DNA from: Anaerolineae bacterium
GTDB taxonomy: Bacteria; Chloroflexota; Anaerolineae; JAAYZQ01
Assembly: GCA_016929795.1 (NCBI GenBank)
Contig: JAFGIA010000059.1
Span: forward strand, 1 to 47,682
DNA: 47,682 bases
Direction of reading: 5' to 3'
Below, piece after piece: positions 1 to 47,682 of this stretch (positions are counted from its first letter, which is position 1; every line of letters starts with the position of its first letter). The translations under genes were made by a program, and so were the position numbers. A model generated the notes under the pieces. The model searched no databases. It saw only the letters and a list, made by a program, of their open reading frames with translations, and had not been told where the DNA came from.

Positions 1-23
1 GATTCATCGGGCGCTGCTCCGTA

Positions 24-46
24 GACGGGGCACTTTATGCCCCGTC
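24..46. repeat. GC-rich hairpin
   Basis: A 9-bp perfect stem (GACGGGGCA / TGCCCCGTC) with a 5-nt loop. No T-run follows, so it is not a textbook terminator. It may mark the 3' end of a gene lying left of the window or be a dispersed palindrome. The rest of positions 1-282 holds a candidate promoter and one inverted repeat, described separately, and no convincing gene. Confidence 0.5.
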
Positions 47-104
47 GTTCGTGCGGCCACGATGTCCCTACAAACAAGGGATGCACCACGTCCGGCTTGG
101 GCAC

Positions 105-133
105 TTGCTCTGGATGCGAAACTCGTATATAAT
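105..133 (+). promoter_or_regulatory. candidate sigma70-type promoter
   Basis: TTGCTC (105-110), 17-nt spacer, then a perfect TATAAT (128-133). The -35 is weak (TTG only). The start would lie near 140, leaving a leader of about 140 nt before the gene at 283. Within the leader an ATG at 141 opens a 15-codon frame ending at 188, which is too short to judge. Confidence 0.5.
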
Positions 134-242
134 GTATGAAATGCTCTTCCAAGCTTTGCCTGTGCAGCCAACGTCTACGAGTTGGTGAGAGCTAATCGAG
201 GTGTAGGCCAAGGGTTGTGTTCGTTTGATGTATGTGATGTGT

Positions 243-268
243 GAGACCCTGACCAGGACCAGGGTCTC
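243..268. promoter_or_regulatory. inverted repeat just before the ribosome binding site
   Basis: GAGACCCT (243-250) and AGGGTCTC (261-268) form a perfect 8-bp stem with a 10-nt loop. It ends two bases before the GGAGGG ribosome binding site (271-276) of the gene at 283, so it could act as an operator or as an RNA hairpin affecting translation. The function is inferred. Confidence 0.45.
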
Positions 269-282
269 CAGGAGGGTGGAGC

Positions 283-693
283 ATGGCGAAGGGGAATGGC
301 AACCGTGATCGAGTGACCCAATGGATGCGGTGGATTGCCCGCATCTGGAGCTTGCCGCTCATGAGCTGCGCACTCCTTGTGCTTGTCGGCTATGGATGGA
401 GCTGGTTGACAACGGGTGTCGCAGACCCCTATGCGGTGGAGGACTATGCCCTCACAGAAGCCCTACCTCCGATCTTTATGCTTCTGAGCAGCGTGGGCTT
501 GGGCATTGCCTGGCGCTGGGAGCGATTGGGAGGAACGATTGCTGTTGTTTTCCAACTGGCAGCGCTCCCGTTGCTTTTCATCCATAGTCCACTGACTCGC
601 GATTTCCCGCGTATGGTGGTTCCCTATCTTCTGTCGATGATAGTCACCATTCCTGGCGTGCTGTTCCTGGTCTGTTGGTGGCGATCAAGATAG
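283..693 (+). CDS. small integral membrane protein, unknown function
   Basis: 136 residues, preceded by a strong GGAGGGTGGAG ribosome binding site. I do not recognise a family with certainty. Four hydrophobic segments are visible, at roughly residues 25-43, 61-76, 82-100 and 110-131. The first is preceded by a basic N terminus and the protein ends in WWRSR, so both ends are probably cytoplasmic. No catalytic motif is apparent. It is 52 nt upstream of the FG-GAP protein on the same strand, but the gap carries a separate ribosome binding site and no clear terminator, so co-transcription is possible. The leader with a hairpin at 243-268 suggests regulated expression. Confidence 0.7.
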   Translation: MAKGNGNRDRVTQWMRWIARIWSLPLMSCALLVLVGYGWSWLTTGVADPYAVEDYALTEALPPIFMLLSSVGLGIAWRWERLGGTIAVVFQLAALPLLFIHSPLTRDFPRMVVPYLLSMIVTIPGVLFLVCWWRSR

Positions 694-745
694 GCAGCCA
701 TAAAATGGCCTTCAGATTACCTTACACCACCGGAGGAACAGGCCA

Positions 746-2095
746 ATGAAAACCAGGCAGTTGCTCATTGGATTGATGGCGGGCGTGGGGTTGCTCCTGA
801 CGCTGGTGTTGTTTCTGGCTCTCGTTCGAACCGTCGATTCGCCTGCCCATACTTCTTTGGATACTTCCCCCGACTGGGTGGCCACCGGTGAGAGGGAAGC
901 CAACCACTTTGGCTATGCGGTGGCGACGGCGGGAGACGTAAATGGGGACGGCTACGCCGATGTCGTCGTCGGGGCCGATCGCTATAACCAGTGGACCGGC
1001 CGGACCTACGTCTACCTGGGAAATGCCGGTGGCTTGAGTGCCACGCCCATCTTTACCGCCACCGGCGAGGGTGGCAACAACCACTTTGGCTACGCGGTGG
1101 GCACGGCGGGGGATGTGAACGGGGATGGCTACGATGACATCATTGTCGGAGCCTACCATTACCAAGAGTTCACCGGCCGGGTCTATGTCTACGCAGGCCA
1201 CGCCGGGGGGCTGAGCGCTACTCCCGTCTTGACCATCACCGGCGAGGGGCCAAACATCTACTTTGGTCGCTCGGTGGGGGCGGCAGGGGACGTGAACGGG
1301 GATGGCTACGACGACGTCATCGTTGGTGCCCAGGCCTACGATCATTGGACAGGCCGGGTCTATGTCTACGCCGGGAGTCCCAGTGGACTCGGTGCTCCCC
1401 CCATCTTTACCGCCAGCGGCGAAGGCCCGTCCAATTCCTTCGGTCGCTCAGTGGGCACGGCCGGGGACGTGAACGGAGATGGCTATGCCGACATTGTCGT
1501 CGGAGCACACGGCTATGGCAACTTTCAGGGCCGGATCTATGTCTACGCCGGCAGTGCCGATGGCCTCGGCGCAGCTCCCCTGTTCACGGCTACTGGCCAG
1601 GGGGGCAATGGCCATTTTGGCTACTCGGCAGGCACGGCCGGGGATGTGAACGGCGACGGCTACGCTGACCTCATTGTCGGGGCCAATCGTGGGAGCAACA
1701 ACACGGGCTGGGTTTACGTCTACGCCGGGGGCAGCAAGGGGCTGAGCGCTACTCCCATCTTTACCGCCACGGGTGAGGGTGAGCACAGCCACTTTGGCTT
1801 TTCAGTGAGCGCGGCAGGCGACACGAATGGGGACGGCTACGACGACGTGATCGTCGGGGCCTACCACTACAACAACTCCACAGGTCGGGTCTATGTCTAT
1901 CCTGGAAACGCGGATGGCTTGAACATCACCCCGATCCTCTCCGTCACGGGCGAAGGCCCGGTCAACTCTTTCGGCCGCTCGGTAAGCATGGCCGGGGATG
2001 TGAATGGCAAAGGGTGTGCTGACGTTGTCATCGGGGCCTGCGGCTACGACGATTACACGGGCCGGGCTTATCTCTACTTGGGCGAAGGGGAATGA
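746..2095 (+). CDS. secreted/anchored seven-bladed FG-GAP (integrin alpha-like) beta-propeller
   Basis: 449 residues. After an N-terminal hydrophobic segment (residues 6-27, no lipobox) come six exact 59-residue repeats beginning at residue 48 and a final 48-residue repeat, i.e. seven blades. Each blade contains FG(Y/R/F)S/AV..AGDVNGDGYxDVVVGA and a later GRVYVYxG strand. The DVNGDGYAD loop is the Ca2+-binding loop of FG-GAP/integrin alpha propellers (family knowledge). The last blade is degenerate there (DVNGKGCAD), losing an acidic ligand. Probably an extracellular propeller held by an uncleaved signal anchor; partner unknown. Ribosome binding site GGAGGA at 734-739. The 177-bp DNA repeats are similar enough to recombine. 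Confidence 0.9.
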   Translation: MKTRQLLIGLMAGVGLLLTLVLFLALVRTVDSPAHTSLDTSPDWVATGEREANHFGYAVATAGDVNGDGYADVVVGADRYNQWTGRTYVYLGNAGGLSATPIFTATGEGGNNHFGYAVGTAGDVNGDGYDDIIVGAYHYQEFTGRVYVYAGHAGGLSATPVLTITGEGPNIYFGRSVGAAGDVNGDGYDDVIVGAQAYDHWTGRVYVYAGSPSGLGAPPIFTASGEGPSNSFGRSVGTAGDVNGDGYADIVVGAHGYGNFQGRIYVYAGSADGLGAAPLFTATGQGGNGHFGYSAGTAGDVNGDGYADLIVGANRGSNNTGWVYVYAGGSKGLSATPIFTATGEGEHSHFGFSVSAAGDTNGDGYDDVIVGAYHYNNSTGRVYVYPGNADGLNITPILSVTGEGPVNSFGRSVSMAGDVNGKGCADVVIGACGYDDYTGRAYLYLGEGE

Positions 2096-2124
2096 TCGCC
2101 TGGGGCTAGATGAGATCAGGTCAT

Positions 2125-2153
2125 TTGACAGGTTTCGCGTTTGGGTTTATACT
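2125..2153 (+). promoter_or_regulatory. sigma70-type promoter, leaderless for the MFS gene
   Basis: TTGACA (2125-2130), exactly 17 nt, TATACT (2148-2153). The ATG at 2161 follows seven bases after the -10, where transcription should begin, so the mRNA is predicted to be leaderless. No Shine-Dalgarno precedes that ATG. Confidence 0.8.
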
Positions 2154-2160
2154 CCAGGCA

Positions 2161-3360
2161 ATGGCACAGACTTTTCATCGCGATCGTTCTACCTGGCTGC
2201 TTTATCTTTTCCTGGCCTTCTATGGCTATTTCCTCAATATCTTGGGCCCGATTACCCCTTTTCTCAAGGACGAGCTTGCGCTCTCGTACACGGTGAGCAG
2301 CCTGCACTTTACGGCTTTTGCCGTGGGTATCTTGCTGGTGGGGGTGGGGGGGCACCTTGTGGTCCGGCGGCTGGGTCGCGGGCGCGCGCTTTGGCTGGGG
2401 GCCCTGGGGATGAGTGTGAGCGCTCTGCTATTGGTAGCCGGCCGCTCGGCGCCGCTCACGATTGGCGCATCCTTTTGCATGGGCCTGGTCGGCTCGTTGC
2501 TGCTGGCCGTGGTCCCGCCCGCCTTGTCGGACCTGCACGGCGAGCTGCGGGCGGTGGCCCTGTCGGAAGCGAATGTGATTGCGTCGCTGATCTCTACTGC
2601 CGCGCCGTTGTTGGTGGGCTGGTTTGCCCCGCTGCGCGGTGGACCCGAGTACCCCGCGGGCGGCTGGCGGCTGGCCCTGGTGGCTGCCGCTTGTGCCCCG
2701 TTCTTGATGCGCCTTGGGTTCCGCCATGCGACGCTCCCGCAGTCCCTGTCCGGTACACACGATTCTCCTTCGGCCCGGCGGCCTTTACCCCTCTTGTTCT
2801 GGGTCTATTGGGCAGCGCTGGTGCTGGCCGTGTCGGTCGAGTTCTGCATGGTCTTTTGGAGCGCCGACTATGTGGAGAAGAGCCTGGGTCTGCTCAAGGC
2901 GCACGCGGCCCAGTCCACCAGCCTCTTCCTGGCGGGCATGATCCTGGGGCGCCTGGTCTCCAGCCGCCTGGTGCAACGTTTTTCGGCCCATCGAGTGGTG
3001 ATGGCTTCCCTGGCCGTGGCGGGCAGCGGCTTCCTGCTCTTCTGGATGACACACACGGCCCTGCTCGGGTTGGTGGGGCTGTTTGTCACCGGCCTGGGCG
3101 TCGCCGGGCTGTATCCCCTGCTCCTGGCGCTGGCCCTCGGCGTGGCCCGTGATGATCCCGATCAGGCTGGTGCGCGCACCACGCTGGCTTCGGGCACGGC
3201 CATTCTGGCTCTGCCCCTGGTATTGGGCCGTCTGGCCGATCTGGTTGGCATCCGGCCGGCCTACGGAGTGGTGGGCATCTTGTTGATCGGCATTCTCTTG
3301 ATCACGCTGATCACAGGGAAGAAGGTCCAGTTCATTCAGGACGGCGATCGTCTGTCATAG
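2161..3360 (+). CDS. major facilitator superfamily transporter
   Basis: 399 residues from ATG 2161. A frame extension up to 2110 exists, but the promoter boxes lie inside it, so it would not be transcribed. The protein is very hydrophobic, with about 12 predicted membrane segments and the MFS layout of two six-helix halves. The loop after helix 2 (VVRRLGRGRALWLGA) has the basic G-x-x-x-R-x-G-R-R type composition of MFS motif A, and a second such loop follows in the C half (SRLVQRFSAHRVV). The substrate cannot be told; it resembles the cyanate/YbfB-like MFS branch only loosely. It stands alone with its own promoter and is followed by another promoter at 3401. Confidence 0.85.
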   Translation: MAQTFHRDRSTWLLYLFLAFYGYFLNILGPITPFLKDELALSYTVSSLHFTAFAVGILLVGVGGHLVVRRLGRGRALWLGALGMSVSALLLVAGRSAPLTIGASFCMGLVGSLLLAVVPPALSDLHGELRAVALSEANVIASLISTAAPLLVGWFAPLRGGPEYPAGGWRLALVAAACAPFLMRLGFRHATLPQSLSGTHDSPSARRPLPLLFWVYWAALVLAVSVEFCMVFWSADYVEKSLGLLKAHAAQSTSLFLAGMILGRLVSSRLVQRFSAHRVVMASLAVAGSGFLLFWMTHTALLGLVGLFVTGLGVAGLYPLLLALALGVARDDPDQAGARTTLASGTAILALPLVLGRLADLVGIRPAYGVVGILLIGILLITLITGKKVQFIQDGDRLS

Positions 3361-3400
3361 GGCAGTGCACTGGGCACTGGTGGAAGCCAGGCTTGCCAAC

Positions 3401-3429
3401 TTGACATGTGCGCAACCCTTGAATAAAAT
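3401..3429 (+). promoter_or_regulatory. sigma70-type promoter
   Basis: TTGACA (3401-3406), 17 nt, TAAAAT (3424-3429). Transcription should begin near 3436-3437, giving a leader of about 30 nt before GTG 3468. Confidence 0.8.
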
Positions 3430-3467
3430 CAGCGCTGTTGGAGCGGGGAACGTGGAAAGGAGTGAAT

Positions 3468-3788
3468 GTGCATACCTATTTTGAAGTGAAACCAATCCGG
3501 CCATTCGATCCTACTGCTGTGGTCATGGGCGGTGCCGAGAATGACGCAGATTCGCTTCTCTTCGACGAGGGTGCGCTGCCGCCCGAGTTCTTTGACCTGA
3601 GCAGTGGGCTTGCCGGCGAGCTGCTACACCGGCTCTCTATCTATCAAATGCGTTTGGCTGCGGTGGTCCCGGATCTGACCATCTACTCTGCTCACTTTCA
3701 GGCCTTTGCTCTTGAGGCGAACAAGGGAGAGCAATTTCGGTTTTTCCTCACGCGCCAGGAAGCGATCCTCTGGCTGGAGCAGGTCTGA
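3468..3788 (+). CDS. small conserved-looking protein, unknown function
   Basis: 106 residues from GTG 3468, chosen because AAAGGAG (3456-3462) sits 5 nt upstream. A TTG at 3438, almost at the predicted transcript start, would give a 116-residue leaderless alternative. The sequence is acidic and soluble with no membrane segment or recognisable catalytic motif; it ends in an aromatic region (FRFFLTRQEAILWLEQV). Its TGA shares an A with the ATG of the Nudix gene (TGATG), so the two are translationally coupled and probably functionally linked. I do not recognise the family. Confidence 0.7.
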   Translation: MHTYFEVKPIRPFDPTAVVMGGAENDADSLLFDEGALPPEFFDLSSGLAGELLHRLSIYQMRLAAVVPDLTIYSAHFQAFALEANKGEQFRFFLTRQEAILWLEQV

Positions 3789-4258
3789 TGGTCATGACCC
3801 CAACGAGCATACAGGCCAGCGGGATCGCGACGAAAACGGACCAGGTGTACCCCGAGCCGACCGTCGGTGCGCTCATTCTAAACCAGCGCGGCGAGCTGTT
3901 CCTGATGCGCTCGCACAAGTGGCACGGTGCGTACGTCGTGCCCGGCGGGCACGTGGAGCTGGGCGAGCGGCTGGAAGACGCGCTGCGCCGCGAGGTGAAG
4001 GAAGAGACGGGCCTCGACATCCGTGACGTCGAGTTCCTGCAGCACCAGGAGTTTATCTTTGACGAGGCGTTCTGGAAGCGGCGCCACTTTATCTTTTTCG
4101 ATTACGTGTGCCGTGCCGATGCGACGGATGTAACCCTGAACGACGAGGCGCAAGAGTACCTGTGGGTGGCGCCCGAGGAGGCGCTGCCGCTGCCGCTGGA
4201 GCCCTACACAGTGACGGCGGTGCGTTCTTTGCTGGCGCGGTGCGCCGCCGGCCGCTGA
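3788..4258 (+). CDS. Nudix hydrolase
   Basis: 156 residues. A complete Nudix box (G-x5-E-x7-REVxEExGL) runs from Gly54 to Leu76: G54, E60, R68-E69, E72-E73, G75. It binds the divalent metal and is diagnostic for hydrolases of nucleoside diphosphates linked to another moiety. The preceding strand (LMRSHKWHGAYVVPGG) is the usual substrate-side strand of the fold. The length is typical of small single-domain Nudix enzymes; the substrate cannot be deduced. Start overlaps the stop of the upstream gene by one base. The first 20 or so residues are poorly conserved, so a later start is possible. Confidence 0.93.
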   Translation: MVMTPTSIQASGIATKTDQVYPEPTVGALILNQRGELFLMRSHKWHGAYVVPGGHVELGERLEDALRREVKEETGLDIRDVEFLQHQEFIFDEAFWKRRHFIFFDYVCRADATDVTLNDEAQEYLWVAPEEALPLPLEPYTVTAVRSLLARCAAGR

Positions 4259-4285
4259 GTACGTTCGCAAAAATCCTGCGGGATC

Positions 4286-4324
4286 TGTCATTGCGAAGGC
4301 GCTTCTGCCGAAGCGAAGCGAGCC
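4286..4324. repeat. degenerate dispersed-repeat-like sequence
   Basis: The gap between the Nudix and TfoX-N genes contains GTCATTGCGAAGG followed by CCGAAGCGAAGCGAG. This resembles the intergenic 'GTCATTGCGAAG...CGAAGCAAT' elements found in many bacterial genomes. Only one copy is seen here, so this rests on resemblance. Confidence 0.3.
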
Positions 4325-4344
4325 CCAACACAGAGGAGATCACG

Positions 4345-4674
4345 ATGGCGTACAATCAAGACGTGGCACGGCGCATCCGCGCGCAACTGGCGACAATGCA
4401 GCCATACACCGAAAAGCGCATGTTCGGCGGCGTTGCCTTTTTCGTGAACGGCAACATGGCGTGCGGCATCATGGACGACAGGGTAATGATCCGCGTGGGG
4501 TCGGACCGCTACGAGGAAGCGCTGGACCGGCCGTACGTGGGACCATTCGATAGAAACGGCCGGCCGATGCGGGGCTGGGTAGGCGTGCAGCCAGAGGGGT
4601 ATGCATCAGAGGAGGAGCTTGCCGGCTGGCTGAGCCAGGGTGTCGAGGTTGCCGCCTCGCTGCCGCCCAAGTAG
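4345..4674 (+). CDS. TfoX N-terminal domain protein
   Basis: 109 residues from ATG 4345, chosen because GAGGAG (4333-4338) lies 6 nt upstream and the fold begins here; upstream in-frame codons are repeat-like sequence. The pattern TEKRMFGGVAFFVNGNMACG, then DRVMIRVG and a C-terminal RGWVxV segment, is that of the TfoX N-terminal domain family. In gamma-proteobacteria TfoX regulates competence, but stand-alone N-domain proteins of about 110 residues are widespread and their role is not established. It converges on the SIR2 gene; the 34-nt gap holds only a short TGCCG/CGGCA stem. Confidence 0.88.
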   Translation: MAYNQDVARRIRAQLATMQPYTEKRMFGGVAFFVNGNMACGIMDDRVMIRVGSDRYEEALDRPYVGPFDRNGRPMRGWVGVQPEGYASEEELAGWLSQGVEVAASLPPK

Positions 4675-4708
4675 TGCCGCCTGTACGGCAGTACGTAGAA
4701 AGGGTACC

Positions 4709-6604
4709 TTACTGCCACACCTCGGGATAGTGCCGCGCCAGCCACTCGCGCACCGCGTACCCTTCTTCCTCGTCCATGGTTTCGAGCTGCCGGCGCAGCG
4801 CTGCCCGTTCATGCGCCACGCTCAGGTTGAGCGCCTTTTCCAGCCCTTTTTCCTCCGCCAATCGCAGCAGGTCGAACAGGTGGCTGAATGGGTAGCCGAG
4901 GGTGGGGGCCACTTCGATGGCAGCCAGTAGCGTCTGGCGCGCGGCCTCAAAGTGGCGCGCGGCGTCGTCGACCCGGCCCTGGGTCATTGCAATTTCGGTG
5001 CGCAGCCGGTAGCCCTTGCCGAGGTGGTTCAGTGCGTACGCGCACGCCATGCCCCCCATCGGCGGCGCGTACAGATCCCGGCCGGCCTCCTGATAGTCCA
5101 CAGCCCGGCGCAGGCGCAGCCGCGCTGCGTCGAGCCGCCCGCGAGCCATCTCGATCTCGGCCAGCCGGTTATTGACATAACCATATTCCGCCAGGTCGCT
5201 GGGGCGGCGCGCCAGCCATGTGCGGTCGAGCTCTCCATCCTCCGCCAGGATGCAGCGCGCCAGGTGACCCTCGGCCCATTCATACTCGGCCAGGTCGAGC
5301 ACCATCGACTTGTCGACCGAGATGCGGCGAAAGGCTTCGAGCCGCTCCTGCGCCACCGACAGGTAACAGCGGGCCAGGTCGCCCGCGATCTCTTTGGTCT
5401 GCACGCTTGGATCGTGCCAGCCACCCTGCGCCAGCCGGCGGTAGACGCGCTGGTAGGCTTGCAGCGCCAGGTCCCACTTTTCCAGCTCGTAGAGCGTGTT
5501 GCCCAGGCGCAGCCAGTGCTGAGCCGGCACTGTCACGCCGATCTCTTCGAGCAGTTGCAGCAGATTGTGCACGCTGTATAGCTGCTGCCGCTCGGTAGCC
5601 GACGTCTGGCTCCATAGAATGGCCCCCGCGCGCTCTGCAAGCAACCCATCGCCTCGCTCGCGTATTTCGCCCAACAGCGGCAGGCGGATGCGCTCATAGG
5701 CATTGGCTGCTGCCTGCGCCAGGTCCGCGACCCGCTCCTCGAGCTCGATCTGTTCCGCTCCCAGCCCGCGCAGGATCGTCGGCAAGTCTTGCCGGCGAGC
5801 AGCCCAGCCTGTCGCGATCTGTTGTGCTTGCGCCATGAATGCCTCCACCTGGCGTGGAGAGGCGATCGAGAGGATCAGCAGCCGCTGGCGCCGCCAGTAT
5901 TGCAGCACGTACTCGTTCACCGATGACTGGAGCATGAGGGCATAGGCATAGCGCCGGAAGGAGCCGAGCACTTGCTGCACGATGCGATAGATGGCGCGAA
6001 AGTTGGGATCGCGCAGGCTAAAGCCGACGAAAAGAAAGGTGCGCGTCGACAGGAGTGACTGGAGGTAGGTGATGGTCGCCGGGTGGTCGAGATCGTAGGC
6101 ATCGTAATCCTCGCGGGTGGCGATCATTGTGTGAGGCTGCGATACACAGCCGTGCATCTTGACCAGCGTGGTACGGCTGCGCTCGGTGACGCGGCCCACC
6201 TGCGTATCTTCGACGACGACGTCCACCTCGCGGCCCTGTTCCTGAAACGCCCGCTCCAACAAGCGGTCATAGTTGGTGGTAAAGATCACGTCCCAGGGAA
6301 AGCGCACGAGCGTGCGTTGCAGCTCTGTCGGTTCCGCCGGTGCGTCGAACAGCTCCACCAGGTGCTTTTCCAGCGCGGCCCGTCCGCGGGCCTCCACGTA
6401 CCACTGCAATAGATCCAGGTGATCGGCGTTGTCAGCCGGCAGGCCGGCTTCGTCCGCCACCTCTCGCACCAACTGGTTCCACGTTGGGTAGCGCCCGTGC
6501 GACACGCCCGCACCGCAGAACAACACTGCGTTGCCGGCGCTCATCTCCTGGAGGAGATACTCGTGGGTGCGCAGTAGCTGGTCCGTGTCTTGCGTGCCTG
6601 GCAA
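4709..6604 (-). CDS. SIR2-domain protein with C-terminal helical repeats (possible defence NADase)
   Basis: 631 residues. Residues about 20-270 form a SIR2-like domain: GAG (31-33), FTTNYD (108-113, Asn111), KMHG (149-152, His151) and FVGFSLRDPN (192-201). In anti-phage SIR2 proteins (ThsA, DSR1/2 and related) the equivalent Asn and His are needed for NAD+ hydrolysis. The C-terminal half (about 330-620) is rich in Leu/Ala/Arg helices in TPR-like pairs. Initiation is at a TTG directly after the stop of the upstream MFS gene (TAG-TTG), with GGAGGAG 9 nt before it, so translation is strongly coupled. The domain layout fits a sensor-plus-NADase, but a metabolic SIR2 role is not excluded. Confidence 0.85.
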   Translation of the reverse strand: MPGTQDTDQLLRTHEYLLQEMSAGNAVLFCGAGVSHGRYPTWNQLVREVADEAGLPADNADHLDLLQWYVEARGRAALEKHLVELFDAPAEPTELQRTLVRFPWDVIFTTNYDRLLERAFQEQGREVDVVVEDTQVGRVTERSRTTLVKMHGCVSQPHTMIATREDYDAYDLDHPATITYLQSLLSTRTFLFVGFSLRDPNFRAIYRIVQQVLGSFRRYAYALMLQSSVNEYVLQYWRRQRLLILSIASPRQVEAFMAQAQQIATGWAARRQDLPTILRGLGAEQIELEERVADLAQAAANAYERIRLPLLGEIRERGDGLLAERAGAILWSQTSATERQQLYSVHNLLQLLEEIGVTVPAQHWLRLGNTLYELEKWDLALQAYQRVYRRLAQGGWHDPSVQTKEIAGDLARCYLSVAQERLEAFRRISVDKSMVLDLAEYEWAEGHLARCILAEDGELDRTWLARRPSDLAEYGYVNNRLAEIEMARGRLDAARLRLRRAVDYQEAGRDLYAPPMGGMACAYALNHLGKGYRLRTEIAMTQGRVDDAARHFEAARQTLLAAIEVAPTLGYPFSHLFDLLRLAEEKGLEKALNLSVAHERAALRRQLETMDEEEGYAVREWLARHYPEVWQ

Positions 6605-7957
6605 CTAGCCCAGCTCCTCCGCGCGCTCGGCCATGAGCGCCCTCAGCCGCGCCGAGTCGCGTGGATAGGACCAGTAAAAGAGGCTGAACAGCGTGGCACA
6701 GATCACCCACGGGAAGGGGATGGTCCATAACAGCGCTTTCGTAAAGCCGATCGTGTCGGCCAGGCCGCCGGCGACGAGGGCCACCAGCGCCGCGAAGCCA
6801 CTCTCGATGAACGTCACCATGGCAAAGGCCGACGCGCGCAGCTCGGGGGGCGTAACGCCCTGCATCATTGGCTCCTTGGCGCCTTTGCCGGGCCAACTGA
6901 TAAAGAAGGCCGTGCCCAGGCACCAGGCGAACAGCGCCCCCAGTGGCCAGCTCTCTGTCTGTGTGAAGAGGAGGTAGGTCGCCGGGATGCCAATGATGAT
7001 CGAAATCTGGCCGATCGCCGTGCGCCCATACTTGGGACTGCGGCCCTCGGCCCAGTCGCCCAGGATCCCGCCTACCACGTTGCTGATGGCCGTGCCGACC
7101 ACAACGCCGGCAAAGACGATCGAGGCCGTCTGCTCGTCCAGGCCCCGCTCGCGCACGAGCCAGGTGATGAGGTAGAGCCCCATGACTACCCACGGCATGG
7201 ACCCGGCCAACCCCTGCGCGATCGCCACCCAGACGGTGGGGATGCGCAGCACCCTGGGCACGTCCGACAGCTTGACACGGTAGGCATTCGCGGCCTCGGC
7301 CGTGATCCGCCCGGCCAGCTCGGGCTCGGCCGCGCCGCGCACCGGCTCGTCCACCAGCAGCCACACTACCAGCCCCGAAAGGACGCTAAAGGCGCCGAGC
7401 GAAAAAAAGCCCCAGCGCCACAGCGTGGGCGAGGCCAGGAATCCCAGGCTGACGGTGCCGATGACGATGCCCAGCACGCCGATCCCCTCCAGCATACCCA
7501 GCGCCCGCCCGCGCTGCCGTGGCGGAAATGTATCGGACATGATCGAGAAGGTGGCGGGCATCAGGCAGCCCAGCCCCAGCCCCGAGATGGCGCGGATCAC
7601 CAGCAACTGGCCAAAATTCTGGGTAAAGCCACAGAAGAGCGTCCAGAAGCCCCACAGGCCGGTGCCGATGACGATCACCTGCTTGCGGGAAAAGCGGTCG
7701 GCGGCAAATCCCCAGAAGGGCGCCGACAATGCCTGCAGCAGGCTGCGAATGGTGCCTACCAGGCCGAGGTCGCTATAGCTCAACCCCCACAGGTTTTGAA
7801 GCGTGGGAAAGAGCACCGACATCGATTGGGCCTCGCCCTGGTCGATGAAATAGCCAAAGGCGAGGGCCACCAGGGTGCGCCAGCGCCCGCGCGGGCGAGC
7901 GGCAGGTGCCTGCGCTGTGGCAGACCGTGCGGCGGCGTGGGCTTGATCTTCTATCAT
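6605..7957 (-). CDS. major facilitator superfamily transporter
   Basis: 450 residues with about 12 membrane segments after a 25-residue basic/Ala-rich N terminus. The N half carries GFAADRFSRKQVIVIG, an MFS motif A loop, and then ISGLGLGCLMPATFSIMSDTFPPRQRGRALG, the conserved helix 4-5 region of sugar-phosphate/anion MFS carriers such as the spinster-like group. The C half repeats a charged loop (GDWAEGRSPKYGR). Substrate unknown. It is the first gene of a two-gene minus-strand operon with the SIR2 protein, which begins at the base after its stop codon. A promoter lies at 8018-8046. Confidence 0.9.
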   Translation of the reverse strand: MIEDQAHAAARSATAQAPAARPRGRWRTLVALAFGYFIDQGEAQSMSVLFPTLQNLWGLSYSDLGLVGTIRSLLQALSAPFWGFAADRFSRKQVIVIGTGLWGFWTLFCGFTQNFGQLLVIRAISGLGLGCLMPATFSIMSDTFPPRQRGRALGMLEGIGVLGIVIGTVSLGFLASPTLWRWGFFSLGAFSVLSGLVVWLLVDEPVRGAAEPELAGRITAEAANAYRVKLSDVPRVLRIPTVWVAIAQGLAGSMPWVVMGLYLITWLVRERGLDEQTASIVFAGVVVGTAISNVVGGILGDWAEGRSPKYGRTAIGQISIIIGIPATYLLFTQTESWPLGALFAWCLGTAFFISWPGKGAKEPMMQGVTPPELRASAFAMVTFIESGFAALVALVAGGLADTIGFTKALLWTIPFPWVICATLFSLFYWSYPRDSARLRALMAERAEELG

Positions 7958-8017
7958 GGATTCCCCTCCGAACCCTTAGAATGGACTGCCGGGTACACTG
8001 CGGATGCAGCAGCCTAC

Positions 8018-8046
8018 ACTTTACTATGAATTGTCCCGCGCGTCAA
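8018..8046 (-). promoter_or_regulatory. promoter of the MFS-SIR2 operon
   Basis: On the minus strand, TTGACG (8046-8041), 17 nt, TAAAGT (8023-8018). The -10 matches at four of six positions. It is back-to-back with the plus-strand promoter at 8073. Confidence 0.55.
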
Positions 8047-8072
8047 GTTTGCCGAATCGGTGCAGCGATGAC

Positions 8073-8101
8073 TTGACACACTCATACCCCCGCATTATAA
8101 T
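8073..8101 (+). promoter_or_regulatory. consensus sigma70 promoter of the 8.1-21.4 kb operon
   Basis: TTGACA (8073-8078), 17 nt, TATAAT (8096-8101): a perfect match in both boxes and spacing. The predicted start is near 8108. With the minus-strand promoter at 8018-8046 it forms a divergent pair whose -35 boxes are 26 nt apart, so one regulator could act on both. Confidence 0.9.
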
Positions 8102-8122
8102 CCGGCCGTGTCCTGATCGCCT

Positions 8123-8164
8123 ATGGATGTTGGAAGGGGAATGGCCAAGGATCTCGAACGGTGA
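8123..8164 (+). CDS. 13-codon leader mini-frame overlapping the next start
   Basis: ATG 8123 reads MDVGRGMAKDLER and stops at TGA 8162-8164, inside the GTG start (8161) of the next gene (GTGA overlap). A second in-frame ATG at 8141 is preceded by GGAAGGGG. It lies about 15 nt from the predicted transcript start. It may couple translation into the GTG gene, which has only a weak Shine-Dalgarno of its own. Too short to prove by sequence. Confidence 0.35.
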   Translation: MDVGRGMAKDLER

Positions 8165-9828
8165 AGCGCTTGCCCTTGAGGAAGAACCAGGTTGGCAGCC
8201 CTCGGGCACTGGATCGGGGGTGGTCCCTGTCGGATCATACCCTGCACGTCCCGATTGTCCTGGCTCTGGCCTGCCTCCTGTCTGTTCTATTTCTCCTCTT
8301 TAACTGGATCGACCTGATCGACGACGCATACATTTTTTTCCGCTACGCGCACAACATCCGCCTCGGCCTGGGCTACGTTTTCAACCCTGGACAGCCTGTC
8401 GAGGGCACAACGAGCCTGACGTGGACACTTTTGCTTGCCGGGTTGGATCTCCTCGGGCTCCCCCTGGACCTGTCCGCCCAGGTGTTGGGGATCGTGAGCA
8501 TTCTGATCGTGCTCTGCCTCCTGGCACGCTTTTTCTCCACCGCCAGCGTGTCGCCCGCCATTGTCGCGCTGGTGTTCGCCCTGCTCCTATTCGACAGCGA
8601 TTTTCCGTTGTCGATGATGATGGGGATGGAGACCGGCCTGTACAGCGTCCTGCTGCTCGTGCTGCTGGTCGCATGTCGTCGCTACGTCGAGCAGGCGGAT
8701 GACCTATCTGCGGCCCTGCTCGGAGTGATGGGCCTGCTGCTCTTCCTGACCCGGCCCGAGTCGGTCTTTCTTCTCGGGTTGTTGGGCTCTATTTTTCTTT
8801 TCAGGCGCGAGGGACGCAGCCTGCGGCTTGTGCTGGTGCCTATCCTCGTGTGGGGGGCCGGCATCGCCGCGGTGACCCTCTGGCGGTGGCTTACTTTCGG
8901 AGACTTTGTTCCCAACAGCGTGCGGGCCAAGTCGCTTCTCTCTTGGTCGGCCGCGAGCTGGTCGATCTGGGGACCGCGCGTGGTAGCAGGCGGTACCTAC
9001 CTTGGGCAGTTCATCATCTCTGCCTGGCCGCTGGCCTTGCTCGCGCTGGCCGGTTTGTGGAGCTGGCGGGGCCTCTCTCTTCGACTCGTGGCCCTGTCCA
9101 TTCTTTTTACGGCAGGGGTCACCTCGGTGGCCAACAGCGGGGATTGGATGCCCTTGTTTCGTTTGGTGACCCCATACCTGCCGGTAGTTGCCGCCCTCGC
9201 GGGCGTGGGCACTGAAAGGCTCCGATCGTCACTGGCAGGGAAGTGGCGTCGAGCAGCAGCATACGGTGCGGTTGCTGTCGCGGCGCTGATCGCGCTCACC
9301 GCCTTGGTCGAGTTACGAGGGAATGGGCTGCTCGTGGCAACCAAGTGGCCTGCCGGTGTGTGTTACGAACAGAGCGCACGTGCTCTGCGTCCATACCTGA
9401 CAGAGCAAACCGCCATCGCCCCTGAAGCGGTGGGCAAGATCGGTTACGCGCTCGCCAACACCCCGATCATTGACTTTTTTGGGCTGACCGATCCGCACAT
9501 CGCCCGTCACGGCGTCGTGCCCCTGGCAACCTATAGCATGGGCAAACACGACTATGAGTATGTCATGGGCCAGCAGCCGGCCTTGTTCATCTTTCACAGC
9601 GACATTGTCAACCACATTCCACTCTTGAATCGGTGGGGCTATTCGGTGCAATATGGTACGTTCACCATTTCCGATCGCGATGCGGGGTGCGAGTTGTTGG
9701 TTGGCATCAAAAGCGCCCTGGTTCCCCTCTTTTTGCCCGCCCTCGATCAGCGTTTCGAGGTGCATCTGGTGGACACGTCCGGCCTGCAAGCAAACCCCGC
9801 GGCCACCTGGCCGCTTGGCGAGGAGTGA
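8161..9828 (+). CDS. GT-C-type membrane glycosyltransferase-like protein
   Basis: 555 residues from GTG 8161. An N-terminal hydrophobic helix (about 29-50) is followed by LIDDAYIFFRYAHN (Asp54-Asp55) and GYVFNPGQPVEGTTSLTWT. This acidic loop after helix 1 is the hallmark of GT-C glycosyltransferases of the ArnT/AftB type, which use lipid-phosphate sugars on the outer face of the membrane. About ten more hydrophobic segments follow. The motif GDWMPLFRLVTPYLPV and the C-terminal IIDFFGLTDPHIAR also occur in AftB-like proteins. The acceptor and sugar are unknown. The stop overlaps the next start (TGATG), so it is the first gene of the transporter operon; why a glycosyltransferase sits there is unexplained. 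Confidence 0.8.
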   Translation: MKRLPLRKNQVGSPRALDRGWSLSDHTLHVPIVLALACLLSVLFLLFNWIDLIDDAYIFFRYAHNIRLGLGYVFNPGQPVEGTTSLTWTLLLAGLDLLGLPLDLSAQVLGIVSILIVLCLLARFFSTASVSPAIVALVFALLLFDSDFPLSMMMGMETGLYSVLLLVLLVACRRYVEQADDLSAALLGVMGLLLFLTRPESVFLLGLLGSIFLFRREGRSLRLVLVPILVWGAGIAAVTLWRWLTFGDFVPNSVRAKSLLSWSAASWSIWGPRVVAGGTYLGQFIISAWPLALLALAGLWSWRGLSLRLVALSILFTAGVTSVANSGDWMPLFRLVTPYLPVVAALAGVGTERLRSSLAGKWRRAAAYGAVAVAALIALTALVELRGNGLLVATKWPAGVCYEQSARALRPYLTEQTAIAPEAVGKIGYALANTPIIDFFGLTDPHIARHGVVPLATYSMGKHDYEYVMGQQPALFIFHSDIVNHIPLLNRWGYSVQYGTFTISDRDAGCELLVGIKSALVPLFLPALDQRFEVHLVDTSGLQANPAATWPLGEE

Positions 9829-11234
9829 TGGATAGATTCCAGTGCCTAGTATGTCGACATAACGTATGGAAGTGCCTGGCGCTGCTGCTGCTGGCACTCT
9901 CCACCCTGGCGGCCTGCTCTGTCGAGGCACCTGCCACCTGGCTTGGTGTCCAGGCCACACCCGCGCCCACACCCACGCCTTTGCCCACTGCTATTGTCCC
10001 TGAAAAGCCGACCTACATCGTGGCGCGGGGCGAGGTGGTCGACAGCCTGGCTTTTACCGGGCGCGTGTCGCCCGTCGACGAAGCCGAGCTCTACTTTCGC
10101 ACGAGTGGACGCGTGCTCAGGGTGTACGTCGCGCGCGGCGACGTCGTGGCTGCCGGCGACGTCGTGGCCGAGCTCGACGTCGAGGCGCTCCATCGCCAAC
10201 TGGCGCAGGCCGAGCTGGCGATGGAGAGCGCGCAGACCGACCTGGAGAGCGCCGAGGCGCAGCGGGCCTACGAGCTGGCCCGCGCCCGCCTCACTCTGGG
10301 CATGGAGCAGATCGCGCTCGACAAGCTCAAGGCCTACGATCCCGATGCCGACCTCGCGGTCGCCGAGGTGGAGCTGGAGCAGGCGCGCATTGACCTGCAG
10401 GCGGCGCAGGCGCAGTACGACGCCGTGAAGGACGTCGCCGACATTGCCATGCGCCCCGAGGCGCAGGCGCTCCAGAACGCCACCCTGGCTTACACCCGCG
10501 CCCAGGTTGCCTACGACCGTGCCGTGGCGCAGGCGGCGCAGCACACGTTTGACATCCAGACACAGTCCAGCCGCGTCGAGCTGGCGCGCCTCGACGTGGA
10601 GCGCCTGGAAGGTGGCATTGACCCGCGTCTGCGCCAGGCCGTCGCCAAGGCCGAGCTCGACCTGGCCGACCTGCAAGCGCAGATTACCGATACCCTCATC
10701 CTGGCTCCCTTCCCCGGCGAGGTGACGGCCGTCAGCACCGCCGCCGGCCAGGCGGTGGAGGGATTCCGGCCCGTCGTCGTCGTCGCCGACCCCGGCCAGC
10801 TCGAAGTGACAGCCGAGCTGGGCGCCGAGGAGATGCGCCAGCTCAGTGAGGGCCAGGCGGCGGCCATCGTGCCTGTTGAGTACCCCGGCCAGGAATTGTC
10901 CGGCACGATTCTTTCGTTGCCCTACCCGTATGGCTCTGGCGGCAGCGCCACCGGGCTGGAAGAGGAGGACCGGGCCACGCACCTCGAGGTCGAGTTTGGC
11001 GATCTCGGGGTCGAGCCTGGAGACCTGGTGCGCGTGACCGTGGTCCTCGAGCGCAAAACCGGTGCCCTGTGGCTGCCACCCGCCGCGGTGCGCAGCTTTG
11101 AAGGCCGCCGCTTTGTCCTCGTGCAGGAAGGCGCCGGCCAGCGCAGCGTCGACGTCGTGCTTGGTATCGAGAGTGAGGAGCGCGTCGAGATCGTGGATGG
11201 CCTGGAGGAAGGAGACGTGGTGGTTGGACCGTAG
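9828..11234 (+). CDS. lipoprotein membrane-fusion (MacA/HlyD-type) adaptor
   Basis: 468 residues. The signal peptide ends in a lipobox LAAC with the lipid-modified Cys at 30, followed by a Pro/Thr-rich spacer (TPAPTPTPLPT). The order is that of periplasmic adaptor proteins: a lipoyl-like half motif (YFRTSGRVLRVYVARGDVVAAGDVVAELD), a long Ala/Gln/Glu-rich coiled-coil hairpin (about 120-270), the second lipoyl half (LILAPFPGEVTAVSTAAGQAVEG) and beta-barrel/MP domains. It should link the FtsX-type permease immediately downstream to the cell exterior. Start overlaps the upstream stop (TGATG); AGGAG is only 2 nt away, so coupling probably matters. Confidence 0.88.
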   Translation: MDRFQCLVCRHNVWKCLALLLLALSTLAACSVEAPATWLGVQATPAPTPTPLPTAIVPEKPTYIVARGEVVDSLAFTGRVSPVDEAELYFRTSGRVLRVYVARGDVVAAGDVVAELDVEALHRQLAQAELAMESAQTDLESAEAQRAYELARARLTLGMEQIALDKLKAYDPDADLAVAEVELEQARIDLQAAQAQYDAVKDVADIAMRPEAQALQNATLAYTRAQVAYDRAVAQAAQHTFDIQTQSSRVELARLDVERLEGGIDPRLRQAVAKAELDLADLQAQITDTLILAPFPGEVTAVSTAAGQAVEGFRPVVVVADPGQLEVTAELGAEEMRQLSEGQAAAIVPVEYPGQELSGTILSLPYPYGSGGSATGLEEEDRATHLEVEFGDLGVEPGDLVRVTVVLERKTGALWLPPAAVRSFEGRRFVLVQEGAGQRSVDVVLGIESEERVEIVDGLEEGDVVVGP

Positions 11235-11237
11235 GCT

Positions 11238-11295
11238 GGTAGATTGGTAAATTGGTAGATTGGTTGAGCCCAATCTACCAATCTACCAATCTATC
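11238..11295. repeat. octamer-repeat hairpin (TAGATTGG / CCAATCTA)
   Basis: Left arm 11238-11263 is made of TAGATTGG-type 8-mers; right arm 11270-11295 is three CCAATCTA units. The arms pair over 26 bp with two mismatches around a 6-nt loop. It sits between the adaptor and the permease genes inside an operon, where it could slow polymerase or stabilise mRNA. A second copy is at 46066-46105, and a related CCAATC-rich stretch lies inside the permease gene. Confidence 0.85.
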
Positions 11296-11317
11296 ATTTC
11301 ACCACATCGAAGAACTA

Positions 11318-14239
11318 ATGACCTTCTTTGCGACCCTTCTCTCAACGCTACTCCTGTCCGCCCGCCGGGTCTGGAACCAGCGGCTGCTGATGTTGTGCCT
11401 GCTGGTGGGGCTGGTGGCGGCGGTGGGGCTGCTGTCGAGCATCCCGCTCTATGCCGACGCGGTGCACCACGAGCTGCTGCGTGGCGAGCTGATGGAGGCC
11501 GACCCCGTACCCGGGGCCAGCTATCGCCCGCCCTTTGCGTTCCTGTGGCGCTATGTCGGCGCGTGGCACGGCGACGTGGGGTGGGATGAAACCCGGCCAG
11601 TCGATGAGTACCTGTCTGAGCAGGCGGCAGGGGCAGTCGGACTGCCGTTGGAATGGCTGGTGCGCCATGCCAGGACGGGGAATCTGCGCCTCTTTCCGGC
11701 AGAGGGCTCTGGCGCGTTCGCCGACCGCGAGCCGTTGATGTGGACGAGCGTGGGGTTTGTGGGTGACCTCGAGGGGCACATTGCGCTGGTCGAGGGAAGC
11801 TTTCCCCCTCCCCTGGAGGTGGGGGGGGAAGTTGGCATCCTGGTCACCCAAGCCCTCGCCGGGCGCCTGGGCCTGCAGATCGGTGAGCGCTATGTCCTCT
11901 TTGGGGATGACCAGGCCCAGGTGCCAGTGTACGTCGCCGGCATCTGGCAGCCGCTCGATCCCGGCGCCCCTTTTTGGTTCTACCAGGTCAAATATTTCGA
12001 CGATCTGCTTCTGACCTCAGAGGAAGCATTCGTAGCCGGTGTGGTGCCTGCCCTCGATGCGCCCGTTTCTCAGGCCGTCTGGTACCAGGTGTTTGACGGC
12101 GATCAGGTGCGCGCCGCGGCCGTCGACGACCTGCTCGCTCGCGTGTCGACCGTCCACTCCCGCGCCACGGCCCTGCTGGCCAATACCTCCCTCGACGCCT
12201 CGCCGGTCAGCGCGCTCGAATCGTACCGGAACTCTGCCCGCCTACTGACTGTCGTGTTGACTATGTTCAGTATCCCCATCGTCGGCTTGCTCCTCTATTT
12301 CGTAAGCTTGATCGCCGGCATGGTTGTGCGCCGTGGCCAGGGCGAGATCGCCATCCTGCGCAGCCGCGGCACTACCCGCGGCCAGATCGCCCTCGTCTAC
12401 CTGCTGGAAGGGCTGCTGGTCGGCGTGCTGGGCCTGGCCGGGGGACTGGCGCTTGGCCACTGGCTGGCGGGTGTGATGGGCCAGACGCGCACCTTTCTCG
12501 ATCCTGCATTGTTCTCACTCCCTCTACCCTTGGCGGGCCTGGCCGCTCAACCCGAGTCGTTTTCCGTCGTCCTGACGCCCACGGCGGTCTGGTACGGCCT
12601 GCTGGGCGTCGCCCTGACGTTGCTGGCGCTGCTGCTGCCTGCCCTGGTCGCCTCACGCCACACCATCGTCACCTTTCGCTGGGAGCGCGCCCGCGCCCTC
12701 CTCCGCCCCTTTTACCAGCGCACCTTTCTCGATCTCTTGCTCCTGGCCCTCCCCCTCTACGGCTGGTACTTGCTCCATAACCAGGGCACCATCCTCAATC
12801 CCCAATCTCTACTATCCAATACCCAATCTGATCTTTTTTCTAACCCTCTCCTCTTCCTGGTCCCCGCCCTTTTCTGTTTCTCCCTTGCCCTGCTCTTCAT
12901 CCGCCTCTTTCCTCTGGGTATGGGCGCGCTCGCGTGGCTGGCGAGCCTGCTGCCAGGTACCACCCTGCTCCTCACCCTGCGCCAGCTCGCCCGCGCTGCC
13001 GGCCAGTATACCGGCCCGCTCCTCCTCCTGGCCCTGACCCTCAGCCTGGCTGCCTTTAGCGCGTCGATGGCCGTCACGCTCGACGATCACCTGGCCGATC
13101 GCATCTATTACCAGGTCGGCGCCGACCTCAATCTCGCCGAGCTGGGCGAGAGCACCGAAGAGCCTGAGCAGCCAGGCCTATTCGGCCAGCCGGCTGTGCC
13201 CGCGCCGGCAACCGACGACGAGGGGCCACGCTGGCTCTTCCTGCCCGTGTCCGAGCATCTGCGGGTGCCCGGGGTGCGCGCCGCCACTCGTGTGGGTGAT
13301 TATACAGCCACGTCGAACCTCGACGGCCGGCAGCAGGCCGGGCGCCTCCTCGGCGTCGACCGCCTCGACTTGCCTTCCGTCGCCTACTACCGGCCCGATT
13401 TCGCCTCGGGTGAGTCGCTCGGTGGGCTGATGAACCGCCTGGCCGCCGACCCCGCCCACCTGCTCGTCAGCCGTGATTTCCTGGCACGCTACGGCCTGTC
13501 TGTCGGCGACCCGCTGCGCCTGACGGTGGGCGCCGCCGGCGAGTTCCACGAGATTCAGTTCCTCATTGCGGGGCCTCTCAATCTCTTTCCCACCCTCTAC
13601 CCGCAGGATGGTCCCTTCTTTGTCGGCAACCTCGACTACCTCTACCAGGGCCTGGGGGGCACCTTCCCCTACGATGTCTGGCTTGCCACCGATCCGGCGG
13701 TCCCGGCCGACGAGATCGTGGCCGGCGTGCGCGATCTGCGCCTGGTCGTCGTATCGGCCTCCAGTGCCCGCGCCCTGATCGCTGCCGAGCAGGCGCGCCC
13801 CGAGCGGCAGGGCCTCTTTGGCCTGCTCACCGCCGGCTTTTTCGCCTCGGCTCTGCTCACGGTGCTCGGCTTTCTCGTCTATGCCGTTGTCTCGTTCCGG
13901 CGGCGCTTTATCGAGCTGGGGGCCCTGCGCGCTGTGGGCCTGTCGGTGCTGCAGATGGCTGGCTACCTGGTAGGCGAGCAGGCGCTGGTCATTCTGACGG
14001 GGGCAGGGCTGGGCACACTGCTCGGCGTGGCTGCGAGCTGGATCTTTATCCCCTACCTGCAAGTGGGCACGGGCAAGGCGGCCCTCGTCCCCCCCTTTGT
14101 GGTCCAGATCGCATGGCAGGAGCTGGGGCTGATCTATGCGGTGTTGGGGGGGATGTTTCTGGTGGCGGTGGTGGTATTGGTGGTGCTGTTGCTCCGAATG
14201 AAGGTATTCGAAGCGGTCAAACTTGGAGAAGTAGGATGA
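11318..14239 (+). CDS. large FtsX/MacB-type ABC transporter permease
   Basis: 973 residues from ATG 11318; an upstream GTG in frame would fall inside the hairpin. The first membrane helix (about 13-40) is followed by a large extracytoplasmic domain (about 45-305), then an FtsX core of several helices containing VVRRGQGEIAILRSRGTTRGQI, a further cluster of helices (about 430-600), a second extracytoplasmic domain (about 605-830) and a final FtsX core with VVSFRRRFIELGALRAVGLS. This duplicated arrangement fits MacB/LolCE-like mechanotransmission permeases rather than importers. Its stop overlaps the ATPase start (ATGA). Residues encoded by 12795-12830 look like an inserted repeat in a loop. Confidence 0.9.
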   Translation: MTFFATLLSTLLLSARRVWNQRLLMLCLLVGLVAAVGLLSSIPLYADAVHHELLRGELMEADPVPGASYRPPFAFLWRYVGAWHGDVGWDETRPVDEYLSEQAAGAVGLPLEWLVRHARTGNLRLFPAEGSGAFADREPLMWTSVGFVGDLEGHIALVEGSFPPPLEVGGEVGILVTQALAGRLGLQIGERYVLFGDDQAQVPVYVAGIWQPLDPGAPFWFYQVKYFDDLLLTSEEAFVAGVVPALDAPVSQAVWYQVFDGDQVRAAAVDDLLARVSTVHSRATALLANTSLDASPVSALESYRNSARLLTVVLTMFSIPIVGLLLYFVSLIAGMVVRRGQGEIAILRSRGTTRGQIALVYLLEGLLVGVLGLAGGLALGHWLAGVMGQTRTFLDPALFSLPLPLAGLAAQPESFSVVLTPTAVWYGLLGVALTLLALLLPALVASRHTIVTFRWERARALLRPFYQRTFLDLLLLALPLYGWYLLHNQGTILNPQSLLSNTQSDLFSNPLLFLVPALFCFSLALLFIRLFPLGMGALAWLASLLPGTTLLLTLRQLARAAGQYTGPLLLLALTLSLAAFSASMAVTLDDHLADRIYYQVGADLNLAELGESTEEPEQPGLFGQPAVPAPATDDEGPRWLFLPVSEHLRVPGVRAATRVGDYTATSNLDGRQQAGRLLGVDRLDLPSVAYYRPDFASGESLGGLMNRLAADPAHLLVSRDFLARYGLSVGDPLRLTVGAAGEFHEIQFLIAGPLNLFPTLYPQDGPFFVGNLDYLYQGLGGTFPYDVWLATDPAVPADEIVAGVRDLRLVVVSASSARALIAAEQARPERQGLFGLLTAGFFASALLTVLGFLVYAVVSFRRRFIELGALRAVGLSVLQMAGYLVGEQALVILTGAGLGTLLGVAASWIFIPYLQVGTGKAALVPPFVVQIAWQELGLIYAVLGGMFLVAVVVLVVLLLRMKVFEAVKLGEVG
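12795..12830 (+). repeat. CCAATC-type repeat read through inside the permease gene
   Basis: Within the coding frame the DNA turns into CAATCCCCAATCT...CCAATACCCAATCT, unlike the GC-rich flanks. It encodes NPQSLLSNTQSD in a hydrophilic loop between two membrane segments. Similar read-through repeats giving Asn-Pro-Gln-Ser peptides are known from cyanobacteria. I infer that a dispersed repeat has been tolerated in frame. Confidence 0.6.
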
Positions 14240-15258
14240 GCGATCCCTTCATCCTCTGCGACAACCTGGTCAAGATCTACAAGGTCGCCGACTCTTCCGG
14301 CTTGCGCCGTTCAGGGCAGAGCCTGGAAGTCGTGGCCTTGCAGGGGCTTGACCTGACCGTCGCGCCCGGTGAGATGCTCGGCATCGTCGGCGCCTCGGGC
14401 AGCGGCAAGTCCACTCTGCTCAACATCCTCGGCGGCCTGGATCAGCCGTCGGCAGGCCGCGTCACCGTCGACGGCCGCGACCTGCTCAAGCTCTCCCAGG
14501 GCGCCCTCGACCGCTACCGGCGCACCGAGGTGGGGTTTGTCTGGCAGCAGGTGGCCCGCAACCTGATCCCCTACCTCACCGCGCGCCAGAACGTCGAGCT
14601 GCCCATGACCGTCGCGGGGGTTGGGTTTTGGGCCAAGCGCCGCCGCTCGCGCGAGCTGCTCGAGGCTGTAGGCCTGTGGGAGCATCGCCGCCACCGCCTG
14701 GCGCAGCTCTCCGGCGGGCAGCAGCAGCGTGTTGCTATCGCCGTCGCCCTGGCCAACAAGCCCCGGCTTCTCCTTGCCGACGAGCCCACCGGTGAGGTCG
14801 ACTCGGCGACGGCGCAGAGCTTGTACGATCTCTTCAAGGAGCTGAACCGTGCCTACGGTTTGACGACGATCATTGTCACCCACGACCCACAGATCGCGCG
14901 CCAGGTGGACCGTGTCGTGGCCATCCGCGATGGCCGCACCAGCAGCGAGACGATCCGCCGCGTCAGCCAGCCTTGCACTGAGCGGAGCGAACGTGTCGAG
15001 CAGCACCCGTGCCGAGGTCCCGAGCAGATCTCGGGCACCCTCGGCCTGGGTACCCGGGCCGGCGAGCGCCAGGAGGATGATGGAGTGGGGGAGGGGGAGG
15101 AGGTGAGCTACCACCACTATGTCGTCGTCGACTCGGCCGGCCGGCTGCAGGTGCCGGCCGAGTACCTGGAAGAGCGCGGCATCGGCGATCGTGCCACGCT
15201 CGAGCTGACGGAAGATGGGATCTTGATCCGCCCCGCAGATGGCCATGAGAATTCGTAG
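14236..15258 (+). CDS. LolD/MacB-type ABC ATPase with C-terminal AbrB-like domain
   Basis: 340 residues. Walker A GASGSGKST (52-60), Q-loop region FVWQQVARNLIPYLT, signature LSGGQQQR, Walker [15 protein letters not shown] and the switch His (IIVTHD) are all intact. The ATPase ends near residue 240. An odd linker (about 250-293, rich in Arg/Glu/Gly) is encoded by repeat-like DNA with a long palindrome. It is followed by residues 295-335 (YVVVDSAGRLQVPAEYLEERGIGDRATLEL), which match the swapped-hairpin AbrB/SpoVT fold. AbrB domains usually bind DNA or form dimers, so this may be a dimerisation or regulatory tail. Starts in an ATGA overlap with the permease stop, so it is surely its motor. Confidence 0.9.
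   Translation: MSDPFILCDNLVKIYKVADSSGLRRSGQSLEVVALQGLDLTVAPGEMLGIVGASGSGKSTLLNILGGLDQPSAGRVTVDGRDLLKLSQGALDRYRRTEVGFVWQQVARNLIPYLTARQNVELPMTVAGVGFWAKRRRSRELLEAVGLWEHRRHRLAQLSGGQQQRVAIAVALANKPRLLLADEPTGEVDSATAQSLYDLFKELNRAYGLTTIIVTHDPQIARQVDRVVAIRDGRTSSETIRRVSQPCTERSERVEQHPCRGPEQISGTLGLGTRAGERQEDDGVGEGEEVSYHHYVVVDSAGRLQVPAEYLEERGIGDRATLELTEDGILIRPADGHENS
15011..15045. repeat. palindrome inside the ATPase gene
   Basis: Arms GCCGAGG-t-CCCGAG (15011-15024) and CTCGGG-cac-CCTCGGC (15030-15045) pair around CAGAT. The palindrome is read in frame and makes part of the linker between the ATPase and AbrB-like domains. Just before it, CTGAGCGGAGCG (about 14978-14990) resembles another dispersed intergenic element. 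Confidence 0.7.
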
Positions 15259-17923
15259 CCTGCTTTTGTTGTTCCTGTGGTTTCTTTCACTCGTGGCTGC
15301 CTGCGCGGGCGAGGGGGGCCCGGCCACGCCCCCTCTGCCCGCTGCCTCGCCGGCGGACGGGCGTACCACCGTCCGCTTTGCCGTCTTTGATTGGGACCGC
15401 ACGGCATACAGTGAACGACTCGCCGCTTTCGAAGAGGTGCATCCCGATCTGCACGTCGAGATCGTATCGGCGGATGCGCTGCTCGGCGGGAACCCGGCCG
15501 GCTGGCCTGACGATTTGGAGAGTGTGTTGTTCAAGGCGGCCGACGTCGTCGCCCTCGGCCCGTCGCGCGACGCCGTGCGCCGGGGCCTGGTGCGCGACCT
15601 GGCGCCCCTGTCCGCGGGGGACGCGGCCTTGGACAGCGCTGACTTTTATCCTGCCCTGCTCGAGGCCTATCGCTGGGATGGCGGCACCTGGGCGCTGCCC
15701 ACCGCTGCCACGTTCCAGTTGATCTATTACGATCGCGCGGCCCTGGCTGCGGCCGGCGTCGCCTGGCCGCGGCCGGGCTGGACGTGGGGCCAGTTCCTCG
15801 ACGCGGCGCGCGCGCTCACGGTGCGCGAGGGTGGCGAGGTAACCCGTTGGGGTTTTGTCGAGCGAATGCCCAACCCACGCCCCTTCGTCGAGGGACGCGC
15901 AGGGCCATTGGTCGATTACGGGGCCAACCCACCGGTGCCCCGTTTCGACGCACCTGAGGTTGCTGCCGCTGTAGCGTGGTATGCCGGCCTTTACCTGGCA
16001 GAACAGGTTGCGCCTGTCGCCACGGTGCAAGAGGCCGGCGCTGCCGCCGTCTCGCCGGCGGAGCTCCTGGTCGAGGGGGGGCAGGCGGCGATGTGGACGG
16101 CGCTCGCCGGCAGTGCCGCACCAGGCGCCGTCGACGAGGCAGGCGCTGCTCCCTACCCCGTGGACGAGGGCGCGCCGCTCGGCACGACGCCTTTCTGGCC
16201 CCCTGGCCTTGCCATGAGCGCCGGCACCACCGTTCCCCGGGCGGCCTGGCAGTGGATGGTGTTCCTCACCCGGCAGCCGCCGGTCGACTCGGGGACCGGG
16301 ATCGTCGCGTTGCCCGCTCGCCGCTCGGTCGCGCAGTCGAGCGGTTTCTGGGATGACCTCGATCCCGGCCTGGTCCGCGCGCTCCGTTACGCCGCCGACC
16401 ACGCCCTGGCCTGGCATCCCGACGATGCGGGGGATGAAGCGCTGGACCGGGCGCTGGATGCCATCCTGGGGGCGGGCACGCCCCTGGACGAGGCGCTGGT
16501 CGAGGCACAGTCGCGGGCCCTGGCCGATCTTCAAGCGGCGGCCACCCGTCCCGCGCCCGCCGCCACCTTTGCCGTCGCCCTGCCTGTACCAGAGGACGAG
16601 GGCGCGGCTGAGGTCATTACCTTCCTTGGCACCGGTGGCGCGCCCGCTGTCGAGGCCTACCGCGACCTGGCGGCTCTTTTTGCAGGGGATCATCCGGGCA
16701 TCGTCGTCGATGTCGTAACGCCCACCTTTGAGCAAAACTTGAGCGACCTCGCCGCGGCTGCCGACTGTTTCGAGTGGCCGGTCGTGTCGCCCGGCCTGGA
16801 AGAAGAAGCGGCGATCCTCAGCCTCGACCCCTTCCTGGAGGCCGATCCTGCCTTCCCCATCGACGACTTTTATCCACAGCTCCTCGACGCGTTCCGCCGC
16901 GAGGGGCAGCTCTGGGGCCTGCCGTCGGGCACTGTGCCTTATGTGATTGAGTACAACAAGGACCTGTTCGACGCAGCGGGGGTGGCCTATCCAGCCGCGG
17001 GCTGGACGGTGGATGATTTCCTGGCGACGGCCGTCGCGCTCACCCATGGGGAGAATGAGACGAAGCAGTATGGTTTCGTCGGCCAGGTGTACGAGTACCT
17101 CGACCTGCTCCTCATGCTCGACCGACTGGGGGCGCGACTGGTCGACCGCGGTGTCGATCCGCCCGCCTTTGGCTTTGACGATCCGTCCACCGTCGACGCT
17201 CTGGCCTGGTACGCCGCCCTCGCCACCGAGCATGGGGCCAGGCCCGTCTTTGGCTCAGGGCTGAGTGCGGCGATGGACCATGCACTCTTGGCCGAACGTG
17301 ATGCGCTGGTCACCGAGGGGCACGCGGCGATGTGGACGAGCTATGGCCCCAACACCGATTTTGTCGAGCGCGAGGCACTGGATGTGGGCATCGTTCCCCT
17401 GCCGGCGGCGTCCGATGGCGCGTCTGGATCGGGCTACCAGCGCGCCTCTGGCTACTATATCTCGTCGTCCACCCCCCACCGCCAGGCGTGCTGGCAGTGG
17501 ATCACTTTTCTCACCGGCCAGGTGGGCACGGCAGACGGCCTGCCGGGCCGCCGCTCCGTTGCCGAGTCGGGCGCCTACCGCCGCCTTGCCGGCGATGAGC
17601 GCGCCGATGTCTATGTCGCCAGCCTGGGCAGTGAGAGCGAGTCGATCTGGCAGGCATTCGCCGCCGAGCCGTGGATGAGCCCTGCCTTTGCCTGGCTTTA
17701 CCGGGCCTACGACCAGGTGCTCCAGGGCGACGCGGGCGCGGATCTGGCGCTGCACGACGCCCAGCGCCTGGCGAATGACTATCGTGCTTGTGTGGCCGCA
17801 CGCAGTGCTTTTGTCGACCGCGCGGCCTGGGAGGCGTGCCTGCACGACGTGGACCCCACCTTGCCGGAGGATGCAGCCGGATCGGGGGGAGGTGCCATGC
17901 CTACTGGGCGCCACGGGGGATGA
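15239..17923 (+). CDS. lipoprotein of two tandem solute-binding domains
   Basis: 894 residues. Signal peptide with lipobox VAAC (Cys22). Residues about 45-445 and about 457-880 are two copies of a family 1 (MalE-type) solute-binding protein. Both contain FYP.LL.A.R..G..W.LP, Y...AAGVA.P..GWT...F...A.ALT, then WGFV/YGFV, an aMWT segment and LP.RRSVA.S near the end. Such proteins normally feed sugars or peptides to ABC importers with MalFG-type permeases, but none is present here. It overlaps the upstream ATPase gene by 20 nt, putting it in the same operon. Two start codons (15239, 15245) are possible. A fused two-lobed double binding protein is unusual; the ligand is unknown. Confidence 0.88.
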   Translation: MAMRIRSLLLLFLWFLSLVAACAGEGGPATPPLPAASPADGRTTVRFAVFDWDRTAYSERLAAFEEVHPDLHVEIVSADALLGGNPAGWPDDLESVLFKAADVVALGPSRDAVRRGLVRDLAPLSAGDAALDSADFYPALLEAYRWDGGTWALPTAATFQLIYYDRAALAAAGVAWPRPGWTWGQFLDAARALTVREGGEVTRWGFVERMPNPRPFVEGRAGPLVDYGANPPVPRFDAPEVAAAVAWYAGLYLAEQVAPVATVQEAGAAAVSPAELLVEGGQAAMWTALAGSAAPGAVDEAGAAPYPVDEGAPLGTTPFWPPGLAMSAGTTVPRAAWQWMVFLTRQPPVDSGTGIVALPARRSVAQSSGFWDDLDPGLVRALRYAADHALAWHPDDAGDEALDRALDAILGAGTPLDEALVEAQSRALADLQAAATRPAPAATFAVALPVPEDEGAAEVITFLGTGGAPAVEAYRDLAALFAGDHPGIVVDVVTPTFEQNLSDLAAAADCFEWPVVSPGLEEEAAILSLDPFLEADPAFPIDDFYPQLLDAFRREGQLWGLPSGTVPYVIEYNKDLFDAAGVAYPAAGWTVDDFLATAVALTHGENETKQYGFVGQVYEYLDLLLMLDRLGARLVDRGVDPPAFGFDDPSTVDALAWYAALATEHGARPVFGSGLSAAMDHALLAERDALVTEGHAAMWTSYGPNTDFVEREALDVGIVPLPAASDGASGSGYQRASGYYISSSTPHRQACWQWITFLTGQVGTADGLPGRRSVAESGAYRRLAGDERADVYVASLGSESESIWQAFAAEPWMSPAFAWLYRAYDQVLQGDAGADLALHDAQRLANDYRACVAARSAFVDRAAWEACLHDVDPTLPEDAAGSGGGAMPTGRHGG

Positions 17924-17941
17924 AAATGGGGGCGGGGCGGG

Positions 17942-17984
17942 GGGCGCACAGCCGTGCGCCCGTACAGGCACATGCCGTGCGCCC
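17942..17984. repeat. GGGCGCAC hairpin between the two binding-protein genes
   Basis: GGGCGCAC (17942-17949), AGCC loop, GTGCGCCC (17954-17961): a perfect 8-bp stem, followed by a second GTGCGCCC at 17977-17984 that could pair with the same left arm. The rest of the 98-nt gap holds only the ribosome binding site GGGG before ATG 18022. It may act as a processing or attenuation site. Confidence 0.65.
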
Positions 17985-18021
17985 GGGGCTGGCGCGGGGT
18001 TATTTATGAAGGGGACGTAAC

Positions 18022-20730
18022 ATGAAAAAAATCATTCTCTCCATCTGTGTGACAGCTCTCTTGCTCTCCGCCTGCGGTGGGGACGACGCGGCGCCTACCA
18101 GGGCACCCGCCACCCCCATTCCCACCTCGCGCAGCTCTGCCCCCGCGGCCGAGGGGCAGATCACCATCCGCCTGGCCATCTTTGACTGGGATCAGGGCGC
18201 CTACCATGACCTGATCAAGGCCTTTGAAGAGGAGAATCCCGACATCCGGGTCAAGGTGGTGTCGATCAATGATCTGCTTGGCATCAGCCTGACGGGTGCG
18301 ATGGAGTGGCCCGACGACGCCGAGCGCCGCCTGGCCTCTGCCGCCGACGTGGTGCCCATGGAGGCATCCGCGGAATCTGTGGAGCAGGGCCTGGTCCGCG
18401 ACTTGACCCCCCTGATCGCGGCCGACCCCGATTTTCAGCCCGAGGACTTTTATCCAAACACCCTCGACACCTACCGCTGGGGCGGCGGCACCTGGTCGCT
18501 GCCTACCACCCTCAACTTTCTTCTGTTTCTCTACGACCGCGACGCTTTTGATGCCGCGGGCCTGGCCTATCCCGAGCCCGGCTGGAGCTGGGATGACCTG
18601 GCGGCCGCTGCCGGGGCGCTGACGGTGCGCCAAGGCGGCGAGGTGGCGCGCTGGGGCCTCGTCGTCCCCATATCCTACCACCGCCTGGTGATCGAAAGCC
18701 GCGCCGGCCGCCTGATCGACGATTCGGTTGAGCCCCCGGCGCCCAGATTCGATGACCCGGCCATTGTCGACGCCGTGCGCTGGTACACAGACCTCTATCT
18801 CGACGCGCAGGTCATGCCCTACTTTGAGCCAGCCGGTGACGAGGTCGTGATGACCGAGGAGGAGATGCTCATCGACAAGGGCGATGCCGCGCTCTGGACT
18901 GAGGTGGACCTGACCTACTGGTACCGCAGCCAGCAGGCCAACGTCGGCGCCGTGCCCTTCCCTGTCGACAACCCCGGCGACCACTCTACCCTCTGCTATG
19001 CCTCGGGGGTGTCGATGAGTGCCGGGACCGCACACCCTGATGCAGCCTGGCGCCTGATGGAGTTTCTCACCCGGCAGCAGGTCTCCACCATGGGCGTGGC
19101 CATCCAGTCGCTCCCTGCCCGCCGCTCGGTGGCTGAGAGCAGCGGCTTTTGGGACGAGGCGGACCCCGAGTTTGCTGCTACCCTACGCTATGCCATCGAG
19201 CACGCGTACCCCCGCCCTCAGACCCTGGACGGCTATGGGGCATTCGACGAGGCTTTACAGGCCATCCTGCAAGGGGAAAAATCGGTCGAGGCTGCGCTAT
19301 CTGAGGCGCAGACCCAGGCCCGCGCCGACATCCAGGCTGCCACCACCGAGCGTGCTGCCGCCACGCCTGCGCCCACGGTCGTCGTTGCGCCTGCCGAGAA
19401 TGAGACGCCTGTGCCTGAAGGGGTGACGGCCATTACTTTCATGCCCAGCCTTGGCGACCTCGACCTCGAGCCCTACCGCGACCTGGCGCGACGCTTCCAC
19501 GAGCTGCACCCCGACATCCTCGTCGACGTCCAGATGGTTCCCATCATGGGGGCCTCGGTGCCCGACACGCTCGAGATCGCAGAAAGCGCCGACTGCTTTC
19601 AGGCCTATCCCTCTCTGAACAATGTGGAGGATCGGGAAGCAGTGCTCAGCCTGGCGCCATTCCTCGACGCCGACCCGGCTGTGTCTATCGACGACTATTA
19701 TCGGCAGGCGGTTGCCGAGTTCACGTGGCAGGGCCAGCTCCTGGGCCTGCCTGCCGACATTGTGCCCTATGTGATTGAATATAACAAGGACCTGTTCGGC
19801 GCCGCCGGCGTCGAATATCCGGCGGCCGGCTGGACGTGGGAGGAGTTTGTGGAGAGGGCAGTGGCGCTGACGCACGGCGAGAGTGACGACGAAAAGCAGT
19901 ATGGTTTTGTCGGCGAGTATTATGAGCTGAACGACCTCGTCTTTTTCCTGGAGCACCTTGGCGCCACGCTCATCGACCCGGAGGCCGACCCACCCGCCCT
20001 GTCGTTTGACGATGCCGCCACCCTGGATGCCGTCGTCGCCTATGCCGCGCTGTCGACCGAGTATGGCATCAAGCCTGTTTACCTGACCGACCTGGCCGAC
20101 CTGGCCGGCGCCTCTTCCATGTACCTGGAGCGCCAGGCGCTCGTCGACGGTGGGCGCGCGGCGATGTGGACGAGCTCCAGTGCCATCCCCGAGATCACCA
20201 CTGGCGCGCGCCAGTTCGACATCGGTGTGGCACCCCTGCCTGTCAAGCCGGGCGTGGAGGGCGCCGGTACCTACACGAGTGCCAGCGGCTACTTTATCTC
20301 CGCCTCGAGCGACCAGCCGCAGGCGTGCTGGCTGTGGATCACCTTCCTGAGTGGGCAGCCCGGCGCTGTGCGCGGCCTGCCGGCCCGCCGCTCCGTCGCC
20401 GAGTCGGATGCTTACCGGGAGCAGGTGGGCGCCGAGCGGGCCGCGGCCTACCTGGCCAGTGTGGCCGGCTTTGATCACCGGTCCAGCTTCCAGGCCTTTT
20501 CGGAGGAGGCCTGGCTCGGCGTCGGCATCCTGTGGCTGGGCCGCGCCTACGGCCAGATCGTCGAGGGCGAGGCGACGCCCGAAGAAGCGCTGGCCGCCGC
20601 CCAGGACCTGGCCGACGACTATCGGGCGTGCATCGTCGCTGCCGGCGATTTCGAGGCAGAGACGTGGGAAGCGTGTGCACAGGAGGTGGACCCGACCCTG
20701 CCGGCGATGCTCTTTGAGGGGGGAGATTGA
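18022..20730 (+). CDS. second lipoprotein of two tandem solute-binding domains
   Basis: 902 residues, homologous along its whole length to the preceding gene. Lipobox LSAC (Cys18), then a low-complexity Thr/Pro/Ala spacer. Domain A spans about 48-450 (TIRLAIFDWDQGAYHDLIKA...), a Pro/Ala linker with PAPTVVVAPAENETPVPEG joins to domain B at about 468-885 (ITFMPSLGDLDLEPYRDLA...). LPARRSVAESSGFWD and LPARRSVAESDAYRE close the two domains. A family 1 binding protein fold is inferred from these paired motifs. The close neighbourhood points to a gene duplication after the intragenic fusion. Ligand unknown; no importer permease lies nearby. Confidence 0.88.
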   Translation: MKKIILSICVTALLLSACGGDDAAPTRAPATPIPTSRSSAPAAEGQITIRLAIFDWDQGAYHDLIKAFEEENPDIRVKVVSINDLLGISLTGAMEWPDDAERRLASAADVVPMEASAESVEQGLVRDLTPLIAADPDFQPEDFYPNTLDTYRWGGGTWSLPTTLNFLLFLYDRDAFDAAGLAYPEPGWSWDDLAAAAGALTVRQGGEVARWGLVVPISYHRLVIESRAGRLIDDSVEPPAPRFDDPAIVDAVRWYTDLYLDAQVMPYFEPAGDEVVMTEEEMLIDKGDAALWTEVDLTYWYRSQQANVGAVPFPVDNPGDHSTLCYASGVSMSAGTAHPDAAWRLMEFLTRQQVSTMGVAIQSLPARRSVAESSGFWDEADPEFAATLRYAIEHAYPRPQTLDGYGAFDEALQAILQGEKSVEAALSEAQTQARADIQAATTERAAATPAPTVVVAPAENETPVPEGVTAITFMPSLGDLDLEPYRDLARRFHELHPDILVDVQMVPIMGASVPDTLEIAESADCFQAYPSLNNVEDREAVLSLAPFLDADPAVSIDDYYRQAVAEFTWQGQLLGLPADIVPYVIEYNKDLFGAAGVEYPAAGWTWEEFVERAVALTHGESDDEKQYGFVGEYYELNDLVFFLEHLGATLIDPEADPPALSFDDAATLDAVVAYAALSTEYGIKPVYLTDLADLAGASSMYLERQALVDGGRAAMWTSSSAIPEITTGARQFDIGVAPLPVKPGVEGAGTYTSASGYFISASSDQPQACWLWITFLSGQPGAVRGLPARRSVAESDAYREQVGAERAAAYLASVAGFDHRSSFQAFSEEAWLGVGILWLGRAYGQIVEGEATPEEALAAAQDLADDYRACIVAAGDFEAETWEACAQEVDPTLPAMLFEGGD

Positions 20731-20740
20731 GGGCTGAAAT

Positions 20741-21415
20741 ATGCTGATCCGGGCCGAAAACGTCACCCGCGTCTATCGCGTGGGCACGCGGCGCATTGAG
20801 GCGCTGCAGGGTGTCGACCTGGCGGTCGAGGCCGGCACCTTTGTGGCGCTGCGCGGGCGCTCGGGATCGGGCAAGACGACGCTGCTCAACTGCATCGGCG
20901 GCCTCGACCGGCCGACGTCGGGCCATGTGCTGTTCGAGGGACGCGATGTGTCGCGCTTGCCCGAGTGGCGGCGCGTCCGCCTGCGCCGCAAGCGCATCGG
21001 ATTCGTCTTCCAGTCGTTCGCGCTCCTGCCCACTTACTCGGCGTGGGAGAACGTCGACCTGATGCTGCGCCTGGCCGGCTTGGCGCGGCGCGCACGGCGG
21101 CGGCGCATCGACGAGGTGTTGTCGCTGGTCGACCTGGAAAAATGGGCGCGCCATCGCCCTTTCGAGCTGTCAGGCGGGCAGCAGCAGCGCCTGGCCATCG
21201 CTCGTGCCATCTCCACCCGCCCCGCGCTCATCCTCGCCGACGAGCCCACCGGCGAGCTCGACTCGGCCACGGGCCAGCAGATCCTGCATCTCTTCCACCG
21301 CATCGTCGAGGGCGAAGGCACCACCGTCGTCATCGCCACCCACGATCTGACCGTCGACCTGTATGCCGACCAGGTGCACCACCTGGTAGATGGCCGTGTC
21401 GAGCAACCCACATGA
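20741..21415 (+). CDS. LolD/MacB-type ABC ATPase
   Basis: 224 residues, the standard size for a stand-alone ATPase of this family. Walker [10 protein letters not shown] (39-47), [19 protein letters not shown]-loop, signature [15 protein letters not shown], Walker [15 protein letters not shown], and VVIATHD switch. All catalytic residues are present. It follows the second binding protein by 10 nt and is probably co-transcribed. The operon thus has one permease gene and two ATPase genes; whether they form a heterodimer on the single large permease, or this one serves a distant permease, cannot be decided. Confidence 0.92.
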
Positions 21416-21425
21416 CCCCCTGGGA

Positions 21426-21464
21426 GACTGGAAGGCGAGAAGCCGGCTTCCCAGCCTTCCAGTC
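21426..21464. terminator. hairpin closing the transporter operon
   Basis: GACTGGAAGGC (21426-21436) and GCCTTCCAGTC (21454-21464) form a perfect 11-bp stem enclosing an inner GAAGCC/GGCTTC stem. It begins 11 nt after the ATPase stop and precedes the gatB promoter. No T-run follows, so termination is inferred from position; it could also be a dispersed palindrome. Confidence 0.55.
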
Positions 21465-21486
21465 CGCCAATCTTCCAAGCCCTCAC

Positions 21487-21515
21487 TTGTCATCCCGCCC
21501 AAACTCGGCTATAAT
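21487..21515 (+). promoter_or_regulatory. promoter of gatB-gatA-gatC
   Basis: TTGTCA (21487-21492), 17 nt, TATAAT (21510-21515). Seven bases later is ATG 21523, so the transcript should begin at or just before that ATG. Confidence 0.8.
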
Positions 21516-21522
21516 CCCGCCC

Positions 21523-21543
21523 ATGAAACGAGGCGCGAGGTGA
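21523..21543 (+). CDS. leaderless six-codon mini-frame ahead of gatB
   Basis: ATG 21523 lies at the predicted mRNA 5' end and reads MKRGAR, with TGA at 21541-21543 overlapping the GTG start of gatB (GTGA). Leaderless ribosomes starting here could re-initiate on gatB. The arrangement parallels the mini-frame at 8123. Evidence is positional only. Confidence 0.35.
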
Positions 21544-23012
21544 CGGGCTATGAGCCGATTATCGGGATGGAGGTGCATGCGCAGCTCCTGACCGAGTCCA
21601 AGATGTTCTGCCCGTGCCGGGCCGACGTGTTCGGCGCGGCGCCAAACACCGAGGTGTGGAACACACGCGTCTGCCCGATCTGCCTCGGGATGCCCGGCGT
21701 GCTGCCCGTCCTCAACGGGCAGGTCGTCGAGCACGGCATCCGCATTGCGCTGGCGCTCCACTGCGAGATCGCCGAGACGTCTGTTTTCGCGCGCAAGAAC
21801 TATTTCTACGCCGACCTGCCCAAGTCGTACCAGATCAGCCAGTACGATCAGCCTCTGGCGCGCGACGGCTGGATCGACGTCGACGATCCACACGGTCCGC
21901 CAGGCGCCACCAGGCGCATTCGCATCCGCCGCGTCCACCTGGAAGAGGACCCGGCGCGCCTCTTTCATGGCACGGAGCACACGTTGGCCGATTTCAACCG
22001 CTCCGGCCTGCCGCTGGTCGAGATCGTCACCGAGCCCGACCTCCACACGCCGGCGGAGGCGCGTGCCTACCTGGTCGAGCTGCGCGCGGTCCTGCGTGCT
22101 CTCGACGTGTCGACCGGCGACATGGAAAAAGGCGCCATGCGTTGCGAGCCGAACGTCTCGGTGCGCCCTGCAGGCAGCAGCGGATGGGGGATACGCGTCG
22201 AGGTCAAGAACCTCAACTCTTTCCGCGCGGTGCAGCAGGCGCTCGAGTACGAGATCGACCGACAGGTGCGGCTGCTCGATGCTGGTGGGCAGGTGCGCCA
22301 GGTGACCATGGGCTGGGACGAGGTGCGCGGCCGGACGTTCGAGCAGCGCTCGAAGGAAGAGTCGCCCGACTATCGCTACTTTCCCGAGCCCGACCTGCCG
22401 CCGCTCTACGTGTCGCCCGCCTGGGTCGAAGCGCTGCGCGCGACCCTGCCCGAGCTGCCGGCGGCCATGCGCAACCGCTTTGCTGCACAGTACGGCCTGT
22501 CCGCCGTCGACGCCGGCACATTGGCGGCAGAGCGCGACGTCGCCGGCTTTTTCGAAACGGCTGTCGCCACGGCTGCCGGCAGCGGCGTCTCACCGAGCAC
22601 CATCAGCAACTGGCTCCTCGGTGACCTCTTTTACTTGCTCAAAGAGGGCGGGGTCGAGATAGGGCAGATCGGCATCACGCCTGGAGGCCTGGCAGAGCTG
22701 GTCACGCTGGTGGAAAAAGGGGCGATCACGGCCACCAGTGGCAAGGCGGTGCTGGCAGAGATGGTGGACACGGGGCGCCCAGCCGGCGAGATCGTCGCCG
22801 AGCGCGGCCTGGCCCAGATCTCGGATGTCCCGTCCCTCGCCAGCATCGTGGACGATGTGATCGCCGCCCACCCGGGCGAGGTGACCCGCTACCGCGCCGG
22901 CAAAGACACGCTGCTATCCTGGTTCATGGGCCAGGTCATGCGCGCCACCCTCGGCCAGGCCAACCCGCAGGTCGTCGCCGACCTGCTGCGCGAGCGGTTG
23001 GACGAGGCGTAA
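21540..23012 (+). CDS. gatB: Asp-tRNA(Asn)/Glu-tRNA(Gln) amidotransferase subunit B
   Basis: 490 residues from GTG 21540, where the family begins ([15 protein letters not shown]). Longer in-frame starts run through the hairpin and the promoter. Diagnostic stretches are the Zn-site Cys residues in [10 protein letters not shown] and [33 protein letters not shown], and the C-terminal YqeY-like tail domain ([22 protein letters not shown]). GatB carries the kinase site that activates mischarged tRNA and receives ammonia from GatA. First gene of gatBAC; a weak GAGG lies 6 nt before the GTG. Confidence 0.97.
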
Positions 23013-23013
23013 G

Positions 23014-24516
23014 GTGGAACTGTACCAATATACCGCCCACGAGCTGCGTGACCTGCTCACCTCCCGCCAGGTGAGCGCGCTTGACGTCGTCGACTCGGTC
23101 CTCGCGCGCATCGACGAGGTCGAAGATCAGGTGCATGCCTACATCACCGTGGCGTCGCACCCGGCCCGCGATCGCGCCCAGCAGATCGACGCGCAGCGCG
23201 CGGCTGGCGCCGGCCTGCCGCCGCTGGCTGGCATCCCTGTCGCGGTCAAGGACAATCTGTGCACTGCCGGCCTGCCCACCACGTGCGCCTCGCGCATGCT
23301 GGCCGAGCGCCACGTGCCGATCTATGACGCCACCGTGGTAGCGCGCCTGCAAACCGCCGGGGCCATCATCCTGGGCAAGACCAATATGGACGAGTTCGCC
23401 ATGGGCTCGTCCACTGAGAACTCGGCCTTTTTCCCCACGCGCAATCCGTGGCATCTCGACCGTGTGCCCGGCGGTACCAGCGGTGGCTCTGCCGCGGCGC
23501 TTGCTGCCGGGGAGACGATCCTCGCCCTCGGCTCTGACACGGGCGGTTCGATCCGCCAGCCGGGGTCGTTCTGCGGCGTGGTGGGGCTCAAACCGACCTA
23601 CGGGCGCGTGTCACGCTATGGCCTGGTGGCCTATGCGTCGTCGCTCGACCAGGTTGGCCCGCTGGCCCGCGATGTGACCGATGCCGCCTTGCTCCTGGCC
23701 GTCCTCAGCGGCCACGACCCGCGCGACTCGACCTCCGTGGACGCGCCGGTGCCCGATTATAGCAGGTCGCTGCGCGCTGACGTGCAGGGGCTGCGCCTCG
23801 GCAGGCCGCGCGAGTATTTCGGCCAAGCGCCCGGCGCCGCGCGCGGCGCCGGGCTCGACCCCGAGGTGCGGGCCCCCGTCGAGCGCGCCATCGAGCAGTT
23901 GGCGGGGTGGGGGGCCGAGGTCGTCGACGTGTCGCTGCCCCACACCGAGTACGCGGTCGCCGCCTTTTACCTGATCGCCATGGCAGAAGCCAGCTCCAAC
24001 CTGGCCCGCTACGACGGGCTGCGCTATGGCTACCGCGCCGGGGACGATGGCGTGGCGCTCCACGAGCTGATTGCCCGGACGCGTGGGCAGGGGTTCGGCG
24101 CCGAGGTCAAGCGCCGCATCATGTTGGGCACCTATGCCCTGAGCGCCGGCTACTATGATGCCTACTATGACCAGGCCCAGCGCGTGCGGACCTTGATCAA
24201 GCACGATTACGATTGCGCCTTCGAGTTGTGCGACCTCCTCGTGTCGCCCGTGTCGCCCTTCCCCGCCTTTGCCCTCGGCGAAAAGGTGGCCGACCCACTG
24301 CAGATGTACCTGGCCGACGTGTACACGGTTACCGCCAACCTGGCGGGCATCCCGGCGCTGTCGGTGCCGTGTGGGTTTTCGGACGCCGGCCTGCCGGTCG
24401 GTCTGCAGCTCCAGGGCCCTCTCTTTTCCGAGGAGCTTTTGCTGCGCGTGGCCTATACCTTTGAGCAGAACACCGACCACCACCGGCGCAGGCCGCCGCT
24501 GGGGAGGCGCACGTGA
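23014..24516 (+). CDS. gatA: Asp-tRNA(Asn)/Glu-tRNA(Gln) amidotransferase subunit A
   Basis: 500 residues from GTG 23014, one base after the gatB stop. Amidase-signature enzyme: catalytic Lys79 in GIPVAVKDNL, the Gly/Ser loop GGTSGGSAAA (153-162), and nucleophilic Ser179 in GSDTGGSIRQPGSFCG, followed by VGLKPTYGRVSRYGL. The C-terminal region LSVPCGF..GLPVGLQL is also typical. It releases ammonia from glutamine for the GatB reaction. The length matches the family. Its stop overlaps gatC (GTGA), so the three subunits are made from one message. Confidence 0.97.
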   Translation: MELYQYTAHELRDLLTSRQVSALDVVDSVLARIDEVEDQVHAYITVASHPARDRAQQIDAQRAAGAGLPPLAGIPVAVKDNLCTAGLPTTCASRMLAERHVPIYDATVVARLQTAGAIILGKTNMDEFAMGSSTENSAFFPTRNPWHLDRVPGGTSGGSAAALAAGETILALGSDTGGSIRQPGSFCGVVGLKPTYGRVSRYGLVAYASSLDQVGPLARDVTDAALLLAVLSGHDPRDSTSVDAPVPDYSRSLRADVQGLRLGRPREYFGQAPGAARGAGLDPEVRAPVERAIEQLAGWGAEVVDVSLPHTEYAVAAFYLIAMAEASSNLARYDGLRYGYRAGDDGVALHELIARTRGQGFGAEVKRRIMLGTYALSAGYYDAYYDQAQRVRTLIKHDYDCAFELCDLLVSPVSPFPAFALGEKVADPLQMYLADVYTVTANLAGIPALSVPCGFSDAGLPVGLQLQGPLFSEELLLRVAYTFEQNTDHHRRRPPLGRRT

Positions 24517-24806
24517 AGATCGAAGTCGAGCAGGTGGAGCAGATCGCCAGGCTGGCACACCTGGCGTTGACAGAGGAAGAAAAGGCCGTGTACGCATCGC
24601 AGTTGAGCGCCATCCTCGACTATTTTGCCAAGCTGGACGAGGTTGACACGGCCCACGTCGCGCCGATGAGCCACCCTCTGGCTTTGGAGATCCCGTTGCG
24701 CCCCGACGAGTCGCACATCTCCTACCCCCGCGAGTCGATCCTGGCCAACGCGCCGGACCGGGAGGGCGACCTGTTCCGTGTACCGGTGGTGATCGAACAG
24801 GAGTAG
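24513..24806 (+). CDS. gatC: Asp-tRNA(Asn)/Glu-tRNA(Gln) amidotransferase subunit C
   Basis: 97 residues from GTG 24513, overlapping the gatA stop by four bases. The sequence EVEQIARLAHLALTEEE..., LDYFAKLDEVDT and the closing FRVPVVIEQE are characteristic of GatC, the small stabilising belt around GatA and GatB. The order here is B-A-C rather than the more common C-A-B. Confidence 0.96.
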   Translation: MKIEVEQVEQIARLAHLALTEEEKAVYASQLSAILDYFAKLDEVDTAHVAPMSHPLALEIPLRPDESHISYPRESILANAPDREGDLFRVPVVIEQE

Positions 24807-24854
24807 GCGTGTTCAGTAGCGTGCGACAAGCCGGACAGGGTAGAGGAGCGCACC

Positions 24855-25817
24855 ATGGCGATGGAAGGCAGGATCGTCTGTATGGGCATCGTGGTCGCCG
24901 ACGTGGTCGGCCGGCCGCTGCGGGCGGTGCCGGAGCCGGGGCGGCTGGTGTTGGTGGACGAGATGGCGCTGCACACGGGCGGCTGCGCGCTCAACTCGGC
25001 GACGGCGCTGGCGCGCCTGGGGCTACCGGTGGATGTGGTGGGCAAGGTGGGGGCCGATGCCTTTGGTGATTTTTTGCTGGCCGAGATGGACCGGCGCGGG
25101 ATCGGGCGTGCTGGCGTGCAGCGCGACCCTGACATGGGTACGTCGGCGACGATGGTGATGGTCGAGCCCGATGGCGAGCGGCGCTTTGTGCACTATATCG
25201 GGGCCAACGCGCGCCTGGCCCTCGACGACGTGGACTCCTCCACGCTTGAAGGCGCCTCCATCCTGCATGTGGCAGGGGCTCTCGTGCTTCCCGGCCTCGA
25301 CGGCGAGCCGATGGCGGCGCTGCTGGATCAGGCGCGTGCGGCAGGCGTGGTCACGTTCCTCGACACCGTGTGGGACGACACGGGCAGGTGGATGGAACTC
25401 CTGGGGCCGTCGCTGCCCCACGTCGATTATTTCGTGCCGAGCCTGGCAGAGGCGCAGGCGTTGACGGGCCTGGATGACCCGGTGGACGTGGCGCAAGTGC
25501 TGCTCGCGCGCGGCGTGGGCATCGTGGCGCTCAAGATGGGCGGCGACGGCTGCCTGGTGGTGACGCAGGCTGGCGAGATGTGGCGCGTGCCGGCGTACAA
25601 GGTGGACGTGGTCGACGCGACAGGGGCGGGCGACGCCTTTGCCGCAGGGTTCATCGCCGGGGTGTGGCTCGGCTGGCCGCTCGACCGCACGGCGCGGCTG
25701 GCGAACGCGCTCGGGGCGCTGTGCGTAACCGGTGCGGGCGCGACCGGGAACGTGGCGTCGCTGGACGAGACGCTGGCCTTTATGGAACGGAAACGACAAG
25801 GCAAACCTCCTACTTGA
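24855..25817 (+). CDS. PfkB-family carbohydrate kinase
   Basis: 320 residues with a GAGG ribosome binding site. The first PfkB signature is seen in HTGGCALNSATALARLG (substrate and fold), and the second in VVDATGAGDAFAAGF, where the GAGD Asp is the catalytic base and the Gly-rich loop forms the anion hole. An Asn-Ala pairing and an EAQALTG segment (PSLAEAQ) are as in ribokinase-like enzymes. Phosphorylates a sugar or nucleoside; substrate not identifiable. It follows gatC by 48 nt and may ride on that transcript. Its stop codon lies inside the -35 box of the next promoter. Confidence 0.93.
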   Translation: MAMEGRIVCMGIVVADVVGRPLRAVPEPGRLVLVDEMALHTGGCALNSATALARLGLPVDVVGKVGADAFGDFLLAEMDRRGIGRAGVQRDPDMGTSATMVMVEPDGERRFVHYIGANARLALDDVDSSTLEGASILHVAGALVLPGLDGEPMAALLDQARAAGVVTFLDTVWDDTGRWMELLGPSLPHVDYFVPSLAEAQALTGLDDPVDVAQVLLARGVGIVALKMGGDGCLVVTQAGEMWRVPAYKVDVVDATGAGDAFAAGFIAGVWLGWPLDRTARLANALGALCVTGAGATGNVASLDETLAFMERKRQGKPPT

Positions 25818-25842
25818 CACGGGGCTCTATTCATGCTATAAT
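25814..25842 (+). promoter_or_regulatory. perfect promoter of the TetR-exporter-HgcAB-like operon
   Basis: TTGACA (25814-25819), 17 nt, TATAAT (25837-25842). The -35 overlaps the stop of the PfkB kinase. The predicted start near 25849 is inside the inverted-repeat operator, so bound repressor would block initiation. Confidence 0.92.
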
Positions 25843-25880
25843 TATGAATGATCATTCATTTTCGAATGATGATTCATAAT
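25841..25880. promoter_or_regulatory. 40-bp inverted-repeat operator, likely TetR site
   Basis: A 17-nt left arm (25841-25857) and 17-nt right arm (25864-25880) are inverted repeats with one mismatch, separated by ATTTTC. Each arm holds a half-palindrome; the left one contains the perfect palindrome TGAATGATCATTCA. AT-rich in an otherwise GC-rich region. It lies between the -10 box and the TetR gene, as expected for autorepression by one or two TetR dimers. Confidence 0.88.
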
Positions 25881-25894
25881 TGGGGGCGGGTAAC

Positions 25895-26530
25895 ATGGCC
25901 GGTGGAGCAATGAGCGGGGGGTTGACGAGGCGGGAGCGACTCAAGCGCGAGCGCGAGGAGCGCATCCTCGACGCGGCGGCGGCCGTGTTTGCCGAAAAGG
26001 GCTATCACGGCGCCACGGTCCACGATATTGCTGTGCACGCGGACGTGGCGGATGGGACGATCTATAACTATTTTGACAACAAGTTCGACCTGATCATTGG
26101 CATCCTGGCCCGTGTGACCGATCTCGATGGGCTGCCCGACGAGCTGATGAGTGGTCTGCACGGCGACCCGCGGGCCTTCTTTGTCGCTGCCTTTCGGGAT
26201 CGCCTGGCGCGGATCGCGTATGGACAAGAGATGCTCACCGCGATTCTGCCACAGGTGTTTGTCAACGACCACCTGCGCGGCCGCTTCTACCGCCAGTACG
26301 TGTCGCGCATCTCGCCGTTGCTCGAAGGGTACATCCAGGCACAGGTCGATCGGGGATACATCCACGCCGTCGACGCGCCGCTCCTGACGCGCGTCGTCCA
26401 GGCTGCGTTCATCGGCATGCTCGTGATGCGCATCCTGGGCGATGAGGTATTGCACACGCGCTGGGACGAGGTGCCGGAGCTGCTCGCCGGCATCCTGTTC
26501 GAGGGGATCGGAGACAGCAGGGAGGAGTAA
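25895..26530 (+). CDS. TetR-family transcriptional repressor
   Basis: 211 residues from ATG 25895; ATG 25910 with GGTGGAG before it is an alternative. The N-terminal domain (about 11-70) has the TetR three-helix pattern: RERILDAAAAVFAEKGYHGATVHDIAVHADVADGTIYNYFDNKFDL, with the recognition helix at about 51-60. The C-terminal part (about 75-205) is a helical ligand-binding domain with no clear relative. It probably represses the operon it heads through the inverted repeat at 25841-25880 and is released by a compound exported or processed by it. In E. coli the TetR protein CecR controls the similar ybhGFSR exporter. Confidence 0.93.
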   Translation: MAGGAMSGGLTRRERLKREREERILDAAAAVFAEKGYHGATVHDIAVHADVADGTIYNYFDNKFDLIIGILARVTDLDGLPDELMSGLHGDPRAFFVAAFRDRLARIAYGQEMLTAILPQVFVNDHLRGRFYRQYVSRISPLLEGYIQAQVDRGYIHAVDAPLLTRVVQAAFIGMLVMRILGDEVLHTRWDEVPELLAGILFEGIGDSREE

Positions 26531-26534
26531 GACT

Positions 26535-27656
26535 GTGCTTGTGCGCATCGCCTCGATCGTCCGCAAGGAGTGCCTGCACATCGTGCGCGATCCACGCACG
26601 CTTGCGGTCATGTTCCTGATTCCCGTGACCCAGCTCCTCCTCCTCGGCTATGCGGCTACCACCGACATCAAGCACCTGGCTACCGCCGTGTGGGATCAGG
26701 ATCACAGTGCGGCCAGTCGCGCGTTGGTGGAAGCGTACCGCGTCTCGGGATATTTTGACATAACCATGACGGTGGAGGGAGAGGCGGCACTGGCGCAGGC
26801 AGTGGACGAGGGCAGCGTGCGCGCGGGCTTGATTGTGCCGCGCGGCTATGAGCGAGCACTGGTGCGCGGCGAGCTGGTGCGCGTCGGGTTTGTCGTCGAC
26901 GGGTCTGACCCGAGTGTGGCCAACACGGCGCTCGCCGCGGCACAGGGGGTGGGGCAGGCGCAGTCCGTTGCGGTGGTGCGCCAGGCGCTCGGCGGGCGGG
27001 CGGCTTTGCTGCCCGGCATCGACGTCCATCCGCGCGTGTGGTACAACCCGAGCATGGAGAGTGCCAACTTTATGATCCCCGGGCTGATCGGCGTCATCCT
27101 GTCGATGCTGACCATGTTGATGACGGCCATGTCGATCGTGCGCGAGCGCGAGCAGGGCACCATCGAGCAGTTGATCGTCACGCCCATCCGCCCGCTCGAG
27201 CTGATCGTCGGCAAGGTGTCACCCTACGTGGTGATCGCCTTCTGGGACCTGCTCGAGATCCTGTTCATCGGCGTGTGGTGGTTCGGCGTGCCGGTACATG
27301 GCAGCGTGCCGCTGCTGCTGGCGCTGGCAGGCGTATTCCTGGCGACGTCGCTGGGCTTGGGCATTCTGATCTCGACGGTGTCCAAGACACAGCAGGAGGC
27401 GATGCTGCTCACCTTTTTCATCCTGCTGCCGTCAATTTTTTTATCGGGCTATTTTTTCCCCATCGACGCCATGCCACCCTTTCTGCAACACGTGAGCAAG
27501 CTCGTGCCGCTCACCTACGTGCTGGTCATCGTACGCTCGATCGTGCTCAAAGGTGTGGGGTTCGAGATCCTGCAAGGCGAGGTGGGGGCACTGGCGGTGT
27601 TTGGGGCGGCGACGCTGGGGGTGGCGGCGATGAGATTTCGGAAGAGGCTTGAATAA
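26535..27656 (+). CDS. ABC-2 type exporter permease (YbhS/YbhR-like)
   Basis: 373 residues from GTG 26535, 4 nt after the TetR stop with GGAGGA 8 nt upstream; longer in-frame starts would lie inside the TetR gene. N-terminal helix LAVMFLIPVTQLLLLGYAA (about 21-40), then an extracytoplasmic domain to about 175, and five or six C-terminal helices. The segment SIVREREQGTIEQLIVTPIRPLELIVGKVSPY is the conserved coupling region of ABC-2 permeases of drug and lipid exporters. The size matches YbhS/YbhR (about 370). Only one permease is in this operon, so it probably forms a homodimer driven by the two ATPases at 30150 and 31222. Confidence 0.92.
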   Translation: MLVRIASIVRKECLHIVRDPRTLAVMFLIPVTQLLLLGYAATTDIKHLATAVWDQDHSAASRALVEAYRVSGYFDITMTVEGEAALAQAVDEGSVRAGLIVPRGYERALVRGELVRVGFVVDGSDPSVANTALAAAQGVGQAQSVAVVRQALGGRAALLPGIDVHPRVWYNPSMESANFMIPGLIGVILSMLTMLMTAMSIVREREQGTIEQLIVTPIRPLELIVGKVSPYVVIAFWDLLEILFIGVWWFGVPVHGSVPLLLALAGVFLATSLGLGILISTVSKTQQEAMLLTFFILLPSIFLSGYFFPIDAMPPFLQHVSKLVPLTYVLVIVRSIVLKGVGFEILQGEVGALAVFGAATLGVAAMRFRKRLE

Positions 27657-27702
27657 ATTAGAGATTAGAAAAAGTCAATTGAATAGTGAATCGTGAATTG
27701 CC

Positions 27703-28350
27703 ATGTCGTACGTATACATGAAGGTGCTAGAGTCGAGCCCGGGGAGGTATGAGCGGGGGATGGGGGTGCTGACGCTCGGGAGGTGGGAGCAGGTGCAGCG
27801 CGAGACTGCCGGGCGGGTGGGCACAGGGGAGCGTGTGCTCGACGTCGGGTGCGGGACGGGGGCCCTTGCGTCCAAGATGGCGCGGCGGGGGGCAAAGGTG
27901 ACGGCGATCGATGTGTCGAGTGCGATGCTGGCACAGGCGGCAGAGCGGCTGGCGCAGGAGGGATTGGCAGAGGGGGTGGCGCTGCGCGAGATGGGCGTGG
28001 CGGAACTAGATGTCTTGCCGGATAGTGCGTTTGACGTCGTGACGAGCGTGCTTGTGCTCAGCGAGCTGTCGAATGAAGAGATGGCCTACGCGTTGGCCGA
28101 GTTCCGGCGCTTGCTGCGGCCTGGCGGGCGGCTGCTGATCGCCGACGAGGTGCTGCCAGGCTCGGTTGTGGGCAGGGTGGCGACGTGGCTGGTGCGTCTC
28201 CCATTCGCCATCGCCGCGTTTCTCCTCACGCAGACCATGACGCACCGTGTGTCGGGACTGCGGGAGCGGATGGCAGCGGCGGGATTCGATGTGGTAGAGG
28301 AAAAGGGGTACCTGGCGGGCACGCTGCGGTTGTTTGTGGCCAGAGTGTGA
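27703..28350 (+). CDS. corrinoid-protein-associated SAM methyltransferase (CpaM-like)
   Basis: 215 residues. Class I SAM-dependent methyltransferase fold: motif I RVLDVGCGTGALA (44-56), acidic motif II VTAIDVSSAM, and motif IV/post-I LLRPGGRLLIADEVL. The opening MSYVYMKVLESSPGRYERGMGVLTLG is one I associate with the CpaM family, named for its neighbourhood with HgcA-like corrinoid proteins (recalled, not checked). The neighbour is exactly such a protein, 2 nt downstream. Role likely methyl transfer to or from the corrinoid or its substrate. The 46-nt upstream gap is AT-rich with GTGAATcGTGAATTG tandem repeats and no promoter I can name. Confidence 0.82.
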   Translation: MSYVYMKVLESSPGRYERGMGVLTLGRWEQVQRETAGRVGTGERVLDVGCGTGALASKMARRGAKVTAIDVSSAMLAQAAERLAQEGLAEGVALREMGVAELDVLPDSAFDVVTSVLVLSELSNEEMAYALAEFRRLLRPGGRLLIADEVLPGSVVGRVATWLVRLPFAIAAFLLTQTMTHRVSGLRERMAAAGFDVVEEKGYLAGTLRLFVARV

Positions 28351-28352
28351 AC

Positions 28353-29477
28353 ATGATGGACATGATCAAGGATGTCGTCCAGACGATGCTTCGCTTTTTT
28401 CCATTCCCCACCCAAACGGGCTTGAAGGTGGTGGGGGCGCCGGGGCGGGACGCGCCGGTGTGGGTCACGTGCAACTTTGACCTGACAGTGCGGCGGGTGC
28501 TGCGCGCGCTCGATGGGTTGGATGGCTACCTGCTGGTGGCGCCGAGCAAGGGGATCAACGTCTGGTGCGCGTCGGGAGGCGGGATGTTCAACGCGCACTC
28601 GGTAATCTCGGCGGTAAAGACAAGCCGGATCGAGGAGCGGGTGGACCACCGCACGCTGATCCTGCCGCAGTTGGCCGCGACGGGGGTCGACGTGGCGTAC
28701 ATAGAGGCGCAGACGGGGTGGGGGTGCAAGTTTGGCCCCGTGTACGCCCGCGACCTGGCCGCCTACCACGCCCATGGCGAGCAAAAGACACGGGCGATGT
28801 GTCGCGTCGAGTTTCCGTTGCGCGACAGGCTGGAGATGGCCGTAATGTGGGCGGCGCCGCTGTCCATGATCACAAGTGTGGTGGCGGCGCTCTTTGACTG
28901 GCGGCTGGTGCCCGGCGTGTTGGCACTGATCTGGGGCTTTAGCCTCTTCCTGTTCGCCGGCTATGATGCGGTGATGCACCATGTGCCGGGGCCGGTGGGG
29001 TTGGTCAAGGTGTTGTTGCTCGGCCTGGTGGGTGCTACCGGTGTGACGGTGTGGGGGTTGGGGGCGGCGGGTTGGTCCGTGGGGCGCGTTGCCGGCTGGA
29101 GTGTAGGGATCCTGGCGGTGGCACTGGTGTTGGGGTTTGACCTCGACGGGTCGAGTCCACTCGCGGCCGGATCGACCTCGGCTTTTTGGGCGCGGCGGTG
29201 GCCCGGGATCCTGGATGTGGGGGCGCGCTTGGGTTTCAAGGTGGAGGCGTGGTTTGAGCTTGAGGTCGACGCGGCGCGCTGCAAGGGGTGTGCGACGTGT
29301 GTATCGGTGTGTCCGAAGGGTGTGTTCGAGTTGTACCGAGAGGAGGCCCGGCAGCGAGCACGAGTGTCGGATGCCGGGGCATGTGTGCTGTGCACGGCGT
29401 GCGTCAAGCAATGTCCGGAAGGGGCGGTCGTAGCTAATCCGCCGGTAAAAGTTTTCTTGCCTCTGCCAGAGGTTTGA
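28353..29477 (+). CDS. fused HgcA-HgcB-like corrinoid/ferredoxin membrane protein
   Basis: 374 residues from ATG 28353, the first of two adjacent ATGs. Residues 20-145 match the corrinoid domain of the mercury-methylation protein HgcA: VVGAPGRDAPVWVTCNFDLT, cap helix KGINVWCASGGG with Cys72, and HRTLILPQLAATGVDV (99-114) ... FGPVYARDLAAY (127-138). Four or five membrane helices lie between about 163 and 262. Residues 305-365 are a 2x[4Fe-4S] ferredoxin as in HgcB: C310-x2-C313-x2-C316-x3-C320 and C344-x2-C347-x2-C350-x3-C354. HgcA and HgcB are normally separate genes; a fused form is known from some thermophiles and was reported inactive in Hg methylation (recalled). Lys of the canonical NVWCAAGK is replaced by Gly. 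Confidence 0.88.
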   Translation: MMDMIKDVVQTMLRFFPFPTQTGLKVVGAPGRDAPVWVTCNFDLTVRRVLRALDGLDGYLLVAPSKGINVWCASGGGMFNAHSVISAVKTSRIEERVDHRTLILPQLAATGVDVAYIEAQTGWGCKFGPVYARDLAAYHAHGEQKTRAMCRVEFPLRDRLEMAVMWAAPLSMITSVVAALFDWRLVPGVLALIWGFSLFLFAGYDAVMHHVPGPVGLVKVLLLGLVGATGVTVWGLGAAGWSVGRVAGWSVGILAVALVLGFDLDGSSPLAAGSTSAFWARRWPGILDVGARLGFKVEAWFELEVDAARCKGCATCVSVCPKGVFELYREEARQRARVSDAGACVLCTACVKQCPEGAVVANPPVKVFLPLPEV

Positions 29478-29496
29478 GGTCAAAAGGGGGGATGCT

Positions 29497-30153
29497 GTGA
29501 GAAGGGGACGCCTGTTTCTGTCGTGGGGGGCCAAGATCGTGCTCGGCATTGTGGCCGGGCATACAGTGATCCGGGTGGTGCGGCACGTGTACAAGTTTCC
29601 AATTCCCGAGTTCATGGCAAACCTGATCGACAACCCGCTGCGCCGGCGGCTGCAGCCGCCGGACGAGACGGCGGCGCGACACGGGCTGCGGCCCGGGATG
29701 GTGGCACTCGAGGTGGGGCCGGGCAACGGGCGCTACACGCTGGCCGCAGCGCGACACGTCGGCCCCGGCGGCCGCGTGGTGGCGATCGACATCGAGCCGC
29801 GGATGGTCGAGCGCGTAGCGCGCCGCGCTGCCGAGGAAGGGGTGGACAACGTCGAGGCGCGCGTGGCGGATGTGTACCGCCTGCCATGGGTGGACGGGAC
29901 GTTCGACGCGGCCTATATGATGGCGGTGATCGGCGAGATCCCGGAGCCGGAGCGGGCGCTGAGGGAGCTGCATCGTGTGCTGCGCCCCGGCGGGACGCTG
30001 GCGCTCAGCGAGCTGCTGATGGACCCGGACTATCCGTTGTCGAGCACCTTGGTGCGCTGGGGTGAGGGAGCCGGGTTCCGCGTGAAGGAAAAGGTGGGGA
30101 ATATGGTTTACTATACCCTGATCCTGGCCAAGCCGGGTGAGGAGGGCCTGTGA
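29497..30153 (+). CDS. SAM-dependent methyltransferase with N-terminal membrane helix
   Basis: 218 residues from GTG 29497 with GGGGGGAT upstream. A hydrophobic helix at residues 6-27 (LFLSWGAKIVLGIVAGHTVI) is followed by a class I methyltransferase core: motif I VALEVGPGNGRYT (69-81), motif II VVAIDIEPRM, and RVLRPGGTLALSELL. The helix would place it at the membrane beside the fused HgcAB-like protein, 19 nt upstream. Distinct in sequence from CpaM, so this locus has two different methyltransferases. Its stop overlaps the ATPase start (GTGA). Confidence 0.88.
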   Translation: MRRGRLFLSWGAKIVLGIVAGHTVIRVVRHVYKFPIPEFMANLIDNPLRRRLQPPDETAARHGLRPGMVALEVGPGNGRYTLAAARHVGPGGRVVAIDIEPRMVERVARRAAEEGVDNVEARVADVYRLPWVDGTFDAAYMMAVIGEIPEPERALRELHRVLRPGGTLALSELLMDPDYPLSSTLVRWGEGAGFRVKEKVGNMVYYTLILAKPGEEGL

Positions 30154-31229
30154 GCGACCCGGCTCAGCACGAAGGGTGCGTCATCGAAGCCGAAAATCTG
30201 ACGCGGCGATTCAAAAAGATTGTGGCCGTGGATGGGCTGGATCTGAAGGTGCGCGCCGGTGAAATCTTTGGGCTGGTGGGGCCCGACGGGGCGGGCAAGA
30301 CGACGACGATGCGCATGTTATGTGCGATCATGGACCCCACGGCGGGCAGTGCCCGCGTCGCCGGGTTCGATACAAGGGCGCACCCGGAGCAGATCAAGGC
30401 GCGCATCGGCTACATGGCGCAGCGCTTTAACCTGTACGGCGACCTGACGGTGGACGAAAATCTCAACTTTTTCGCCGACGTCTTTCAGGTGCGGGGCAGG
30501 GAGCGCAGGGAGCGGAAGGAGCGCCTGCTCCACTTTGCGCGCCTGACGCGCTTTCGCAAACGCCGCGCGGCGCACCTGTCGGGCGGCATGCAGAAAAAGC
30601 TGGCGCTGGCATGTACGCTGATCCACGAGCCACAGGTGATCTTTCTCGACGAGCCGACGACGGGCGTCGACCCCGTCAGCCGGCGCGAGTTCTGGGATAT
30701 TCTGGCAGAGCTGCACCTGCATGGGATCACGATTTTTGTCACGACACCCTACATGGATGAGGCGGAGCGCTGCTCGCGTGTGGGGTTGATGTACCAGGGG
30801 CGGATCGTCGTGTGCGACGCACCAGAGAAGGTGAAGCGGCTGGTGGAAGGCGATCTGATCGAGCTGAGGCCGGTCGACGCGGCTGCGGCCGGGGGAGATC
30901 TGATCGGGGCCGGTGCGGGCAGGGAAGGGGCGCCAGGGCGCAGCCTGCGCCGCGCACAGCAACTGCTTGCCCTCGCCGACGGGGTGATCGAGGTACAGAC
31001 CTACGGCGACTTGTTGCATATCTTTGTCGACGACGCCGGCATACGCCAGGCGGCGCTGGTGGCGGCGCTGGCGGCGGAAGGGCTGGAGGCGGCGGATGTA
31101 CGCCTGACGCGGCCGCGCATGGAGGAAGCGTTTATCTCGCTCGTGCGGCGCGAGATGGCTGCCAGGGAGGCGGGCGCCAGGGAGGCGGGCGCCAAGGAGG
31201 CGGGCGCCAAGGAGGCGGGGGATGGTTGA
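30150..31229 (+). CDS. ABC-2 exporter ATPase (YbhF N-half-like) with repeat tail
   Basis: 359 residues from GTG 30150 in a GTGA overlap with the methyltransferase. Walker A GPDGAGKTT (44-52), Q-loop YMAQRFNLYGDLTV, signature HLSGGMQKKLALA, Walker B QVIFLDEPTTGVDP, and the TTPY switch in which the usual His is replaced by Pro (FVTTPYMDEAE), a feature also seen in YbhF N-terminal halves. The C terminus carries four copies of A(R/K)EAG encoded by a 15-bp DNA repeat. The His replacement suggests a degenerate catalytic site paired with the intact ATPase downstream. Confidence 0.9.
   Translation: MSDPAQHEGCVIEAENLTRRFKKIVAVDGLDLKVRAGEIFGLVGPDGAGKTTTMRMLCAIMDPTAGSARVAGFDTRAHPEQIKARIGYMAQRFNLYGDLTVDENLNFFADVFQVRGRERRERKERLLHFARLTRFRKRRAAHLSGGMQKKLALACTLIHEPQVIFLDEPTTGVDPVSRREFWDILAELHLHGITIFVTTPYMDEAERCSRVGLMYQGRIVVCDAPEKVKRLVEGDLIELRPVDAAAAGGDLIGAGAGREGAPGRSLRRAQQLLALADGVIEVQTYGDLLHIFVDDAGIRQAALVAALAAEGLEAADVRLTRPRMEEAFISLVRREMAAREAGAREAGAKEAGAKEAGDG
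31161..31220 (+). repeat. four tandem 15-bp units containing ribosome-binding motifs
   Basis: Units GCCAGGGAGGCGGGC (twice) and GCCAAGGAGGCGGGC/G (twice). Read in frame they give the (A-R/K-E-A-G) tail of the ATPase; each unit contains a Shine-Dalgarno-like AGGGAGG or AAGGAGG. The last one (31209-31215) is 6 nt before the ATG at 31222. Unit number could vary by slippage. Confidence 0.9.
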
Positions 31230-32190
31230 GTCGGCGCGCGCAAACAGCCACGCCGTCGAGGCGGTCGACCTGACCAAGTTGTTTGGCGACTTTGTCGCCG
31301 TCGACCATGTCAGTTTTGTCGTGCCGCGCGGCGCCATCTTTGGATTCCTGGGGCCGAACGGTGCCGGCAAAACGACTACGATCCGGATGCTGCTCGGCCT
31401 GCTCAAACCGACCTCGGGCACGGCCAGGGTGCTTGGGCTCGACGTGGTGCGGCAGACGGCGGCGGTGAAAAAGCGGATCGGCTATATGTCGCAGCGCTTT
31501 AGCCTGTACGACGACTTGACGGTAGAAGAGAACCTGAATTTTTATGGGCGCACCTACGGCGTGCGTGGCAAGGCGCTGCGAGCGCGCAAGGATTTCGTGC
31601 TGCACATGGCGGGGCTGGAGGGGCGCGAGCGAGAGCTGACGGGCAACCTGGCGGGGGGCTGGAAGCAGCGCCTCGCCCTCGGCACGGCGATCATCCACGA
31701 ACCCGAGGTACTCTTTCTCGACGAGCCGACGGCGGGCGTCGACCCGATCTCGCGCCGCGCCTTCTGGGACCTGCTCTATGACCTGGCAGAGGGGGGGACG
31801 ACGATCATGGTCACTACCCATTACATGGATGAGGCCGAACATTGCCAGAGCCTGGCCTTTATCCAGAATGGCCAAATCGTCGCATCCGGCTCGCCGGCAG
31901 GGATCAAGGAGCGCGAGATGCGCGGGCAGGTGCTCGAGATCGACTGCGACGATCCGGCGCTGGCCATCCCCGCGCTGCGCAACATGGGCGTGTTCGACGA
32001 GGTGGCGCTCTATGGCGCCCTGATCCACGCTGTAGCAGGCGACGCCCGGGCGCTGAAGCCACAGATCGAGCGCACCCTGCACGAGGCAGGGGTCGCGATC
32101 GAAACGATGGACGTCATTGCGCCGTCGCTGGAGGATGTGTTCATCGCCAGCGTGCGGCGCCCGGTGGCGTCGACTGGGGAGAATGAATAA
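31222..32190 (+). CDS. ABC-2 exporter ATPase (YbhF C-half-like)
   Basis: 322 residues from ATG 31222, overlapping the first ATPase by 8 nt. Walker A GPNGAGKTTT (44-53), YMSQRFSLYDDLTV Q-loop, signature NLAGGWKQRLALG (first Ser replaced by Ala), Walker B EVLFLDEPTAGVDP, and switch His in MVTTHYMDEAE. In E. coli YbhF both ATPase halves are one protein; here they are separate, co-encoded genes. It is expected to pair with the 30150 product on the permease at 26535. Confidence 0.93.
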   Translation: MVESARANSHAVEAVDLTKLFGDFVAVDHVSFVVPRGAIFGFLGPNGAGKTTTIRMLLGLLKPTSGTARVLGLDVVRQTAAVKKRIGYMSQRFSLYDDLTVEENLNFYGRTYGVRGKALRARKDFVLHMAGLEGRERELTGNLAGGWKQRLALGTAIIHEPEVLFLDEPTAGVDPISRRAFWDLLYDLAEGGTTIMVTTHYMDEAEHCQSLAFIQNGQIVASGSPAGIKEREMRGQVLEIDCDDPALAIPALRNMGVFDEVALYGALIHAVAGDARALKPQIERTLHEAGVAIETMDVIAPSLEDVFIASVRRPVASTGENE

Positions 32191-32193
32191 GGA

Positions 32194-33735
32194 ATGAAGC
32201 GAGCGATCATGGGGGGGATGTTGGTGCTGGTGATCGCGGGTGCTGCTGCCGGCGGGTGGTGGTACCTGGATCGACACCCGGAGTGGGTAGCGTGGGCGCA
32301 GGTGCAGGTGGATGCCGCCATCGCCGAACTGGGCTGGGCGCCGGCAAAAGATCGGCCCGGGTTGGCCGCGTCAGGTTTTATTGAGGCCCGCGAGGTGGCG
32401 GTGGTCACCGAGCTTGGCGGGCGGATCGTCGACATTGCGGCCGACGAGGGCGACGAGGTGCGCGCCGGCACCGATCTGGTGCGCCTTGACGATGCGCTTC
32501 TGCGAGCACAGATCCTGTCGGCTGAGGCGGATCTGGCTGCCGCCGAGGCTGCGCTGGCCCAGGTGCGTGCTGGCGTGGGCCAGGAAACCATCGACCACGC
32601 GCGGGCTCAACTGGAGCAGGCGCGCATCGCCCAGGAGGCAGCCAGGGTGGCATGGCAAGATGCAGAGGCGATTGCGGACAACCCCCAGGATCTCGCGCTG
32701 GCGCTGGCCGTGGCGCAGGCGCAGGCGGACGTGCTCCATCTGCAAGAGCGCCAGGCACAGGCGATGGCCGCGTCGGCGCAGGCGGCCGCCGACCTGGCGG
32801 ACGAATCGGTCAGGCTGCTGGAAGAGTTCGAGCCGCGCAGGGAGTGGGTCGAGATTGGCTCCTGGAGCCTGGGAGATCTGCCGGCCTGGCTGCCGATTCC
32901 ATCGGGGCAGGGCGATGGTGAGTACAAGATCGGCGACTATAAGATTGTCATCGCCGATGGACAGATCACTGTGTATACACGCGCCCGGATTGCCGTCCCG
33001 GCCGACATTATGCAGGAAGCGCGTTACCAACAGGCGACGTCGGTGTACCAGGCGTGGACGGCGTGGACCGGAGCGGCGCAGGCAGAGGCCGCTCGCCAGG
33101 GGACCGAGGCCTATGTCACCGCGCTGGCTCGACAGGTAGCCAACCCCTTGACCCTGCGGGCGCAGGCGAACGCCGCGCAGGCACAGTACGAGATTGCCAC
33201 TGCGGCGGTCACCCTGGCGAACGCGCAGGTAGAAGGTCTCGAGATGGGCGCGACGCCCGAGCAGGTGGCCGCCGTCGAGGCGCAGGTCGAGATCGCCCGT
33301 GCGGCCCTGGCAGCGCTCGAGGTGCAGGCCGGCCGGTTCACGCTCGAGGCGCCGATCTCGGGACTGGTGCTCGAGCGCGCCGTGCAGGTGGGTGAGGTGG
33401 CGGTTCCTGGCGCGCCGCTGTTGACGATTGGCGACCTGGACAACCTGGTGCTGACGGTGTACGTGGCAGAAGATGAGCTGGGGCGTGTCTACCCGGGCCA
33501 ACTTGTGTCGGTGACCGTCGACGCCTACCCGGGGCGTGTTTTCCAGGGGACGGTGCGCTATATTGCCAGCGAGGCCGAGTTCACGCCACGCAACATCCAG
33601 ACCCGCGAGGAGCGAGTCAATATGGTGTTCGCCGTCGAGATTGATCTGCCTAACCCGGACCACGCGCTCAAGCCGGGCATGCCGGCTGATGCGGTGCTGC
33701 TGGATGAGGGGATGGAGGACGGTCAAGGGAACTAG
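32194..33735 (+). CDS. HlyD/YbhG-type membrane-fusion protein
   Basis: 513 residues beginning 3 nt after the ATPase stop. A signal anchor (about 3-27) leads to a lipoyl half-motif (VVTELGGRIVDIAADEGDEVRAGTDLVRLD, about 67-98), a long Ala/Gln/Glu coiled-coil region (to about 385) interrupted near residues 215-270 by a Pro/Trp/Tyr-rich section, the second lipoyl half (GLVLERAVQVGEVAVPGAPL) and a barrel domain with VAEDELGRVYPGQLV. In the YbhGFSR system this protein links permease to the outside. It is one of two adjacent copies. Confidence 0.92.
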   Translation: MKRAIMGGMLVLVIAGAAAGGWWYLDRHPEWVAWAQVQVDAAIAELGWAPAKDRPGLAASGFIEAREVAVVTELGGRIVDIAADEGDEVRAGTDLVRLDDALLRAQILSAEADLAAAEAALAQVRAGVGQETIDHARAQLEQARIAQEAARVAWQDAEAIADNPQDLALALAVAQAQADVLHLQERQAQAMAASAQAAADLADESVRLLEEFEPRREWVEIGSWSLGDLPAWLPIPSGQGDGEYKIGDYKIVIADGQITVYTRARIAVPADIMQEARYQQATSVYQAWTAWTGAAQAEAARQGTEAYVTALARQVANPLTLRAQANAAQAQYEIATAAVTLANAQVEGLEMGATPEQVAAVEAQVEIARAALAALEVQAGRFTLEAPISGLVLERAVQVGEVAVPGAPLLTIGDLDNLVLTVYVAEDELGRVYPGQLVSVTVDAYPGRVFQGTVRYIASEAEFTPRNIQTREERVNMVFAVEIDLPNPDHALKPGMPADAVLLDEGMEDGQGN

Positions 33736-33748
33736 ATCGAGGCAACTG

Positions 33749-35083
33749 ATGAAACGGATTGTGATCATACTACTGCTCGTTACTGCCGCCGGCGGACTGG
33801 CTGCCGGGTGGTGGTGGATGCGCACCGAGCCGGAGGCGGTCGTCGAACTCCTGGCGGGCGGCGGCCTGGAGCGCGAGCGCGCCGAGGCGCTCGTCTCGTC
33901 GGTTGCACAGGGCCAGCAGCCGGAGGAGCTAGTTCTCACTGCCTCGGGCAGCATTGAGGGGATCGAGGTGGCGATCGTCTCCGAGTTTGGCGGGCGCGTC
34001 GTCGCACTGCACGCCGACCAGGGCGACGAGGTGGAGGCGGGTGAAGTGCTCATTCAGCTCGACACCAGCTTGCTCCTGGCCCAGGTGGCGCAGGCGCAGG
34101 CCGCGGTCGCGGCGGCCGAGGCGAACCTGGCGAGCGTGAACGCGGGCACGCATCCCGCCGAGATCCTCGCCGCGCAGGCGGCACTGCGCCACGCGGTCGC
34201 CGAGCGCGACGCCGCCGATACGACCCTGGCCGACGCGCGGGCGATCCTGGCCGATCCGCAAGAGATCGAGGCGCGCATCGTAGAGGCACGGGCCGCCGTG
34301 CAGATCGCCGCGGTGCAGATCGAGCAGGCCGAGTCGCAGGTCAAAGCGGCCGAGGTGGAGCGCGATCGCTACCGCGCCCAGGGCTCGATGGAGGAGAAGG
34401 GACTGTACCAGGCCTTCAGCTACCAGGTGGAGGCGGCCAACCTGGCCGTCGAAGCGGCACGGGCGAACCTGGCCGGCGCCGAGCGGACGCTGGCGGCGCT
34501 GGAGGCCGTGCGCGACAATCCCCTCGTCATTGAGAGCCAGGTGCACATGGCGGAGGCGAACGCCGATCTGGCAGCACAGGGCGTGCGTGTGGCCAATGCC
34601 AGGCTGGACGAGCTACAGGCTGGCCCGTCGCCCGAAGAGGTGGCTGTCGCCGAGGCACAGGTGGCAAGGGCGCAGGCGGCCGTTGTGCTGCTCCAAACCC
34701 AGATCGACATGCTCACCCTCAAGTCGCCGATCGACGGGATCGTGACCAGCCGGTCGGTGCACGCGGGTGAGGCGGCGCTCGCGGGTGCGACGTTGATGAC
34801 CGTCGCCGACCTGGACGAGGTCAAGCTGACGATCTATGTGCCGGAGGCCAACCTGGGCCGGGTGTACCTGGGGCAGGAGGTGGCGGTGCAGGTCGATTCC
34901 TACCCGGGCGAGGTGTTTACCGGGACCGTTTCGTACATCGCGCAGCAAGCCGAATTCACACCCAAGAACGTGCAGACAGAGAAGGATCGGGTGAACATGG
35001 TGTTCGCCCTGCGCGTGCGCCTGCCGAACCCGGGGCACCGGTTGAGACCAGGGATGCCGGCCGACGCGGTGATGGGGGAGTAG
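33749..35083 (+). CDS. second HlyD/YbhG-type membrane-fusion protein
   Basis: 444 residues from ATG 33749 (GAGG upstream); the longer reading frame overlaps the previous gene and is not needed. Signal anchor MKRIVIILLLVTAAGGLAAGW, then SEFGGRVVALHADQGDEVEAGEVLIQLD lipoyl half, a coiled coil, the second half (GIVTSRSVHAGEAALAGATLM) and YVPEANLGRVYLGQEVAV barrel. Homologous to the preceding gene through both lipoyl parts and the C-terminal sequence NPGH/NPDH.L.PGMPADAV. Two adaptors may form a hetero-oligomer or be alternative forms. It closes the operon. Confidence 0.92.
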   Translation: MKRIVIILLLVTAAGGLAAGWWWMRTEPEAVVELLAGGGLERERAEALVSSVAQGQQPEELVLTASGSIEGIEVAIVSEFGGRVVALHADQGDEVEAGEVLIQLDTSLLLAQVAQAQAAVAAAEANLASVNAGTHPAEILAAQAALRHAVAERDAADTTLADARAILADPQEIEARIVEARAAVQIAAVQIEQAESQVKAAEVERDRYRAQGSMEEKGLYQAFSYQVEAANLAVEAARANLAGAERTLAALEAVRDNPLVIESQVHMAEANADLAAQGVRVANARLDELQAGPSPEEVAVAEAQVARAQAAVVLLQTQIDMLTLKSPIDGIVTSRSVHAGEAALAGATLMTVADLDEVKLTIYVPEANLGRVYLGQEVAVQVDSYPGEVFTGTVSYIAQQAEFTPKNVQTEKDRVNMVFALRVRLPNPGHRLRPGMPADAVMGE

Positions 35084-35111
35084 AGGGTTGGAGCCGTGGG
35101 GGAGGAGGGTC

Positions 35112-35363
35112 TTATTCGTCTGCTTCGATGTCGTCGGGCAGGTCTTCCTCGTCGAGGAGCTCCCGGGCCTCCTCTTCGTACTCGCGAGGGACGAGGATGT
35201 GGACGGCGCCGAGGCCGTCGTAGGTAATGCCGATGATAGGGCCGACTGCTTCGTACTTGAGCAGCACAGGAATCTCGGCGGCTTCGAGCTTGCTTTTGTA
35301 GATCTGCGCCACGTCCCATCCCTGGATGATCATTACCTCTGCCAGGTCTATCTCTTCACTCAT
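35112..35363 (-). CDS. small DUF2007-like (putative signal-transducing) protein
   Basis: 83 residues from ATG 35363, with GGAGGG just upstream on the minus strand. The stretch VMIIQGWDVAQIYKSKLEAAEIPVLLKYEAVGPIIGITYDGLGAVHILVPREYEEEARELL has the pattern of DUF2007 proteins: 'one-residue-difference' GWD..I.KS.LE..gIPv.l and G.v.l.VP.e..eeA..lL. The C terminus is a Glu/Asp run. Function not known. It points toward the operon ending at 35083, so the two transcripts converge in a 28-nt gap. Confidence 0.78.
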   Translation of the reverse strand: MSEEIDLAEVMIIQGWDVAQIYKSKLEAAEIPVLLKYEAVGPIIGITYDGLGAVHILVPREYEEEARELLDEEDLPDDIEADE

Positions 35364-35414
35364 GACACCCTCCGCTCTGGCGCACCAGGCCGTTCCACGC
35401 ATCTGCTCAATATT

Positions 35415-35457
35415 GGGGGGTGGGGTGTGTGCGGGCACCGCACACACCCCACCCCCC
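35415..35457. repeat. perfect 20-bp GT/AC-rich hairpin
   Basis: A left arm at 35415-35434 and a right arm at 35438-35457 pair perfectly over 20 bp with a 3-nt loop (GCA). Arm composition is G-run then GTGTGTG. It is about 50 nt upstream of the DUF2007-like gene and next to the palindromic element at 35464, in the 230-nt gap between two minus-strand genes. Its function is not evident; it may be a terminator, a repeat insertion or a protection structure. Confidence 0.85.
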
Positions 35458-35463
35458 GATTAG

Positions 35464-35541
35464 TATCATCTCAATAACCTGGGGGATGTAGGGCGGATTA
35501 GCAATCCGCCCTACATCCCACCCCGACTTTTTGAGATGATA
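35464..35541. repeat. dispersed palindromic element, copy A
   Basis: Outer inverted repeat TATCATCTCAA (35464-35474) / TTGAGATGATA (35531-35541) encloses a 17-bp stem (35483-35499 with 35503-35519, loop AGC) built on GGGATGTAGGGCGGATT. The sequence TCAATAACCTGGGGGATGTAG is nearly identical to that of copy B at 46751. Non-coding, upstream of one minus-strand gene and downstream of another. Confidence 0.88.
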
Positions 35542-35591
35542 CCCCGATTATTAAGCAGATACCATCATTCCAAAGAGTTGGTGTGGATTCA

Positions 35592-36083
35592 TTAGAACAA
35601 GAACGACGACACGATCACCATGATCTCGCCGACCGCCTGGCTAACCATCAGGGCCACACCGATCACCACCCCGGCGAGCAAGCCGGCAACACCCAGGTTG
35701 CCATCGGCCAGCTCGGCTACCTCGTCGATGCCGCGTGTCAGGGCGGCAAAGAGGTAGAGGGCGAGGGTGATGGAGAGCAGGGCCAACACGAGCCCCACGG
35801 CGAGCTGCAAGGCCTCGGCCAGCAGGACCCGGACATAGATCTCGCGGCCCACGTCCCACACGATGGTGTTGACCGCCAGTGCCGGCCTCAGGACGATGGC
35901 GACGGCGACCACCAGGGCACCAACGACGAGGCCGACAGCCGCGTTGCCTTCACGAAGGGCTTGCCACTCGTCCAGCCCGCGCGTAAACCATTGGAACAGA
36001 TAAAAAGCCAGATACGCCGCGACGGCGCTCAGGACGACGGCGATGGCCAGTTGTGCCAGACCAAGCAGCAGTGCTCCTGCCAT
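35592..36083 (-). CDS. DUF350-like membrane protein, two repeats
   Basis: 163 residues from ATG 36083, chosen for the strong GAGGAGGGG ribosome binding site; the N-terminal extension to 36128 lacks one. Four to five membrane segments; two internal repeats each carry a helix, then an acidic 'TRGLDEWQALREGNAAVGLVVGA' or 'TRGIDEVAELADGNLGVAGLLAG' loop, the DUF350 signature of G.D....L..GN.AV. Function unknown. The reading frame ends 8 nt after the palindrome/AT-rich region on the downstream side. Confidence 0.85.
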   Translation of the reverse strand: MAGALLLGLAQLAIAVVLSAVAAYLAFYLFQWFTRGLDEWQALREGNAAVGLVVGALVVAVAIVLRPALAVNTIVWDVGREIYVRVLLAEALQLAVGLVLALLSITLALYLFAALTRGIDEVAELADGNLGVAGLLAGVVIGVALMVSQAVGEIMVIVSSFLF

Positions 36084-36182
36084 TTTCCCCTCCTCGATCG
36101 ACAGTGATGCGTGGATGCAGTATACCACAAAGTGGGGCGGGTGGCAATGGTGCGTGGGAGCGTGTTAGCGACACGGCTGTGA

Positions 36183-36200
36183 CATTGTCTCTTGACAATG
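36183..36200. promoter_or_regulatory. CATTGTC/GACAATG operator-like inverted repeat
   Basis: CATTGTC (36183-36189), TCTT, GACAATG (36194-36200): perfect 7-bp inverted repeat, ending 8 nt before the -35 of the promoter at 36209. Position suggests an activator or repressor site. Confidence 0.45.
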
Positions 36201-36208
36201 ACAGGTTC

Positions 36209-36237
36209 TTGACGGCAGCCGTAGCGTGTGATATGCT
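36209..36237 (+). promoter_or_regulatory. promoter of the 14-repeat propeller gene
   Basis: TTGACG (36209-36214), 17 nt, TATGCT (36232-36237). Leader of about 98 nt to ATG 36343, with a GGAGGAGG ribosome binding site near the end. Confidence 0.65.
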
Positions 36238-36342
36238 GACTGCGCTGCTCGTTCTGCACAGGATCCGGACCCGGGACGGGCTCGGGTTCGCCCCGTCAGA
36301 TGAGCCCTGGCACGTCGCTGGCCCGACAGGGAGGAGGGTGTG

Positions 36343-38844
36343 ATGGAAAACCGTGCACGAGTCGTGCCTCTCTTTTTGCTGCTCGTTCTTTTCTCCCTTG
36401 TTGCCGCGCTGCCCGGCCGCGCCGCCACCGACAGCCCCTCGACTCCACCCGGCTGGCTCGTCGAGTGCGTCGACTGCCCCGCCGGGATCGAGCTCCTGGG
36501 CGACCACGCGCTGCGCCTCGACGCGGCGGGCAACCCACACATCGCGTACGGCGGCGAGCACCTCTACTACGCCCATCACGATGGCGCGGAGTGGCATTTT
36601 GAGATCGTGGACCCCACCGACGGCGTGGGGGAAGAGGCCTCGCTGGCGCTCGATGCCGCCGGCGCGCCGCACATCGTCTACGATGCGCCGGGTACGCGCG
36701 AGCTGCGCTACGCCTGGCACGACGGCGCGAGCTGGCACGTCGAGGTGGTAGATGGGGGGATCTGGTTCGGCGGCGGAGGCCTGTCGCTGGCGCTCGACGC
36801 CAACGGCAGCGCGCACGCCAGTTATTACGATTGGTTCCACAGGACGCTGAAACACGCGTGGCGAGAGGGTGCGACGTGGCACGTCGAGGTTGTGGACGGC
36901 ACCGGCGGCGCGATCGGGTCGACCTCGCTGGCGCTCGACGCCGGCGGCGCCCCGCACATCAGCTACGCCCTGGGCGACTATCCCGCGCCGGGGCAGTTCA
37001 GCGTGCGCTATGCACGTTACGACGGCGCGGCGTGGCACCTCGAGACGGTGTATACCGGCCCCAACTGGGGAATGGAGACGTCGTTGGCGCTCGATGGCGC
37101 CGGACTGGCCCACATTCTCCTGACGCAGGAGAAGGATTACGAAGGTGAGGATGGCGCGGTCTATTATGCGCGGCGCGACGGCAGCGCCTGGCAGCTCGAG
37201 ACGGTGGCGACAGGCGACGTGGCGGTGCCGGCGCTGGCGCTCGACGACGCGGGTGAGCCGCACGTCGCCTTCGAACAGGGTTTTTGGGAGCTGAGTGGGC
37301 TGCGCTACGGGTGGCGGGAGGGTGGGGTGTGGCACGTGGACAGCGTGCCTGACCCGGCACGCGTGGGGCGTTCGATCTCGCTGGCCCTCGATCCGGCCGG
37401 CCGGCCGCACCTCGCCTATCTCGACGAGCCGGGCTCGCCGGTGCGCCACGTAAAGCACGCCTGGCACGACGGGGCGCAGTGGCACACCGAGTACGTGGAC
37501 TATGGCGGGTCGCGGGGTGGTGGCCTGTCGCTGGCGGTCGACGGCACCGGCCGGCCGCACATCGCCTACCGGGACAAGTTCCAGCGTTTTTTGATGTACG
37601 CTCGGCTAGAGGGCAGCGAGTGGGCTACGGAGTACGTGGACACGAGCGCACGGGCCGAGGAGCCCTCGATGGCCCTCGACGCGACGGGCGAGCCCCACAT
37701 CGCTTACCACTTTGGCACCGACACGGTGGGCGGCGTGCGGCACGCGTGGCACGGCGCGGCGGGTTGGCAGGTCGAGACGGTAGACGGCGAGGGGTGGGGG
37801 GGGAATGGCCCCTCTCTGGCCTTCGATCCGCTCGGCGACCCGTACATCAGCTATGGCGACGACGGCGGCAAGCTGCGGCTGGCGTGGCACGACGGCAGTG
37901 ACTGGCAGGTCGAGACGGTGTGGGCGGGAGGTGAGGGGGTGGGGGCGACCGAACTGGCCTTCGATCCCGCTGGCCGGCCCCACATCGTGTACGCGACGTC
38001 GCAATATTCTTACACGCTGCGCTATGCGTGGCACGACGGCAGTGCCTGGCAGTTCGAGATCATCCTCCCGGCGGGCCGTCGTTTTGCAGAGGTGCGTGGG
38101 CTGGCCATCGACCCGACCGGCCGGCGCCACCTGCTCTACGGCGAGGAAGGTGTTCCGTGGTACGCGTGGTGTGACGGGGCCGAGTGGAACCGCGAGCAGT
38201 TGGAAGGGTATGCGGCGTCGCTCACCCTCGACGCCGGCAACCGGCCCCACCTGAGCTACACCGACCAGCTCGGCGTGTACCACGCGTGGCACGATGGCGC
38301 CGCGTGGCGCGTGGAGCGCGCCGCATCCACTCCGTTCTTTGGCGAGTCTGCTATTGACGTCGACGAGGCGGGTGTGCCCCACATCGCCTTTAGCTATTAC
38401 ACTCTGCTGGGCGACAGGCTGCTCTACGCGCGGCGAGAGTCACCCCTCTTTTACGTCGCCAAGGACGCGCAGCCGGGCGATGGTGTGGAGAACGGCGAGG
38501 CCATCACCTACACGCTGGCGCTCTACGGTCCCGGCCACGAGGTGGAGCTGTGGGATCCACTGCCGGCAAACGTAGAATATATCTCGGGCACGCTTACGGC
38601 GCCCGCGGAGTACAGCCCCACCGCGCGGGCCGTGCTGTGGCACGGTGTCTTGCCCACCGATACCGCTCAGGTGATCTACTTGGGCGTGACGGCGGTGTTC
38701 AGTGACACGGGGCCGGCGCCGATCGTCAACACGGCGTGGTTGACCGATATGCAGACGGGCGCAGTGAGCACGGCGACGGCGGTGATTAATAGTCACCGGG
38801 TCTATCTGCCGGTGATGGTGCGGAACTATTGGTGTGATTGGTGA
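36343..38844 (+). CDS. large secreted beta-propeller protein with DUF11-like domain and YLP tail
   Basis: 833 residues. Signal peptide (about 8-29, cut after GRAA). Fourteen repeats of about 50 residues follow, each starting LALDAAGxPHIxY and containing LRYAWHDGAxWHVExVD; fourteen suggests two seven-bladed propellers. Repeats vary in length and are diverged, so this is an old expansion. Residues about 700-815 look like a DUF11 (conserved repeat) domain with EAITYTLALYGPGHEVELWDPLPANVEYISGT. The C terminus reads HRVYLPVMVRNYWCDW, the same kind of YLPv/i tail as the PKD protein at 46992. GGAGGAGGG precedes the start. Ligand or target unknown; likely surface-exposed. Confidence 0.88.
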   Translation: MENRARVVPLFLLLVLFSLVAALPGRAATDSPSTPPGWLVECVDCPAGIELLGDHALRLDAAGNPHIAYGGEHLYYAHHDGAEWHFEIVDPTDGVGEEASLALDAAGAPHIVYDAPGTRELRYAWHDGASWHVEVVDGGIWFGGGGLSLALDANGSAHASYYDWFHRTLKHAWREGATWHVEVVDGTGGAIGSTSLALDAGGAPHISYALGDYPAPGQFSVRYARYDGAAWHLETVYTGPNWGMETSLALDGAGLAHILLTQEKDYEGEDGAVYYARRDGSAWQLETVATGDVAVPALALDDAGEPHVAFEQGFWELSGLRYGWREGGVWHVDSVPDPARVGRSISLALDPAGRPHLAYLDEPGSPVRHVKHAWHDGAQWHTEYVDYGGSRGGGLSLAVDGTGRPHIAYRDKFQRFLMYARLEGSEWATEYVDTSARAEEPSMALDATGEPHIAYHFGTDTVGGVRHAWHGAAGWQVETVDGEGWGGNGPSLAFDPLGDPYISYGDDGGKLRLAWHDGSDWQVETVWAGGEGVGATELAFDPAGRPHIVYATSQYSYTLRYAWHDGSAWQFEIILPAGRRFAEVRGLAIDPTGRRHLLYGEEGVPWYAWCDGAEWNREQLEGYAASLTLDAGNRPHLSYTDQLGVYHAWHDGAAWRVERAASTPFFGESAIDVDEAGVPHIAFSYYTLLGDRLLYARRESPLFYVAKDAQPGDGVENGEAITYTLALYGPGHEVELWDPLPANVEYISGTLTAPAEYSPTARAVLWHGVLPTDTAQVIYLGVTAVFSDTGPAPIVNTAWLTDMQTGAVSTATAVINSHRVYLPVMVRNYWCDW

Positions 38845-38846
38845 TC

Positions 38847-38961
38847 TCGGGTGATTCGGATCATCCTTCCAGAGACGGTATGCTTTGCGTCCCTGTTGCC
38901 GGATATGGACAGGGAGACGTCGATACAGTTTCCAGAACTGGGGGGTGGCACGTGATTTCAT
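38847..38961 (-). pseudogene. truncated RelE/ParE-like toxin gene, 5' part
   Basis: On the minus strand ATG 38961 begins MKSRATPQFWKLYRRLPVHI...ARKAYRLWKDDPNHP, about 38 residues in the style of the N terminus of RelE/ParE-like toxin proteins (RA-T-P-x-FW-x-x-Y-x-x-LP...A-x-K-A-Y-x-LW...DP-x-HP). Beyond residue 38 the frame has no family-like sequence and runs antisense through the propeller gene. The start overlaps the DNA-ligase stop (ATGA), so it was once an operon partner. I infer a 3'-truncated gene, with a matching antitoxin not seen. Confidence 0.6.
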
Positions 38962-40829
38962 TCCGGGCCAAGTTCTCCCTCATCTGTCTCGATGATGCCT
39001 GTGGTTCGCCCGGCGGCATAGTCTTCTCGCGCCACCTGAGCCATTTCTCTCAATAGCTTTTGCGAATCCGGCCTGGCAAGCAGCTCATCCCATTGCTCCT
39101 CGCTCTCTTTTTCTTGAGCAATCCGATCCGCAAACTCACCGCTTGTCTGAAATTCCAATTGGCCTTTATACCGAAACTGCCCCTCGTAGATCCGCGCGAC
39201 TTGGTGGATCGTGTCCGTCTCGCCCACCGGCTTGTCGTCGCGGATGCGGGCGATGCGGGCAAAGCGCAGGGCAAAGCCCGATGGGTATTGGGAGCTCTCC
39301 TGCACCTCGTTAAAGAGGACCTCGACGACGGTTTTTGGCTGCACGTACACCACGTTGCCGCGCCGCCCCTGCTCGAGCTCTAGCAGGCGCCCGGTCATCT
39401 CTTCAAACTGGGCGTCGGTCAGCCCCTTGAAGGTCTTGCCGATCATGCGGAACTCGCCCGTCTCTTCGTCGCGCGCGCCGAGGTGATAGTTTGACAGCCA
39501 GCCGTGACGCCGTCCGTAACCCCATTCGGCGGCGATGATGGCCAGGTCGAGGGTATGCACGTGCTTGATCTTGAGCCAGGTCTTGCCACGCACGCCGGGG
39601 TTGTAGGGGCTGGATAGCTCTTTGGCCATCACGCCTTCGTGGCCCGCGTCGTGCGCCGCCAGGGCGAATGCCTGCCCCTCTTCCACCGTCGCCGGCAGCA
39701 AGCGGGGCACGGGTGCCAGCTTGCCGGCGATCTCGATCAGTGCCTGCCAGCGCGCTTCATAGCCCGCGTCGACGAGCGACTGGCCGTCGCGGTAGAGTGC
39801 GTCAAAGAGGTAGAGGCACACGGGGACCGCGGTGATCATGTCGCCCACGCCGTGCTTGCGGCGGAAACGGCGCATCAAGTGCTGGAAGGGCAACGGCCGG
39901 CCGGCGGCGTCGACGGCGATCACCTCGCCTTCGACAATGGCTGCCTGTGCCGACATGCCGGCGCGCACCTCGGCCGCGACGTCGGGCAGGCTGTCCGTCA
40001 CATCGGAGAGCTGGCGTGAATAGATGTGCACCTCGTCCCCACGGCGATGGATCTGGACGCGCGCGCCGTCGAGCTTGTATTCGAGCGCGACCTGGCCCTT
40101 GTACTCGGCAAAAGCCTCGTCTACCCCCTCGGCCGCCTGGGCGAGCATCGGCTTGAGGGGGCGAAAGAGGCGGACGGCCGCCTGCTGTAGCCCGGCGACG
40201 CCCTCTGTTACCGCTACGAGTGCCACCTCGCCCAGGTCGCCCCAGAGCTGGTTGGCGCGCCGGACCAGCCCCGCCTTGACTCCTGCCGCCCGGGCAATGC
40301 CGTCGAGCATCACCCCCTCGCTGGCCCCGTGGCGCATGTCGCCAGCAATGATCTTGACCAGCGACCGGGCCTCGTCGTCACTCGCTCGCGCCAAGAGGCT
40401 ACGCAGCAGCCGCTCCTTGCGCGCCCGCGAGCCAGAGCCGGCGGTCGCAGCAATCTCTTCGAAGGTGCGGTACACGTCGAGAAGGGTAAGTGCCGGGGGC
40501 ACGGGGGGCTGGCGGCGCGCCGCCTGGAGCAGGCGGTAAAAGAACTCGCCGCCATCGATTGCCTTGCGTCCCGCCTCCGCCCTGTCGGCGGGTGATGCGT
40601 CTACCATCTCATCGACGAGGGTGGTCACCGCCTTCCAACTCACGTTCAGCGCGCGCCCATCCCACTCGGGAAACACCTGCCCGATCGCCAGGCGCACGGC
40701 TGCCGGCACCTCCGCCGGCGATAGTGCCGCCAGGAACTCGGCGATCCGATCGGCCATCTCGCCGCGCTTGGTCGTGCTTTCCAGGTCGCGCGCCAGCCCT
40801 GCCAGTCGTAAGAAAGGTGTGTCAGTCAT
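38958..40829 (-). CDS. lig: ATP-dependent DNA ligase
   Basis: 623 residues. N-terminal domain (about 1-215) of the DNA-binding type found in archaeal and eukaryotic ligases. Motif I EYKLDGARV with adenylated Lys252, motif III LYLFDALY (about 339-346), motif IV EGVMAKEL (398-405), motif V GKTWLKIK (415-422), then an OB domain ending near 555. The remaining 65 residues (FRYKGQLEFQTSGEFADRIAQEKESEEQW... ) are a Glu-rich extension not typical of the family. This is the archaeal-type enzyme (about 560 residues), uncommon as a solitary gene in bacteria. Ribosome binding site GGAGG; promoter at 40847. Confidence 0.94.
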   Translation of the reverse strand: MTDTPFLRLAGLARDLESTTKRGEMADRIAEFLAALSPAEVPAAVRLAIGQVFPEWDGRALNVSWKAVTTLVDEMVDASPADRAEAGRKAIDGGEFFYRLLQAARRQPPVPPALTLLDVYRTFEEIAATAGSGSRARKERLLRSLLARASDDEARSLVKIIAGDMRHGASEGVMLDGIARAAGVKAGLVRRANQLWGDLGEVALVAVTEGVAGLQQAAVRLFRPLKPMLAQAAEGVDEAFAEYKGQVALEYKLDGARVQIHRRGDEVHIYSRQLSDVTDSLPDVAAEVRAGMSAQAAIVEGEVIAVDAAGRPLPFQHLMRRFRRKHGVGDMITAVPVCLYLFDALYRDGQSLVDAGYEARWQALIEIAGKLAPVPRLLPATVEEGQAFALAAHDAGHEGVMAKELSSPYNPGVRGKTWLKIKHVHTLDLAIIAAEWGYGRRHGWLSNYHLGARDEETGEFRMIGKTFKGLTDAQFEEMTGRLLELEQGRRGNVVYVQPKTVVEVLFNEVQESSQYPSGFALRFARIARIRDDKPVGETDTIHQVARIYEGQFRYKGQLEFQTSGEFADRIAQEKESEEQWDELLARPDSQKLLREMAQVAREDYAAGRTTGIIETDEGELGPE

Positions 40830-40846
40830 GTGTGCCTCCAGGGGAG

Positions 40847-40874
40847 ATTATACCATCTTTGCGGCACGTGCCAA
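40847..40874 (-). promoter_or_regulatory. promoter of the DNA ligase gene
   Basis: On the minus strand, TTGGCA (40874-40869), 16 nt, TATAAT (40852-40847). The leader is about 11 nt, just room for GGAGG before ATG 40829. Confidence 0.75.
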
Positions 40875-40899
40875 GTCACAAGGGGTAGAGCACATGTAG

Positions 40900-40950
40900 C
40901 ACCACTCTCCGGGTGGTGGGCTGTGCAATCCGGAGGATTGCGGCACAGCC
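40900..40950. repeat. pair of hairpins between ligase and GH3 genes
   Basis: CACCAC/GTGGTG (40900-40905, 40913-40918) followed by GGCTGTGC..AATCC (40919-40931) pairing with GGATT..GCACAGCC (40935-40950), with a three-base bulge. The core GCAATCC..GGATTGC resembles the stem core of the palindromic elements at 35483 and 46764. The gap between the divergent promoters otherwise holds nothing. Confidence 0.6.
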
Positions 40951-40974
40951 TATGTCACGTTTCACGCATCCCGT

Positions 40975-41003
40975 TTGACGTACATGCCGATCCAGAGTAT
41001 ACT
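40975..41003 (+). promoter_or_regulatory. promoter of the GH3 gene, leaderless
   Basis: TTGACG (40975-40980), 17 nt, TATACT (40998-41003). GTG 41011 follows seven bases after the -10 with no Shine-Dalgarno, exactly as at the MFS gene (ATG 2161). Confidence 0.82.
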
Positions 41004-41010
41004 AGGGGGC

Positions 41011-44000
41011 GTGAGGAGAAGAGACAGGGTCATCAGGTGGGAGGAGGATAGGTTGAGCGGGGGACGGTGGTGGCGGGTCGTGTGGACAGCGGTTCTCTGC
41101 TTGGCGATTCTCTCGCCGCTGGCCGGTGTCGCGCCTCCAGCCCGGGCACAGGAGGAAGCAGCAGGGGGGGACGCTGTGCAAGAGGAGCCGGTCGACGAGG
41201 AGGTGTGGCTCGATCAGACCATGGCCTCCATGTCGACGGCTGACAAGGTGGGCCAGCTCTTCCTGGTCACCTTTCGCGGCGACGACTCGGACCTTGATTC
41301 GGATGTGGCCTACCTGGTGCAGAACTTGCGCGTCGGCGGCATCCTCCTGGCGCCAGAGAATGAGAATTTCAACAACAGTGCCTCCGTCGTCCAGCCCATC
41401 CTGTCGCTGACCACCAGCCTGCAATGGCTCGCCTTTTCAGAGTCGGCGCCATTTACCGTCACGCAGACGCTGCCGGTGACGGTTACCCTCCCGCCGCGTA
41501 GCACTGCCGCCCCGGATCTGGAAGAGCGGGTGATCACCAGCACGCTCTATACCTACACCGAGGTGATGACCACAGCCGCGCAGAACATCCCGCTCTTTAT
41601 GGCCGTGGTGCAGGAGGGAGACGGCGCACCGTACACGGCCTTGCGCAACGGGTTCACCCCGCTGCCGAGCAACCTGGCGATTGGCGCGACGTGGGACCCG
41701 ACACGGGCCACAGCGGCGGGCAGGATTCTCGGGCGCGAGCTGGCAGCCGTCGGCGTCAACCTGCTCCTGGGGCCATCACTCGACGTGGTGAATGACCCGC
41801 GTCCGGGGCAAAGCGGCGACCTGGGCACACGCGTGTTCGGCGGCGACCCCTATTGGGTGGGGCGGATGGGAGAAGCGTACATTCGGGGCGTGCACCTGGG
41901 CAGTGAGGGGCAGGTGGCGACCGTGGGCAAGCATCTGCCCGGCCTGGGGGCCAGCGATCGCAGCCTGGAAGAGGAGATTGCCACTGTCGACAAGTCACAC
42001 CAGGAGCTGCGCCTGATCGAGTTGCCGCCCTTTTTCGCCGTGACTGCCGGCGAGGCTGTGACCGACACGGCCGATGCCCTCATGACGGCGCACATTCGCT
42101 ACCGCGGCTTTCAGGGCAACATCCATTTCGAGACGCCGCCGATCAGCCTCTACCCACAGGGCTTGCAGCAGATCATGAACCAGGCGGAGCTGATCGGATG
42201 GCGGGAGAGCGGGGGCGTCCTCGTCAGCGACTCGTTGGGGGTGCCTGCGGTGCGGCGCAACTATTCCGCGCAGCTAGATTCGTTTCCACACAGGCAGATC
42301 GCCCTCGACGCCTTTCAGGCGGGCAATGACCTGCTGAACCTGTCGCGATTTTCGCTCACGGATTCGTGGGAAGACCAGTTGCGCAACATTGAGGATACCA
42401 TCCTTTTTTTCCGCGGCCGCTACGAGACAGATGACACCTTTCGCGCGCGCGTCGATCAGTCGGTGCGGCGCATCCTGCGCTTGAAGCACCGCATTTGCCC
42501 CGAGTTTGCCTTTGCTACATGCACAGGCAGCTCGGAAGCGTCGTCGAGCATTGGCACGGCGCAGGCGGCGGTAGCCCAGATCGCCCAGGACGCCGTCACG
42601 CTCCTTTATCCGTCGACCGGCGAGATGGCCCTGCGTTTGCCGCGGCCCCCGCGCCTGGGCGAAGACATTTTGATCTTTACCGACGCGCGCGAGGTGCGCG
42701 ATTGCGCCCTCTGCCCTTCTTTCTACCAGCTCGATCCCGAAGCGCTGCGGAACACGATCCTGCAGCTCTACGGGCCGGGCGCGAGTGAGCAGGTGGACCC
42801 GGCCCGGATCACTTCTCGCACTTTTGCCGACCTGCACAGTTACCTGGCCTTTGGCACGCCTGATCTGGAGATGTTGCTGCGCGACGCCGATTGGATCCTG
42901 TTTGCCATGCTCGACTATGCGCCGGCCACATATCCCAGCTCGGCGGCGCTCAAGGAATTCTTGCGCGACTGGCAGGGCGGGCTGGAGGCGAAGAACGTCG
43001 TGGTGATAGCCTACGCTGCGCCCTACTACCTTGACACCACCGAGGTGAGCAAGCTCACGGCCTACTATGGCCTTTACAGCAAGACCGCGCCCTTTATCGA
43101 CGTCTCGGTGCGCGCGCTGTTTCAGGAGTTTGCGCCGATGGGACGATCGCCGGTGGCAGTCGACGGGATCGGCTACTACCTGTCGCGGCAGCTCTCTCCC
43201 GACCCCGGCCAACAGATCGAGGTGAACCGCGTTGACGTGCCGCCCGAGGATCAGGGCACGCCCAAGCCGGTCAAGCTCGACGTCGGCGATCCGCTGCGCG
43301 TGCGCACGAACGTGATCGTCGACCGCAATGGGCACCCGGTGCCCGACGGCACACAGGTGACGTTCCACGCGTACTATGTGCAGGAGCAGTTGGAGAGCCT
43401 CTGGTCGGCAACTACGGCAGACGGCATCGCCGAGGCGACGATCACGCTCGAAATGGCGGGCACGATCGAGATCCGAGCGACGAGTGACCCTGCGATCAAC
43501 TCGCGGCCGCTAGTGGTCATGATGGGCGAGACGACGGTGTTTTTGACACCGACGCCGACCGTGACCCCGACGCCAACCTCCACGCCCACGCCGACACCCA
43601 CGCCCACGCCGACAGATACGCCCACGGCGACGCCGACGGCGACGCCGACGGCCACAGCGGTGCCGGTCGTCGAGGTGCCCCCCCCGCCGCCGGAACCACG
43701 ACTGGAGTGGGTGGACCTGACAATGGCCCTGGTGGGCATGGCGATGGCGGCCGGCGTCGTGGTGACGGTGATGCGTGGACTGGCCGCGTCGGCTGCCGCA
43801 CGTGACCATCTGGGGCGCTTTGTCCTCTGGTCGGCGATATGCGGGCTGGCGGCCTATGTGTTCTATGGCTTTGCCCTGCCCGGCAGCAGTGTGCTGGAAG
43901 GGGTGGCGCCGGGGGTGCGTGGATTCACGATTGGCTTTCTGGCCGGCCTGTTGCCGCTGGTCTATGCGCCGGCGTGGAGCTGGCAGGTGCGCCGCGCGCA

Positions 44001-44013
44001 GGTGCGCGGGTAA
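41011..44013 (+). CDS. glycoside hydrolase family 3-like protein with C-terminal membrane anchor
   Basis: 1000 residues from GTG 41011. Signal peptide about 25-45 (cut after ARA). GH3 N-terminal domain about 70-520: KH-x-PG (Lys307-His308), a D-x-SH loop at about 322-326 as in NagZ-type beta-N-acetylglucosaminidases, and Asp407 in VLVSDSLGV as the candidate nucleophile. A 500-750 GH3 C-terminal-like domain and an Ig-like domain (about 790-865) follow. A Thr-Pro repeat linker (about 870-905) leads to three C-terminal membrane helices. So the catalytic part is outside, tethered by its own tail. The long insertion with Thr/Pro sequences after residue 120 is unusual. Substrate unknown. Confidence 0.85.
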   Translation: MRRRDRVIRWEEDRLSGGRWWRVVWTAVLCLAILSPLAGVAPPARAQEEAAGGDAVQEEPVDEEVWLDQTMASMSTADKVGQLFLVTFRGDDSDLDSDVAYLVQNLRVGGILLAPENENFNNSASVVQPILSLTTSLQWLAFSESAPFTVTQTLPVTVTLPPRSTAAPDLEERVITSTLYTYTEVMTTAAQNIPLFMAVVQEGDGAPYTALRNGFTPLPSNLAIGATWDPTRATAAGRILGRELAAVGVNLLLGPSLDVVNDPRPGQSGDLGTRVFGGDPYWVGRMGEAYIRGVHLGSEGQVATVGKHLPGLGASDRSLEEEIATVDKSHQELRLIELPPFFAVTAGEAVTDTADALMTAHIRYRGFQGNIHFETPPISLYPQGLQQIMNQAELIGWRESGGVLVSDSLGVPAVRRNYSAQLDSFPHRQIALDAFQAGNDLLNLSRFSLTDSWEDQLRNIEDTILFFRGRYETDDTFRARVDQSVRRILRLKHRICPEFAFATCTGSSEASSSIGTAQAAVAQIAQDAVTLLYPSTGEMALRLPRPPRLGEDILIFTDAREVRDCALCPSFYQLDPEALRNTILQLYGPGASEQVDPARITSRTFADLHSYLAFGTPDLEMLLRDADWILFAMLDYAPATYPSSAALKEFLRDWQGGLEAKNVVVIAYAAPYYLDTTEVSKLTAYYGLYSKTAPFIDVSVRALFQEFAPMGRSPVAVDGIGYYLSRQLSPDPGQQIEVNRVDVPPEDQGTPKPVKLDVGDPLRVRTNVIVDRNGHPVPDGTQVTFHAYYVQEQLESLWSATTADGIAEATITLEMAGTIEIRATSDPAINSRPLVVMMGETTVFLTPTPTVTPTPTSTPTPTPTPTPTDTPTATPTATPTATAVPVVEVPPPPPEPRLEWVDLTMALVGMAMAAGVVVTVMRGLAASAAARDHLGRFVLWSAICGLAAYVFYGFALPGSSVLEGVAPGVRGFTIGFLAGLLPLVYAPAWSWQVRRAQVRG

Positions 44014-44065
44014 CGCTCTTGTCGCAGCTTAACAACTGGAGACGGGGCAACCTTGAGCAATTCCG

Positions 44066-45292
44066 CTACGGGCTGGGGGCTGTCGCTTCGGCCGTGACGG
44101 GCAGCGTTGCCGTTGCCGTCGGGCGCGGCGTGCGTGTAGGCCGGCGAGTCGCGGTGGCTGTGGGTGTGGCCGTGGGCGTGCGCGTGGGCCGGGGTGTACG
44201 GGTGACGGTGGCGGTGGGGGTGTAGGTTTCGGTCGCGGTGGGCGTCGGCGTGGGGGGTATGGGCAGCGGGCTGGGCTGGGCAGTCAGCAGCGTCGCGGTC
44301 AGGAGCAGTACGGCCAGGAGCGCCAGGCTCACCCGGTTGGCGCGTACAAATCGTGCCACCGGCCAATCGCGGTCGAGCACGTGTGTCGCCGTGCGACGCA
44401 GGACCCCCGGGGCGAAGAGCTCTTCACGCAGCTCGCTGATGCTCGCCGGCCTGTCGTCCGGGTGCATGGCCAGGCACCAGAGGATGGCGTGCTCAGTCTG
44501 TGGCGAGATGTGGGGATTCAGGTTGTGTGGGGCGGACAGCGAGTTGGGCTTGAGAAAGCGCTGCTTGGCATCGACGGGGGGTTGGCCGGTCAACAGGTGG
44601 TAGAGGGTGGCGCCGAAGGAATAGATGTCGGATCGGGCGTCGGTGTGGCCCGTATCGCCGCCATACTGTTCGAGCGGGATGTATTGCACCGTGCCACGGC
44701 CCTGGACGACGGTGATGGTGCGTTGATCGTCGGGCGCGAGCAGCTTGACCAGACCAAAGTCGACGAGCTTGACGTTGCCGGCCGGTGTGATCTTGATGTT
44801 GCCAGGTTTGATGTCGCGGTGGAGGATGAGCGGGTCCTGAGAGTGCATATACTCGAGTGCGTCACACAGTTGCGCGGCCCAGGCGAGCACCTGGCGCTCG
44901 GAGAGGGGATGGCCCTCGCGCAGGGCCATGCTCAGCATCTCGCGCAGGTCCTGGCCCGGCACATAATCCATCACCAGGTAGTCGCGCCCGTTCTCGGTAA
45001 AATAGTCCGACACCTTGGGCAGGTTCGGATGATCAAGGCGGGCCAGCGTGCTGGCCTCCTGGTAGAATTGCTCGCGGCCCTGGCGCAGCTCTTCCGATTC
45101 GGTGTCGAGGTCCGGCAGCGCCTCTTTGACAGCGCAGTAGCGCCCGGTCAGGCGCAGGTCTTCGGCGCGGTAGGTGGCACCCATACCACCCCGCCCGACC
45201 AGCTCGACTATTTTGTATCGCTCACGCAGGACTGTGCCTGGTGCCAGTGATCGCGCCAATGCCTGCTCCGTACTCCACTCACGGCTTGCCAA
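44066..45292 (-). CDS. transmembrane serine/threonine protein kinase with Thr/Pro tail
   Basis: 408 residues from TTG 45292. Hanks-type kinase domain about 24-295: G-loop GRGGMG (33-38), Lys56 (CAVKE), HRDIKPGN (158-165), DFG (178-180), and the APE-like IPLEQY. A membrane helix at about 315-337 is followed by a low-complexity Thr/Pro/Arg tail of some 70 residues, presumably outside. This is a PknB-like layout with a poor sensor. It is divergent from the FHA-winged-helix gene, which could be its substrate-binding effector. The start codon is TTG without a clear Shine-Dalgarno. Confidence 0.93.
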
Positions 45293-45342
45293 CTCGCCAG
45301 GGCAGGGCCGGCTGGCCGGTCGACCTGACCGATGGCGGGTGT

Positions 45343-45371
45343 AGATTAGCCTAGAATTTGGTTCTTGTCAA
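45343..45371 (-). promoter_or_regulatory. possible promoter of the kinase gene
   Basis: On the minus strand TTGACA (45371-45366), 17 nt, TAATCT (45348-45343). The -10 matches only three of six positions. Confidence 0.4.
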
Positions 45372-45396
45372 GGTACATTTAGAGGAGTGAAACGCC

Positions 45397-46050
45397 ATGG
45401 CGTCAGAAACAGCCATGCTGCTGATGGTCGAAGGCCCAACGCCGGGAAAACGAATATTTATGGATCAACCGGTCCTGCTTTTGGGGCGTGATGAGCGGTG
45501 CGACGTCGAGGTCCCCGATCGCCAGGTGTCACGGCACCACGCGTCGATCACCATCGAGGACGACCGTTACATCCTGCGCGATTTGAACTCAAAGAACGGC
45601 ACCTTTCTCAACGGGCAGGAGGTGGACATTCCCCGGGCACTGCACGATGGGGATGAGATCCAGATTGCCTACTGCTGCAAGCTCACCTTCGTCGGCGCCG
45701 ATGCGACGGCGCCCGTCATCCTGGGCGAGGCGGGCGAAACGGGCCTGCGCCTGGAACGGGAAAGCAAGCGGGTGTGGGTGGCCGGCGCCGAGCTCGACCC
45801 GCCTCTATCCCTGGCCCAGTACCGCCTGCTGGCGCTCCTGTACGACGAGCCTGGCCGGGTGTACAGCCGCGACGACGTTGTCGAGGCCGTGTGGCCCGCC
45901 GATGACAGAGAGGGCATCTCCGAACAGGCGATTGACGCCCTCGCCCGCCGTTTGCGCGAGCGCCTGGCCGAGGCCGATCCCGACAACCAGTATGTCGTCA
46001 CCGTCCGCGGCCACGGGTTCCGGCTGGAGAATGCCATCAAGGACACGTAG
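45397..46050 (+). CDS. FHA domain fused to an OmpR-type winged-helix domain
   Basis: 217 residues with GAGGAG upstream. FHA domain about 8-100: GR (30-31), SRHHA (45-49) and NSKNGTFLNG (64-73), the residues that bind phosphothreonine. Residues about 120-213 are a Trans_reg_C winged helix (SLAQYRLLALLYDEPGRVYSRDDVVEAVW ... RGHGFRLE). FHA-wHTH fusions read a phosphorylated protein and bind DNA. The divergent Ser/Thr kinase with a membrane helix is an obvious source of the signal. No target promoter is identified. Confidence 0.92.
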   Translation: MASETAMLLMVEGPTPGKRIFMDQPVLLLGRDERCDVEVPDRQVSRHHASITIEDDRYILRDLNSKNGTFLNGQEVDIPRALHDGDEIQIAYCCKLTFVGADATAPVILGEAGETGLRLERESKRVWVAGAELDPPLSLAQYRLLALLYDEPGRVYSRDDVVEAVWPADDREGISEQAIDALARRLRERLAEADPDNQYVVTVRGHGFRLENAIKDT

Positions 46051-46065
46051 ATTCGTAAACTGGTA

Positions 46066-46105
46066 GATTGGTAGATTGGTTGGCAGGCCAACCAATCTAC
46101 CAATC
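46066..46105. terminator. octamer-repeat hairpin between convergent genes
   Basis: A 19-nt left arm (46066-46084) and right arm (46087-46105) form a near-perfect stem with a two-base loop; the units are TAGATTGG / CCAATCTA. CCCCAATC copies follow to about 46120. Located 16 nt past the FHA gene stop and about 28 nt before the stop of the opposing gene, so it may serve as a bidirectional terminator. Second copy of the element at 11238. Confidence 0.6.
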
Positions 46106-46133
46106 CCCAATCCCCAATCTACCGCTCGATGGG

Positions 46134-46730
46134 CTAGCCGAGCATGCCTCGGATCGCTCCGATTGCCGCTTCGATCTTGGTCAGCTCCGCCAGGATCTCT
46201 TCTGTCGGCAGCTCTGCCGGAGGCGGCGGGGCAGTGCCCGGGTCGACGAGGGCATATTCCACGTTAAAGTGGTCGTGGTTCGTGCCGCCGATCATGCCCA
46301 GGCCCAGGATGACGTCAGACCGGGTGGCGGTACCATAGATCCACACGGCATGTGGGCCGATCTGATCCTGATCGGGCCAGTAGTAGGCACCGCGGCCCAT
46401 GCCGAACCCCACGTCGCCGTTCATGTTGGTGAGTCCGTGCACGGCCCTGTTCGGATTCATCTGGGGTAGGACCCCATTCTGTGGGCCCGCGAGCGGGTCG
46501 TCTGGGGCATCGGGCCAGTACCACGCGACGCGCTCGCTGTCGATGGGTTGTCCTTCCTGGTTGAGGACGCGCACAATCAATGTGGCGGCCGTGTTCACTG
46601 TCTCGCGTAAGGCAATGATCCGGTAGGCCAATCCCGCGCCCGCTTCTTTGATGATAAAGTCACCATACTTTTCCTTCAAGTAGCTGAGGGTTTGCAGGTT
46701 GCCCTGCCAATCGTATACACAGATCGCCAT
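46134..46730 (-). CDS. protein of unknown function
   Basis: 198 residues from ATG 46730 with GGGAGG 6 nt upstream. No signal peptide is evident; the N terminus reads MAICVYDWQGNLQTLSYLKEKYGDF. The middle has a beta-rich pattern with LIVRVLNQEGQPI and DVGFGMGRGAYYWPDQDQIGPHAVWIYG. Pro-rich linker about 165-175, then a helix (EEILAELTKIEAAIGAIRGML). I do not recognise a family; the central segment resembles Ig-like or carbohydrate-binding surface modules. Copy B of the palindromic element lies just upstream. Confidence 0.65.
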   Translation of the reverse strand: MAICVYDWQGNLQTLSYLKEKYGDFIIKEAGAGLAYRIIALRETVNTAATLIVRVLNQEGQPIDSERVAWYWPDAPDDPLAGPQNGVLPQMNPNRAVHGLTNMNGDVGFGMGRGAYYWPDQDQIGPHAVWIYGTATRSDVILGLGMIGGTNHDHFNVEYALVDPGTAPPPPAELPTEEILAELTKIEAAIGAIRGMLG

Positions 46731-46750
46731 TATTGCCTCCCTTTTCCTTC

Positions 46751-46813
46751 TTCAATAACTTGGGGGATGTAGAGCGGATGGCCATCCGCTCTACATCCCA
46801 CCGGATTATTGAA
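46751..46813. repeat. dispersed palindromic element, copy B
   Basis: Outer inverted repeat TTCAATAA (46751-46758) / TTATTGAA (46806-46813) encloses a perfect 36-nt palindrome (46764-46799) built on GGGATGTAGAGCGGATGG. Same layout as copy A at 35464, with a G-C to A-T compensatory change inside the stem (GGGCGG / CCGCCC versus GAGCGG / CCGCTC). Lies 20 nt upstream of the start of the minus-strand gene at 46730. Confidence 0.9.
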
Positions 46814-46935
46814 ATGGTAATTCATTATAACCGAAGTGGTGCGAAAATGCAATGCATGAACGCCATAGATGAGTATCGACGTCGCTACGACGCATTGCCG
46901 TATGCGCAGTGCGAACGGTGGTCGGGATGGTGGGA

Positions 46936-46968
46936 AGAAAAAGGGCCAGCGGCAGATGCCGCTGGCCC
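46936..46968 (-). terminator. Rho-independent terminator of the PKD gene
   Basis: On the minus strand GGGCCAGCGGC (46968-46958), ATCT loop, GCCGCTGGCCC (46953-46943), then a T-run (46942-46938). An 11-bp GC stem with T5; it starts 24 nt beyond the stop of the PKD protein. No gene is seen in the rest of 46814-46991. Confidence 0.88.
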
Positions 46969-46991
46969 CGATGTCAGATCGGAGAGGATGG

Positions 46992-47682
46992 TTAGTCTTT
47001 GGCGACGATGGGCAGGTAGTAATAGCGCCTGGCAGCCTCGACGGTGACGGTGTAGCTCTTGGTTGCAGAGGTGCCGTCGCAGTTGGTGGCTGTCACCTCG
47101 ACCAGATAGTCGCCGGCCGCGGTGAAGGTGTGGGTCGGGTTCTGGCCGGTGGCTGTGTGGCCGTCACCAAAGTCCCAGTCGAAGGTGATGGGTAGGGTGC
47201 CGTCAGCCGTGGCGGCGAAGGACACCTCCACACCGGCCGTTGGCACAGCCGGCAGCCAGGTGAAGTCGAGGCCGGACACCGGATCGCAGACACAGATCTG
47301 CTCAGTCCAGGTGTCTGTGCCACAGCCGTTTTGGACGATGAGGGTGACGGTGTAGCAGCCGCCCGCGGCATAGACGTGCACAGGGTCCTCTTCCGTCGAG
47401 GTGCCCATGTCACCAAAGTCCCAGGTGTAGGAGATCGGCGCGGTGCCCGAGACGGTGGCGTCAAAGGTGACTTGCAGGTCGCTGGTGGCGTAGGTAACGT
47501 CGGCAATGGCGACCGGGTCACAGACGCAGATCTGCTCGCTCCAGACGTCCGTGCCGCAGGTATTGGTGGCGGTGAGGGTGACGGTGTAGCAGCCACCCGC
47601 GTCGTAGACGTGGACCGGGTCCTCGACGCCGGACGTGTGCCCGTCGCCAAAGTCCCAGGTGTAGGAGATCGGCGCGGTGCCC
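46992..47682 (-). CDS. PKD-repeat surface protein, 3' part (runs off the right edge)
   Basis: At least 229 residues; the start lies beyond 47682. At least three PKD (polycystic-kidney-disease) domains are seen, each with WDFGDxx or DWDFGDGHTATGQNPTHTF and a hydrophobic V(T/H)Y..G.Y.V strand; the first two share GTAPISYTWDFGD and CGTD(V/T)W(S/T)EQICVCDPV almost identically, implying recent duplication. The protein ends RRYYYLPIVAKD, a short hydrophobic tail also seen in the 36343 protein. Extracellular adhesion or scaffold function is inferred. A strong terminator follows. Confidence 0.9.
   Translation of the reverse strand, partial: GTAPISYTWDFGDGHTSGVEDPVHVYDAGGCYTVTLTATNTCGTDVWSEQICVCDPVAIADVTYATSDLQVTFDATVSGTAPISYTWDFGDMGTSTEEDPVHVYAAGGCYTVTLIVQNGCGTDTWTEQICVCDPVSGLDFTWLPAVPTAGVEVSFAATADGTLPITFDWDFGDGHTATGQNPTHTFTAAGDYLVEVTATNCDGTSATKSYTVTVEAARRYYYLPIVAKD

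Follow-up and report, generated by a model that had tools for sequence, protein, structure and literature searches.

The operon described here joins a predicted methyl-transfer cassette to the genes of an exporter that is predicted to be TetR-controlled. It was found in a contig of an Anaerolineae bacterium (the window, that is, the whole 47,682-nt stretch of DNA that was analysed). The reading favored here, with confidence somewhat short of even, is that the cassette adds methyl groups to a lipophilic, non-mercury compound, which the exporter would then remove from the cell.

Nine genes span 25895-35083 on the plus strand according to the reading of ORFs, in the order given in a preliminary description of this DNA, and they are separated by overlaps or very short gaps (+4, +46, +2, +19, -4, -8 and +3 nt from TetR through HlyD 1). 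The single consensus promoter described earlier is also present: a sigma-70 site on the plus strand at 25814-25842 (TTGACA-17-TATAAT) agrees with the consensus at 12/12 positions, with a 17-nt spacer and TG ahead of the -10 box, while a shuffled region averages 1.1 sites with at least 9 matches. An inverted repeat at 25840-25881 has 18-nt arms (25840-25857 and 25864-25881, 94%) and contains a perfect 16-bp palindrome (25844-25859). With up to 3 mismatches, the palindrome 16-mer has 2 matches in the window, both at the inverted repeat, with 0.02 expected. Lying downstream of the promoter, this repeat is likely the operator, as a candidate, for the TetR encoded by the first gene.

The TetR-family regulator (25895-26530, PF00440 59 bits) is followed by the sole permease of the operon, of the ABC-2 exporter type (26535-27656, PF12698 175 bits; 237 bits with the RbbA C-terminal part, below cut-off). 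The methyl-transfer genes are CpaM, a corrinoid protein-associated class I SAM methyltransferase (27703-28350), the HgcAB-like fusion with a CFeSP-type corrinoid domain, four hydrophobic segments and a 2[4Fe-4S] ferredoxin (28353-29477), and MT2, a second class I SAM methyltransferase (29497-30153, PF08241 85 bits). Next are two ABC exporter ATPases of the DrrA/RbbA type, both below the cut-offs (ATPase 1, 30150-31229, PF00005 105 bits; ATPase 2, 31222-32190, PF00005 103 bits), and two HlyD/YbhG-like periplasmic adaptors (HlyD 1, 32194-33735, PF16576 91 bits; HlyD 2, 33749-35083, PF16576 87 bits). The ATG at 33749 was chosen as the start of HlyD 2, and its profile scores were computed on 33605-35080. 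The permease gene thus lies 5' and the ATPase genes 3' of the methyl-transfer genes, as had been described.

The exporter had been called YbhGFSR-like. YbhFSR of E. coli is under TetR-family control. The resemblance stands for the ABC-2 permease, the DrrA/RbbA-type ATPases and the HlyD adaptors, but the fuller likeness does not: the window has two separate ATPase genes, only one permease and two HlyD genes, its exporter genes are all below the equivalog cut-offs (161 and 175 bits for HlyD 1 and HlyD 2 with PRK03598, cut-off 393), and a methyl cassette lies inside. YbhFSR with YbhG is an ABC-2/HlyD system reported to carry out efflux of tetracyclines and ethidium (PMC7190983).

The 374-aa HgcAB-like protein is a member of the NCBI family "HgcAB-like fusion protein" (NF043039, 387 bits over residues 6-359, cut-off 285), and its neighbor CpaM likewise passes a curated cut-off (NF043040, 277.6 bits, cut-off 180); both NCBIfam models are named, without a stated function. 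The HgcA model NF040863 (154.4 bits, cut-off 275), the HgcB model NF040864 (47 bits, cut-off 99) and the CFeSP large subunit model PRK04165 (70.3 bits, cut-off 306) all fall below their cut-offs. The protein shares with HgcA and HgcB a CFeSP-like corrinoid domain, a cap-helix cysteine, a membrane domain and a 2[4Fe-4S] ferredoxin, and it differs from the CFeSP large subunit in its membrane domain and cap-helix cysteine as well as in score. The sequence features noted earlier were all recovered: the HgcA cap-helix motif with Cys72 (Cys93 in ND132; invariant in A1 and A2), the HR.LILPQL and FGPV.A.D segments, and eight cluster cysteines in two CxxCxxCxxxC motifs (Cys 310-320 and 344-354). The proposed link to HgcA is supported by the match to the HgcAB-like model, by its higher score than with HgcA and by a tree placement outside CFeSP. 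Four segments were seen by hydropathy and four long helices in an AlphaFold2 model (mean pLDDT 87.4, replacing an earlier model with pLDDT 74.5 and a cap region below 50); HgcA has five transmembrane helices (PMC7305189). Among the matches listed, the closest named relatives are Anaerolineae MAGs.

Cys72 in the cap helix, the hydrophobic domain and the eight cluster cysteines are what would be expected if the fused protein methylated mercury. However, the HgcA and HgcB models fail, and the cap-helix and ferredoxin motifs read NVWCASGG and CVLCTAC, against the published NVWCA(A/G/S)GK of HgcA and C(M/I)EC(G/S)(A/G)C of HgcB (PMC7536318), so that the lysine of the HgcA GK motif is absent. There is also no cysteine after the second cluster motif in the window protein, and thus neither the Cys73 nor the tail cysteines of HgcB; Cys73 is reported to be essential, and at least one C-terminal cysteine to be required for full activity (PMC7305189). 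In addition, Methanococcoides methylutens with fused hgcAB made no MeHg under the conditions tested (PMC5893877), and neither did Pyrococcus furiosus with fused hgcAB, as cited in the same paper. Mercury methylation is rejected here as the function because the models fail and the mercury-handling residues are missing; as an explanation of the operon it is extremely improbable, and from its sequence the window system is unlikely to have mercury as its substrate.

The same residues are missing more widely. The protein search scored the 7998 candidates sharing most words and gave 488 matches, of which the best 120 were used. None of these 120 HgcAB-like proteins, the window's own included, has the HgcA lysine, and 118/120 are without a cysteine beyond the last cluster (the exceptions are P0065 and P0082). 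Ferredoxins beside CpaM-HgcA fusions or truncated copies lack a cysteine after the last cluster in 17/18 cases, the exception being the one beside the fusion of L021, which ends in a cysteine. In the class of G001, the MAG whose HgcAB-like protein is 63% identical to that of the window, 14/15 ferredoxins listed beside HgcA have the GVGC cysteine plus one or more further cysteines downstream; the fifteenth is cut at GVG. Cysteine-rich tails are present in the distant fusions L005 and L006 (Eisenbacteria and Oligoflexia).

Matches to NF043039 at E 1e-50 or better were found in 47/396 genomes of the class of G001 (10 over the cut-off). Their scores fall into three tiers: fusions, a middle tier and HgcA. 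The middle tier was considered as plain HgcA and this was rejected, since it consists mostly of CpaM-HgcA fusions followed by a separate ferredoxin. Two of its members are over the cut-off of 285 and the rest are under it, and two fusions were rescored at 283 and 283. Thus, the CpaM-HgcA fusions are related to NF043039 but are not all members, as their scores sit at or just below the cut-off. G001 also has a separate HgcA of its own (NF040863, 444 bits). The HgcA-like family is rare in some draws, with 5/400 genomes in the phylum of G001 (E 1e-40) and 1/77 in the phylum of G007. A scan of genome contigs gave 8 loci, of which L008 was dropped as a bare ferredoxin match.

A tree of corrinoid domains was made from 53 rows, including 14/19 middle-tier and 15/22 HgcA loci. 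HgcA (99/92), CFeSP (100/100) and, with weaker support, the HgcA-like side (89/77) are separate in this tree, although the long HgcA and CFeSP branches may join falsely, as the program warned. The HgcA-HgcB fusions group as a single clade (100/98), which is nested in the CpaM-HgcA fusions if the root is placed on the CFeSP branch. Four fused HgcAB sequences have served as paralogs to root an HgcAB tree (PMC7438021), and most HgcA have been described as branching off a fused-protein cluster to which Chloroflexi also belong (PMC7573106).

The HgcA-like proteins repeatedly have CpaM as a partner, an association that is new here and absent from the preliminary description. The stop of CpaM and the start of the HgcAB-like gene are 2 nt apart in the window, and CpaM adjoins or is fused to the HgcA-like protein in 36/40 distinct loci; the remaining four (L026, L030, L039 and L131) have a contig edge on the CpaM side. 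This count takes each distinct locus once, including the window, G410, G661 and the draw from the phylum of G004; duplicates of one place are counted once, G006 appears twice with two different loci, and a second CpaM-like match of G852 is excluded. CpaM was seen beside HgcA in 0/31 loci (22 + 9), mostly in flanks not exceeding about 1.5 kb (434 nt upstream in L071), so that a more distant CpaM would be missed. HgcA loci were identified from their score tier and their cap motif; L063 and L041 alone were scored with the HgcA model. The absence of the GK-motif lysine, Cys73 and tail cysteines, the presence of CpaM and a separate branch in the tree together set the window protein apart from HgcA and HgcB.

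Three architectures are seen: a CpaM gene adjoining an HgcA-HgcB fusion, a CpaM-HgcA fusion adjoining HgcB (15 loci in the class of G001), and a single frame encoding CpaM-HgcA-HgcB, which occurs in Desulfarculaceae L004 and lacks the CpaM start because of truncation. In G410, a flavodoxin-ferredoxin takes the position of HgcB next to a CpaM-HgcA fusion. The earlier proposal that a corrinoid protein is coupled to SAM methyltransferases is supported. Alternatively, CpaM and MT2 could be ordinary SAM methyltransferases acting on the substrate, with the corrinoid protein separately methylating or demethylating and no SAM methyl passing through CpaM. CpaM has a generic class I fold, with methyltransferases for small molecules and for phosphoethanolamine among its solved relatives, and purified HgcAB accepts the methyl group of SAM without CpaM (PMC11588087), both of which would agree with this. 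However, CpaM is fused to the corrinoid protein in the 15 loci, in G410 and in L004, and none was seen beside HgcA, and the explanation is considered quite improbable.

Genes resembling F420H2-dependent quinone reductases lie near three other HgcA-like loci (G002, G003 and G302); these neighbors may hint, weakly, at a lipophilic organic acceptor.

The second methyltransferase had been described as membrane-tethered, which is not supported because hydropathy in MT2 stays below 1.6 in every 19-residue segment, and this assignment is rejected. Its second-best model is the arsenite methyltransferase PRK11873, at 77 bits. ArsM has arsenic-binding cysteines. MT2 has none and is far below the PRK11873 cut-off of 263, and was rejected as an ArsM. 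A metal(loid) might still be the acceptor, with the corrinoid protein methylating As, Sb, Se or Te and the exporter removing the methylated form. The PRK11873 match would fit this, as would a Cys-ligated methyl-cobalt, which suits soft acceptors by analogy with HgcAB (PMC11588087). Against it are the distance of that match from its cut-off, the scarcity of cysteines in the methyltransferases (0 in MT2, with 78/120 relatives likewise cysteine-free among the best 120 of 3358 matches, and one in CpaM), the lack of a metal resistance gene among the nine operon genes, and a regulator of the TetR family, not ArsR or MerR. Metal(loid) methylation with efflux thus appears quite unlikely. The acceptor is probably a lipophilic organic molecule rather than a metal, judging from the missing mercury-handling cysteines, the cysteine-poor methyltransferases, the TetR and the ABC-2/HlyD exporter.

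The association of the cassette with the exporter recurs outside the window. G001 has CpaM, HgcAB-like, MT2, ATPase 1, ATPase 2, HlyD 1 and HlyD 2 in this order, at 63-83% identity. Two permeases precede these genes and share only 35-38% identity with the single one of the window; the MT2 copy of G001 has an in-frame stop. G410, which was not picked by an association of module and exporter, has its CpaM-HgcA fusion and flavodoxin-ferredoxin in a row with an ATPase (67%) and an HlyD (44%), and its permease is not visible because the contig ends. The two features were each found in 4 genomes besides G001 in two draws of 400 genomes, with one overlap, for which the chance is 0.04; adjacency within 2.2 kb of 6.9 Mb in G410 adds about 6e-4 as a rough figure.

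The exporter is also found alone. A search with the HlyD adaptor gave 6/396 genomes of the class of G001 at E 1e-90, five with the exporter and no cassette, and a search with ATPase 2 gave 5/400 genomes of the phylum at E 1e-120, among which G402 and G414 also lack the cassette. Altogether, the exporter is without methyl genes in 7/9 genomes read (G020, G011, G298, G016, G289, G402 and G414) and with the methyl module in 2/9 (G001 and G410), besides the window. The seven exporter-only genomes have no HgcA-like match at the E 1e-50 and E 1e-40 thresholds. G020, of the same order as G001, has contiguous TetR, permease, ATPase 1, ATPase 2, HlyD and HlyD genes and an apparent empty site, with 27 nt from permease to ATPase, against a cassette of about 2.5 kb in the window; the difference could reflect either a gain by the window or a loss by G020. 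Conversely, no matching exporter was found at 19/21 HgcA-like loci outside the window in the flanks read, some of them short, nor at six further HgcA-like loci, except for 31% identical ATPase matches 3-6 kb away in two.

A comparison of longest contigs was used as a proxy for context in metagenomes, because the protein search gives no gene context. Longest contigs of identical size were compared across three lists, the best 120 each of 488 (HgcAB-like), 3712 (HlyD 1, with the 7998 candidates sharing most words scored) and 3358 (MT2) matches, which became 119, 120 and 119 after own rows were dropped. Within these best-120 lists, HgcAB-like and HlyD 1 have 5 sizes of at least 5 kb in common, one being the contig of G001 (null over 120 shifts: mean 0.13, maximum 1), HgcAB-like and MT2 have 8 (null mean 0.05, maximum 1), and HlyD 1 and MT2 have one, which is present in all three lists. 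Given G001, G410 and these matches, homologues of the fused protein do lie beside ABC-2/HlyD genes elsewhere. The part of the preliminary description that had the product exported is borne out only as far as this recurrence; we infer, rather than observe, that a methylated product is exported, since the exporter often lacks methyl genes and most HgcA-like loci show no such exporter in the flanks read.

These distributions also bear on a reading in which cassette and exporter share only their regulation, responding to the same toxic inducer but handling different molecules, with the cassette lodged in a ready-made TetR-controlled operon for its promoter. The seven genomes with the exporter alone and the 19/21 loci without it are in agreement with this, as is the composition of the cassette (GC 0.65-0.68, against 0.64-0.69 in its neighbors). 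On the other hand, random lodging would not predict a module directly upstream of the ATPase genes in the window, G001 and G410, nor one that lies behind two permease layouts (window and G001) and in two fusion states. Shared regulation alone is considered somewhat unlikely. As GC and also GC3 of the cassette resemble those of its neighbors, composition gives no support for its recent insertion from a foreign source.

Under the favored reading of methylation followed by export, the steps can be proposed as follows. By analogy with HgcAB and CFeSP, the fused ferredoxin would reduce the corrinoid to Co(I), and CpaM would bring SAM and help its methyl group to reach cobalt, with Cys72 as the lower ligand. 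Purified HgcAB draws its methyl group from SAM via a Cys-ligated methylcob(III)alamin (PMC11588087). A SAM methyltransferase is fused or adjacent at every HgcA-like locus not cut by a contig edge, suggesting that CpaM may perform or assist the SAM-to-corrinoid step. From the gene context, methyl-cobalt would methylate an acceptor located within or next to the membrane, MT2 might add or prime another methyl group, TetR would sense the acceptor or product and release the promoter, and the permease, with the ATPase pair and the HlyD pair, would expel the product. A broader proposal, which seems unlikely, is that CpaM, the HgcA-like protein and the HgcB-like ferredoxin constitute one widespread membrane enzyme in which a SAM-charged, Cys-ligated corrinoid methylates a non-mercury metabolite, here for export, and that the mercury methylase is an offshoot that lost CpaM and gained the mercury-handling cysteines.

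No description of CpaM fusions, of the three CpaM/HgcA/HgcB architectures or of the setting with exporter, MT2 and TetR was found in the open-licence PMC papers searched, among them PMC10349881 on hgcAB neighborhoods. The CpaM/HgcAB-like pair itself is not new as an annotation, because both families are named in NCBIfam. What HgcA-type corrinoid proteins do for the organisms that have them is an open question. Their natural role becomes testable through a sister family that repeatedly has a SAM methyltransferase as partner, shows several gene fusions and, in certain lineages, lies in an exporter operon equipped with a TetR gene of its own, as TetR ligands, exporter substrates and CpaM-dependent formation of methyl-cobalt can each be assayed. 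The results also suggest that, in metagenomes, counts of mercury methylators should leave out fused HgcAB-like genes.

The metagenome-assembled genome whose HgcAB-like protein is 63% identical to that of the window (G001) carries a separate HgcA at L063:1278-2704, which scores 444 bits against a cut-off of 275 and is followed by a ferredoxin gene. The closest HgcAB-like operon is also in G001. A stop codon interrupts the reading frame of the G001 copy of the second methyltransferase (L050:4611-5216) close to the beginning of the gene, reflecting either a sequencing error or decay.

In two distant HgcA-HgcB fusions, from Eisenbacteria and Oligoflexia (L005 and L006), the C-terminal tail is rich in cysteine, which sets them apart from the other fusions compared. 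In G410, where a CpaM-HgcA fusion lies beside ABC ATPase and HlyD genes, the place of HgcB is taken by a flavodoxin-ferredoxin protein (L107:10055-10903), located between the fusion and the ABC ATPase. A second CpaM-like match (37%; L126:10276-10704) is found in G852 on the opposite strand, directly after an HgcAB-like gene. PF04075 F420H(2)-dependent quinone reductase-like proteins are encoded near three HgcA-like loci (L047:2247-2738, L048:5696-6274 and L056:12763-13245), with two architectures represented.

Judged by eye only, the exporter genes in the window are followed on the minus strand by a small membrane protein (35592-36128), and a similar one lies downstream of the second HlyD in the empty-site genome (L092). 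A large protein with many repeats of the DAxGxPHIxY type (36340-38844) also adjoins the operon. At two other loci, a single permease and a permease pair have a second TetR-like gene between them (L096:3650-4376 and L094:7109-7831), identified by eye from the translation, and the exporter family therefore has at least two layouts.
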